Assembly: GCF_037975245.1 (NCBI RefSeq)
Contig: NC_092580.1
Coordinates: 27,803,501-27,867,500 of the forward strand
Direction: 5' to 3'
From: Apostichopus japonicus
Taxonomy: Eukaryota > Echinodermata > Holothuroidea > Aspidochirotida > Stichopodidae
Length of the DNA stretch: 64,000 bases
Below the pieces are notes generated by a model. That model worked only from the letters and a program-made list of their open reading frames with translations, did no database searches and was not told where the DNA came from. Position 1 is the stretch's first letter. Each line of letters starts with the position of its first letter. Below, piece after piece: positions 1 to 64,000 of this stretch. The position numbers were made by a program, and so were the translations under genes.

Positions 1-658
1 TAGTCACATTTTCATGTTCACTTTACAACTTGTGACGTCATAGAATATGTGGGCAAGCTCAATCGACGTTAGGTTGAAAAGTTTCAATCTACAAAGTTCA
101 TTTTCTTCTATTCAAATTTATTGCATTTGCCTCACCTGCATGCCACCGCTACTCAATATACCCCATCCCTTCCTGCAGCCCTGAATTAACCGTCAAACAA
201 AATAAGCACGTTCCTAGGGCACCAAGGGAAGGGGGCATCACAGAGTTCCCGTAGCTATCATGCCCTTAACTCTTTGACTGCCACTCTCAACTTTAGTTGA
301 ATCCGAGACAGAAACACAGAGATAACGACGCCAAACTTTTAGGTGTAATTCAGAAACTAACAATTCAGAAACAAACTATTTTTCGACTATAAATTCGAGG
401 TCAGTATGTGAACATCAAAGTGAGAATTTGTAAACGTCAAATTGTGGATTTGTTGACATCAAAGTGAAAATTGTTAATTCAAAGTGAACACAGGTATACA
501 GTAAACATAATTCTTTTTAATTATCATTTATCAAAGTTGTGATTTCCCCTCATCATTTCTAAATAAAAGGCCTCAGTCATTGGTTGAGTTTGATACATGC
601 CCAATCTGTTACATAAATAAAATAAGAAATGTATTCATTTGATTTATATAGTTGTGGG
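1..658. other. Non-coding sequence, no gene seen
   Basis: AT-rich sequence with many stops in all frames. No splice-flanked open reading frame, RNA gene or terminal repeat was recognised. It could be intronic or upstream sequence of the lectin gene whose last exons start at 2033, because that gene lacks its 5' exons, but no signal-peptide exon was found here. Confidence 0.4.
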
Positions 659-666
659 GTCTGGGC

Positions 667-1767
667 CAGGCGCGGCGGAACGGAAAAATTATTGGGGGGG
701 GGGGGGCTAATGTGTGGAGACTATCTAAGCGTAGCGCCACCATCGGTTGGCGCGGAGCGTACAAGAAAATTTTGGGTTTTTTCAAAGCCCCAGATGGCCG
801 GAAACGGCACTTCCCGAGTGTTTTATGCTGCGAATACCTAGCCCTAAAATATGGGTCTCAAGCCTGCAATTTCTCAGATTGCACGTAAAAAAGTCTGTAA
901 AAACATTGTAATTTGTATATTCGATGGTGTTTTAAGAGAGTAGCTATTACACGCAGTGTACTCGCAAAGACGTTTTTGAGTGCAGTAAGGGCAGTGGCGG
1001 AGCTAGGGGTATTGGTCAGGGGGCAGGAATGGTCTGTAGGGGCGCTTTCGACACTATCTAAGCGGAGCGCCACCACAGGTTGGCGCGGAGCGTACAGATA
1101 ATTTTTGAGTAAAGATACTCCCTAGATTGCAGGAAATGACCCTTTCCGGGCCTTGTTAATTTGCAGATAAACGGAGAATAAATAGGTTTCGTCGCCATTT
1201 TGTCGGAAAATTACACCAACAGAATATGACAAATGTCAATAGGTATATGAGAGCGCAATAAAATTGTCAATAATCGCGAATAAGTGAAAAGTAGTGAAAA
1301 GCTGAAAAGGGCGCCAGCAGTCCATTTGAGTCCGTCAGGGGGGGGGGGGCATCCGCCCCCTGACTGTATATATGGACGCTCCGCCACTACGTAAGGGGAT
1401 GTTGGAGAACTGGCTGAAATGAGGCAAGTCATTGGCCTAAGACGAAGTTGTGTTACGCTTACCGGTACTCACACTCACTGCTTCCACTTTTCACGGGGCG
1501 TGAAGACGCGGTTGGGGTGACAATGTGGTCTATAGCCAGGGGACGGGCCGAGGGTCCCCCAGCAATTACTTAAATTATAACACCTATATAGTATACGTGT
1601 GCATCGGACAGATCGACAAGTATGCATTGAAAAATGGGCAGATGCACGTTTCGGAGCCTTCGTAAATATTGGGGGGGGGGGGGGCTTATCATGCATTTGC
1701 CCCCTCAACTTTTTCATTGGGGGGCTGAGCCCCCCAAGCCCCCCCCCCCCCGGTTCCGCCGCCACTG
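667..1767. mobile_element. Non-autonomous hAT-like DNA transposon (outer element)
   Basis: The left end reads CAGGCGCGGCGGAAC and the right end, reverse-complemented, reads CAGTGGCGGCGGAAC (13 of 15 match). Both ends are flanked by an identical 8-bp direct repeat, GTCTGGGC, at 659-666 and 1768-1775. An 8-bp target-site duplication with short CAG-starting terminal inverted repeats is the signature of the hAT superfamily. No transposase frame is present, so it is non-autonomous. Long G and C runs sit just inside both ends. A second element is nested at 992-1389. The terminal GGCGGCGGAA is shared with the element at 47366-48430, so the two probably belong to related families. Confidence 0.8.
992..1389. 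mobile_element. Nested hAT-like MITE
   Basis: A 398-bp element inside the outer hAT-like element. The left terminus is CAGTGGCGGAGC; the right terminus reverse-complemented is TAGTGGCGGAGC (11 of 12). The flanks AGTAAGGG (984-991) and CGTAAGGG (1390-1397) match at 7 of 8 positions, fitting an aged 8-bp target-site duplication. No coding capacity. A segment at 1050-1108 (ctatctaagcg...ggttggcgcggagcgtac) resembles the outer element at 720-775, so the two families share internal sequence. Confidence 0.72.
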
Positions 1768-2032
1768 GTCTGGGCCTGGCCTGGAAGGAAGGCACTTATT
1801 GAGTATTAGCCACTAAAGCAATGGAGGTGCCGAGGGGTCACCATTTGCATCACTCGCCCTTTATCCGGCACTTTCTTCCTACGAGCACGGAATGTTTTAC
1901 AAGAACTCGAAAATTTGTTATCTCGAAATTCATATTTCGATGAGTTAATAAGATGAGTTAATAAAACTCCATATTTCTCTCTATGACTGAAAAAAAGGTT
2001 AAGTTTTTTTTTCTCTCTTAATATTTACCTAG

Positions 2033-3070
2033 AACTCGCTGTCAATAGATTTTGCCCATATCAATTGGATGGATTTTGTTACGAACCGTTCTATGACGAG
2101 GCCACATACTTAGACGCCCATAACCACTGTCGCAGCTTTGGCACCGGGTCGAACCTAGTTAGCATTCTCAACTTTGAAGAAGCCAGCCGTTTGAAGGAAT
2201 TAATTGTGAATGAATTCTTTGAACCGTATGAAGACTACTGGATTGGACTGCTGTCGAATCGATACCAATGGGGCGATGGTAGTCCCTTGTTGTACGAGAA
2301 CTTTATATTCTCTTATGTTCCCGGCACCTGTGTTATCGTGTCACCCAACTTGTCTTGGATCGCTGAAAGTTGCACAAAGAGAAATTTGTTCTTGTGTGAA
2401 CGTGAAATTCCAACATCAGGTAAGCGGACCCGACTTACGTTCCCCGGGGAAGGGAGAAGGAGATTCAGCCAGTTAGCCAACCCCCCCCCCCTTCCCAGTG
2501 GGTAAAATCTATAAAAAAAATCCGACTGTATAGGTAGGAGCATGAATATATATGGACGTATACCCCGAGGCGAGTTAAGGGTTTATCGAGGAAGGGGTGT
2601 GGTACTAAGGTCGTTAATGCCTGCAACACCCACATAGAAAAGAGTTAATGGAGTCCTCTCCCAAAATAAAAGTAAGCGTATTACTTTAATTTTTATTTTC
2701 AGGAACCAGTGCTTGTGATCATGTGTATAAAAATTCCTGCTATGAAGGAAACGAGGACAGGGGAGACATAACGTTCGCACGGGATGTATGTTTCGCGAAA
2801 GGGAGTTACTTACTACAGGTTGAGACACGTGATGAACAAGAATATCTAGGAGCCAACATCCAGATGAATATGTGGCTTGACCTTAACACTTCCTTTACAT
2901 CTGGGTACTCTTGGAGCGATGGAAATGAAGCGATTTATAAGGACTTCGAAGATGAAAGTAGTCATGAATATGGCGGAGTGTGTTTTAAGATGGACTACGA
3001 AGATGGCTATAGATGGGAAGCAGAATCTTGCGGAGACTTTGAAAAATACATTTGTAAATGGCCTCTGTAA
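2033..3070 (+). CDS. Double C-type lectin-like domain protein, 3' part (gene A)
   Basis: Two exons, 2033-2419 and 2703-3070 (TAA at 3068-3070), joined in phase 1 across a GT-AG intron. Each encodes one C-type lectin-like domain. CTLD1 shows the family hallmarks in order: C-x-Y, A-H-N-H-C, L-V-S-I, Y-W-I-G-L, a W-G-D-G turn, and the final cysteines ending F-L-C-E. CTLD2 ends Y-I-C-K-W-P-L-stop. Ca2+-sugar motifs of the EPN/QPD and WND type are not visible, so sugar binding is uncertain. The start at 2033 uses the acceptor ...tttacctag, which gives the phase and spacing seen in the paralogue at 11663. An alternative acceptor at 2047-2048 also keeps the domain open. Signal-peptide and stalk exons were not found upstream, so the entry is 5'-partial. 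The product is likely secreted or cell-surface. Confidence 0.8.
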
Positions 3071-3359
3071 AACAAATACATCATCTGGGCCTTCGATTGT
3101 AAGAGTGTAAGAGTGTAAGATATAATTTAATGGTATCAAATAACAAACCAAAAGAAACAATTCAATGAATTAAATAATCAAAACCTGCAAGTAAACACAG
3201 AAATTCTCTTAAAGGATACATGACTTTCGACAGAATTTTGTATGTCCATATTTCAAGAAAAATGAATATTAAACGTATACAGGTAATATGTGTTCTGTTC
3301 CGGTTGCCAAAGTATACCCTCTCCAAAATATATATGGAGATATAAATTGAAAGGCCAAG

Positions 3360-3632
3360 TAAAAGATGACGTCATTCCTCAGTCCTGGGCTAATTGCAGC
3401 CGATAACACACACACACAAATTCTTTAACAACTTTACAAAAAAACAGTATAAGGGCATGTTAAACGTCCGAGTTCCACTAATTAAACATTGAGGCAAACT
3501 AAAAAAATGACGTCATTCCTCAGTCTTGGGCTAATTACAGCCGATAACACACACACACAAATTCTTTAACAACTTTACAATAAAAAAGTATAAGGGCATG
3601 TTAAACGTCCGAGTTCCACTAATTAAACATTA
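3360..3632. repeat. Direct tandem duplication of about 141 bp
   Basis: Two adjacent, nearly identical copies follow gene A. The landmark TGACGTCATTCCTCAGTC starts at 3367 and again at 3508, and both copies continue through an (AC)n tract to TTAAACGTCCGAGTTCCAC. A few substitutions and small indels separate them. Each carries one TGACGTCA palindrome, the canonical CRE core, but there is no evidence of promoter use here. Confidence 0.85.
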
Positions 3633-3904
3633 ACATTTAACTACTTAGTTATGTACATTCGATTTCAAAAGAAATAAAGAAATCTTTTCATATTAAAGAT
3701 ATACCAGAAACAATTGAGATTTGTATTTTGTTACTTTTTTATCTTAAATGCTTTCGCTTTTTTTTAGAGACATATTGGAAACTCTTTAATGATCATATCG
3801 AAAATTTAACAAATTAAAATAAATACAGTTTGTTTGTTTATATATTACTTCTATTTGTTGCTATTGTTATTGTTGCTCCTGTTGAAGGTTTCAGACGACA
3901 ATGG

Positions 3905-4277
3905 ACATACGAATATGGCAAGCCATGTGGGACAAACACTGCATAATATATCCGCGTATTAATTGGAATTTATAAGCGTATTAATTCGAATATATACACG
4001 TATTAATTCGAATATATACACGTATTAAATAAAATACATATGGGGATTAAATCCAATATATGCACGGATTAATTAGAATATACACATTTCCGCTCTTGCT
4101 GTGTACATATACCAACGATAAATGTTTTGGCGGGATCGCGAGATCGCTTCAAAAAGCGAAACTTTACACATGTAGGCTACAACACATGTATATTCGAATT
4201 AATACGCGTATATATTCGAATTAATACGCGGATATATTATGCAGTGTTTGTCCCACATGGCTTGCCATATACGAACG

Positions 4278-4280
<3 letters not shown>
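3905..4280. mobile_element. Palindromic MITE-like element with 52-bp perfect inverted arms
   Basis: Positions 3913-3964 are the exact reverse complement of 4219-4270 (52 bp, from ATATGGCAAGCCATG to CGCGTATTAATT). The space between holds degenerate copies of a ~22-23-bp unit, cgtattaattcgaatatata, on both sides (about 3951-4090 and 4186-4235). Terminal inverted repeats with subterminal repeat arrays are typical of non-autonomous DNA elements. No convincing target-site duplication was found, so the superfamily is open. The right end runs into a (TA)n tract. Confidence 0.7.

Positions 4281-4281
<1 letters not shown>

Positions 4282-4343
<62 letters not shown>
4282..4343. repeat. (TA)n microsatellite
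   Basis: About 60 bp of uninterrupted alternating TA directly beside the palindromic element. Open frames through it (Tyr-Ile runs) are artefacts. Confidence 0.95.
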
Positions 4344-4345
<2 letters not shown>

Positions 4346-5818
4346 ACACATCCCAGTCGTAATATATATATGATTTATAAGTTCCGCCAATTTTCTTCCT
4401 AATTTGTACCGTGCAGAAAAATTTATAACATTCCCAAACTTATAGACTATATAGATATGATTGAAACGCCCACTGTTCGTTCATTGTAATGAATTCTTAA
4501 TTAAAATGTCTGCCTTGCCCTCGAGATACCTAAATAACTAAAAGAAAAAAATTATCGACTGGTAGAAAGTAACGATTTTGTCACGCGGATGTAATTATGA
4601 TTTTTTTTTATTCTATCACATCGAACAACTGAATTTTTGACGAAAAACATAAATAGTTATTTACAAGTTTATGGCATATAGAGACTGTTTTTTACCACAA
4701 GGTTCTTATAGCATGCATATATCATGCATAGCATTTTAGGCTATATTTTCAACAATTTGAATTCAAAATCGCATCCTGATATCGGTTCATCTATAAAGTC
4801 ACCAATTTCTTAAAAAATGAAAGCTGTTGAAAATCAGGACATTTTGTTGTATGGTGATGTGTTTATTATGGAAACTGTCTCATACTTAATCTTGGAAAAA
4901 TAACTTTTAAGAAACAAGACATTGCAGTGCATTGTATGTGGAGCGTATACTTTGACTTTCACACAAGAATTTACAAACTATTCGGACAATTCATAATCTC
5001 AAAGTCTGGTGACGTCTTAATGAAGTCAAAATCCTGATATTAATGGTAAGATTATAACTTCACATGCACTTTTTTAGATTTCATTTAATTGAACTTTGTA
5101 AAATACCTAATGCTCCTTTTATTAAGATCACACAATTTATGTTAAGAAGAATATGCTGGATCATTCGAATATTAGAATAAGTTGAGTAACTAAATGTTGA
5201 ATTGGAAGCCACCCGACGTGTAAGTTGTAATCAATGAGCTCTTGCGGGTTTCTCCTACATTTGTGGTCGCTTAAGTGTCGTAAAAATGAACTTAAACAAA
5301 GAAGAAAGAAGAGATAAAACTAAACGATTGTAATCATTCTGCGCATGTTTAAAACATAATTAGCAAAAATATTTTTATAATGATATTTTATCCCATAAAT
5401 TATGTCACAGATATTTTAAAATTTCAGGAATGTTATTGAATATATCTAGTAAAAGGATTTTCCCAAACAACTTTTCTTTAGCATTAACTCCGTCTGACTT
5501 TGTGTGAGTTGTGTGAGGTGACCATTGTCGGTCATTTCTAGCATAAAATGGTAGTAAAACGTAAGAGTATAAACGCTGAAGTTTCTTTACGTGGTGAAGG
5601 TTTTTATTTTAAAAGGTTTGAAACCGAATTGGTTTCGTTTAAACATGTTTAATGTTTTCAACATGTTTAATATTTAAAAAATTATCTTTACCTAACGTTT
5701 CATTGTTTTTGTAATATTATACACTTAACAGATTCAGTAGCAGAATTTTACTGAGCATCTGACCATTGACCTATCGCGTAATTCTGCTATCAAATATATA
5801 GACGACTATACACCAGGC
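4344..5818. other. Intergenic, no feature seen
   Basis: AT-rich spacer between lectin genes A and B. No frame with splice signals or protein-family resemblance was found. It must contain the promoter of gene B if the ATG at 5819 lies in its first exon, but no convincing core promoter motif could be fixed. Confidence 0.4.
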
Positions 5819-7833
5819 ATGACTTCAACGTCGCTGTTAGCTTTCCACGCAATTGGAATTATGGTCATTACCTTATTGAACCGTAAGTTTTAATTCCCAA
5901 ATAGAATCGTTTCAAAAGATCATTCAACGAACTATACGGATATTTATACTTGGCTACGGACGGGAGGGGGGGGGGCAGGTACAGGGTGGTGGCGGGTGGA
6001 GGTGGAGACGGTGAAGGGACACATATAGTTAGTGCTTTGATTTCAGGTATAAATAACAAGGCTATTTGTATTTTTGGTTGTATTGATCGTGGATAGTGCC
6101 TATTGACCTTATACAGATAAAAACCACGGCATATAGTATAAAAGATATTGCTATTTTGCTCTCAATTTGAACTTACAAGAAAAATGTTTTCCACCATCTT
6201 ATAGCACTACTTTCATAGTCTAGTAAGTATATCTCCATTTAACACTGAACATTAATTTCAATTGATAAGAGTTTGTTCTAATTGCATCGGGGGAAAAAAC
6301 ACAACAAAGAACATGGTTTAACGTATTACATCAAACACAAACCGACCCCCCCCCCCACCACCCCACTCCACCCCACTTCCCCGCCACGGCCGAAACCAAT
6401 TGTAAAAGTTGTATCAGTAAAGGAATAAGCTCAAGAGATGGGAGTGGACGGTGAATTTCTCTTTAGTTTTCTGTATAAAAACAACAATTTCTTCAAATTT
6501 CTTTATACATTTAACCATCCGTTTCGACAAGTGCATAATTAAATTAGCGATCTTATTTACGCTCAAGGATTTGCTTATATTTAAAAATTAATTAATAAAC
6601 ATAAATAGTAGTTTAAATATAGCTTCAGCTCACGTATTTCCCTATAAATTTATATCATCGTGTTATTTATTCTTTGATTTCTTTTGGCCAACTTGGCTTT
6701 GACAAATGATATCGACACAGAACATCCTAGCACGGAAGGCAATCAATATTTTCAACCAAACAAAAGTCAATAATGATTGTATTGGTTCATATAGCCTATA
6801 CTTGAGGGTTTCTCAACAAAAACTAAATGGTTGTTGAAAAGTTGATGACCTGTAATATAAAATCAATATCATCAATTTTCAAGACTATTGTGTATACTTA
6901 TGCCATTCATATCAGGAACAGAAAATCTTTATATTATAAATGCCAGGAGTTCATTTCTGTATTTCATATTTTCGTTATTTCGACGAAACAGTTTGTAATT
7001 GCAGCAAATTGCATGTACAAGTCAATCCAACGCAACGCAACGCAGCCCAATCCAATCGAATCCAAATGCAATCGAATCCAATCTAATCAAATACAATCCA
7101 AGCCAATCTTATCCAGTCCAATCTTTAATTCAATCCAATCTATTCCAATCCAATACAGTGCCTTGAAATAAAATGCAGTACAATCCAACTTGCAATGCAA
7201 TCTGATCCAATCCAATCAAATCCAGTTCAATCCGATGCTTTCCGATCTACATCCAATCTCCATCCAAGTTAAATGCAATCCAATCCAATCGAACTTGCAA
7301 TACAATGCAATACGATCCAGTCCAATACAATACAACGCAATGCAATGCGGCGGAACGTAATGTAGTGCAATGCAATACAATGGATTACAATACCACTATT
7401 TTAGCAATATGGTATACACCATGTCTCTTAATTACATTTGTCTTTCTCTACGATAAAGTGATCACTAAGAAGATTCGTAGCACAAGCCAGATGAGGGAGT
7501 TTTGTTCTAGCTGCAAATTTTATGCTTTATTTTCATTTACCTTATTTTAAATTATTTTTTTTCGGTTAAATGTATTGCCCACATGTTTTCTTGTTTTGTT
7601 TATGCCCCCTCCTAATCCTCCACTCGTTTGAGAGACTTTTTTCACAATTATTCTCTATTGACTGCCGTATAATTAATGACAGCATATGCAGGTACACTAG
7701 CGGATGGCGATGGCGTTTCCTACAAAGGCACCTTTCGATGTACCACGTTTGATGAAAATAACAACTACAAGCAAATGACTACAAATAATCCAAGCTCGAC
7801 GAAGAAAATCAACTCTCCTCTGTTCACCGAAGG

Positions 7834-7930
<97 letters not shown>

Positions 7931-10900
7931 AATATACACAGAGAAAAAGTAGCACATAAGTGAGAATATTCACCAATGAAACAGTGTTTCTCCTTCCACT
8001 CAGGATGTTCGGTGAGTATATGGATAAAGTAAAATATTATAGCTTTCATCACGCTAGAAATAAATTTCCGGTCTGTGCTGAATCTAGTTTTATTCTCTTA
8101 AAATATCGGGTGCGAGGGGTGGGGGGGGGGAGGGGTGGGAAGTAGAAAATTGCTGTGATATTTCTTAGCAGCAAAAATGTTTCAGTTATATAATGTTACA
8201 ACATGGTCGATTTTGATCTACTTTCAGACTTAACGTCAAACATAGAAACGGATGTCGTGACGTCAGAGGGTGCGAATAAAAATGTTACTACTGACGAAAC
8301 TTCAGGTATATACGTTTGGGATAAAATTACTTAAAATAAAAATGTTCATTAATCATGAACCTACTGTATTATTTTCTCAAATGCAAATTGCAGAAATATA
8401 TATTAGATCTATATTTTTTCCAAAAGGTATATGTTTTTCCTGTAGTTTATGGAAATTTATGTAAACACAACTTAATAAAGTGGGATTATACTTTTTCAGA
8501 AAAAGTGTTAAGCTTTAATATAATTGTATCAAAAACGGCCAGCATCTTCTGTTTCGTGCAAAACATACTTACTGTCCCAAAATTACGTCATCTTATATAT
8601 TTAATAAAGAACGTAATTTAAAAACAATGGGTAGATATTTTCCCTTTCACTTTAAAATGTGTCGCTTTGAATATGATTTTACAAATATTTTCGACTTTCT
8701 TCTTGCGTCAGTTTTTACGTCCAAAGGAGAAGCTGAAAATTTGACGTCGGAGCCAACGACTGCTAACACATATTCTACATCTAAAGACACTTCAACGAGA
8801 GGTATTTTTTAACCAAAATTTAAAAAACTATTTCGTCCAATTTTAATGAGGCTTTGTGTCTGCAGTATTCTTCTCTAACCCCCCCCCCCCAAACAAAAAG
8901 GGGAACAATTTAAAACATGGAAAATATGTAATGGAATATCCATATTCAGCTAAAGTAAATCGTCTCGATGTAATTTTACAAGTAACAAAGACCTTCTTCT
9001 TTTTGTAGACTCAACCTCAACAGCGGAAGCGACCATTGTGACGTCAGAGGATGCGAGTACTAACGAATATGTTACATCTGAAATCATCATTTCATCAAGT
9101 AAGTATGCAATGACTTGCTTCTCAATGATTATTGGGGTAATCCTGCACCAATTGCACATTCCCTACTACAACAGAAGACAATAACAACAAATGGGCAAAC
9201 TTGATATATAGTTTTGGTTTCGCTTGAACAAAATTTAATCCCTTTGAAATGATTTTACACACATAAAAATGTGACGACTGACGAAACTTCAGGTATATAA
9301 GTTTGGGATAAAATTACTTAAAATAAAAATGTTCATTAATCATGAACCTACTGTATTATTTTCTCAAATAAAAATTGCAGAAAATATATGTTAGATCTAT
9401 ATTTTTTTCCAAAAGGTGTATAGTTTTTCCTGTAGTTTATGGAAATTTATGTAAACACAACTTAATAAAGTGGGATTATACTTTTTCAGAAAAAGTGTTA
9501 AGCTTTAATATAATTGTATCAAAAACAGCCAGCATCTTCTGTTCCGTGCAAAATATACTTACCGTCCCAAAATTACGTCATCTTATATATGTAATAAAGA
9601 ACGTAATTTAAAAACAATGGGTAGATATTTTTACTTTCACTTTCAAATGTGTCGCTTGAATATGATTTTACAAATATTGTCGACTTTCTTCTTGCATCAG
9701 TTTTTACGTCCAAAGGAGAAGCTGAAAATTTGACGTCGGAGCCAACGACTGCTAACACATATTCTACATCTAAAGACACTTCAACGAGAGGTATTTTTTA
9801 ACCAAAATTTAAACTATTTCTTCCAAATTGTATGAGGCTTTGTGTCTGCAGTATATTTTTCTCTAACCAGAAAAACGAAACAAAGAAATATGTAAAACAT
9901 GGAAAATATGTATGGAATATCCTTATTCAGCTAAAGTAAATCGTCTCGATGTAATTTTACAAGTAACAAAGACCTTCTTCTTTTTGTAGACTCAACCTCA
10001 ACAGCGGAAGCGACCATTGTGACGTCAGAGGATGCGAGTACTAACGAATATGTTACATCTGAAATCATCATTTCATCAAGTAAGTATATGCAATGACTTG
10101 CTTCTAAATGATTATTCGGGTAACCCTGCACCAATTGCACATTCCCTATACTACAACAGAAGACAATAACAACAAATGGGCAAACTTGATATATAGTTTT
10201 GGTTTCGCTTGAACAAAATGTAATCCCTTTGAAATGATTTTACGCACACACTCACACTAAAACAATGCCTTATTATATCTCTTCCTTTTTCTTTATTGTT
10301 TAGAGTCTACAAAAATGACACAGAAGAGTGCTTATACTTCCGGTGAAACAACGTCACAACCACATGTGACGTCAACTACGTTAATGACAACAATGAAGAA
10401 AACACAAGAAACATACAGTACGGATAAAAGTAACGACCATATTGGCTTTCATATTATCTTTTCAACTGATACGTTTTCCCCGTCATATGCATATCATGGC
10501 ACATTCAAATTGAACCAATATGGTCATTTATAATTAGTTCGAGCAAGGAGAGTTGAAAGTTTAGCAAAGTGCTCTCCAACCCATCTACTACGGTAGCTCT
10601 CGCTGTGGAATCTTCCTGCATAACCCAGTAGGCCAGTAATTACCAAAACGCCTTAAATCATCTTCAATCGTCCTGATTTATTTAGACCATCTGTAGATTT
10701 TTTCATCCTTTCAGCATCCAAGCATTAATTCACTAAAGTAGGTCCATTTAGCAACTTTTTCTTGTTTCACCTTTCCCGCGGATGGACATTACTCTGATTG
10801 TGGTAACTACCATACGACAACTAATGACTCCTCGCGTTGGAGGGGTTCTATGGAACGCCAAACGTCTTACCAGATATGATAATGTAACGAAAGATATGTC

Positions 10901-13256
10901 GATGTTCTAAAAGATACGTCACAATTGTAAAGTAATATGTTATATATGTATACACTGATATGCTTCACACATAAACTGATGTTCAATAGCGTTCCACGAA
11001 GTTGAGAAATCTTGCTGCTTTATGATATATAATGTTCCATGTGTGGTTATAATTTAGTCAGTTAGAAGCTCTGGGAAAGTATTAATTGTAGTCATTTCAA
11101 GCGATATTTGAACAAGCTAACTATTCCAGATAAAAAAGATGACCTTGAAAAAAGTTGAAGTGATATATTATGGTCATAACCAGGAGAGTCTGTGTAAGGC
11201 TCGAATTGCAGCATACATGAAATTAACAGTGATATGTGTATAGTAGTAGTAGTAAGTTGAGTCTCGTCTATCCGACATGCTCAGTGATTATACCTCCGCC
11301 ACGTATCACGATCTTGCGCAAGGTTTATTGCTTCCTCGAAATTGTTAATATTTATGTCCTTAAATTGCGACTTTATTTTTCCAAGAAAGGTTGTCACGGG
11401 CCTTCCTACTGTATATAGTCACAGTTAATATTGACTCAGACATCGTCTCCCTCCAGTTGGGAAACTGGACAAGAATACGCGCATTTATTGCGATCTTGTA
11501 TTATCCACAAAAACTACTCGTTTATGCAAAGATGTAAGCGGAGAAAGAAGAGGTCGCTTGGAACTATAAGCTTGAAACTATAAGCTTGGGGTGATGACTT
11601 TGGTAAATACTGCATTCCCATGGATATTTCTGATGTGAATTATGTATTTTATATCTTAACAGAAACGACTGTCAGCACAGTGTGCCAACATCCACGCGGT
11701 AATTATTGTTATGAACTGTTTTATGACGATAAAGTTCTTTTCGACGCCCACAACCACTGCCGTAACCTCGGGACCGGGTCGAACCTAGTTAGCATATTGG
11801 ACATTGAAGAGGCTCTCTTTTTGCGGGATTTAATCACTAGTTCTTCGCTGGAACCTCTCTCCGATTACTGGATCGGACTGAATTCAAATCGATATAGATG
11901 GGGTGACGGAAAGTCGTTGTTCTACGCTAACTTTCACACAAGATTTGTTCCCGGAGACTGTGCTAGCATGGACAGCCCCGAAATGAAGTGGACTGCTGTC
12001 GATTGTACCAAAAGAAAGAACTTCCTTTGTGAGGGTAGCCTTTCAACTGTAGGTAAGCTGGAAGCGTGTAACTCTTAAAAAACTCGGTTCTCAGATCCAT
12101 ATAGACAGACAGACTACTGTGCCCTACCAACCCAACCCCCCTCCCTCACGCCCGACCCTCACCCGCCCATCTATTCTGTGCCCTCATCATGAGTGCAAAT
12201 ACTCAAGTTAAAGGATACAAGATTTTGTGCCGCTCCTTAAATTGTTGTTTTTAACCCTACAAACACCTAAAACAGCTTCATATATTTATTGCACAGTATC
12301 TGAATGCATTTGCACTTATACGTCCTAATGTTTTCGTCACCTTAAAATAAGTTTATACTGCGTTGTTTCATATTTACACTTCATCTGTCATCATTATTTA
12401 CAGAATTTATGTAAATTTTTGATAAATAAAACAATTAAATAGTTATACAAATGTATCAATTCTGTCTAAATAGTACTATTTTTTAGGTAGTTTCTCTTTA
12501 AAAAACTGGAAGTGGTGAAATAATTTACCACTTTGCATTTTCCAATTTTCTATACCACTAAGGCATGCAGTGGTAATTATTTTAACCACCCCGTTAGTTC
12601 AAAATGGTTGATAAGTTCCAAACAAATATGATTTGGGTGTTATTAAGGCCACAACATCTCTAAATTTAACGAGGCATGTACCTTCTAAAGACTATATCCT
12701 AAATTATGAAGCGTCGTGGATCAGTAATTAAGACAATGGCCTTTTCATCCGATAACTGTAACCGTCCCATAATGCCAAGATAAATGTGTATAAAATGGTT
12801 ACCTAATTTGAGACTGGGAGAAGAGATCAGAAAAAGTGATAGTTTATATTTCACGACTGTTACGAATTTGTTATCATTTTCTTTACAGCAACTGGTTCAT
12901 GTGATCACAGTTATAAGGATTCCTGTTACAAACTGAGTGACAGTAGTGAAACCATAACGTTCGCGCGGTTTCAATGTTTCGAGTACGGAGGTCGTTTACT
13001 TCAAGTTGAGACACACGATGAACAAGAATATTTAAAAAGTCACTTCAATACCGATATCTGGATTGATTTAAATACTACAGCAGCAGGGTTCGGATATTCT
13101 TGGATTGGTGGAAATACTGCGGATTTTACTGATTTTGTGCCCGACTATGAGAGTGATATCGGCATTTGTTTTGTAATGGACTCCGATCACGGCTTTAGAT
13201 GGAACGCAGGAATTTGTGACAGCGCAAGGAACTACATTTGTAAATGGCCTCTGTAA
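5819..13256 (+). CDS. Secreted double C-type lectin with Ser/Thr-rich stalk (gene B)
   Basis: Ten coding exons: 5819-5882, 7692-7832, 8228-8305, 8712-8801, 9009-9098, 9701-9790, 9990-10079, 10304-10429, 11663-12052, 12889-13256. Every junction is phase 1 with GT-AG borders; the model gives 508 residues. Exon 1 encodes a hydrophobic signal peptide (MTSTSLLAFHAIG...) and its C|gtaagt donor fits the next exon. Exon 2 (47 codons) is Asn/Thr-rich with one Cys. Exons 3-8 form a Thr/Ser stalk (about residues 69-256) with recurring V/L-T-S-E motifs, probably O-glycosylated. Residues about 257-386 are CTLD1 (A-H-N-H-C, Y-W-I-G-L, W-G-D-G, F-L-C-E) and 387-508 CTLD2, ending K-W-P-L like gene A. No EPN/QPD or WND motif is seen. 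Such tandem lectins are usually extracellular recognition proteins; an immune role is inference. Exon 2 is the least certain, and extra small exons cannot be excluded. Confidence 0.75.
7023..7385. repeat. Degenerate CCAAT/CAATC pentanucleotide satellite
   Basis: About 360 bp of degenerate 5-bp repeats (aatcc, caatg, aatac) in intron 1 of lectin gene B. Units shift from CAATCC-rich to CAATGC-rich along the tract. The Asn/Gln/Ile/Ser-rich open frames across it are low-complexity artefacts. Confidence 0.85.
7836..7926. repeat. (TA)n microsatellite at a splice donor
   Basis: Around 90 bp of pure TA starting three bases after the GT of the donor of lectin gene B exon 2 (exon ends 7832). The donor reads G|gtaatatata, so repeat-length variation borders the 5' splice site directly. 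Confidence 0.9.
8277..10246. repeat. Tandem duplication of about 987 bp carrying stalk exons
   Basis: Copy 1 (about 8277-9263) and copy 2 (about 9264-10246) are direct repeats offset by 987 bp; CTGACGAAAC starts at 8291 and again at 9278. Each holds two complete 90-bp exons (8712-8801 = 9701-9790; 9009-9098 = 9990-10079), identical between copies as read. The 5' breakpoint falls inside exon 3 (8228-8305): copy 2 keeps only the last part of that exon with its donor near 9292 and lacks an acceptor, so it is a pseudo-exon. Introns differ by substitutions and short indels. Confidence 0.88.
9265..9292 (+). pseudogene. Truncated stalk pseudo-exon
   Basis: Duplicate of the 3' end of gene B exon 3 (AAAAATGTGACGACTGACG...TCAG followed by gtatat). 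It retains the donor, but the acceptor lay beyond the duplication breakpoint, so it cannot be a normal internal exon. Confidence 0.7.
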
Positions 13257-13289
13257 ATGTAGGACTTAATGACATCTATAAGCTATAGT

Positions 13290-13295
13290 AATAAA
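13290..13295 (+). promoter_or_regulatory. Poly(A) signal AATAAA of lectin gene B
   Basis: AATAAA 34 bases after the stop codon at 13256. A second AATAAA is at 13350-13355. Both sit in AT-rich sequence, as expected for a short 3' UTR. Site choice cannot be decided from sequence. Confidence 0.6.
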
Positions 13296-13356
13296 ATTGC
13301 GTGTAATAATTTGCTTATATCAGATGTAATATTACAATTGCCTGTACACAATAAAT

Positions 13357-13757
13357 ACGCATTTTGATTTTGCGTTGAATTTAACATAATTATGTCGGTA
13401 TAACAATTATTATGATGAGTATGCAAGGCATATGTTATTTTTATGGCATTACATGGCCAGAATTTCACTTTGCGGTTTAACGCATTTCTTTTTGCACCGA
13501 TGTCTTTTTATAAGCACCATTATTTCGGTATTATACCGATGTTTGTCTCCTATACCGATCCGGACCCCTTTCAAGAAATTCTGGAACCGTCTCTATAATT
13601 CGGGATCTCTAATTTCATAAGACGGAATTTCGGATATTTTCGTCAGAAAATCCGAAACTTTATAGCCACGGAGGTAAAAGCTTGTAGACGTTAAAGGTTT
13701 ATTTTTCTTTTGGAGATTTTAAATAACCGGGTGATTTGAATTCACGGAGATGATAAT

Positions 13758-13790
<33 letters not shown>

Positions 13791-16700
13791 TTACGTCATC
13801 TTTCACGAATCGAAATTGAAGTTTCTACATGTGTTTGTTCTTGGGACATAATTATCTCCGAGTTGAGATTATTTCACTTCCCATCAGATCTGGACTCATG
13901 ACATTTGCCAGTGTTTTTAACAATGCATAGGCATATTGTGTAAACTTGGGCAGACTGAACAATATGATAATGAACATATGCTTATATACCGGTCAGTGCT
14001 TATATGCAGTCTGCAGTTTGAAGATAGTTATAAATTTGAATCATAACAGGGTGTGATCGACCATAGCAAGGCCTGATGAGGAGAGCGGGGAGGGGGGGGG
14101 GGTCATATCACTTTTAGTAAAGGGCACGATAGATGTTTCGCAGAGTGATATGGACCCAACTTTAAGGGTAAAGTCATTTCTAATGACTATTAAAGAAAAA
14201 CTGGAGGATTGGGAAAAGACTCAACCCTTAAAGGAGAAGGGAGCGGAGAAATGGCTAAATTTAATAACTGCGGCTTATAAATGTTGATCCATGAGAACAA
14301 CTTCCAATATTTAGTATTCCAATTGTTTCTGTTTGCAAGGCTGGTTACTTCATCTAAAGCCAGTGATTGTAATAGAATTTGGAACTTAATCAAGTTTGCG
14401 CTGTTGACTTGATGAAGCAGGCTTTATCACTTCTTTCTCTAGTAGGTAACCTTATGTAATATCATGACCATTATAGACCTACTATATATCTTATAGAATC
14501 GAAATTCCATTTTAATACTGCGACTATAGACTAATTGTGTTCCCTTATACACGGGGGCAACGGAAGGCCATACATAGTTAATGGCAGCTGTATCTTTTTT
14601 TTAAGTACTCAATAATCAATTGCTAGTCATAAATTTAGTTGGGTATACCGAACATGTTTTCATGGCTTACTAGGAACACTTCTCAGAGAAGTGGTTCTTA
14701 ACTGAATTCAACTGCACCGTGAAGTATAACAAATTGCGGGAAACGAGAAAAACAAAAACCCCGTGTAAAAAATTACGCATTGGTCAATATCGTGCCATTA
14801 AATACAAGATTTGAATTCTTCAAGTTACAGTGTGTGAGTGTATTTCATTTATTGACATCTCGAATGCGCTACTTTGTAGAATAACATGGCAACCATGAGA
14901 AAAGTCCTGATGAAATTCTCGGAAGAGCAGTGGAAAGACCCTACCCCCCACCCACATGAGTTTGCGTCACTCTTATACCAAACCTTATAATACTGGCGCA
15001 TGCATGACTGGAAACATATCCATGATAGGATTCATCCAGTTAAGTTGCAACAACTTAACAACCAATAATTAAGCCATTGGCAGTTTAATAAAGTTCATGA
15101 AACTTTCGTGTTTTATTTCTAATAACTTCTTTCGTAGTCCTTTGCAGCTGGAATAACATTAATAAATTGGTAATGTATTTTAGGGACATAATCTGCCTTT
15201 CAGTGCCGAGTGTTGCATCCCTAGCTTTGCACCCAACTATACCATTGGTGCTCTAGTTAGAGTCCAAAGCTCCTCCCCACCCTTCTCCCTCACCCTCCCT
15301 CTCTCTCTCTCTGGTAGTTAACCCCCCCCCCCTTCTTTGACTAGTTCCGCGGTAGTTTACTCACCAACACTGACAGGTATGCAAAAGTGACGTCATGATA
15401 TGTAAAGGAGGGCTGGGGTAAGAATTGGACGACTTCTGCGGGTATATAGCCTCTCCTTTTTTCTTTTGCAATCTCCTATTAATAAGCAAAACCTTGCGTT
15501 TAGGGCTATTCGAGTTATATGTAGACATAATTTATAGTCTCTAAATATGTCTAAATTTTGAACTGTTTTCTGGGCAGAGGACCCCCATAACTCCTCGACA
15601 CAGGAGACGGCTTCAATGACCACAGGGCAGCACCCTCTCCATTACAAAATCCTTCATTCGCCCCTGGCCCTCCCATTAGGTTCAGGCCCTACCTGAATCA
15701 GTCCGGGAAATCTTTAACCCCCCCCCCCCTCACCCACCTTGCAAATCCTGCGCACGCAAATGTGATCTATATTTCAAGTTGCTTTCGAACTTGCTTTATT
15801 TGGCAAAGACATATGGAAAGCCGTTTTAATATTTATACAGCGTTCTTAGATATCTCAAGATATTTTCAGATATCTGAAATAATCAAAATTATTCTCATTC
15901 AGGTACACACAAATTCTAGTGTTGAAATGTTCAACTTCAGATATATCGTAATATTTCAGCTATCTCTACAGAGATATATTGCAGAGATAACTAAAGTAAC
16001 CCACAATTATGGATATAAGTTTCAGACGGCTTTCCATAAGGGGATCATTCCCAATCGTGCGGCAAACCCACTGATCTACACTGCCGTCCGTATACACGGC
16101 TCTGCGGCAAACAAAGAAACACTATCCTCGGTGCGTTATCCACTCAGTAAAACTGCACATGAAGTAACAAACGAGAACGCTGTGCATACATCTAGACAAT
16201 AATAACTCGCGTGAGGGTCATTCAAAAGTCTGAAGAGAATGTGGTCAATCCGGTCTGGTTATAACTTTTAACTAATCATAGTGTTCAAATCCAGAGAACT
16301 TCAACCCGAGAGGCTGAACGTAGAGTTGATCTCAAGAAGTGAAAGAAAGGTAGGTAAATACAGCGAAAATGCACCACTTGGCTTAAAGGTTGACTAACTG
16401 AAGTATAGGTGTGTATATATACATCATATGTACTACTTCCACGACACTGCTTTGTTGTGGGCAGTAAAGAAGCGTCATACCATCCGACGTAACAAGTTAA
16501 GCCCCCTACTCCTAGACGTAAACTGGAATGAATATTTCATTATGTGTCGGTGGTAATAAAGCAGCTCAATATTGCCAGTTTTGGGCGTTGTTTAGTGGCA
16601 AACCAATTTATTAAAAAATGGTGGGCATAGCTGAAAGTTGGTCCTAACTTTAGAATCCGTACCATATGAATGGGAAAGCTTACTTCGAATCGGCAGAATA

Positions 16701-16865
16701 ACAACTGTATAATCCGGTTAGGATTAGGAGATAGAAGAACGGGAGTGATTACATGAATGTGGGAGAGAGATAGTAAGGGGGATATGGATTAACAGAAATA
16801 GTCGAATGGTACAGATTCTAAATTAGTACCGAAAGTTGTTAAATTAGCCTAGGGCCTACCCATAG
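13357..16865. other. Intergenic between lectin gene B and PBRM1
   Basis: No gene was supported. It contains an A29 tract at about 13759-13788, G/C homopolymer runs, and a hairpin-like segment at 15812-16037. A 146-codon open frame at 15762-16202 has no recognisable family features and overlaps that hairpin. The promoter and non-coding first exon of PBRM1 may lie here or after the hAT element, since PBRM1's first coding exon is preceded by a splice acceptor. Confidence 0.4.
15812..16037. repeat. Inverted repeat with 13-bp arms
   Basis: TATGGAAAGCCGT at 15812-15824 is the exact reverse complement of 16025-16037. Between them lies a 16-bp perfect palindrome, TTTCAGATATCTGAAA, at 15864-15879. 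This may be a small MITE or chance; no target-site duplication was seen. Confidence 0.35.
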
Positions 16866-17656
16866 CAGGCTTGGGGTGATTACATCTGAATGTAATCGAT
16901 TACGATTACTTGAGAATGTATGATTACGATTACAGCCTAAAGTTGAAGTAATCGATTACGATTACATTGTAATGTAATCGTGATTACTATCACGATTACA
17001 TTGTGGTTACTTTTACAATCCTCTGCATACCTGTTTAATATAACTCTCTGCCGGGAAATAGGGCAATGAAATAGGGCAAAGGAAGGGCATTTACAGTATA
17101 TACGGACAAAATTGTGGAAGAACATCTGCAATTCCTACCAGGCATTACACATTTATGCCTTAACATGTTTAAGATGTGTAACCCATAAGTCCAGTAAAAA
17201 ATACAATTTAAACAGACAAAGAGTAAACAGACAAATACTAAAGTAAAACAAATGAAGATTTTCTTGCAACACTGTATTTTGTAAACTAATAATTTCTGCA
17301 TAGCAGCAAAACTAAAAACTCTTTTACATTATAACACCAAAATAAAACTAAACAGCTTTGAAATTGGGCATTCCACAGTACATGCTAGAGAATTCTAGAA
17401 GCAGGAACACTTCTTTGGTCACACTAAAAGCCAATTTAGTAAGAATTAGTTTTAATCATTTCTACTAATTTTGCCCTTCTCATTCAAATGTCACTGTAAT
17501 CATAAATGTAATACGATTACGATTACTTTGCCCTTGTAATCGATTACGATTACGATTACTTTGTAATTTTCACAAAAGTAATCGATTACGATTACTTCAA
17601 AAAATGTAATCGATTGTAATCGATTACGATTACTGATTACGATTACCCCAAGCCTG
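16866..17656. mobile_element. Non-autonomous hAT-like element with ATCGAT-type subterminal repeats
   Basis: A 791-bp element. The left end CAGGCTTGGGGTGAT and the reverse-complemented right end CAGGCTTGGGGTAAT match at 14 of 15. Both are flanked by an identical 8-bp direct repeat, ACCCATAG, at 16858-16865 and 17657-17664, the hAT hallmark. Both subterminal regions carry clustered copies of TAATCGATTACGATTAC (about 16889-17010 and 17510-17646), in a pattern like transposase-binding arrays. The middle has no transposase frame. Confidence 0.88.
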
Positions 17657-18325
17657 ACCCATAGAATAATGATCTAAACTTTTTCATGTTATTCAGTCTG
17701 AACAAGGTTACATAATATGCCTACGCATTGGTAAAAACACTGGAAACATTTACAACTTTTCACTCCCTAATGTTCAGCTAGGAGACCCCAATTGGAATGA
17801 ATTGCAAAGCCAGGCAATTCCTACCCATAGCCCTATACGTGTACATGGTCAATGGTCACGAAATAATAGTAAATCCGTGTTTGGTATTTTTCACTCCATT
17901 TGGCCACCAAATTGCCTGGTTGCATCACCTATCCTAGTGAACCATAGGATGGTACTAAATGCATTGACAATTAAACATGTTAAGCAATGCAATATCAATG
18001 AAACTTACTGGAATATGCAGTGCCCTAAGTTGCATACTGACTAGTTACTGTAACTATTAAGTGTAATCCTAGCAGTAACTTTATATATTAGAAACCTGGC
18101 TACTACATGACTTGTTTATGTTAAAGTTTATGCACATTCTCACTAATTTTATGTATTTATATTTGCTAGTCATTCACCAAAGTTTGCTTTAAGTTCTGTT
18201 TAAGTGATTCAAATCTAGGCCTAATTTGTTTCTTTCTTCACACATTTTATAATGAGGGATTAATACAGAAGCAAAAAAAAAAATGTGAATTTCAGGCACA
18301 TATTATGTTTGACTCTTTACAGAAT

Positions 18326-21300
18326 ATGATGTCAAAAAGGAGACGGTCTGTAGCCTCTACAGATTCAAAGGATGATGAGGAAACCAGCGTAGCACCTCCT
18401 CTTACTAGTCCAACATCCTTGAAGAGGCGGAAAAAATCTGGAACGGACCAGGTGCAGTAGTGACTAAGATCATTTTGAACAAATTTGAACAAGCTACAAT
18501 TTAAGTGGAACCCTGATACCATAGTGCAGTTTATTTCAGTTTATAAATTTCCAATTGACTAGAAGGTGATAAATAGTAAATAACAACAAATGCATCAAAG
18601 ACCTGTGCATTTAGTGCATCAAGACTTTGAATATGTGCACCAGACACAGCATTTAATAAATTTGTATCACTGCTGTAAGATATGAAAGGTAAATAGGACT
18701 GAGGTAAAAATGATGGTGAAAGGCTGTTGTGTGAGCACTTGTACAGTAAGTGATCCATACAACTGGTAGGCCTATATATTGAGTATGTTAACATTCATTA
18801 TTAATAGTGTATTTATTAGTTTGTGTAAAAAGTGCATTTTTTGTCATTGAAAGAAGAAATAGACATGCTTTTCCTGCGAGTAGAAATAAATAATACATAC
18901 ACATGGGCTACGAGGTACAACCCTGTATGCCTAATGAATTTACTCTACCTAAGACCTCTTCATGAAATCTCTAGGATATCTGTTCAATTGTTCAAGAAAA
19001 CAAAAATAGAAATTGATGAAGCAAGAACATATTTAAGGCACTTGGTTTTTTCCTTTGTTTGTAACAAGTGACTATAATTATGAAATTTGTTTGTGGGTTG
19101 GGGAGGGGGCTGGGGGGGTGCAGATATATTTTTTTGTATTGGTTGACAGTTGCTAATGCTATTGATAATAGGGCTATTACTGTTTTTTCTGTTCTCTTGA
19201 ATAGGCTGTGCTTATTCAAGACTTGTACAGCATTCTTCGCAACTACAAGAATGAGGATGGAAGGTTACTCTGTGAGGCGTTTTTTCGACTTCCTAAGAGA
19301 AGGTAATTCATCCTTTCCGTGCAGCGCTTTGTTTTTTCTTTTTCCTGAAAGAATTTAATTCATCCATTTGTGTCTTTTTTTTTCCCTTTTTTTTTCAACT
19401 TGTCTACATTAAGTACAGTATTGTCTAATTTAAACTAAACTGCTAATTTGATGAGCGTCTCCTCCTACATCTTTTGATCAGTTATGCTCGTGTATCACTT
19501 GTGGTTTGATGCCGTAGATCGGCCTATCAGAGCGGAGGATGGGGAATAAGACATTCGTCATTCAAGTTCATTGTACCTTGTTAAACTGTGCAATGCACAA
19601 GAGTACAAAGAGGTACAGCATAAGTCATTACACGCAAAGACTAGCGACAGAAGATGCATTTATGTCAGTTTGGACCTCCTCTGCTACACATAGTCATTCT
19701 GTTACAAGTTTAAACTTCTCTCACTCCATAGGACTGTTCCCGAGTATTACGAGATTGTAACCGATCCTATAGACATGCTAAAGATACAGCAACGTATGAA
19801 GATGGAAGAGTACAATACTGTAGGTCAGATGATCACAGATGTTGAGTTGTTGGTCAAAAATGCACAGGACTTTTATAAGGTGAGCAACCCCATTAAATTT
19901 TTATGAAACAGCAATTTCAGGGGAACTTTACAAATATATTGAGAGTAATAGTGAAAGCTGTCCTATAAATATTAATCCTCCTGATTTCTTGTTGTTTTGA
20001 CAAATGATTTGAAACTTGCATACATTATATATGTAACATATATAATATCAACATTTTCTTCTTTTTTGATGCAAATGCATAGAAAACATCACAGGAGTAC
20101 AAAGACGCATGCGAACTCTGGGAAGTATTCCACCAAAACATTCCCGGTGGGGCTCAGCCGGCTGATGACAATACTGAGGTAAGATTCTATAAAAATGGTT
20201 GTGAGACTACTGTGGCTAAATATACATTAACTTTCTTAGCTTACTGTACATGTCAGTTGTCTGTCTCTCTGTCTGTCTGTCTGTCTGTCTGCTATATAAC
20301 AGTGAACAGCTATGCGTCAGGTTGAAAATTGTTAAACATTTGTGCGTCCATTGGATGCACATAGAATGTGAGGCATTCTCTTTGGAGGGGAAGACTGTGT
20401 GGAAAAACAACAGAAAAAAATGCCAACTTCATTGATGAAAGCCAACAAGATACTCCTTTTGTGGTGATATGTTGATATTTGTGGATAAGTTTATTCAATT
20501 GATCTCTATGACCAAATGCTAGGGAGTATTTTCAGGGTTTGTCTCATAAATGGGAGTCTTTGTTTGTGATGGGTAGACCTATACTGACCACTTCTTTTAA
20601 AGACAAAAAGACAAAGTAAAAATAAGTAACCTTACTGGGAAAATTTCAAAACTGATTCAGAATTAAGTAAATTTGTTGGATATTATATAAAACGCAGGAT
20701 TCTACATCAGAGTTCAAAGAATGGTATAACTTTTGTCAAGTGAATGTGATTTAAAAAATTTTTTTTTTGATCACTTGTATTCCATGATTTCCCTGTTCAA
20801 ACGTTTTCCGTTCTTCGTGGTTTATTTTCCTAGTTAATTTTATCGTTCTGTATTTTTGGCCTGACGGCCCTCCTTACCACCCAATGTAAAGTGCCATAAA
20901 GAGCACCTCTAATTTATGTATTTTATTAATCAAGAAATTACATTTGACAAAAAAAAAAAAATTACTGTTAACATTGCAAACCTCCTCAAATGCTCGCAAA
21001 AGTAATTATATATTATATTCATGAATTGGAACACATCAACATAAGTCGGCTATACACTGACTTAGGAAGTATTAAATTGAGAATTTATTTGTAAAGACAC
21101 ATTCATGTCCTAAGATGGCCACTGCCCTCTCTCTCCTCTGTTGCCTTCACTTGACCAACATCAAGCAAACATTTCCCAGGCACAGGTCTTTAACAGTGAA
21201 ACGATTTACTTATACACGTGAATGAGTTTGGACAACTCCCGTCTTTGGACAAAATCCTAAAAGTCTTAGCAGACATTTATATATGCTTCCTGTCAATCAC

Positions 21301-24300
21301 ATGATCATTTCACAAACACACTTGAAATAATTACTTTGCACAGAGACTTGAAATGAATAGGATTACTTCTTAGGCTGATTTAAATTAATTCAGCGGTTAA
21401 AGTTCAAATATATTTATATATTGTTGGTGAGAGTCTATCACCATACTGTAGGTCTACTGCATACTAGTCTTGCATCCTAACATATGTTTGCATATGACCC
21501 TATACTGTACTATAAATGTATATCCTATTACCCTAGATACTGTTGGTGTCCTAGGTTAAACCAACAATAATTCTTCAGCTGTACATGGTGCTTCAATAAG
21601 CGGTGGTAGTAATTCGATGTCTGGTGGAAAATTCTTGTGTCATCCATTTTGTCATAAATTTTGCATTCTGTCTGATAACTTTTGTAGATGATTCAACAGT
21701 TATGGTTTTATATTCCACCAACGTTATCCACAGTGGTTATAAATTCATTCTGAGTGATGTTGCCATGATACAAAGTCATGTAGCCAAGAGGAACTCACGT
21801 TAGGCAATTACGGTAGCAGTATCCATCCATTTGAGCTCCTAGCCTCATTCTGATTGGATGAACACCCGTTGATGCAACCTCATCTTCGTTAGTACGATAG
21901 GTCGTCTCTTGAGTGTTAGACATAGAACTTCATCTGTTGGTTTCATTGTTTGAATCATTGTGTTGGCTTGTGGTCTTCCTTTGGGATAGTGAGTTTGACG
22001 CTAGGCAAGACCGTGACCAATAAAATCAGTATTTCTCTTTATACATCATTATCTTTGGCAGACAGAATATGTCTGTAGAGTTCAATTGTCTATTTGCTGA
22101 TGTCGTTCCATCTTGTCACTGATGGTAACATTGATGTCATTGGTCAATGTTTCATGGTTAATAGCACTATGTAGGCTGTTGCAAGTCAGTAAATTGCATG
22201 TTATGAAGTGAAAGACATTGCTCTGCTGTGCATTTGCATTACAAAGGGTTGTTTAGCTACCATGTAACCATTTAATAGAAACAGTTTCCAACCACCGACA
22301 CCATGAACTCCTTCTACTGGAATTGATCTCTGGCACTGAACAAGTCATACTGCCATCTGTACTTTTCACTAAAGTTTAAAAAAATATCTTTGTGCAAGTT
22401 TCTTTCATAGAATAATAACAAAACTTAAAAAATTACTCTCTCCGTTAAATAGTAAATTATTTTTTCAATATTTGATGTCAGAATGTTAGGTCATGTAATA
22501 TTGTGTGGACAAAGTGTTCTTGGTAATGAGTCACAATAGAGGACTAAGTCACATACCTGTGTGTGTTGTTGGTTTCTATGTGTTTTCATGCTTACAAATT
22601 CCCGATGATGGATTTGTTAATTTCTCCTTGTGTTTTGCAAATCTAATTTTACATATTTTTTCTGCTCAAGTCATAATTTTTTTTCCTTATGTTCTGTCGG
22701 TGCATTTCATTTTCTTAGCTCCTGTAATGTTACCGTTCTTTACGTAGCTTTTATCATACATAGCAGTTTAGAGTAGTTTAGAAAAGGCCTCTTCTGACTT
22801 TCAACTATATGCCCCTCCTACTCCCGCCCCCTCCCCATTCATATTGGATCCCTATTCTATTTTGCCATATATCATGATCATTTTGTATTACACTTGCTGC
22901 TTCTCTCAACCTAAATGATCACCCAATGACTGTATCTTTTTCCATGGACTTCTAAGTACTGTAGTTTAGTTAAGTGTATCATGTGAGAAAAACATATATT
23001 TCCCACCGCTGACACCACTCACTGTCTTACATCTTCTCTCTTCTTCATAGAAATGTTTCATCTTCATTCTGCCACTATATATTATTCTAAATATCTTCTT
23101 GTGGTGGTGTTCTTTCTATCGACATGCATGTGGGGTTAAGACCTGCTAGAAAAAGTCTAGAATTTATGAACAAGAATTCACACCTGATCAATGATAGAAT
23201 ACCACTGACCTGAAGTAATTGGTGTTTCCACTTATTTAATATTTTCTATAAAGAAATTGAAAAAATGTTGGAAACTTGGTCATATGTAGCAATCAGTCTA
23301 GAACATTTTCTGAAATACATTCCAGAGAATAAATTGAAAATCAGGGCAAAATTGTATTATTTGTCTCTGCATTGAGGTGCATTCTGAACGACACTCATGT
23401 AGCATTAGGCTAGGGCTCACAATATCTCACAAAATGTCCTCCATTATGAAGTGCTTCATGTAACAAACTAATTCCGCACCATTCAGCATTGGAGAGCGTC
23501 ATGTTCTTTTATTCTTCTTTTTTTTTAACCGCTTTCTTTGAAACACTAATTTTGTAACTTGTGACTGTCTGAATACAGTAAAAACATTCCTGGATGACAA
23601 ACTAGGACACCTATAAGGTCAGCTTTTCTAACCTCAACACCATTTATGCTTATTTACACAGTAATTTTTCCCCCCACTATTAAACCACACTCATCACTTT
23701 CCATAATAAAATAATAAAAAAAAACATTTAGAGGTTCAGTTTTTACTTTTCTATTCTATTTTGGTTTTTCTTTTCTTTTGTTTTTTGTAGCTATATTTTA
23801 CTAACTTTTGTCTAATGTTTCCATCTTCCTACCATCAGCCTATCACCTTTGTTATGCCCGATATCTCACCCAAAATTAAAATAGCTGAATCACCCAAATC
23901 CCCTATAGTTGTCCTGCGTCGTCAGGATTGTTCTTGGGAGTCCAAGCCAGTGGACGAAAGCAGCGAAGAGGACGACGAGGATGATGATGAGGAGGAGGAG
24001 GAGGTATATTTTTCCATGCATGCCACGCCACCCTCTCTAAAAACGTCCCCCCTCTCGATCCCACTCTCCTCTCTTGCACCTCCTTTCCCCCTCAACCTTG
24101 CTCTCCTTTTCCTTTATGTCTAAACACCATCCCATCCACAGCGCGGATCAAAATCTAAGCAAGGAGTTTTCTATAAAGATCTGCATTCTTCTTTCTGATA
24201 CTGTACGCATTTTGGCTGTATTATTCTTCTATGCTTGTTTGTTCAGTATTTGATTTGTTTTTTGGTAGACTTTATATGCATTAAACAAGTAAACTAATCA

Positions 24301-27300
24301 TTTGTCTCTTAATGTGTTACCTGTCATATGTACCAATGATTTTCTTGCTGAGAAATTCTTCATCAGGACTATGTTGCACCTGAAAGTATATTGCAACTAA
24401 TATTCCATTTTGTCGAGCATGATACTGTACCTTAGGTATCAGGCTGTAGCAATGTCTTTTACAAGCTTCAGACTCTTACACTCTGTGTAAAACCTGTCAT
24501 TCCTGCAGTTCATTTGTTTGTCTTATTTTGTGTATAAGAAAACTTTCCTTGTGTATTTGTTGTTTGTTTACTGTATGTATGTTCAGTGTGTATGTATTTT
24601 TGCCATCCGCTGGGGAAATTGCCTCATTATTATCTTTCTAAATTGTCAATCAATAATTTGTTGTCTTTACAGATTGGTTGTTAATTCTGTGAATTCTGAG
24701 AAAAACTTGACAAAAGCTTGAAGTGTAGCCATGTTTTCAGGGTGTAGGACTAAGTAGACATTTTTTTTTCCACCAAAGTAGTGGCAAACAAATATCATAA
24801 ATCGTTTGAGTATGTTGTTATTGATGGAAAGGATGGAAAGGTCTGGAGAATGGCCAGTGAAAAAGGACGTCTTCAGTCTTCTTAGGTCACGGCAGAGTTT
24901 CTTGGCTTTGTGTTATTTTTTTATTGGTTGGTGTAAAATCTGAAGTGAAGTCAGTTTGTGTTCTTTGCAAAAGCACTTTATTTGAGCAGAGAATAGTTGC
25001 TCTATGGTCATCGCTTGTTCCAGGGTTATTTTGCTTCTGCAATGGATGTGATATTTCAAATACTTTTTGGCTTGTCCGAAATTGGTAGACTTTGAAGATG
25101 ATTAGATACAGGGTACCACTACAGGGCACATTACTAACGGTAGTCAAGTCGTCCGAGATAAACCAAATTTCTGTTTGAACGACCAAACTCAACTGTGGAG
25201 GTTGTCTGGTGGACAAATGGTTGTTTACATCAAATTCAAATTTAGACCTAACACTTCTTAATAGGTAATGTGATTATAGGTAATGTGATGAATTGGTATT
25301 ACCACCCCTCCCCCCCCCAACCTACACATATCCTACCGTGTACATCCTATAGTGACATACTAGCTGTGATTGTTTTGCTACAATTTTTTCTGACAACCAA
25401 ATTTGCTCTTCAGACAACCAAAATGTGAGGCCAGACTACAATCGTTAAACATTTGCCCTGCATGACTTAACCAAACCAACCTTGTTTTAATGTCTTCCTA
25501 CCTTCCACACTTCCTTACATCTATACTAGCATTAAAATAACTAAAACACTTCTTTTAGATAAACCTTTTGGAATCTACAAGCCATCATGTGCTCCCTGCG
25601 CAATATCGGTTTCTCTCTCTGAGGATTGAAATTACTTCATACAGGTGTGTGGCAGCATCTCTGGGTTCAACAAAGTGGTCCAATCCGCCTTAACCCTAAC
25701 CCCTAACCCTAACCCCTCAGCCTTAACTGTCTGTTGGTACACAAGTTAAGACCAACATTCAGCTACTTTCTGGAATTATACATCCTCATGCAGAGAGAAA
25801 AAAAACTTAACATAAATTTGCATTTTTGCATAAAACTCTCTGCATTGTTTTGTGATCATTTTTTGTCATAAACTATTGACAATAGTCAACATACAGTATA
25901 ATGTTTGCCAAACTTTTCTAACACAATTGTAAACTTTGGGTACCGACAAACCATGTCTTCTTAGGAAATATGATATTATACTTGGCATATTTTCTTTTGA
26001 ATACAAGTCTATACCTGCAAGTTTTGCTGTTACTTGCAGATTACGTTTTACAGTTGATATACCTGCTAATTTTTTCTTCTTTTTGGCTATTGCATGAAAC
26101 TTGATCCTCTTGTAGTGTTGCTATTTGCTCGGAGTAAATATTTAACAAAAAATAAAAACAATGAATCATGTAAATGAAGCCCCCCCCCCTTCCTCCCAAA
26201 AAGAAAATGAAAGCAAAGATAAAACAGCTTCTGTACAAAGTACAACGTTCCTTCTTGTGTTTAGTTATAACAAAACAATGTAAAATAATGCATCACCAGA
26301 GATCTACTACAGGGGAAGACAAATATGATATTGTATTTGTTCAAGTTTAATAACTGTGTAAACATCAGTTGTATTCCTATGAAGGGGGAAATCATACTTT
26401 TTACAGCAACTGTGATCAACTAACAGTGTCAGGCTTCAAGCTCAGATTGCTAACTGGAACTGGACAATTAAAAACAAGGCTCTCTTAAAATGTCCTTCTT
26501 AAAGGTCTTTGGATTTAGTACATTGTAAATTCTGTGTGTGCTTGTTCAGTTCACATTGTTGTGCAGTACACTTAAAACAAAGACTTTCAACATCTTGCCA
26601 GTGTGCAGAAAGATCTCACCCAGGGCTCCATTTCGTTTGGAATGTATTCTCTGGCTTTTTTTGTTTCATAGCCAGTCTGTTGATACTTGATAGATTGGCG
26701 TCGGTTAATGCCCTCAAAAGGAGTTCTTCCCTTTCTTTCAACTCTATACTCAAATCCTGAAATCTATACCTTTGAGTCCTGCCTGGAATTCTCCTCCGAA
26801 GAGAACTCTGCTCATTTGAATATTTAATTATTCGTAAATTTTGTGAGTAGTTTCGTACTGTGTATATAAGAACCATAGGCATGGTTTGAAGTGAAGTGTT
26901 ATCGTGCATGACAAATGTTCTTTGTCGTTTTTACTGTTTGATCTCGTTTCTTTCCAGTTCTTCTTGCTTCTTCTTCTTCTTCTTCTTTGCCTTCTGTTTT
27001 CTTATTCTCTTTTCTGGACCAGAGAAATTTCAAAAGTTCTGCTCATTTCGCTAAGTCTAATTGACATTTAATTACTATTTGTTCAAAGAAAGTAGCTGTG
27101 AATTTCAATGATTTTCAAACCCTGTTGTTCGGATTTTCTGAAATTGTTCTGCTGCTATCACATTTTTTTTTATATTTTTTTTATTTGGATGTGTGCAGTA
27201 AATTACATTAGGTCATGTCAATTATCAGGGAATAATTTTAATTTATCCACCCTATTGAATAGCAAAAATGCTATGCAAAATCGGCCAACTGTTACAAATA

Positions 27301-30300
27301 CTTGAAAAGTAGTTGTTAGTGCACAGAATCACACCATCTTTGGGTATATTATGGGAAACTTATTTGATAAACCTGAAAATTGTTTTAGATACAAACTTTA
27401 CTTTACTGAAAGATATACGATTATAATCTTCATATTTGGAACTTGAATGGTGCCACAGCAATATTGCAAACACCATTGCTGTAAAAAATAATAACTAGTC
27501 CTAGGATGAAGATGGCTTCCTTTCTCCCAGGAATATTCTGCCTCAACGACCACTTCAGACAACTGCACATCAAAGAAACAGATGGTAATACAGAACTGTC
27601 AGCATTCATGGGTTGAACATTACACCAGCTTGCAGAGAAACATGCAAAATACTACCCTCCCAGTCTCCCTCCTCCCCCCCCCCCCCCCCAAAAAAATGGT
27701 AGATCTGGTCCCTCAATGGAATTTAATTTTCAGTCCTTCCTAAAATGTTGATTTTAGCCTAAGTTATGTCGTAGCAATGAGCTGTAAATTTTGGGCACTC
27801 TGTATTACACCCCTACCCACTCCCCCACCTCCTTTGCCTTACCCTCCTCCACCCTCAGTTTCACTGTTTCAGCTCTTATTCCACTTTGAACATGTCAGTT
27901 TACCAGGGGATATTTAATGTGATACACCAAAATATTTTTTTTCTGTGATGTGAATAGTAATATGAAAATCATATAACACAGTTTTTACTTTCCCGCTTTT
28001 CAGAACCCCTTACCTCCTCCCCTCCTCCCCCAGCCCCCACAAAGGTGGTGGTATTAACCACAGCAATAACTGTACATCCTGGTATTTTAAATCTCATCTT
28101 TTAGCAGGCTGGTGTACAGGTGCATCTAATAATTAAAGTGAAATTGAATGAATAAGTATAAAATATATATTGTTTTAACAGCAGCTACAGTAATTCTGCG
28201 TAACTTTCACATGGTAAGAAATCCTGGAGGTTGTCTTAGTGTGACCAGTCGAAATCTTATATTGTTTCTTCAATATTTGAATTCTTAACGCAATAATAAT
28301 TGGTAGGTTAGGAATGTTGAAAGCAAAAAGCTGCTGTAAAATACGTTCTAGGAACTAAAAGTTCAAAGTGCCCTAGTCATTTAACTTCTCAGTGAGGTGG
28401 TTAACTGTAGATGTGAGATGTCCTACATTCATTGATATATTGATCTATTGATTTTATATATAAAAATATATAAATGGTAGGTGCTCTTTCACAATTCAGT
28501 ATTTGGACAGCTTCTTTCTGATCACTGATTGGTTAACAGGAAACTCAGATCTCCCCAATGGAACATTAATACTGAATAAGGAAACAGTGAGGACATTGTA
28601 AGGGACGACAACATCTAATAACAATAAATTTTGTGTTATAAATCACTAACTGTTTAACATACCTGTAAACTTTGTCCAACCCCCTTTAGAAACTATGTTT
28701 GTGCAGTGAAATCTCTGCCTGTGAAACTGATAAATTAGATCATCTGAAAAGAAGGAAATTGAAAGGAAGAAATGCAACACATTTTATCCTTACTCTTACC
28801 AGATATTATAATACATTTACTTTCACTTTTATTCATGTGTATATCCTATTTTTCTTTTGGTCAATAAAGTCCGAAGAAAAGACACACAGCAAAGTAACTC
28901 CGGACGAAGATATTTCTCGAATCGGTGAATACACTCTGGAGGATCCGTCTGACCCCCTGGAGCACCTCTACACGTCAGTGTTTGCTCACCAGGACACCAG
29001 CAAGAGATTTGTCAGCTTGTTGTTCAGAAAGTTGCCACCAAAATCACAATTCCCAGACTACTATGAAGTCATACAAGATCCCATCGATCTTAAAGATATT
29101 GCCAAGAAGCTAAAGGTATATTTACACTTCTCATATCAGTATCCTATATTTTTATATATTTTATTTCATATCCCTTCAATGAAGTGTTCAGAAAATTTTC
29201 TTCCCCCTCCCTTATACGGTCTCCTTCAAAAGAACAAACTGTGTATGTGTTTGCCATTGTATTTTTTGAGAATGCTGTATAGTTGACACATTAAACGTTG
29301 AGTAACACAAAGGCTGTTCCTTTCAAGTTAAATGACAGTACTAAGCCTAGTGTTGTAGGTCTGATTGAGATTTCCATAATTTGCAGTTCTTAGGAAATGT
29401 CATCGAATAGTTAAAAGTCTTATTAAAAGTATTTATTATATCACGCCATCTGGGCAGAGAACAAGTTACACGTTCAAAATGTTCCAATAGAACTTAGTCT
29501 TTGTTCAGTAGTTGTTTGGGTGATAAAGTGTTCGTTGTAAGATTAATAACGGACATCTGCGAGAAAAGTTGCCCACGTACCTTTTCATTAAGTATGCTGG
29601 TTTTTGCAAATGGATCACAGATTGAACTGTGTGAGTGAAGTTTCCAGCAGTTTTTTTTTATCTTAAAAACAAAAAATACATTTGAAGGAGAATGGATTAT
29701 AGAGCACTTCTCCCCCAGGACTGAATAACTTGCCGATTATGGACCTGTTTTGACACATTTTAGTATTCTCATGTCTTCAACGTATTTTGCCTTACAGAGT
29801 GGTCAGTATTCGAATCTTGATGCACTCGAGAAAGACCTTCTGTTGATGGTGAACAACGCCAAGGCGTTCAACGAGCCCGGATCTCAAGTTTACAGGGACT
29901 CGTACACCCTCCGGAGGGTGATCAGTGGTCGGAAGAATGAACTGGAGAAACTTCTCTCTAGAGGTCCTCTTCAGTCGAGGTTAGTGACATTAGAGAGGAG
30001 GAGGAGGTTATAATGGGGTACTCATTACTGAATCCGTCTGATATGTCGTCAGGAGACAGTTTGGAGAGGTGCTTACAGGGATGGCAGAGGACAGGATGGC
30101 GATGGGTACCCGAGATTGAACCAGTCAATGTTTGGCAATAGTCGTCATTTTATGACAGGTACTCAAGTAACTACTTAAGGCAGACTGCCAGGTAGACATG
30201 ATAAAAATGCTTAGTTAAAATTATTGGTTGGTGTAGATCATTGTTACCCAGTAGGTGACATGCGGGCCAAATCCAATCTGTGACAGATTCCAATCCGGCC

Positions 30301-33300
30301 CAAAGTTTTCAACCCCGTCTCGGACAAGGCAAAAATCAGTCCACAACCTTGGACGAATCAGGTATATAGTCCCTCGGAGGCCTTAGGCTCGAGAAGCTCT
30401 ACTAGCCTACTGCGCACATTGCTCAATCTGGGTGAAGCAAGTCTTTGGTTCTCTATGGGCCCTTAATTCCAACCGATGTTTCTCTCGGGGGCCCTTGTTG
30501 AGAATTTAATTTCGGATGTCTGTTTTATCTGATCCCGCTTTCATAATTCAAAACCAATCCTTTCCCTTGTTTGTAGACCTAGCGACAAGAGCAAACCAGG
30601 CACGTCAGCCCTCAGCGAGGCGCTAGCCCTTCCATCTGACGACGAAGAGGAAGATGTTGTGGAAGAAGAGGATGAGGAAGAAGATGAAGAAGAGGAAGAA
30701 GAGGAGGAGGAGGAAGAAGAAGATGAGGAGGAGGAGGAAGATGAGGAGGAGGACGATACTGTGGTCGAGGAAGATGAGGAAGACGAGATGGAGTACGAGG
30801 ATGCGGACGAATCCGGCGATGAGAGTCTGCTCTCGGACACCAACGACAACCTCCATCAGCTGTTTGGCACCGTCATCAACTTCAAGAATGCCGCGGGGCA
30901 GGTTATATCCGAGCCGTTCATGAGGCTACCTAGCAGGAGGACCTATCCAGATTATTACCAGGAGATCAAGGAACCCATGGCGTTGTGCAAAATCAGGACC
31001 AAAATCAAGGTCAGTGTCTGAAAGAAGCCCGATTGTGCGGTATTGATGATGATGGGTAACGCAAAATATAGGGCCTTTGGTTCATTGAAAGATGTGAAGT
31101 TGTGAGGGGGGATATCCCAATCAGGTAAACCTTAAATACATATAGTCCAATATAGTCCAAAAAAAGATGCATTGTGTTAGATGGATAAACTGCATGATGG
31201 TTGGGACATAGAAAAATAAGCAGCGGTTGTACAAAAATACTCATCAATTTTTTTTTAACATTTTTTTTAATAGTACTTTGTAAATTTATTAAAATAAATT
31301 TTATTTGTTAGGGCTGCAAGTATGAAAGTCTTCAGGAGATGGTGCTGGACATGGATCTGGTATTTAATAATGCCAAACAGTACAACATGCCAAACTCTAG
31401 GCTGTACAAAGATGCAGACAGACTCCAGAAAGTCATGCTTACAAGATGCAAGGAACTGGAGTCCATCAAGGTGAGAAAGACCTGTACAGCTGATTGTAAA
31501 TTTGTGGCTGACTACCTTCCATTCCTTATTCAAGTTTTTTTTTTTGGGGGGGGGATAGGGGGGTGGGGCAGGTGGATTGTCATTGAAGATTTTGCTTGAT
31601 GCTAAGATGTTTGTTACAATAGCATAATGAAGAATTTGGAAGTTGCTGAGAGTGAGACCAAATTCTGCTGTGTGTGAAGTGTAAGGTAATATAATAAATA
31701 CAATTATTAAGGTTGTATTTAAGGGTGCATAAAGGAAAGTCACTTTTCTTGTCTTGGACACTCACGGTGTAATACTGACAGAACTCTCTTTTTTTCTAAT
31801 AATTCGTTAAGTGTTAGTTTTTGTTTGATATGAATGAGTTGTCTGCTTTTCCATTTGGTATCATTTTACCTTGTTTTCTTAGATTGAGTAGTTGCAGGGA
31901 CAAATTCCTGTATGTCTTACCCCCTGGTTTTCCTCCTTGTTAGGTCATGCTACTATTAAACTCAGCTTGAGTTTGTAAGTACAAGAGTAGCTTTATTTCT
32001 TGCAATAGTGTCAGATACTACTCTGGTCAATATGGTGGACCTTATGGTACTTTCCGATATGTTTCCATTTCCCAAGATACGTTTCACAATTATAATAATG
32101 TTTTAATTTATCTCAATAGAAGGAGTTTGAAAGTGATGATGAAGGAAGCAGCAAGAGAAAGAACGCAAGAAGAGATGCTATGAGGACCAACATGATGTCC
32201 ATGTACGAGAGTCTGGTGGAATGTAAGGTAGGACCAACATGATGTCCATGTACGAGAGTCTGGTGGAATGTAAGGTAGGACCAACATGATGTCCATGTAC
32301 GAGAGTCTGGTAGAGTGTAAGGTAGGAGCAACATGATGTCCATGTACGAGAGTCTGGTGGAATGTAAGGTAGGACCAACATGATGTCCATGTACGAGAGT
32401 CTGGTGGAAGGTAAGGTAGTACCAACATGATGTCCATGTACGAGAGTCTTGTGGAATGTAAGGTAGGACCCACATGATGTCCATGTACGAGAGTCTGGTG
32501 GAAGGTAAGGTAGTACCAACATGATGTCCATGTACGAGAGTCTTGTGGAAGGTATGGTAGGACCAACATGATGTCCATGTACGAGAGTCTGGTGGAATGT
32601 AAGGTAGGACCAACATGATGTCCATGTACGAGAGTCTGGTGGAATGTAAGGTAGGACCAACATGATGTCCATGTACGAGAGTCTGGTGGAATGTAAGGTA
32701 GGACCAACATGATGTCCATGTACGAGAGTCTGGTGGAATGTAAGGTAGGACCCACATGATGTCCATGTACGAGAGTCTGGTGGAATGTAAGGTAGGACCA
32801 ACATGATGTCCATGTACGAGAGTCTGGTGGAATGTAAGGTAGGACCAACATGATGTCCATGTACGAGAGTCTGGTGGAAGGTAAGGTAGGACCAACATGA
32901 TGTCCATGTACGAGAGTCTGGTGGAATGTAAGGTAGGACCAACATGATGTCCATGTACGAGAGTCTGGTGGAGTGTAAGGTATGAAAAATATAACCAAGA
33001 CGTCTCCCGCCTTCTTAAAAAAGACACAAACCCCAAATACGATCGATCATTGGTCTTTGTGATAGATATACTGTACTTGTGTTGTAACAACTTCCCCATT
33101 CTGGGAGATATCACATGTTTTATGGTTCCTTCACACACAAGGCTGAAGAATTGATCAAGTCCAAAAATGACTTCTGAGGATTTCTCATTTCTGTGATTTG
33201 AATTCATTACAGGACGACACCGGTAGGGCTCTGATCACCATGTTCATGGAGAAGCCTTCCAAGAAGGAGTACCCTGATTACTACCAGGTCATCACAGACC

Positions 33301-36300
33301 CAGTAGACATGAAGATGATTGAAGTCAACATACTCATGGACAAGGTACTCCCCCTCTTAGTTTTATAAAAAAAAAATTCTATAAAAAATGGAGCAAAGGA
33401 GGAGAAACTCTGCTGTTAATGTTTCTGTAAATAATCCTGATTCTTACTCACTCATAATTGCAGATCCATGATCTAATAGTTGGATGTGTGGGTTACTTTT
33501 CTCAACTGAAAAAAACAAGTAAAAGACCAAATTAGATCCTGATTTATTTGGGATCTTTTTCACCCACTTTTTCTTTCTGAACAAGAAAAGAAGCAGCTCT
33601 GCAGAAGAAAGCAGTGCTATTGCTTTTAATCTTAACTCTTCACCGTTATTTCTTAGATATGGTTATCTTTTATCAATATTGAACCTATTTGCTTGAAATG
33701 CAGACACTGAATGATTACTCTGCTTTGGTACTGAAGAAGGCTTTCCAGTTTTGGTCAAATGATTTATTAGCCTCTGTGTGATTTTCAAAGGAGCTTTACA
33801 CTTGACTTTCATATGTTCCCAGATTCCCAATAATTATATGTGTGATACTCGTTTATTTTAATCCCACGTTCCTTGCGTTTGATCATCATCTGCAACAATA
33901 CCCTCGTTCCTAAACATTACAGTTCACTGAATATCCTCTCTGCAATTTGTTTCAAATTATTTGTTCATTTTTGTGTGGATATTTTCTTTTGTTTTTCCCC
34001 CCTCTTCTTTGACACCAGTACCCTTCGGAGGAGGCCCTGCTGGTGGACTTTGACACCATGTTCTCCAACGCCCGTCACTACAACGAGGAAGGCTCCATGA
34101 TCTTTGAGGACGCAAATCAGCTCGAGAAGGTCTTGAAGAAGAAGTGCAAGGAAATGAATATATCTGTCCCAGGTAGAATTTGAAGTGATAGATTTTCTTT
34201 TGCTAGTTATGAAGGTGTATAATGTCAAATAGTGCATATAGAGAAGATCTTGTGTGAGGTATTTATACAGTGTGTAAAGTAAGTTGAGCCAACTTACTTT
34301 TACACATTCTCTTACACAGGCTGTCTAGTGGATAAGCAGTTTGCTAACAGTTTTATTTTAATTTTAGTTTTTTACATAGTCTCAAAACATGAACGAGCTG
34401 AGGGTAAATTACATACATTCCCTGTGGTATCTTGTATAGATTGCTGAAATTTTGTTTAATTTTATTTCTTATACAGACTTCCAGATTGGGAAAGGTTTGA
34501 GAAAGTCACCTTCCAAGAAGACGACCAAAGCTCTAAGTCCTCTGGCCCAGAAGCTGCAAGAGCTGTACAGCACAATTAAGGATTACAAAGACACGACTGG
34601 GAGGGAACTTGCCACTCCTTTCATCCGGCTACCATCGAAAAATGTAAATCCTGTCAAGAGATTTTTGTAATAATGATAATATATAAAAAAAAATTGTTTT
34701 TTGTTTTTTTGTACTGCTTCTGCAAGACCAACTAATATTAGAAGAGTATTTATAACATTAACCTCAGGAAACAGGACTCATTTTGTACCAAGTGACTGAC
34801 AAGTTCTGAAATAAGTGACGATAACCATTCTGGGGGTCCTGGTATCTACCAGAGGCAGTGGCGTTAAAGACCCTCAGGTTGGGACACATGGACAAGAGGT
34901 CACCACACACTCCCTCTTTGATGACTTCATCTTTCCTTAAGTATATTGTGAAATCAGAATACATTGTATTTCCCCATATTTTAGCGAGTTCCAGGCCTGT
35001 AGGTCTCCTGATCCCAACTCCCTTTCAAGTTTTAGCCTAACCAGAGGGATAGAAATCAGATTCTGCAGTACAATTTGTGACGGTGGAGCAGGCCTCATTA
35101 CATTCCAGATTGATTCCCATAGAAACGTTGCTTTTGGAAAAGTGAAAAGGGTGTAGTAAAGTAACTTGTATGTTGGGCTTTGCTAAGTAATCATTTTTGT
35201 GGGCTCAGATGTTGCTATAATTTGTCAATGGCAGTAAAACATTCAGCTAGAAAATTTGACAGGGTTAAATCTTGTCATCAAGCATTTTCCAAAATTAACT
35301 TTTGTTGGATAAAAAGAAACTTGAGACTTTCTTTTTCATAGTCATATAAGTATCTCGACATTCTCAATGTCATCAAAGTTTGCAAGATATATATTACTTT
35401 GTTCGAAAAAAAAAAGAAAAAAATAGTAGGTTGCTTTTGAAAACACTGATAGATTTGTAGCAAGTGAGCTAAACCTATTTATGTTTACATATATTTCATT
35501 ATATATTTGTTTTTTCATGTGTAACTTTTCCCTCACTCCTGCGTGTATGTGCAGGAGTACCCGGAATATTATCAGGTGATTAAACGGCCCATAGACATGC
35601 AGCGGATCCAACAGAGGATACTATCCAAACAGTACGAACAGCTCGACGACATGGTCAACGACTTCCTCCTCATGTTCGACAACGCCTGCAAGTTTAACGA
35701 ACCAGATTCCCTTATTTATAAGGTAAAAAAAAGATGGCAAATGTGTTTAGTCTCATGTTATGTAATTCCCATGCATGTTAACAGCGTTGTTCCTTCCTCT
35801 CAACACTGTCATTAGATCAAATTTAGCTGTTTGGTTTCTATACGTTTTTGCCTTAATATTTTTGTGATATATTATTCATATTTTATTGAGATATTACTGA
35901 TATTCAGAATTCATATTATGCTGTTTGGTGATCTCAGGAGCTGGTAAAGAGGTGGATAGATTACAAATGTCCCTGGCACAGCCGTAACATGAAAATATTT
36001 AACATGTAGGTAATGATATGCTACCATAGGAACAGATCGCCGTATGGTTTAAAGTGTTAGTAAAAACTGCAATGTGTTGTGGTTAACTGTGTATAAGAGA
36101 TAAGTTTACAGATCAATGTTATATGCAGCCTGAACGGACATTTGTATGACAATGCTGAACAACACTCACTCTTTTGTTGAATGTCTTGAATATTGTTCAT
36201 GTGAAAAAAGAGATCTTTTCTCTCTCTTCTGTGTTTTCAGGATGCTCTGACCTTGCAGCGAGTTCTTCTACAAACCAGGACAGAGCTCTCCGGGGATGAA

Positions 36301-39300
36301 ACGTCCGGAGTACCGGACGTCCAGGGTATCATCCGTGAGATACTGACCAGTCTCTTGGTGTCAGTCGCCAACCACCAGGACGAAGAGGGACGTTGCTTCA
36401 GCGACTCACTGGCTGAAGTAACGGTCGAGAAATCAGAGAAGGACTCCGAACCGGAGACGCCTCAGAATGCGCAAAGGTTTGTCTGACTTTCATGGGCTAA
36501 AAATTGGTGTTTATACTTGCATATTTTACAGTGATATGGAAGTGAGAATTGAGAGGAGAATCAAGCTTTGCTTACTGTACTTTATAGAAAAGTTCAGATA
36601 CGGGTAAGAACTTTGAGGAAGAGTGCTATTGTTGTCCTGCACATCCAAGACCCCACCAACTTTCTCTAGTTGTCCTTCTTCTGTTTCGCTGAGTGTTCTG
36701 TGACAGATTTCAACTGGTTCCCACCAGAGTCATTTTACGACTTTATGGACAGTCATTGTTTGATTGACTATCCTGCTTGCGGATGGGTTTCATAATTATA
36801 ATTTTTTGGCACAATAATTACAGAGATTTTGATAATAAAATTGTTTTCCCTGGTTGTGCTATTCGCAGGAAACCGTTGGATTTGGACATGGTTCGTCACT
36901 ACCTTGACAAAGGCTGCTACAAGAGGCTGGATATCTTTCAGGACCATATCTTTGAGGTGTTTGAGAGGGCCAGGGGTCTGACCAGAACAGATTCACAGGT
37001 AACTGCCGGATAGTTGTGTCCCTAGTAATGCTAACCTGCCTGGTAGGAAGGAGTTACAGTCCAAGCCATGTCAGTATGCATGTGTGCTAAGGCTTAGTGG
37101 TGATTTTTTTTTATGGTTTGAGTCAAGATTGTTTTAGTAGTGTAAATATATAGAACTATGTAATTGTTTACATGTACATTTTGCAACTTAAGATTCTATA
37201 TTGCATTCCCCCTTTCATTGATAAATCAATATTCATTGGGCAGGAGGCTGGTTTGGTTTCCATACTTGTACATTCATTGATGTCTAATTTGTTTGTTGTT
37301 ATAGTTTTGACTATTTGCCAGAAAAACTAGAGCAGCACCATACCATGCAGATATCTACATGCAGCTGTACAGCTTCCAAACACATTTTTTTTTTTTATGT
37401 CTTCATTATTGTTCTGTGTTTTTCTATACTTCTTTCTATGAGTAGCTTAAATAATTGTACAACTTCCAGTACACTCCCCATTTCATGACTCCTTAATGAT
37501 GAGTTCACATTGACCCCCAATGCTGTGCTATTATCTTTATTTTTGACATCAGTTTTGACACATAGCTATATAAATTCTAGTTTTATAGACAGTTAAAAAA
37601 AAAAAAAAAAAAAAATCCTGTTGAGAAATTACTTTACTCAAGTTTCTTGTTTAAGTAATGCATTGATATGATTTTAAGCATGTTTCCATGGATTCTGGGC
37701 AAAATGTTTTCCATGTGTTCATAAATTCCAAAATAGGTCTTTGAAGACTCCCTGGAATTGCAGAAATTCTTCATCAATATCAGGGATGAAATCTGCAAGA
37801 ATGGTGAAATCCTTTTATCTCCTGCGCTGAGCTACACGCACAGACACATGCAGAATGACATCGAGACACAGAAGGCAGAGAAACTTCCTCGTGAGGTAAG
37901 ACAATTTCCGTGGTTTCACCCGAACGACAGAGTTCTTGGATGGCCTGGGCTTGTTAGAAAGAAGATCTGCTCACCGGAGTGTATTTCACTGTACCCAAGA
38001 ATGATGGTCCTGCACAGTGAATAAGTACAAATAAATAAATCTAATGGACGTTATGATTGGCCTAGTTCAAGGGATTCTCAATTAATATGCTGCAACAGCC
38101 AATGAGAAACATTGGTGGAAGCAATGGTTAAATGAGAAGCAAAATCTCAATAGAGATTACATTGACCAATTAGCCGGGTAGGCCGGGAGGGTGCTCATTA
38201 TTGGAGATATTAAGGACCTGTATACCCAAAGAGTGCAAGATTGTGGGCTGATTCCCCCCCCTACCCACCCCCCTGTAACCTTTAACTGTCAGGGTCTGGT
38301 GTGAAGGCACCCTTTTGACACCAAGGCTACATATATAAGCAAAAATGCCCAATATGTATATAAGAATCATCAGCACTCAGTCACATATTCTATGGAAACA
38401 TTCTCGTGTTGTGATGTCATATCTGTGTTTCATTCTGAAGGTGTTATCTCCCCTCATGTTCCCCTCATGTTCTCCTTATGCTTCCAGAATGATACAAGAG
38501 AGTCTGGACATTAGTTGACAACTTTCTGGCAACTTTTTAAAGTCATCCTATTATTCAACATGCCAAAACATACAATTTTAATTTAATGTAATTTCCTTCC
38601 AAATGCTAAATAATCATTTTTTGTACCCTTCCTAACCTGCTTTAACATGTATTGCTCTATTTACTTAAAGATATTTCCCCTTGAAATTAAAATTAAAAAA
38701 ATAATTCTAATGACACCTGTATCTGCTATGTTACTTTGTTGTTTTGAAAAAGATATGATCCCAAGAAATTTCTGCAAGCTAAATTCTCCCAACTGCCAGC
38801 ACCCTTATTTCTTTTCTTTATTTTCACTGTAGGTTGATATTCTATTTTCTAAAAGATGATTTTATTGACATTTCCTTTTTTTTCAAGCAAGCTTATCATT
38901 TTTGTTGTTTTATTTTTATTTTTGTTTTTTTTTCTTTTGTAATTCTTTTGTTTTCCTTTTTTTGACATTTTTTGTTGATTTTCTGCCTCTCTTTTGCTAT
39001 TCCCCCCCTGCATGCCTTTAACCAAAGCAGAGTTTTGTTCGTTCTTGACCCTTTGTTTCAGTTGAAGGAGGACGCAGAGAGGAAAGAGGACGACAGCAAA
39101 GGAAAATCCACCTACCAGTCTGGAGATGGGGAGGACAAACAGGAAGAAGATGTAAGTTATGGAGAAGGGTCAAAGGTCAAAGGTAGAATATTGTGGCTTT
39201 GATTCAGTTCGGTAGCAGGTTCAAAGGTCAAACAAACATTTGGGAGTGACATTCAGTTCTGGAGAAGGCCCTTGGCCCTAACCAATATTGGGGGTTGCAT

Positions 39301-42300
39301 TCAGTTATATTGCAAGGTCAAAGGTGAAACTCTCCATTCGCATTTTCATTCAGTCATGATAGTGGATTTGAAGGTCAATGCACTTTTTTGTCTCAGTTAT
39401 GGAGGAGGGTCAAAGGTCGCACCACTATTGGGGTTTAATTCACATATGGAGTGGGTCAAGCTCCACATGAAAACAGTGAGGCTGTGAGGTTGTTTCAATG
39501 AATATCTGCCAGTTTTATCCATGTCATTCACCATGGCAACAAGACTGATTCCCTGTTCCAGTGATAAGAGTAGCATGTGCAGTGAGTTATCAACAAAATC
39601 CAACTGAGGCAGATGTTATTGTAGTCTGCTGCATTATTTACTTTAAAAAATAAATAAATAAATAAAAATCAAATTTGGAGTTTTGTTTTATTGTTCTTCC
39701 TTCTATTGTCTTTTCATTTAAGATGAAATGTAAATAGTTAATGTGCTGTTCATAATTTATGGTAACTGAGAATAACCCTGTCGTGTCATTATCAAAATTG
39801 TAAACAGAAGTTCACCTTGATAGCATGATGTTTTGTTGTCATTTCTTATCCAAGGTTTCTGACGGTTTGGTAATCCAAGGGCAGACGTATCGTGTGGGAG
39901 ATTTCGTCTATGTTGAGCCGAGGTGAGTGGTTTTGATTTGTGTCGTTCTTGTCGAAAGCCGCCACAGGAATCGATTAACAGAATGAACGTTCATTCCATG
40001 TGGCAGATGCTTGGAAGTGTCTGGATCGCTTCATCCCAAGCAAATAGTTTCCATGGAAACACAAAGCACCATCCACCCTAGCATCTCTGTCATAACATTT
40101 CTTCTCCCAGCATGTAGAAAATAATAATCTATAAACAAAGGTTATTTTGGAGATACTTTGTGGGTGGATGGATGTTTCTTGCTTTTAAGTGTTTTGCACT
40201 TCGCAAGATTTAATTGTGGGGGAGGGGGTGATTGTATTCCATATATCCCATGAACTTCGCTTTGAACTTGAAGAAAAATAAGCAGAAAGGTGAGAAAATA
40301 AATGGCATCTGTTCTGTGACAATGTGACAAGCTGTAACGATGAATGTACAATAGTAGATGTAGTTGTGGGATGGGGGGAGGGGGGAGATTGTATTCCATA
40401 TATCCCAATGAACTTCACTTTGAACTTTAAGAAAAATAAGCAAAAAGACAAAAAACTAAATGGCATTTGTTCTGTGACAATGTGACAAGCTGTAACGACG
40501 AATGTACAATAGTACCTTGACCTTTCAGCGAAACTCATTAAACGTATTCATTGTCAATTTAAATAATCATGGAAGGTCTCAAACATTTTTTCGTTGGTTT
40601 TTCCTGGTTTCGTAGCGAGAAACAACTCAAGCCCCACATCGTCTGTATCGAGAAACTGTGGAGGGACCCGGATGGGGAAGGCTGGTTACACGGTAACTGG
40701 TTTCTGAGACCAAATGAGACCTTCCATCTGGCCACTCGAAAATTTCTGGAGAAGGTACGTCTGACACTCTTTATCGTGCATACCGGTTTAGTTATTCAGG
40801 AACTCAAGATCGCAATGTCTGAAAATGTTGACACGCATACTGGATGCAATTGAAGCACGTCAAAGAGCTGCCCGATAAAAGTATTTTTTTTTCCTGTTTT
40901 GGTTATATTCGAGTCTTTATCTCAAGTTTATTGATTATTTCATCATTTGAAAGGTTTAAAGAAAAATTATGATGCCTACATGTATCTGCTTTTCTGAAGA
41001 ATCAATCATTGACCATCTAAATATCTGTAATTTCCTTACCCTAAACAGGAGGTATTTAAAAGTGATTATTTCAACAAGGTCAAGATCTCCCAGCACGTGA
41101 TTGGCTACTGTTTCGTGATGTTCGTCAAGGACTACTTCAAGATGAAACCGGAGGGCTTCACCAACGACGACGTCTACGTCTGCGAATCTCGTTACTCTGC
41201 CAAAGCCAAAGCTTTCAAGAAGATCAAGGTGAGCGAGAGATCTGAATTATCATCTTTCCGTAATAAATGCAAAGTATTTTATATTTTGATAACAAAAATG
41301 AAGTTTGGTATTCTTCATGATACCTACATTTTTTTTAATAAGAATTGTTTATGTATTAATATTTTACAAAGTATTCTTATTCTTGTATCAGAGAATTTAA
41401 CTTTTCTAATTTTTACTGAATTTGATAATTTTATTTCGTTGCTTGTAATTTATATGTTTTATGCACGTTGAGATGTTTTTACATGTAATGCGCCTTTTAA
41501 GAATATATTTACGTTACAGAATATATTTACATTACAGAATATATTTACATAAAGCAATGGCAAAAATTTACCTTTATACTGGTGTGCACCAACAGTCTAC
41601 CTTAGTTCAACCTGCCATAACCATAATGAAAATGTAATAATACTGTTGTGATGACTTTGACAAAAGAATGTGTGTTGTTTTCCTAGTATTACTGCGTTAA
41701 CCAATGCTACGGTTCCAAATGTTAACACTTTTCTATATCTATCTTTTAATATGTCTTCGTCATCTTCTATTTCCTAAAGCTTTGGTCCGTGCCTCAGAGC
41801 AACCAGAAGATCATCAATCGAGATGAGCCCCTCTCTAAAGTGCGGGTGGCATCGGTGTTTGCCGGAGCCCAAAGGCCCAATGAATTGCTGGACCAAACAG
41901 GGGAACACTTTCATCCCTTTGATAAGGACAAAGAGGTTAGTGTCGAACAATGTTGACACTTCCTTTTCCTGATATTCGTGGGAGTGCCAGTATTCCTCTA
42001 ACATTTGTACATATTAAATATTAATGGGAATATGTGATTAAACAAAAAATGAACATCACAATGTTACTGAAACTTGATGAAAGCCTGCCTTGCCTTCCTT
42101 ATTTCCAAAATTTGGGTTTTTCCAGAAATAATGGATCCAATGTGAAATGGATGATCTTTGCAGCACAAAAAAAGAACTAGGTTTCCACACCAATTTATCT
42201 GAGAATTTTAGCTTTTTAAAAGTTTTGTTAAAATTATTAAATCTAGAAAAGTTTGAAGCTCCTCTTGCTGCAAGACAAACTCTTCTCATATCAGTAAATA

Positions 42301-45300
42301 ATCAACGTTTAAAGACTTTTCCATTCATAAAGATAACAAATGCTTGCACTCTCTCGTACAGGACGTTGAAATTGAAATCCCTGAAGAAGAAAAAAATTCC
42401 AACATTTATTACGAACAAATCAACTACCAGGGCAGGTGTTACAAGCTCGGGGACTCCCTCTATGTAGGTCTGTTGGACAGGAAGAGACCAATCATCACTA
42501 GGATGGACAAAATCTGGAAGGATACAGTGTAAGTATCACAATAAAGATTAATTTATGAATGGAACACTTGACTCTTTGGTCGTTGGTTTTGCTACATGTC
42601 AAGTTCAATTTTGTTTTTCTTTTTTTGCTCTTTCTTCATGTCATAAAGTGCTTTTAGTTTCAGTTTTTGTCAGGGCTTGAAAATTAAATCTCAAGAATGG
42701 CATAGCTGAAAAATGCTATTGAGCAAGGTTGCCATTTTGGACAGCAAGTCTGTGCTGGGTCGAACTCGAAGGGGCAACAAATTGGACGAGAGTTGTTCAA
42801 GAGCCTTCGCTGATCAAGGAGAGAAAATGTTATGGGTGTATCGCTGTAAATTTGTGTTTCATATCTGATGGGAGTTGAAAATCTGACAAAAGTACTGACT
42901 AAATTCATAACCACATAAAGAAACCCTTGAGTAGAACTGATATTTCAGTGGCTTTTAACTTAAGCACTAGACTGATAGTGCTGGGAATAGTATGTTTTAC
43001 ATAGTTTAGTTAACATTTGGAAGCAAAACTACTGTGTTCTCTCCATGTTACAAATGATAGTAAACTCTCATCACATAGTTTCTCCTCCAGATTGGGATTG
43101 CCAATTTTCATGTAGGGTCATGCATGTTCTCTCAGTGACGTGCTGTATCGAATAGGGGTCACCCTGTCTCACATCGTAAAACCAAACAGTCCGAGGAAGC
43201 CACAGCTCATAAATAATCTGATAACTGCCAATAATGTATTTGATACCGGCACAACAATATGCAGAGTTCTCTTCTCTTCAAGCCTTTGTTTCTTTACCCC
43301 TCCCCCAGGTTAGCAGGCAGGACTCTAGGTGGGGGGGGGAGGACCTCAGGGGGGTATATAGCTATAGATAAACAATCAATTGGACCCCATGCCTAATGCG
43401 TAAAGCATTCATCCACAAGCTGGTAGAGGTGGTGCAAAAGTCTTCCCAATTGCTAAGGAGTGAGAGGATTTGAAAAGGTTGAGGAACACTCTCTTAGAGA
43501 AGGGACATTTTGGTGTCTGTGTTTATCATCATGCAATCGCTACCATGTACGTCCATGTACTAGAAAAGACTTCAGCAGATGTGCATATACTTTGATAAAG
43601 TGTGTGCCTGTCACCGAACTCTTCAAATAATAACTACGGATCCATCCTTTTTTCCCCTCTTCATTGCAGTAATAACGAATATTTCTTCTCCGGACCGACG
43701 TTCCTTCGCCCGTCGGAGGTCGAGCACGCACCGACACGTATGTTTTATAAGAACGAGGTGTTTCTGAGCAGTAGTGACGAAGAGGTCTTTGCGTTCAAAG
43801 TCATCCTGAAGAAATGCGCTGTTGTGCCATTCAAAGATTACCTCACCAGTGAGTAAACGAAACAGACAGATTGGGGGCTTCGTTACCTTAATGGAACCAT
43901 CTTCTGTCCTTTTGCAAGATACCTCTTGAATGTTTTCCATGATATCTTACTGATATCATTTCAAATAAACGAAATTAAAGCCCCGGGCGTAAAGTAGCGA
44001 CCGCTCATCTTTTGGGGACAGGTGTCTCTGTCGTGAAAATCTTGTCTAACATTTGGTTTTCTCTCTTGTGATTTGTTCTTGTTTGTTTGCCTCGCTTAAT
44101 GCAAATTTTTGGTTGTTCTCCTTTTTTCGATCTCGGATTCCCATTCTGTAAGAAACCTGAAAAAAAGTGAAGCCATCGGGGAGACATTTTCGTGAAGAGA
44201 TTTGCCGACTAAAAACCACTCAGAAATGTAACGCAAAGATTTGTAATAAATGATAACCGTGTAATATGCCATCCACGTTAATAGTGAAGATTTGATTTTA
44301 CAGATATTGGTTTCATTTTCATAGCGTACAGTGGAAGAAAATCAGTTTCATAGGACTATCCTGCCCCCTCCCCTTCCTAAACATTGGGACTAGAACACTT
44401 CAAGTTATATAACTGACTGGGAAGTTTTAGACCATGGAAAAGAGCAACAATATTTCTTTACTTTTTTTCCCTCCAAATTTGAAGATAGTTAGTTCTATGG
44501 ATGTAGAAGCTGATATTTGAGACTTTTAGGGAATGTATTACTAATTGTTTAACAAATATTAGTCAGTTAAAAATATGCTAGCCTACTTTGCATATTTTTT
44601 TCTGTCAAGTCCCGGGAAGGCTCGTTGCCAGCTTAGTAAGCATTTGGAGGACAAGAAAGAATATTTTGTAATGTTCATAAAGTACATTTGCACTTTTTAC
44701 TTTTACCTTTCGACACTATTAACTTTTGAGTGAATTTGTTGGACTTTAAAAACGGTTGTGTCACATTTTAGTAAAAAAGAAAAGCTCTAGCAGTTACGTT
44801 TTTACCTTGCTGACGGTGATAACTTCTGGATGGCAGGGTCTAGTCAAATGCTCACCAAGAGTTTAATTTTGTTTGTCCTCCCAGGCCGTCTGACCGAGTT
44901 CAAGGAGAGCGACGTCTTCGTCTGTGAATCTCAGTACAAGGAACAGGAGCAACTGATGCGTAAAATCAAAGCCTTGAAGAAGTATTCCGTGTCCAATAAG
45001 GTGATCGACGACGAAATCTACTTCTTCAAGAAACCGATCACACCGCTGAAGGAACCGTCTCCGCTCCTCCAACCGGAAGTTGAAGACGAGGAGGAAGCGG
45101 CTGCGGAAGCAAACGAGGCCGAAGACGAGCAGACCGAGACCAGCTCTGTGGCTTCCACTCCCAAGGCACCCAAGGTAAGAACAGGGTTGGACGGTGGGGG
45201 GGAGTAGGGGGGAGTGGGGGTACAGAGGCACTCAAGGTAGAACAGGGTTGGACAGTTGGGGGAGTGGGGGGTACAGGACAGAGGAGGGTAGACGTAAGGA

Positions 45301-48300
45301 GGAACTAACGGTTTATTTGGAGGGTTCAAGGGTAATTAGGAAGACCGGTTCACAGTGGTTTACATTTGTGAAATATACCAGGATGGTCTCCCAGTAGCGG
45401 TTTGGAATACAGATCTAACTCTGGAGGTTCATTGGGAGCCTGACGATGCCCATGGTAGCGCCCCCAGGCTGGTGGTTTTTTCGTAGAAAATAAAATCAGG
45501 ATGAAAAAAGTTAAAGAAGAAACATACTTTTTCAGTGATTATCAATGCTAAATCTTACCAATCTTTTTTTTCCCTTACTACTTCAGCAAAAACATTACCA
45601 AGCTTCTAACTCGGTAAAATTGTTGTTGAAAGGAAAGAAAACAGAAGAATCCTCCTCTCCGCCCCCCCAATTCCCCCCCCCATCACCCCAACCCTGTAAA
45701 AATACAGCTCTGTACACTCCAAATAGAGAGAAGATTCAACTATTTTCTGTAAATTTGTGTATGTTGAATTTTGTCTCTCTACTCAGCTCATAAATTTAGA
45801 GAAGTCTTTTCTGAAAATATTTGAAGTTCAGCGAAATTATTTAATTATATCATTCTTTGAATAATTAATGATCAGTCCTGATATCGTTTGGTTTGGAGCT
45901 AGAGCCGAGGTGATCTATGTAAATCACTTTGTAGATTCAGACACCACTATCATGGGATGTTCTTTACAAGTCATCATCCCAGGAAAAATTAAAAGTATAA
46001 CCTAAAAAATATTATTTTTAATAAATAAATTACTCAAAACCCCCCCCCCCCCAAAAAAAAAAAAAACGATCACAAAGGGAAGGAAAATTAGATCTTTCCA
46101 TGTACGTGCGCCAAACGCCTATTTTTTTTGATAGAATTTCTTTCTCTAGAAAAGTAAAACATGTTGAAATAACTTATTTACTAGATGTAATATATGAGTG
46201 TGCGAAACTGGTGAGTAAGTACACGCCAAGGAATGCCATGAGAGTCCACGGGGGGGGGGGGGCATAACAGAGGACATTAAAGAGGGTTAAGATTTTGCAT
46301 ACTGTACAGTACTTGAAGTGAAGTAAAACCATTATTCCAAATCAAACAATTTTTTGCTTTCAATTTTCCGAACGATCTGGAAATGCTCTTTCATTAGTTA
46401 TAAATTATCTGCCCATCTAACTTCACTTCTACGAACAATTCTCAAATGTTTGTAATAATATTTCATCCCGTACTTTCCACGCAGAAAAATCGATCGGCGA
46501 GTGGCTTCATTCTCTTTGCCAGTGAAATACGAGCCCAGGTCAAGGACTCCAACCCTAACAAGAGCTTTGGTGAAATTAGTAGACTCTGCGGTCTAGAGGT
46601 GAGTCAGTGTTTCTCATCGTCTGTTTTAGATTCCCCGCGGTCTGAGATTACATGTTACTCTGAACCGAAACTCCTCTCATTGGTGTCGCAAGAAGATGCT
46701 CTTCGGGGTTGTAAAGTCGAGCAAGTATCGGAATCTATATTATCACCTTTCCCCGGTCAACCAAAATGTAATGCATGTAGTTACATCTAAATCACATGTA
46801 AAAATGATGAATTCAGATTATTTCTCTTCCTCATAGAAATCCACGAGATGGTCGATGCATCTAAGAGGTAGATGCATTTGAGCCGCCGAACAAAACACAA
46901 ATTTTTAAAACCAATGGTGTGACGACTTTTGTGGTCGTTACACTGTCAATCATTAACCTCGAATATCATGAAATATGAAGAAGAATAAACAGAAAAAAAA
47001 ACATTAATTATTTTCATTCGAATCTGACCACCAGGTGAAATATCTCGTCACTATGTTTTAGATTCAGTCGTACATCTGTCACGAATGGTTTTGATAAATG
47101 ACATTAAGAGAGTGCCGAAAACCTTTACTCTCCTTCAAATGCAGAAACTTAAGTCTAATTTACTGAATGAGTTTTATTATTAGTGAGTTTGCTGGGTTTT
47201 TTAACCCATTTCTTTGGTTTTCTTATCTTCTGTTTTTGTTTTTCTTTATTGTTCTTTCTTTTCTAATTATGTTTTTAAAAGGGGAGTTAAAGGGAGGGGG
47301 GAGAGGGGGGACTGCTTGTAAATGCCTTGCTTCATCATACCTCCTCCACCTCCTTGTACTATGTGCAAGGGCGGCGGAAGCACTTTTAATCTGGGGGGGC
47401 ACCAACGTCGAAGGGCACTTTGCAGAAATTCGATTGGACTGATGTAGCCTGATATTTAGTACCCTTTATAACTCTTATTGTATTATCTTATTTGTGTATA
47501 CACATCACTCCATCAACGCCAACCCCCTCCCCCTCATGGAAACAGTGCATACTAGCACTGCAATATCTAATGTGCAAATTGGGAAACAAGGAACAAGTTT
47601 TCTTTCGAGACAAAATGAGGTGAAGTCATTATAAAGTCCAAGTCCCTGCACTCGCGATCGATACATGCATGAAAGCAAATGAAATATGTCAAAATACTAA
47701 AGGATGGGGTAGGTTAAGGGATATTAAAACTATACTCATTATTCATAGTAGGCTATAAATGGCTTCTGCTTATTACAAAGTCACAATGTAATATAGCAAG
47801 GCATTTTTGGAAATGCATTAGGATTTTTTTGGCAAATTGAATATGCATAATGGCACTCACCAGAATGTTAGAAGCATTGTGGTAGTAAACATAGGTGTAA
47901 GAGGCGGGGGGGGGTGGCCCCCAACCAAAAAAATTTGTGAAAATTCGGGTAATATGCTGAGAATTTTTCGGGCACCTACTGAAAGAAAAATAATTTGCTA
48001 TGTGTTTTTCAATGGTTAAACTGATATTATTATCATCATGATTATTGTAACGACTTTCCCAATAATTCTAACCAATATGGAAGGGTAATAACACGGCAAA
48101 TGATTGTATGTTATTGACATGCGATGTAATAACCGACACATGCCTATATGATATGCACACTAACATGTTGAACGCGCACGGAGCGTGCGAAAAATTTTGT
48201 TAATATTTTTCGGGCAAGTAGTTACAGCCCCCAAATCAAATTGGGCTCCTACGCCTATGGTACAGTAGGAAACATTTAAAACTTCCCGAAATATTTCATT

Positions 48301-51300
48301 CGACGTGGGTTTCGCTTTGTAAACTCTTTTTTTATTTAGAAATTTTTATGTAGAAAAAGGGCACATTTTTAACCTGAGGAAAAGTGGGGGGGCACGTGCC
48401 CCCTGTGCCCCCCCGGTTCCGCCGCCCTTGACTATGTGTATATACCATCATTTCTATCTTATTTATCTTGTGTGGGAAAAAACTCAAAAACTCAAATGCA
48501 AGAAATGTTTGGCTCGAGCAGATGACAACCCAAAAACCTGCAGATTAAGCGTCTACTCTACGAAGCTATTCAATCACTCTTAATTCTTTTGTTTCTGCCA
48601 AGGTGCCAGATTCCTCTCTAGCTCTAAATACCATTTCTGTTTCAAGAGTTGTTTTATTTTCTCCCAGTACTTTTATCCATTTAGGTTTTCTGATAACTAT
48701 GAACTATAAGTAACAAGGCTGCATGCCAGAGCATTGAAACGAACGAAATGACGGAATCGCAACCAACGTGTGGTCTTTTTTTCCCCTCTGTTTTTTGAGA
48801 CTTGATGTTATCTCTCATGTAGGAGACAATGCCTTCTCAAGAGAAATGCATCTCATGTTTTTTTTAATTCATTTCCCTTCCAGTCTCGTTATCTCTCATG
48901 TAGGAGACAATGCCTTCTCAAGAGAAATGCATCTCATGTTTTTTTTAATTCATTTCCCCTCCAGTCTTTTCTAGAAAGACGTGGAAAGATTGTTGGGCAT
49001 AATCAGTAATTATCAAACATCATTTTCTTTCTCTGACAGTGGCATAAGCTAACTGCCGAGGATAAAGTCCGATACGAAGAGAGGGCTGCCATTTTAGCTG
49101 AGAGTCGACCACCAAAGCCCCCACGGAAGGGAGCCGATTCCCCTGCCCCCCAGCCCGTGGCCCCTCCTGGTATGTACACTGTCTACGAGTGTATGTGGGA
49201 GGGATGCGACTACCAGTACGAGACGTCCGAAGACTTGGTTCATCATCTGCTGGAGACGTCTGGACATCTTCAGGGAGGCAACAACGGTGGGTGTTTAACG
49301 TCCTCATCTGTTTCTTTCTGTGACGAGAAACGAGTCGGGTTTCATGACAGATAATTTTCGTAGAATCGATTCAGAAAGATGAAGCTAAATTTCTGTATTT
49401 TCAAACAGGACAGCCTCTTACGATAAGGTAACTTGAATGATTAAATCATTAAATCAAGTGAAATAACTCCGAGGTGCATCGGGTGATGCAAGAATGCGGA
49501 CCGGATGGAAACAAAGATACCGAGACATGGCTGTCGTAATATCACTGGTGGCGGTACTTACTTTGGAATGTAAAACCTATTCACAGGAATACCACAACTG
49601 TTAATACGAGTGACACAACTTTGTAGCACCCAGCATAAATGCTTAAGAATGGATACAATTATTCATGTTTCGTTTGGTCTGTGAGGTAATTATCTTGTGA
49701 GTCCATGTACATTGCATCGGTTCACCGAGACAGCACTGATTCTATCGTATTTTTTTAATTCTACCCCTTTTTCGTTTGGTTCAGGCGAGACAGAGTTTCC
49801 TTGCAAGTGGAAGGGTTGCACCAGATACAAGCGCAATCAGTGAGTACCTTCCAACGAATCAATTTTTTTGGTTGTATCCTCTTTCTTCGAAAAAGTAAAA
49901 CGAACTCGATAGTTGATATAGGTCCACATGAGTGCCCGAACATAGCTGATCACTTCAAGTGAGTAATGGTCAACACTCCAAAAACATCTTGTGTGCAGTG
50001 TTGTTACTTACTGTTGAATAATCTAATGTGAAAATGTGGCAATAGGAATCTCTAAGCCAATCACAGGATCTGTCTTACTTTATAAGTGAATGGAGTCTAA
50101 GCTCCTTCAGTTGGTTCATTGCTGGTTTATTCGTGTACATGGGAGTGTCTTTTTGTTTCTTGAGGAGTTTGTTCCGGTCTTTTTTCATCTCTGCACAAAG
50201 AGTTCCTTTACTCTCCGTCTTATTTTCAGACCCTTCCCCGTTTTCTCAAGACTGGTGCGACATTGCAAAGAGGTTCATGTCAAGAACTCGGTCAAACATG
50301 TCTACCCTCATCAGATGAGCAGGTAAGATCGTTGTGCTTTTCTATGTGACACCACAGGGGTGGCGGTGGAGGGGGGGGTGGAAGAGAGAGGAGGGTGCTT
50401 CTGTTTTCTTTTCTTTTTAACAACAATTATACAGAGTAGAAGCTTGGGTATGTTTTTGCTGAAGTAGGAAGGGGAAAAAAGTTAGTAAGATTTAGCATCG
50501 ATAATCACTGAAAAAGTATGTTTCTTTAATAACATTTTTCGTCCTGGTTTGATTTTCTAGGAATTACTTTCCACGATACCAGCAACAGGGTATGCAAAAT
50601 CACCAGCCTGGGGGCGCCATCATGGGAATCGTCGGGCCCCCCACACCTGTCGGGATGGCTACACAACAGCTCACACAAAATACACCGAGATTTCAAGGTA
50701 AGGATCCTATACGTTGCAGTTGAGTAAACAGAAAAGACCTTAATCTGTGGTTGTTATAAAGCAAAGCTTGAAAGTAACGGAATGCATAGTCACAAAATAT
50801 TAATCAAGCTAATGAAATAGTACAGGATAAAGTGAAATTGCTTTAACCTGATGGACATTTTGTACCGCTCTGTCTACCCTCCTTACCTTCACATTCCTGC
50901 CTGAACCCCTGCAGCTTTAAGCGCTTCCACCTACTGGACTTCTTTGTATCCCCTTGCGTTACACATTGCCACTAGAAACGACATATTTAACCAAGAAAGC
51001 CAAAGTTGGAAGTATCGTTTTCAGAACAGAGCCTGATTTGTCCATAAACTACTTGCCTTGGACTGGCAGATTAAACATAGAAAATGCAACATTTTTAATT
51101 AAGAGACTAAAGAATACACAACATGCTTCACTTATCATGTGTAGTTTTTTTACTTAACTAATGGCAGTGCACACATCACTTCCATGGAGTTGTAATAATC
51201 AAGCTATGTATCAATAAAACAGGGTCTTCCTTACTGCAAACAGTCTCAGCCCAGAATAACCGAGACCTGCAGATATTAAAACGTTGGTGTGTGCAGTGCT

Positions 51301-51321
51301 ACAAGTTGGCAGCTTTTGACT

Positions 51322-51365
<44 letters not shown>

Positions 51366-51735
51366 TTCGGTTTAAACATCAGAAACGATTTGCCGTCCCA
51401 GATAAACCGAAACAATTCCTTTACAATTACGACGGAAGCGGATTAAAATAATCCGAATTTCTAAAACTTCTGCTCAATTCAGCAGAAATCAGTAAGTCGC
51501 TTTGCCTTTACAACCATGCCGACATCTTCTCCATAAAACAGTTTCAATTCCTGCTACTCCTTGTCACTTTCGGTGATCGTGCACTGAAGAAGAGCTAGTT
51601 TTGCTCGAAAGCTCTGCAAAAACCAAACATTGGCTGTTTTACTTCCAATCACTTACCTAATTCAATTATTGTATCTCACTCGAGATTCAGCCTTTCTCTA
51701 AATGCAGCATAGTTGTTTAACAGTTTTTCCGTTAT

Positions 51736-51775
<40 letters not shown>

Positions 51776-54700
51776 GTGACTTTTTTAATGTGGTTGTTTC
51801 TGCATCTTGCTATTTCTTCCACATTTTGTTGTTTCCTAGGTAACTACAACGCCGGTATGCAGGATCCCTCGGGACAGCAGATGCAACAACAACCTGGACC
51901 CTACCACCAGATGCCTCCGTACTCCCAACAGCAGCAGTACCCAGGGCAACAGCAGTATCCCCCACAACAACAGGGATATGCCCCGCAACAACAGGGGTAT
52001 CCCCCACAACAACAGGGATATCCCCCACAACAGTACCCACCTCAGCAACAACAGTACCCTCCACAACAACAGCCATACCCCCAACAGCAACAGGGTTATC
52101 CCCAACAACCCCACATGCAAGGACCCTCCCATATGCAGCAGCAGCAACCTCCCCAGACCTCACAGCCCCAAAATATGCCTCCAGGACCACCCCCTCCCCA
52201 CCCTGGGGTGCAACATCCCCAACAAGGTGAGTCTTATTTGTTTCTTGCTGTTTATTTGTGAACGTCAAACTTGTTTTTGCACCCTCTCTTTATCTTTCCA
52301 AATAAATTTGTTTGTGTTTGCCTCTGGTTTTGATGAGTTGTTGTTAAAAGTTTGATATGCTCACTGTTGCAAAAAAAATATTGTACAAGTTGCTAATTGA
52401 TCAAGGCATGTCACAAGCCCATACTCGATACAAGCACATCGATGGTACACCTGGTTGTTCTCCAACCACCCCCCCCCTCCCCTGTGGCTACACTTGTGAG
52501 ATAAATGAAGTGATTGACAAGCCGATGATGCCCCCCCCCTTAAACTCTTACATTCTTAAAATTTAAACGTGTGTAAACAAAATGATTTTTTCTCCACTTT
52601 GCTGTGCATCACCCTACGGTCCAAAGGACATATGTTCATACCATTCAAGTTTCTTGCTGTGCTGTGACTGCTTTTTGGTTTAACTTATTCCATTTGGGTG
52701 TGATATTTTAGCTCAGTGATTTCAAGAATCCTATGGATCTTGATAGCGGTGAAAGGTCATTTGAGGTCTGAATTCCCAGCAAGTGGAAAGGGGATTGATT
52801 TTGGGTGGGGGGGGGGCAGTATACTGTATTATTTGTGACGTACGTTCTTTATTTGCTTTAGCGCATGACAAAAAATTATGACCATAGAAGAACCCAGAGT
52901 GCCAATACTGATGATGCAAAGTCTGTTAAACTGTTCCCAGAGCAAACATTTTATTATAAAACAATACCAAAGTTTTACCTCTTTTTTTGTGTGTAAGTAT
53001 TGGCAGATAGATTGGATTGCATTTGATGTACTTTTCTGCTGTTGCCCTACGTTATTGCACTAAACATGGCTTGTATTCCCCTTTTTCTTATTTCTGTTTT
53101 CTTCCTTTTTCCTTTTGGTGACATCTTGGTTGATTTGATTTCAGCTATGGTTCGTCCCATGCACCCTATGTCTCACCCTGTACCCCACCATATGTTACCC
53201 AATGTGATGCACCCTGCTGCTCAGGGCCAAATGAAACCAATGCTTCCAGGTTTGTGCTATCCAAATTAGCCTTCATGACAAGAATTAGTCCATTAACCAT
53301 AGGTTGCATTTTCAGCTCTCTTGACTTCAACTTACTGAAACTTTATCTCTTCTGCAAACAGACTGGTTAGTTTGGAAGAGTTGATTTGTTCACACCTTGC
53401 CATGTCTGCCTTGTTCTGATAGTGATTTGGCTACTAGCTGTGTGATGAGTTGCATAAAAGCAAATAGGCAGCTCAACTAAGGTGCAAAAAGATGGGACTG
53501 ATCACTCAGTTAACCAACTGGAAAAAACCTGCTGTTCAGTACAAATGGCGGGTTTTTGGATGCAACCTATAGCTAATGGACACTTTCGAGGCATGTTCAT
53601 TACTTTACTTTAATACAGTAACTGTAAAATCCACGTATTTAAAGAATCGGTCATTTACATCGCTGCTTTAGGAAGGCTCGAGTAGGTCAAGACGGTGAGG
53701 TCATTGTCTTAAAACCACACTTCAGGTTATCAGTGACAGATCCAGGACTTTGTGAAAGAAGGGGAGCAGGAGAATAAGTATCGGTAGTGACCGAAATTAC
53801 AACCAAACTAGCAGTGCGTTAGAAAGCATCGGTTAGAGAGTATTAAAGGAATGTCCGTGTACATGCTGAAGTTTCCATTATGTACTTTGGTTTGAGCGAA
53901 ATTGTGAGTGCTAAGAACAGATTCGGCAGAGCGGGGCCTCTCCCTGGATCTGTCCCCGGTTATGTGAAATGATAATAAAGAAATTTTATCTAATTGATTT
54001 ATGAAAGTTTGGATAACAAAAATCACATAAGACTTACTAGTATTCTTTGAATATATACACACACACCTTTCTCTATAAACACATAGATATGTATGCCACC
54101 TTGAGGTCACACCCTGAAGCAGATCTAGCACTGCTCGATAGCTATGCAAGACGTCGTTCGTTTAGCTGTTTAATTCCTATTATTTTAGCCTCAGAGTTGT
54201 TACGAGTCTCTTCAGTTTAACGGTCGAGGCGAGTCATTGAAAATTATTTTTCCTGACTCGAGTTGAGTCATCGACTGGAGTCACTGTGCTACTTCTGTGT
54301 TAATAACAAATTGACAAACCCGTCTGAGTCACATGATCACTTATGAAATTGAATGACTCTCGGTGATGATTTCTTACAACAGTTGATTTAATAATTGCCC
54401 AGATGGATATTCTGTAATCCTTGCAGAGATCTGTAATTCTTCAGTGGGACACTGTCATACAGTAGATTTGTACAGTAGATTGTACTGTAAATTGTACAGT
54501 AGATTTGTACAGTAGATTGTACAGTAGATTGTACAGTAGATTTTGTACAGTAGAGTGTACAGTAGACTTTGTACAGTGGATTGTACAGTAGATTTTGTAC
54601 AGTAGATTTTGTACAGTAGATTTTGTACAGTAGATTTTTTACAGTAGATTTTGTACAGTGGATTGTACAGTAGATTTTGTACAGTAGATTTTGTACAGTA

Positions 54701-56738
54701 GATTTTGTACAGTGGATTGTACAGTAGATTTCGTACAGTAGATTTTGTACAGTAGATTTTGTACAGTGGATTACTTTATTACATATTATTACACATTCTG
54801 TTGGGAGGGTTAATAAATCTCACCCAAGAGAATCAATAAAATCATCCAATAATCAAAGAAGAACTTGTTGGATTAATCCTTGTAGGAAAGCACTTGCGGA
54901 AACTATTGAGTATTTTCAAGCAATAGTACAGTTTTGTTGTTGTCATAACCGTAAAGAAATATAAACCTGTAGTTTTTTATCTCAAGACCTGTTAACGATC
55001 TTAGAGAGAATCTCTGTGGGGAACTCACAGATGTGACTTTCTAACTTGAACATATCCGATCTGATTTTGTAGGTGCGCATGGTATGGTACCTTCTTCACT
55101 ACCATCACAACCCTCCCTCCCTCCTCAACCGATGTTTGTGACCCCTCCTGCCAAGACTCAACGACTCCTTCACTCAGAGGCCTACATAAGGTGAGTTAAG
55201 GTGGCAAGATTGTTACTTTTGAGACTCATTGAAATTAGAATTGTGCATCTTTGGCAAATTCAAATTTTAATAGAGGTGGGAAAACTGTGGAGAAAACTGT
55301 AAACATCTATATATTCTGTTTTTGGAAATGCTGGTTTCCTTATTCTGAATTCATCTTTAAAAAAAGAAAAATGATACTTGTTTATCTGACTTAAAGATCT
55401 GCTTTATTGGCTCCATTGGTTTCCTTATTCTGAATTCATCTTTAAAAAAAGAAAAATGATACTTGTTTATCTGACTTAAAGATCTGCTTTATTGGCTCCA
55501 ATTATAGCACCCTATAGCTAAGAAAGTTTTGTGGTTATGTATACGACCTGCCACGATCGTAAATCAACCTCAGGCTCTACAATTAGCCTGCGTAGCTTCT
55601 TAACACCATTAAGGCTCTTTGTGTAAACACTGTGTGGAAATATGTTCATGTCTACAGTGTAGTTAATCATACAGCGTCCACACAAAGACCCTCATACAAG
55701 ACAATATATGTGACAGGCGTTGCAGACTAATTGGTAAAAAGAGGTCGTTTTACGACCAAGGCAGGTCGATTACATTATCTCAAGAAAACTTTTCCATGAT
55801 AGCGTGCAATAGTTGGGGTCTATACAGCAGACCTTTACGTGGCACTCCAAATATATAGTTTTTATACTATTTATGTATTTATTCATTCATATGTTTAATC
55901 GATCAACCGTTCATTCATTCATATCAGTCTGTCAGGCAATCATTTGATTAATTTGATGATTATTATTATTATTTTTGTGTTTGCCAGGTACATAGAAGGC
56001 CTAAATTTGAAGTCTGGGAGTATAAGTGACTGGAGACGTAGTCTATCCGCCAAGGAGGAACATTCCAACCTCACGGAGCAACAGAAAGCTCGCTTACCCA
56101 GCCACTGGTTTGCCAACAGGCAAGACGGCGACGTGGTCAAAGCCATGTGGAAATTACGAGACTTGTTAATGCAAGACACACTACGGATGGAACAAGATCA
56201 GGACCTGTAAGTTGAATCTTTGTGATTAAAAAGCCTTGGTCATTTTTGTTGTGCTTTATTTCTTTCTAATTATTATATACTCCCCCCCCCCCGCTCCCCT
56301 TTCATTCCTCTGTGAATTTTGCATTCGAAAAATAATTCACTGCTTTTCATAAATTTGCCAAAATGAAAATTGAAAATTGTAGGAAGTTTGGAATATCGTA
56401 AAGTTGTTTGAAATTGTAAAGCAAAAAATCCCAAAATGGGCAACTATAAAACTGAGTATTTGGAGTCGGAAGATTCATAAAAATGATTTACTATTCTATG
56501 TGACAAATGACAGGAATGTTCTTTCTTGTTTATTTTAATTTTTTTTTATTCCTTTTCATCTTCTTCTCTCTTTACAATTTGGTCAAGTTTTGAAGGAGAA
56601 ATGATCTACGGTATAGAACGATAAGTGCTCTCGTTCGTAACAACGATATTTCATTTTTTCTTTTTCAGATTTGACAAGGATAATGAAGAAGTGAACGTTC
56701 AAACAGAGCCACCTCAGTCATTACCGGATCCACTTTAG
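18326..56738 (+). CDS. PBRM1: Polybromo-1 (BAF180), PBAF chromatin-remodelling subunit
   Basis: Coding exons: 18326-18451, 19205-19302, 19732-19879, 20083-20178, 23839-24003, 28870-29115, 29798-29979, 30577-31009, 31312-31470, 32120-32227, 33213-33344, 34019-34172, 34477-34643, 35555-35722, 36241-36476, 36869-36998, 37737-37895, 39062-39151, 39855-39922, 40616-40754, 41049-41228, 41780-41935, 42362-42528, 43670-43848, 44885-45174, 46485-46598, 49040-49286, 49785-49839, 50230-50322, 50561-50697, 51840-52226, 53145-53249, 55073-55190, 55988-56206, 56669-56738. All phases fit and total 1906 codons plus TAG; human is about 1690. Nuclear subunit of the PBAF SWI/SNF complex; its bromodomains read acetyl-lysine. 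Order: six bromodomains, two BAH, HMG box, two zinc fingers, Gln/Pro-rich region, conserved C-terminus. The ATG pair at 18326 opens a basic MMSKRRR start like the vertebrate MGSKRRR. Exon 5 is supported only by phase and acidic character; small exons could be missing. Confidence 0.95.
19205..20178 (+). CDS. PBRM1: PBRM1 bromodomain 1 (exons 2-4)
   Basis: About residues 43-156. The segment L-Y-S-I-L-R-N-Y-K with G-R-L-L-C-E matches the N-terminal helix of polybromo BD1; P-E-Y-Y-E-I-V and D-P-I-D form the ZA loop. The position that is Asn in canonical bromodomains is Tyr here (N-A-Q-D-F-Y), as in human BD1 as I recall it, so weak or atypical acetyl-lysine binding is an ancestral trait rather than damage. 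After exon 1 (M-M-S-K-R-R-R), which is basic like a nuclear localisation signal. Confidence 0.92.
20179..23838 (+). other. PBRM1 intron 4
   Basis: 3.66 kb with GT-AG borders and no further exon recognised. It includes a short (TCTG)n tract at about 20259-20289 and AT-rich sequence. Frames here lack splice support. Confidence 0.75.
23839..24003 (+). CDS. PBRM1: PBRM1 exon 5, acidic linker between BD1 and BD2
   Basis: A 55-codon phase-0 exon flanked by a CAG acceptor and a gtatat donor. It ends in a run of Asp/Glu ([13 protein letters not shown]). Human PBRM1 has a shorter acidic linker at the same place. It lies alone between two long introns (3.7 and 4.9 kb), and since it is phase 0 on both sides it could be skipped without a frame change. 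RNA evidence would settle whether it is constitutive. Confidence 0.7.
24004..28869 (+). other. PBRM1 intron 5
   Basis: 4.87 kb, the longest intron of the model. It contains a CCCTAA-type telomere-like tract at 25691-25716, a (CTT)n tract at about 26957-26990 and several C/G homopolymers. A 109-codon antisense frame at 24887-25216 has no recognisable features. Confidence 0.7.
25691..25716. repeat. Short interstitial telomere-like repeat
   Basis: taaccctaac ccctaaccct aacccc: about four CCCTAA units, two expanded to CCCCTAA. This equals TTAGGG on the other strand, the telomere motif of vertebrates and echinoderms. Confidence 0.7.
28870..29979 (+). CDS. PBRM1: PBRM1 bromodomain 2 (exons 6-7)
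   Basis: Residues about 236-345. [20 protein letters not shown] and [11 protein letters not shown] give helix Z, the ZA loop and the acetyl-lysine-binding Asn (the final N in A-F-N). BD2 is the strongest acetyl-lysine reader in vertebrate PBRM1, and all key residues are kept. Exon 6 uses the acceptor ...tcaataaag at 28869; its upstream frame happens to stay open but is intronic. Confidence 0.92.
30577..31470 (+). CDS. PBRM1: PBRM1 poly-acidic linker and bromodomain 3 (exons 8-9)
   Basis: Exon 8 (433 bp) first encodes a very acidic stretch (about residues 375-437) with a run of twelve Glu codons, made of mixed GAA/GAG/GAT, then BD3 (about 445-550): [21 protein letters not shown] and [11 protein letters not shown] with the binding Asn retained. 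Human PBRM1 has a much milder acidic linker here. The antisense Ser-rich frame over the acidic codons is a shadow. Confidence 0.92.
32120..34172 (+). CDS. PBRM1: PBRM1 bromodomain 4 (exons 10-12)
   Basis: Exons 32120-32227, 33213-33344 and 34019-34172. BD4 (about residues 575-675): [30 protein letters not shown] and [10 protein letters not shown], with the Asn intact. The phase-0 donor after exon 10 is AAG|gtagga at 32228. The last 44 bases of exon 10 plus gta are copied 16 more times downstream in the intron (see the 47-bp array). The first donor alone preserves the frame: reading on reaches TGA at 32240-32242. Confidence 0.92.
32184..32982. repeat. 47-bp minisatellite made from an exon end and its splice donor, 17 copies
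   Basis: Seventeen head-to-tail units, each exactly 47 bp, starting at 32184 + 47n. Unit 1 is the 3' end of PBRM1 exon 10 plus the first three intron bases; units 2-17 are intronic. Each unit runs from GGACCAACATGATGTCC through GAGAGTCTGG to GTAAGGTA. Variants are few: GTACC starts at units 6 and 8, CTTGTGG in the same two units, GGAAGG for GGAATG in units 5, 7, 8 and 15, and a TATGG donor in unit 8. 47 is not divisible by 3 and the reverse strand lacks stops, producing spurious 258-364-codon antisense frames. Confidence 0.97.
34477..35722 (+). CDS. PBRM1: PBRM1 bromodomain 5 (exons 13-14)
   Basis: Residues about 705-800. A basic Ser/Lys linker (S-P-S-K-K-T-T-K) leads to L-Y-S-T-I-K-D-Y, then [15 protein letters not shown] and [10 protein letters not shown], with the binding Asn present. 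The junction 34643|35555 splits the ZA loop in phase 0 (N|E-Y-P). Confidence 0.92.
36241..37895 (+). CDS. PBRM1: PBRM1 bromodomain 6 (exons 15-17)
   Basis: Residues about 825-945. [35 protein letters not shown] and [12 protein letters not shown] match polybromo BD6, a divergent bromodomain with a shortened ZA loop. At the acetyl-lysine Asn position this protein has Thr (R-G-L-T-R-T-D-S), whereas human has Asn there (R-R-M-N-R-T-D-S) as I recall. The exon 15 donor is the weaker AG|gtttgt. Confidence 0.9.
39062..41935 (+). CDS. PBRM1: PBRM1 BAH domain 1 (exons 18-22)
   Basis: Exon 18 is an acidic/basic charged linker (residues about 970-999). Exons 39855-39922, 40616-40754, 41049-41228 and 41780-41935 encode BAH1: [40 protein letters not shown] and [13 protein letters not shown] domains are protein-interaction modules of chromatin proteins; in PBRM1 they have been linked to PCNA. 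Close to human throughout. Confidence 0.93.
39152..39440. repeat. Degenerate repeats rich in AGGTCA half-sites
   Basis: Starting at the exon 18 donor, the phrase ttatggagaagggtcaaaggtca recurs in altered form about every 50-65 bp (near 39167, 39220, 39335, 39405), often with attcagtt before it. Several copies form GGGTCAAAGGTCA or close matches, i.e. direct repeats spaced by one base (DR1) like nuclear-receptor sites. Function is not implied by this alone. Confidence 0.6.
40211..40517. repeat. Tandem duplication of about 157 bp
   Basis: Two diverged direct copies in PBRM1 intron 19, offset 157 bp (ATTGTATTCCATATATCCCA at 40231 and again at 40388). Both end in tgacaagctgtaacga and gaatgtacaatagta. 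G-rich tracts start each copy. Confidence 0.85.
42362..45174 (+). CDS. PBRM1: PBRM1 BAH domain 2 and acidic tail (exons 23-25)
   Basis: Residues about 1181-1392. [39 protein letters not shown] and D-V-F-V-C-E-S-Q-Y give BAH2. It is followed by [11 protein letters not shown] and K-E-P-S-P-L-L, both nearly invariant in polybromo. The exon 25 end encodes an E/A-rich acidic tail. The donor AAG|gtaaga is duplicated 62 bp downstream. A possible extra small exon (45587-45613, cag|...|gtaaaa, phase 0) lies in the next intron and was not included. Confidence 0.93.
45163..45287. repeat. Tandem duplication of exon 25 end and splice donor, G-rich
   Basis: The sequence around the exon 25 donor, GGCACCCAAG|gtaagaacag, recurs 62 bp downstream as GGCACTCAAG|gtagaacag (second donor after 45236), each followed by GGGTTGGAC and a G-rich tract (GGGGGAGTGGGGG). 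Both tracts could form G-quadruplexes. Use of the second donor would shift frame and pass the TAG at 45205-45207. Confidence 0.8.
46485..49169 (+). CDS. PBRM1: PBRM1 HMG box (exon 26 and first part of exon 27)
   Basis: Exon 46485-46598 and exon 27 from 49040. [28 protein letters not shown] and Y-E-E-R-A-A form the truncated HMG box of polybromo, a DNA-binding fold. The intron splits the box exactly before the invariant Trp and contains a hAT-like insertion and an unrelated tandem duplication. A Pro/Lys/Ala-rich stretch follows, up to an internal alternative donor at 49170. Confidence 0.92.
47366..48430. mobile_element. Non-autonomous hAT-like element in PBRM1 intron 26
   Basis: A 1065-bp element with a perfect 14-bp terminal inverted repeat (CAAGGGCGGCGGAA) and an identical 8-bp target-site duplication, ACTATGTG, at 47358-47365 and 48431-48438. 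G/C runs lie just inside each end, as in the element at 667-1767. No transposase frame. Another probable element is nested at 47890-48258. It sits inside the intron that splits the HMG box. Confidence 0.88.
47890..48258. mobile_element. Probable nested MITE
   Basis: The left end CATAGGTGTAAGAGGCG and reverse-complemented right end CATAGGCGTAGGAGCCC are similar inverted termini about 370 bp apart, each next to a GGG/CCC tract. The flanks gtagtaaa and gtacagta match poorly, so the target-site duplication is eroded or misplaced. Confidence 0.55.
48807..48970. repeat. 91-bp tandem duplication
   Basis: GTTATCTCTCATGTAGGAG starts at 48807 and 48898. The copies are nearly identical and both end in a pyrimidine tract plus CAG (ttcccttccag, ttcccctccag), resembling splice acceptors. 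It lies 70 bp before exon 27. Confidence 0.9.
49164..50322 (+). CDS. PBRM1: PBRM1 tandem CWCH2-type C2H2 zinc fingers (exons 27-29)
   Basis: Finger 1 (late exon 27, 49170-49286): C-M-W-E-G-C, then x3-Y-x5-L-x2-H-x6-H, i.e. C-x4-C-x12-H-x6-H. Finger 2 (exons 49785-49839 and 50230-50322): C-K-W-K-G-C, then F-x5-L-x2-H-x4-H, with five extra residues between the second Cys and the Phe. Both start C-x-W-x2-C, the tandem CWCH2 pattern known in Zic/Gli proteins and in ARID2/Rsc9, partners of PBRM1-type complexes. The fingers fall between the HMG box and the conserved [12 protein letters not shown] segment, where human PBRM1 has none as I recall. I believe some invertebrate polybromos also have C2H2 fingers, but could not check. 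Confidence 0.88.
50561..53249 (+). CDS. PBRM1: PBRM1 Gln/Pro/Tyr-rich low-complexity region (exons 30-32)
   Basis: Exon 30 (50561-50697) carries the conserved [15 protein letters not shown]. Exon 31 (51840-52226) encodes ~129 residues dominated by Y-P-P-Q-Q-Q-G repeats and Gln runs, then P-P-G-P-P-P-P-H-P. Exon 32 (53145-53249) is Met/Pro/His-rich. Human PBRM1 is Pro/Gly-rich here, with fewer Gln. Likely disordered. The antisense Leu/Val-rich frames over exon 31 are shadows. Confidence 0.9.
50698..51839 (+). other. PBRM1 intron 30 with two (TA)n tracts
   Basis: Contains (TA)n at about 51321-51363 and 51738-51770. The part from about 51200 to 51660, with a small hairpin TTCTGCT...AGCAGAA at 51468-51487 and a CTGAAGAAGAGC...GCTCGAAAGC segment at about 51584, looks like a transposable-element remnant, but no family was identified. 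Confidence 0.5.
53731..53955. mobile_element. Degraded hAT-like MITE
   Basis: The left end CAGTGACAGATCCAGG pairs with the right-end CCTGGATCTGTCC, which has apparently lost three bases. The flanks CAGGTTAT (53723-53730) and CCGGTTAT (53956-53963) agree at 7 of 8. Located in PBRM1 intron 32. Confidence 0.55.
54458..54772. repeat. TACAGTAGATTTTG minisatellite
   Basis: About 24 head-to-tail units of 12-15 bp. Toward the 3' side a higher-order pattern appears: three TACAGTAGATTTTG units followed by one TACAGTGGATTG. Located in PBRM1 intron 32. Confidence 0.93.
55073..56738 (+). CDS. PBRM1: PBRM1 conserved C-terminus (exons 33-35)
   Basis: [26 protein letters not shown] matches the near-invariant end of polybromo; L-P-S-H-W-F and [14 protein letters not shown] follow. 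The last exon (56669-56738) encodes a divergent acidic end finishing P-D-P-L and TAG at 56736-56738, about 20 residues longer than human. Confidence 0.93.
55333..55500. repeat. 85-bp perfect tandem duplication
   Basis: GGTTTCCTTATTCTGAATTC starts at 55333 and 55418; the copies are identical as read through ...tttattggctcca. Identity implies a recent event or an assembly artefact. PBRM1 intron 33. Confidence 0.9.
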
Positions 56739-58450
56739 GATCGAAGATCCTCAAACTTCATCCGTAGAATTCTTCTGTTTTTTCGGCAGTTTTAAACTTC
56801 CAATTGTTTATGTATTAGAGTCCGACACGAAGAGACGACCAAGTTTCAAACCAGCAAAGAAAAGCACCTTGCATGATAAAAGACCTTATTCATAGAGAGA
56901 ATGTTGTGACTCAAGGACTTGATTACTGTCAACCAACACATATAAAGAGTGGAATTGTACTTAATCTCCCAGTCAGTCTAGTGCACATCTCTGGTTATTA
57001 TGGGATTAATGGGTACTTTTGTAGTTGCCTGCAGTCTTTGATGGTTTTTCTTGAGTTGAGTTTTTTATTCTTTCAATTTCTTTGTATGATGTAATCTATT
57101 GCATTATTAGCAATGGTCACCCATTCCTTGCCAAAGTCATAACGCAAGTGACACCATCCCATTTGATACCATCTCAGTTGACAACCATCCCAGTATCGTG
57201 ATGGTGTTGGTCAATTCCCAGTAATGTGTGTTGGCTTGGACTTAAGTGGAGTTTTGCTTTAACAAGCAAGATACTTATGCACAATTTACATTGACCAGTA
57301 GATGGGAAATGTTGGGAGTGCCAAATTTAAAAACTATGTAACAGAATGGAGAATTTGTATGACAGGTGGCACTATAGGGGAAACGGTGGCCTCCTATCCA
57401 TCAAAGCACATTCCAGGCAGTTTAGGGAGATGTAAACACAAACTATATGGGAGCAATCCTATGCTTGCAAAGAAAATAGAAGTGTTTCTTTTAAATCTGG
57501 CTTTGAACTTTACCAACTGTGCTCTTTAAGCCTTCAAGCTTTCAGGCCGCAGTAAACAAGGTTTAAACCATGTATCCTTCTGTTTGTTTTCTTTTTTGTT
57601 TACACGTGTGTGTTGTTTTGTCTATTCCTGTAGGGAGAGGGATTCTGGGAAGAGATTGGGTGTAGTGTTTCACTTTTGTAACTCACAAAGTTTCATGTAT
57701 TCAGTTTTACATCAGTCAAATAGTAGCAAATTATGGGACAGATCTTTGACATGTAAGTTGATGAACAAAACTCCATTCTTCTTTTTTGTTTTGTTTTTTG
57801 CCTCTTTTGCAATATTGTAAATATTTATATTTGTCTACAGTACATTCTTAAATGCTTATTTGTGATGGTAAGATGCAACCAAAGATTGGACTGAAATACT
57901 TTGACCCCTGTTTACCTTAAAATTAGGAAGTGAAATTCCATATACTACTGGTGTAATAATGGCATAGCCAGGGGGAGGAAGTCACAACAACCCCCTCTCC
58001 CCACACACACACCTCCTCTTGTAACTGACAAATACTGATTGTATTTTAATGCTAGTTGAATATTCCATCATTGAAACAATAATTCGATTAGCTTGGATGA
58101 ACCAAAGTTGGCTGAGAGTTAGTTTGGTACTTTGGTGACATTCCTAGTACTTTTTTTTCTTCCTTTACCGAAGAATGAAAACAATTTGACTCAAAATTTA
58201 AAAGTATGATACACAATAGTTAGTTCTTCAATGTACCTGATAAAATGCGTTTTTTGTAATTATTATTTTGTATTGTGAGGTTTGTAGTTTGTTATAGGTG
58301 TATTGGGCTATTTCTCTGTGCTGGTTTAAAAGCTGCTAAAAAGAATGAAAACTGGAAGAAGAAAGAAAAAGAAACTGTAAATTATAAACTGTCCATCTCA
58401 TGCTCACTCTCAAGAGATTTTCTGAGAAATAAACTAAATCTTTTGGTGTT
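56739..58450 (+). other. PBRM1: Probable PBRM1 3' untranslated region
   Basis: It follows the TAG with no further open coding. The first canonical AATAAA I found is at 58428-58433, suggesting a 3' UTR of about 1.7 kb. Variant signals earlier cannot be excluded. A short segment at about 57967, ggcatagccaggggga, resembles a transposon end. Confidence 0.55.
58428..58433 (+). promoter_or_regulatory. PBRM1: Candidate PBRM1 poly(A) signal
   Basis: AATAAA, the first canonical signal seen downstream of the PBRM1 stop codon; T/G-rich sequence (ttttggtgttgtcattc) follows within 30 bases, as expected for a downstream element. Confidence 0.5.
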
Positions 58451-61400
58451 GTCATTCTTTAATTTGTGTGTCTCTCTCTCAGTGGATATGTTAGATCCCA
58501 TTAAGTTGAAACCTAACTAAAGATATTATGTAGGCTATGCAAAAGAAGTGCAATACTCGCAGTGGATACCAAGACAGTATGTCCCACTTCTTCTTTCTGA
58601 GAACTGTCTTTATTCAATGGTTTACCATCTTCTCAATTTACCTTACTTATCCCTCTAAACTGTGTACTTAACATTTGCCCAATGTTTATGGTCAACTGCA
58701 AATAGTAAGAATAGGGTACAATAGGTTTGCTGGCTTTGAGAAACTGATCATAGTCCGTGATAGGTCTTGTTAATTGTGAGGGACAGTGGGGGCGGGGGCT
58801 TAAGTGGGGGCCTGGGAAAAATGTGATCCTTATCAACAAGATTGGTGATTAAAATGTCAAAATAACACAGAAGAAATGTTACTTTCCTGTGATAAGTGGT
58901 GGTGGCCACCTCCAAATCCTAATACTCTGGGCAGCTGCATTTCCGAACTAGTTTGACCCAACCCCATCAATGTAAAGATATTTTTAACTGAATACTACCA
59001 CTGAGGCTGTAATAAATAAGTTTCCTCTTCTCATTACTGATGAAAGCTGGCATGCTGATCCACTGACAAATAAATATCAATCAATCAAGAAAATTTATAT
59101 AGCAGTTAATTAGCAATGTTAAGTCTAGGAAATGTAATACCTCCCCCACCCCCCAACCAGTTTCATTGAGGGCGAGATATTCGTACAAGATAAGGCACAA
59201 TCCGATGGTTACTACTACTGATGGGTAGAAGGGGGTTTGTAGGTCACTGAGTGTTTTGGGAACAGTCTATCACAGCCACCGGAGGGTTTTTTTTTTTCAT
59301 CACTTTTCATTTTTGGCACAGAAAGGGAAAGAGAATCGGAGCAGTTTGTGAGTGATGTTATTCATGTCTTTTAAAAGAGACACAAAAGTAGCCAATCAAA
59401 ATGCTCCATCATTCTAACGACCAGATTTCTTGGGACATTTCCTCTGTCTTTCTTTAATACTCGAGCGTCCGGGCAAATGAAAAATTTTGTCCATTATTGT
59501 CCAATTAAGTCAAGGTTTTCAGATAGCTCCCACAAAGTTGTATATAGAAACCATGAGAAGACACTTCTCCAAAGGTGATTTGAGAGTCAGGCTCTCCAAG
59601 TTAGCACATTTAGGCAAATTGTCAATAGTAACAGTTTCTAGCATTCTGATATTACAAGACATGGTTTTTAAGCTTCAAATCTGGTACTAATTCCATGTAG
59701 ATATATTACAAATCATTTGTTCCACATTTTTGGGGAAGGTGGTACCCCTCACCATGGATCCCTCCCCCAGGGTGGGACAGCTCATTCTCCTTCCTTTAGA
59801 TATAAAATATGGTCACGGTAATCCTAAACATGCTTCAAGTTCTGAGAATATTTTCAGAGGTCCAGTCCATAAAAAGTACTTTTGAAAAACCCTTACATAT
59901 ATTCACGAATGTAACACTTGGGAGGCCATTACTGAAGACTCTTAATTCTCGTACAGAAAGACAGACAGACAGAGAAAGAAACAACGTTGTGACACAAAGG
60001 GATGATTTTATTGAATGTTTTATTTTACGTCATATGCAACAACTTTGGTAACAATGCTTTCAAAGTTGATAATGATGTCACAAAAAGCAACAACTTAGAA
60101 GCCTCACATTAATTGTGAGTTTCTCACAATGTTCACACACATAAATGCACAATAGTTACCTAAAAACTATTATTATTATTATTATCATCTACGGCTAAGA
60201 TTGACGTCAGAGACGCATTTTTTACTAATGAGCTCAAGTGTTTTTTTTGGTTTTTTTTACCTACTAAAAGCTAAAGATACATTTAAAAACTTTCTAGAAT
60301 CAAAAATTTCCAAGCAGCACGATTAAAGACCATAAATTGACACACAAAAACCAGCTATTTATAGGCTAAAATACTTATACAGTATTGCTATGTCATAAAA
60401 CCTATGAAGACTTATTTTGTTTGTATCTCTTCAAATTTGGACTGACCTTCAACAAATAGGACAGAATTTTGAATACAAGGTTTGTTTAAAATATCAGAAT
60501 TTCTTTCTCAAAATAATCCCCATAGATTAAAAGGGGGTCATTCCAAGCCCTACATGATAAATAGTAAAAAAAAAAAAAAAATACCAAGATAAGATTAGGA
60601 ATAACTACAGTTTGCTACAGGAAAGGCTATGCAAGAGTGGAAACAGAAAAATTCTAAAGAAGTAAGATTGCAGAAGGTGAAAGCAAATTACTCTTTATAA
60701 GAAAGGCTAAAATTGTTGTGAAAGAAACCTTTCCTTAGAAAATATTGTGACCTAATGAATGAATCCGGTACATTGCTATCAGAGCCACATACTGTTATAT
60801 TTTTTCTTGTTTGTTAGCATTTTCAAGAAAATGAAGAAATAAAGAAAAAGCACAACAGAGTCCCTTGTGCTTCAGATTTCGTCTCTTTTTTGCGTAATCA
60901 AGTCGGAGGTATTTTGCGACTACTAATACTTTTGCAAACATTTTCTGTCGGATAGAACTGGGCAGTTCACTGACTGACTGATAAATATATATTTCGATAA
61001 GAAGAAAAATTATTTGAGAATAGGAGAGCGGTAGAGAAAATGGATTAATTGAAGGGATAAAAACTGCTTTCTTTTTTTGTTAATATCAATTTTAATATCA
61101 GGGACAAAGGCAAAAACACAGTCTGTGTGGAAAGTAAACTTTCTCAAATGAGACAGGTGGTATGAATACAATTTTAATTTAATTTGTGACTAAAAGGTCA
61201 ACCAAAAAAAATTGTAAAAAATGTCCACAATAACAATGCAAGATTTGAGCTGGGACAATTGATAAACTTTTCTGAGGTTGGCATTTTTTGTCCATGGCAA
61301 AATAACCCAATTGACTTGATTGCAAACACTGACTAAAAATACAGACTCACATAAATTTCTGAAACCCACCACCAAAAGTGTCCTCGGTTTTTGCCAAGGA

Positions 61401-62956
61401 ATATCGCAACTGATAGCGTGAAGTCCTGGAAGGCAGGTTTCTATGTGTTGAGAAAGACTGTGTAATCTGGAAGCTTATCAAGAAATATGTGATATTTGTC
61501 ATCATATGAAGTTTACTCTGTTTACTGTATTGGTTTAAATACATACCAAAGAAACCTTTCACAATTTTAACCAAATAAGCCTACTGGTTAAGGCAGTTTA
61601 GTCATAAACAACTTCTTAATACTAGGCTATGCATGATTCTGAATCTGAAGGGGGTGCGTGAGTGAGGAGGGGTGGTGGGGGGTAGGGGGGACATGTTTTA
61701 CTTACATGGAGACAGGGTGTGGCAGAGTTTGCATTCCATTTTGCAACATTGCAAACTACATACAGACTTTATTGAGTAGTAAACAGCTCTACATATTTGT
61801 GGGGACGGGGGGGGACCGAGGTGTTGAGAGAGAAGGGTTGCTTCTCGCTAAATGAGGAATATGTAGAAGGCTGATTTCAACAAACACAGCAGCCATTGGA
61901 GTCAACACTAATAATATCTAACAAGGCCTGACCAGTCAAAATGACACACACTATATGAGGCCAATACAAAAATAGTATTGCACAATAATGATTATACCAC
62001 ATTTTTGTGCTCGAGTGGTCTAAACCTTTGGCTATACAAAAGTTTTTTTCTTTTTAACAAAATAATAGAATGTAAACATGAATCGCAGGCCCCTCTGTTG
62101 GATTATCTCATCCATCATCGCTACATGATTTTGTCTTCTTTTTCTTTCCCACTTTGATGAGATTCAAGAAGGAAAAAAACAAACTTTTTGCCTTTTCTCT
62201 CACAAGAATCAGAGAAAGTAACACTGGAAAGAATCAGAAATGATTATTCACAAAATTTTGCCAGGCAAAATATAGACTGCATGAACCCTGCATCTTTAAA
62301 GTGGGATTAAGAAACTAAAACTACAGAATATTAATTGTAACAATAATAATAATAACAATAATGATAATGATAAAAAAAAAAACTAATTCTGAGGTAAAAG
62401 GTATCACCAACAATGCACAAATGGTACAATTCAAAACACATCCTAAAATAAATATAACAGCGTAGCCAAACAGGACATCATAAAAACGTTTTAAGAGAGA
62501 AATACGTTGAAAATATGCAAATTATTTACTTTCAACCGTAAAGGAGTAATTCATAAAGAGGGGGGGAAAAAATATTAAGAAAAAGAGAATAATGCTTCAC
62601 GGTCAAATATCTCGAAACATTGCAGTCTCCTTGTTTTTCATGAAGAAGCGTTCAAATAAAAATGGGGAATAAGACAAAGTATCCTTAAGAAAAGTGGTAC
62701 CTTTCCTTAAAAATGTTTTGATTTCTATTTCTCCATAGAGGAGGTTTACTTACTGCTTATAAATGATACAGCCTCAAAAAAAGTAAAAAGAAAAAAAAAG
62801 AAAAGAGGTCCATGCCCTAAAAGTGGAGTAAGACCCAGACCGATGTTGAATAAGAAGGGAAAGGGTGGCCCAATAGAACGGTAACATCAAAAGAACTATT
62901 CAGGTAAATTGATGGTGGCAATCGCCACATCTGCATTGTTCTTTGGTTTCTTTCTC
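58451..62956. other. Intergenic or 3' UTR, no coding region seen
   Basis: AT-rich sequence without supported exons. Reverse-strand AATAAA motifs near 60008-60025, and the absence of coding sequence up to the candidate - strand exon at 62957, would fit a long 3' UTR of a convergent gene, but this is speculation. Confidence 0.35.
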
Positions 62957-63074
62957 TTAGCTTTCACTTCTTTGAGGTGCCACAAGCTTCCTCTGAGTTG
63001 TCATAACAACTGACTGAGGATTATCGGCTCTACCATCTACCTTTTTCAACATGTCCTTAAATAAATTAATCTTG
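62957..63074 (-). CDS. Candidate terminal exon of an unidentified gene
   Basis: On the - strand, a good acceptor (TTTCTCTTTTCACTCCAG) ends at 63075. Of the three frames after it, only one stays open, giving 38 codons (K-I-N-L-F-K-D-M-L-K-K-V-D-G...) to TAA at 62959-62957. I do not recognise the peptide. It could be the last exon of a gene continuing beyond the window, or a chance open stretch. Confidence 0.25.
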
Positions 63075-64000
63075 CTGGAGTGAAAAGAGAAATGACATAT
63101 TAAAAATGAAATGCTTTGAACCAAAAAATGAGAAATACAGAAATGGAAGGATTATGGACGAAGAGGTGATTCTCGACTCCAGCATTTACAGAAAAAAAAA
63201 AAAAAAACCCCAATATGTTTACAATACTGATAATTACACGGCATTGTGGTAACTCAAATTTATGACAACATAAACAACATATTTCACTTTCTGTTTTGAA
63301 ACAGTAAGAAGACAAAAGAGGGCTTTATTCCCTCAGTATATAAGGAAGTCAATAGAAATTAAGCTACAGGAATATTCGGTGCGAGTTCCTTGCCGTACTG
63401 GGCAGGAAACAGTTTTTACGGGTACAACTTATCAAATTTTCACTACATGTGCGCATTTCCTTTCTCTGCAAATGCGAAAGGCACATTTACAAAATTCTGA
63501 TATGAAACGTTAACAAATTTGTGTGGTATTCTGGTATAACTACCACACTAGCCTAAGCTATTCCCTATCCTGTCAATGTAACTACAAATGGCAAAAATGG
63601 GAGTGTGAGGCTGAAATACTGTTGTAACATCCGAAAGGGGTAATTGTTCGTCCAAAGCTTTGAATGGAATTGCACCCGACCCTCCTCCTCAGGTCAAAGA
63701 GGCTATTCAAACTGTTCACTGAGACTTTCATCTCCTCTTTTACAACAAAGAAGTAATGGTACAATTTGTAGTCCCAAGTTTCTGTAAATATGCGCCTACT
63801 CATTAACTTCTTCTGTCAGGAATATGCCGTCATAAAACTAACATTAATAATAATATTAATTCAGCAGATTCATTCCAGTAATTCCACAAGTTTCCCATGG
63901 CAACTGCTTACGGTGATTCCTGTGGATGCAGCCAATGATTATGAAATTCGTAACAAATCTCAAACATACAATGATAAGCAGATGGCTTATGCAAAAATTT
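63075..64000. other. No gene recognised
   Basis: AT-rich, with an A-rich run at about 63191-63207. If the - strand exon at 62957 is real, this would be its upstream intron. No further exon was found. Confidence 0.35.

Follow-up and report, generated by a model that had tools for sequence, protein, structure and literature searches.

The window, by which we mean the whole 64,000-nucleotide stretch of the sea cucumber Apostichopus japonicus that was analysed, contains a plus-strand PBRM1 gene with bromodomain and HMG-box exons. There is a coding repeat in PBRM1 consisting of an acidic E/D run (30644-30753), and the window also has a Q/Y/P-rich coding repeat at 51947-52109. The exon considered here (Table 1) is preceded by the acceptor ...CTCAATAG/AAG, where the slash marks the splice site, and its protein sequence ends with ...ESLVECK at AAG/GTAGGA. 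When this exon is joined to the next one, polybromo-1 bromodomain 4 is matched across the junction (PDB 3tlp, E 1.1e-15), with one residue fewer than in polybromo-1 bromodomain 4 itself, which identifies the first donor as productive. The joined exons also give a fourth matched stretch, of 48.1 bits, with 7y8r. In a genome search the next exon had one full match, and two others that are 44% identical.

Table 1. Coordinates of the PBRM1 array and its exons, and of similar arrays. Positions refer to the window unless a locus number (L) is given.
Feature	Position	Strand	Basis or remark
PBRM1 exon, start of bromodomain 4 (108 nt, phase 0-0)	32120-32227	+	open frame, acceptor, donor, protein match
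47-bp tandem array, 17 copies, copy 1 = exon end and intron start	32183-32982	+	TRF, unit alignment
First donor GTAGGA, the only one keeping the PBRM1 frame	32228-32233	+	frame; U1 duplex -9.2 kcal/mol
TGA in frame if the first donor is passed	32240-32242	+	read-through frame
94-bp two-unit higher-order repeat, units 5-8	32373-32560	+	units 5+6 vs 7+8: 3 differences in 94
Donor of last unit, GTATGA, joined to single-copy intron	32980-32985	+	unit alignment, flank
Next PBRM1 exon, bromodomain 4	33213-33344	+	ends AAG/GTACTC
Second exon-end array, Groucho/TLE, 36 bp x 9	L023 2709-3039 (G000:C13)	-	GTAAGA in every unit
Arrays after verified exons: glycosyltransferase, SPTLC1, PTP, KRI1, YJU2, SPT16, DNPEP	L041, L043, L045, L048, L051, L057, L059		Pfam or PDB

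TRF reports one array at the exon end, with a period of 47, 17.0 copies, 96% matches and 0% indels. Read in register from 32185, it consists of 17 full units of 9 types; 8 of the 17 units are identical to the consensus, and the mean pairwise identity is 96.3%. Unit 1 is made of 44 exon bases plus GTA, the array spans the exon-intron boundary, and the best matching stretch of exonic sequence in the unit is 45 bases. The donor AAG/GTAGGA is found in 13 of the 17 units, and the other four have another GT donor. A T>G change gives units 5, 7 and 15 a stronger upstream donor, AAG/GTAAGG, and in two of these, units 5 and 7, the main donor has become the weaker GTAGTA. Units 6 and 8 have two changes in common that are absent from all other units. 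The last unit has the donor AAG/GTATGA and differs from the consensus at two positions, one of them derived from the flank; unit 1 is identical to the consensus, and inner units such as unit 8 differ more. If the first donor is passed, translation continues with VGPT and then stops, and use of the overlapping upstream site AAT/GTAAGG joined to the next exon also leads to a TGA, as read from the sequence. Three long open frames on the minus strand (278, 312 and 373 residues) run across the array at 32108-33234, because the 47-bp unit has no stop in any minus-strand frame, and they are most likely meaningless.

The earlier note on this DNA had described 17 units of exactly 47 bp, a first unit made of the last 44 bases of a PBRM1 exon and gta of the intron, an exon at the start of bromodomain 4, a TGA encountered on passing the first donor, and a hint of a two-unit repeat within units 5-8. 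TRF and the unit alignment, the bromodomain match across the junction, the reading frame, and the comparison of units 5+6 with 7+8 (with the changes private to units 6 and 8) bear out all of these points. The broken donor that it reported in unit 8 is correct insofar as two changes alter the site, but the unit is not simply donor-less, since ATG/GTAGGA remains at the old site and AAG/GTATGG lies five bases upstream.

We estimated donor strength from pairing with the 5' end of this genome's own U1, which is ATACTTACCTG in the 3 copies read, among 42 scored. At least 42 U1 snRNA copies, many of them ~855 bp apart, lie at G000:C20:29019462-29087219, some 1.2 Mb from the window. The unit donor GTAGGA (-9.2 kcal/mol) beats 9 of 15 PBRM1 donors and is weaker than the other 6, these 15 having been chosen by eye from open frames rather than from a full exon list. 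The upstream sites of units 5, 7 and 15 reach -10.0, the best site of unit 8 has -7.7, and the last-unit donor has only -5.7. Thus 15 of the 17 units contain a donor that equals or exceeds the first in strength (-9.2 kcal/mol or better), so U1 pairing alone cannot single out unit 1.

The unit has 8 variable positions when the flank-derived one is left out. Two of them fall in the 9-nt donor (P(<=2) 0.83), so variation is not depleted in the donor, and selection on the donor is unsupported. The first six units show nothing unusual in RNA structure (z 0.11), and a DNA fold of two units has a z of -1.48. There were no inverted repeats under the limits set, and no Rfam family reached its gathering score within the window. 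A search of the 671.58-Mb, 35-contig assembly with the unit, in which scoring was limited to the best candidates, gave 8 matches, all inside the array. The idea that the array is a dispersed repeat is therefore unsupported, the unit being found only at the PBRM1 array among the candidates scored.

Minisatellites are common in this genome. In an arbitrary sample of 20 pieces of 10 kb each, placed at round coordinates (200 kb, GC 38.25%), there are 3 arrays with at least 10 copies (period 20-120, at least 80% match), which cover 5115 bp. The sample also contains a second exon-end array, located after an exon-like stretch that reads QQNETNN...IKPPIAGKGLTPG, the end of which is repeated by the units; unit 5 has lost one base, and its frame is broken. 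The exon-like stretch has no Pfam match of its own, but on the same strand, 20-35 kb upstream, there are TLE_N exons, so we take the gene to be Groucho/TLE.

We then searched the genome for three AGGTAAGT or three AGGTGAGT motifs within spaced repeats, and read the exon-side flanks. Among the matches listed, out of 374 and 566 places in all, respectively, we distinguished 19 arrays, 10 from the AGGTAAGT search and 9 from the AGGTGAGT search; in the latter set, two pairs of neighbouring clusters have similar units and each pair was counted once. Seven of these 19 arrays come directly after an exon verified by Pfam or PDB. The exons are those of a glycosyltransferase (Glyco_transf_21, 1.6e-10), PTP (Y_phosphatase, 1.7e-10), KRI1 (Kri1_C, 5.6e-28), YJU2 (Saf4_Yju2, 1e-12), SPT16 (SPT16, 7.4e-23), DNPEP (Peptidase_M18/DNPEP, 2.9e-16) and SPTLC1, where 22 residues match serine palmitoyltransferase 1 (PDB E 5.3e-5, LCB1 homologue 1.1e-5). 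Five more arrays come after plausible candidate exons (L042, L046, L049, L050, L056), of which the one at L050 has no match in Pfam or PDB. In the flanks of the other seven (L044, L047, L052, L053, L054, L055, L058) we found no exon ending at the first donor; at L053 there is a TIL exon, but it stops about 110 bp short of the array.

With PBRM1 and TLE included, there are nine loci with a verified or linked gene. The amount of exon copied into the unit varies widely among them: the best matching stretch is 33 bases for the glycosyltransferase, 31 for KRI1, 29 for DNPEP, 27 for SPT16, 26 for TLE, 18 for YJU2, 8 for PTP and 2 for SPTLC1. The PTP and SPTLC1 arrays are mainly intronic repeats that include the donor. 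In seven of the nine loci, reading through from donor 1 meets a stop before donor 2.

The genome-wide motif counts are not clearly in excess of the reversed-pattern controls: there are 374 places for AGGTAAGT and 446 for its control, and 566 places for AGGTGAGT and 297 for its control. The reversed AGGTAAGT pattern is TGAATGGA, and many of its places among the matches listed are TGAA/TGGA-like simple repeats. Given these simple repeats, and given that places overlap within arrays, the counts do not decide whether there is enrichment.

For the position of arrays relative to exons we used 12 arrays from the sample, hand-picked with a period of 28-104 and at least 3 copies, leaving out a 63-bp row at L012 and rows that overlap the chosen arrays. 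For the 11 arrays other than TLE (L023), 10 of the 12 listed open frames of at least 40 residues were scanned. TLE alone among the 12 was seen to include the donor of a gene-linked exon. On the minus strand, one array starts 27 bp after the donor of a CCT2 exon (L010 7844-8592), and another about 60 bp after the donor of a TBK1 exon (L027 1426-2113), which hints at a preference of minisatellites for the beginning of introns. Towards the acceptors, the closest exon-like frames are roughly 100 bp or more away, as judged by eye without a family search. Twelve arrays are too few to claim a bias to the 5' ends of introns. The window has four two-copy tandem duplications, at 48807-48967 (81 bp), 55332-55500 (85 bp), 40218-40514 (158 bp) and 3361-3631 (141 bp), which are possible seeds of new minisatellites. 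We considered the 81-bp duplication as a mirror case at an acceptor, but its end lies about 70 bp before the exon start at 49040 and thus short of the boundary.

Based on these observations, we think it very probable that the PBRM1 array is a recent, neutral minisatellite of the type called mirages in amphioxus, with donor 1 in use and the copies kept alike by turnover. A stretch spanning the boundary (44 exonic bases plus GTA) would have been tandemly duplicated, and the duplicate would then have expanded through unequal exchange or slippage. Such turnover would account for the identical units, for the 94-bp sub-repeat and for the unusual last unit. Since the last unit ends with GTATGA and enters single-copy intron, GTATGA is probably the ancestral donor, and the current first donor GTAGGA would be a junction product, in which GTA was joined to the duplicated piece of exon. 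The word TATGA is common to the exon and intron sides near the break, but a simple event at this shared word predicts a unit of 50 bp, not 47. The spliceosome would most likely stay with the first, upstream-most donor, giving the normal 108-nt exon, with the remainder removed as intron. If a later donor were used now and then, the mRNA would gain at least 47 nt together with a premature stop, and nonsense-mediated decay would be expected to remove it. The donors would persist because the copies are recent and homogenised, rather than selected. The sequence itself shows the anatomy, the frame, the lack of donor-specific conservation, the similar arrays at other genes and the fact that no second place was found for the unit; from these we infer the use of donor 1, the decay of the other products, neutrality and the duplication history.

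The earlier note had offered three readings, that the array tunes PBRM1 dosage, that it is a decoy or a platform for U1 binding, and that it is a neutral minisatellite keeping its donors by homogenisation. The last of these fits, as donor positions are no less variable than the other positions of the unit and unrelated genes also have arrays across an exon-intron boundary, and nothing points to a special function. Dosage tuning would mean that some transcripts use downstream donors, gain a premature stop and are degraded, and both the TGA met in unit 2 and the 15 of 17 units whose donors equal or surpass the first are compatible with it. We nevertheless consider it very unlikely, given that conservation specific to the donor is absent, that the same anatomy occurs at functionally unrelated genes, and that the published amphioxus cases suggest normal splicing (PMC3087553, PMC3902484). 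Furthermore, the stop is not a shared design, because at TLE and SPTLC1, two of the nine loci, the frame continues without a stop between donor 1 and donor 2.

Even less probable is that intron or exon gain is under way, with the duplicated AGGT-containing units to be recruited as new pieces of exon or intron. This model has been proposed for the amphioxus mirages (PMC3087553) and for a tandem duplication in a potato gene (PMC4974935), and each typical unit does contain AAG/GTAG/G, but the AG in the units lacks a pyrimidine tract, adding 47 bp changes the frame, and the PBRM1 array shows no sign of a new exon. The same 15 units that can pair well with the genome's own U1 5' end speak in favour of a U1-binding platform or decoy acting, for example, against premature polyadenylation in the intron. 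Without the array this intron is only about 230 bp, which would make it a poor candidate for such protection, and the sites are not conserved, so we rank this possibility lower again. An assembly artefact is the most improbable of all. Repeats can be miscounted, but here there are 9 distinct unit types, the array passes cleanly into single-copy intron, and other loci of the genome have this anatomy too. For HiFi reads, moreover, an array of 800 bp is short, provided that the assembly is that of PMC10344927.

With 16 near-identical copies of its end and donor placed behind it, the PBRM1 exon offers a natural experiment on the choice among equal 5' splice sites, and one in which the choice among 17 donors has a single productive answer. 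Because other conserved genes share this anatomy, donor choice becomes testable with long-read RNA. A more speculative idea, to which we give limited credence, is that this lineage preferentially generates tandem duplications at 5' splice sites and intron starts, and that a first-donor rule makes the equal donors harmless. If so, the duplications may be coupled to transcription or co-transcriptional splicing, with exon ends repeatedly 'photocopied' into introns across the genome, and mirages would amount to an ongoing, genome-wide lengthening of introns and would provide raw material for new introns and exons outside cephalochordates.

In our searches of the open-licence literature we came across no reports of donor arrays outside cephalochordates and human, and nothing relevant on such arrays in echinoderms or other invertebrates. 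In human IFI6 (6-16), as at PBRM1, several donors come from a minisatellite located at the end of an exon. Its unit is reportedly 12 bp, which keeps the frame, unlike 47 bp (47 mod 3 = 2) with a stop in unit 2. The IFI6 minisatellite is described as giving multiple splice donors, with two downstream units used (Turri et al. 1995, PMC306954). Variable internal tandem repeats at exon-intron boundaries of human segmental duplicates are likewise reported to change exon-intron structure (PMC2812944); those repeats are described as forming novel introns, whereas the PBRM1 array lengthens an existing one. There is also a resemblance to intron gain by tandem duplication of segments containing AGGT, in that the duplicated PBRM1 segment contains AAG/GTAG, but the array occupies the beginning of an intron that was already there, and read-through stops in unit 2.

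The closest match is with the mirages of amphioxus, a described class (PMC3087553), and the earlier note's premise of a singular PBRM1 structure does not hold. Mirages are tandem repeats that span exon-intron boundaries, with units reported as 10 to 160 bp and AG/GT splice signals in many of them, in Adh3, the globins BflGb6 and BflGb9, PGBD5 and troponin C; the Adh3 data and globin RT-PCR are reported to suggest regular splicing (PMC3087553, PMC3902484). The BflGb6 mirage has 6 and 3 copies in different haplotypes (PMC3087553, PMC3902484), compared with 17 copies at PBRM1 in the one haplotype available here. As in amphioxus, the PBRM1 repeats span an exon-intron boundary, their units carry splice signals, and several unrelated genes of the same genome (nine loci here) have such arrays. 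Edge units of mirages are described as escaping homogenisation; at PBRM1 the last unit departs from the consensus but unit 1 does not. A difference is the host, a sea cucumber, while the reported hosts are cephalochordates. A genome search for the GFP family, used as a sign of an amphioxus host, gave no match here, nor in the control genomes. What is apparently new here is the presence of mirages at several genes of a non-cephalochordate, which suggests that mirages, although named in amphioxus, are not peculiar to it.
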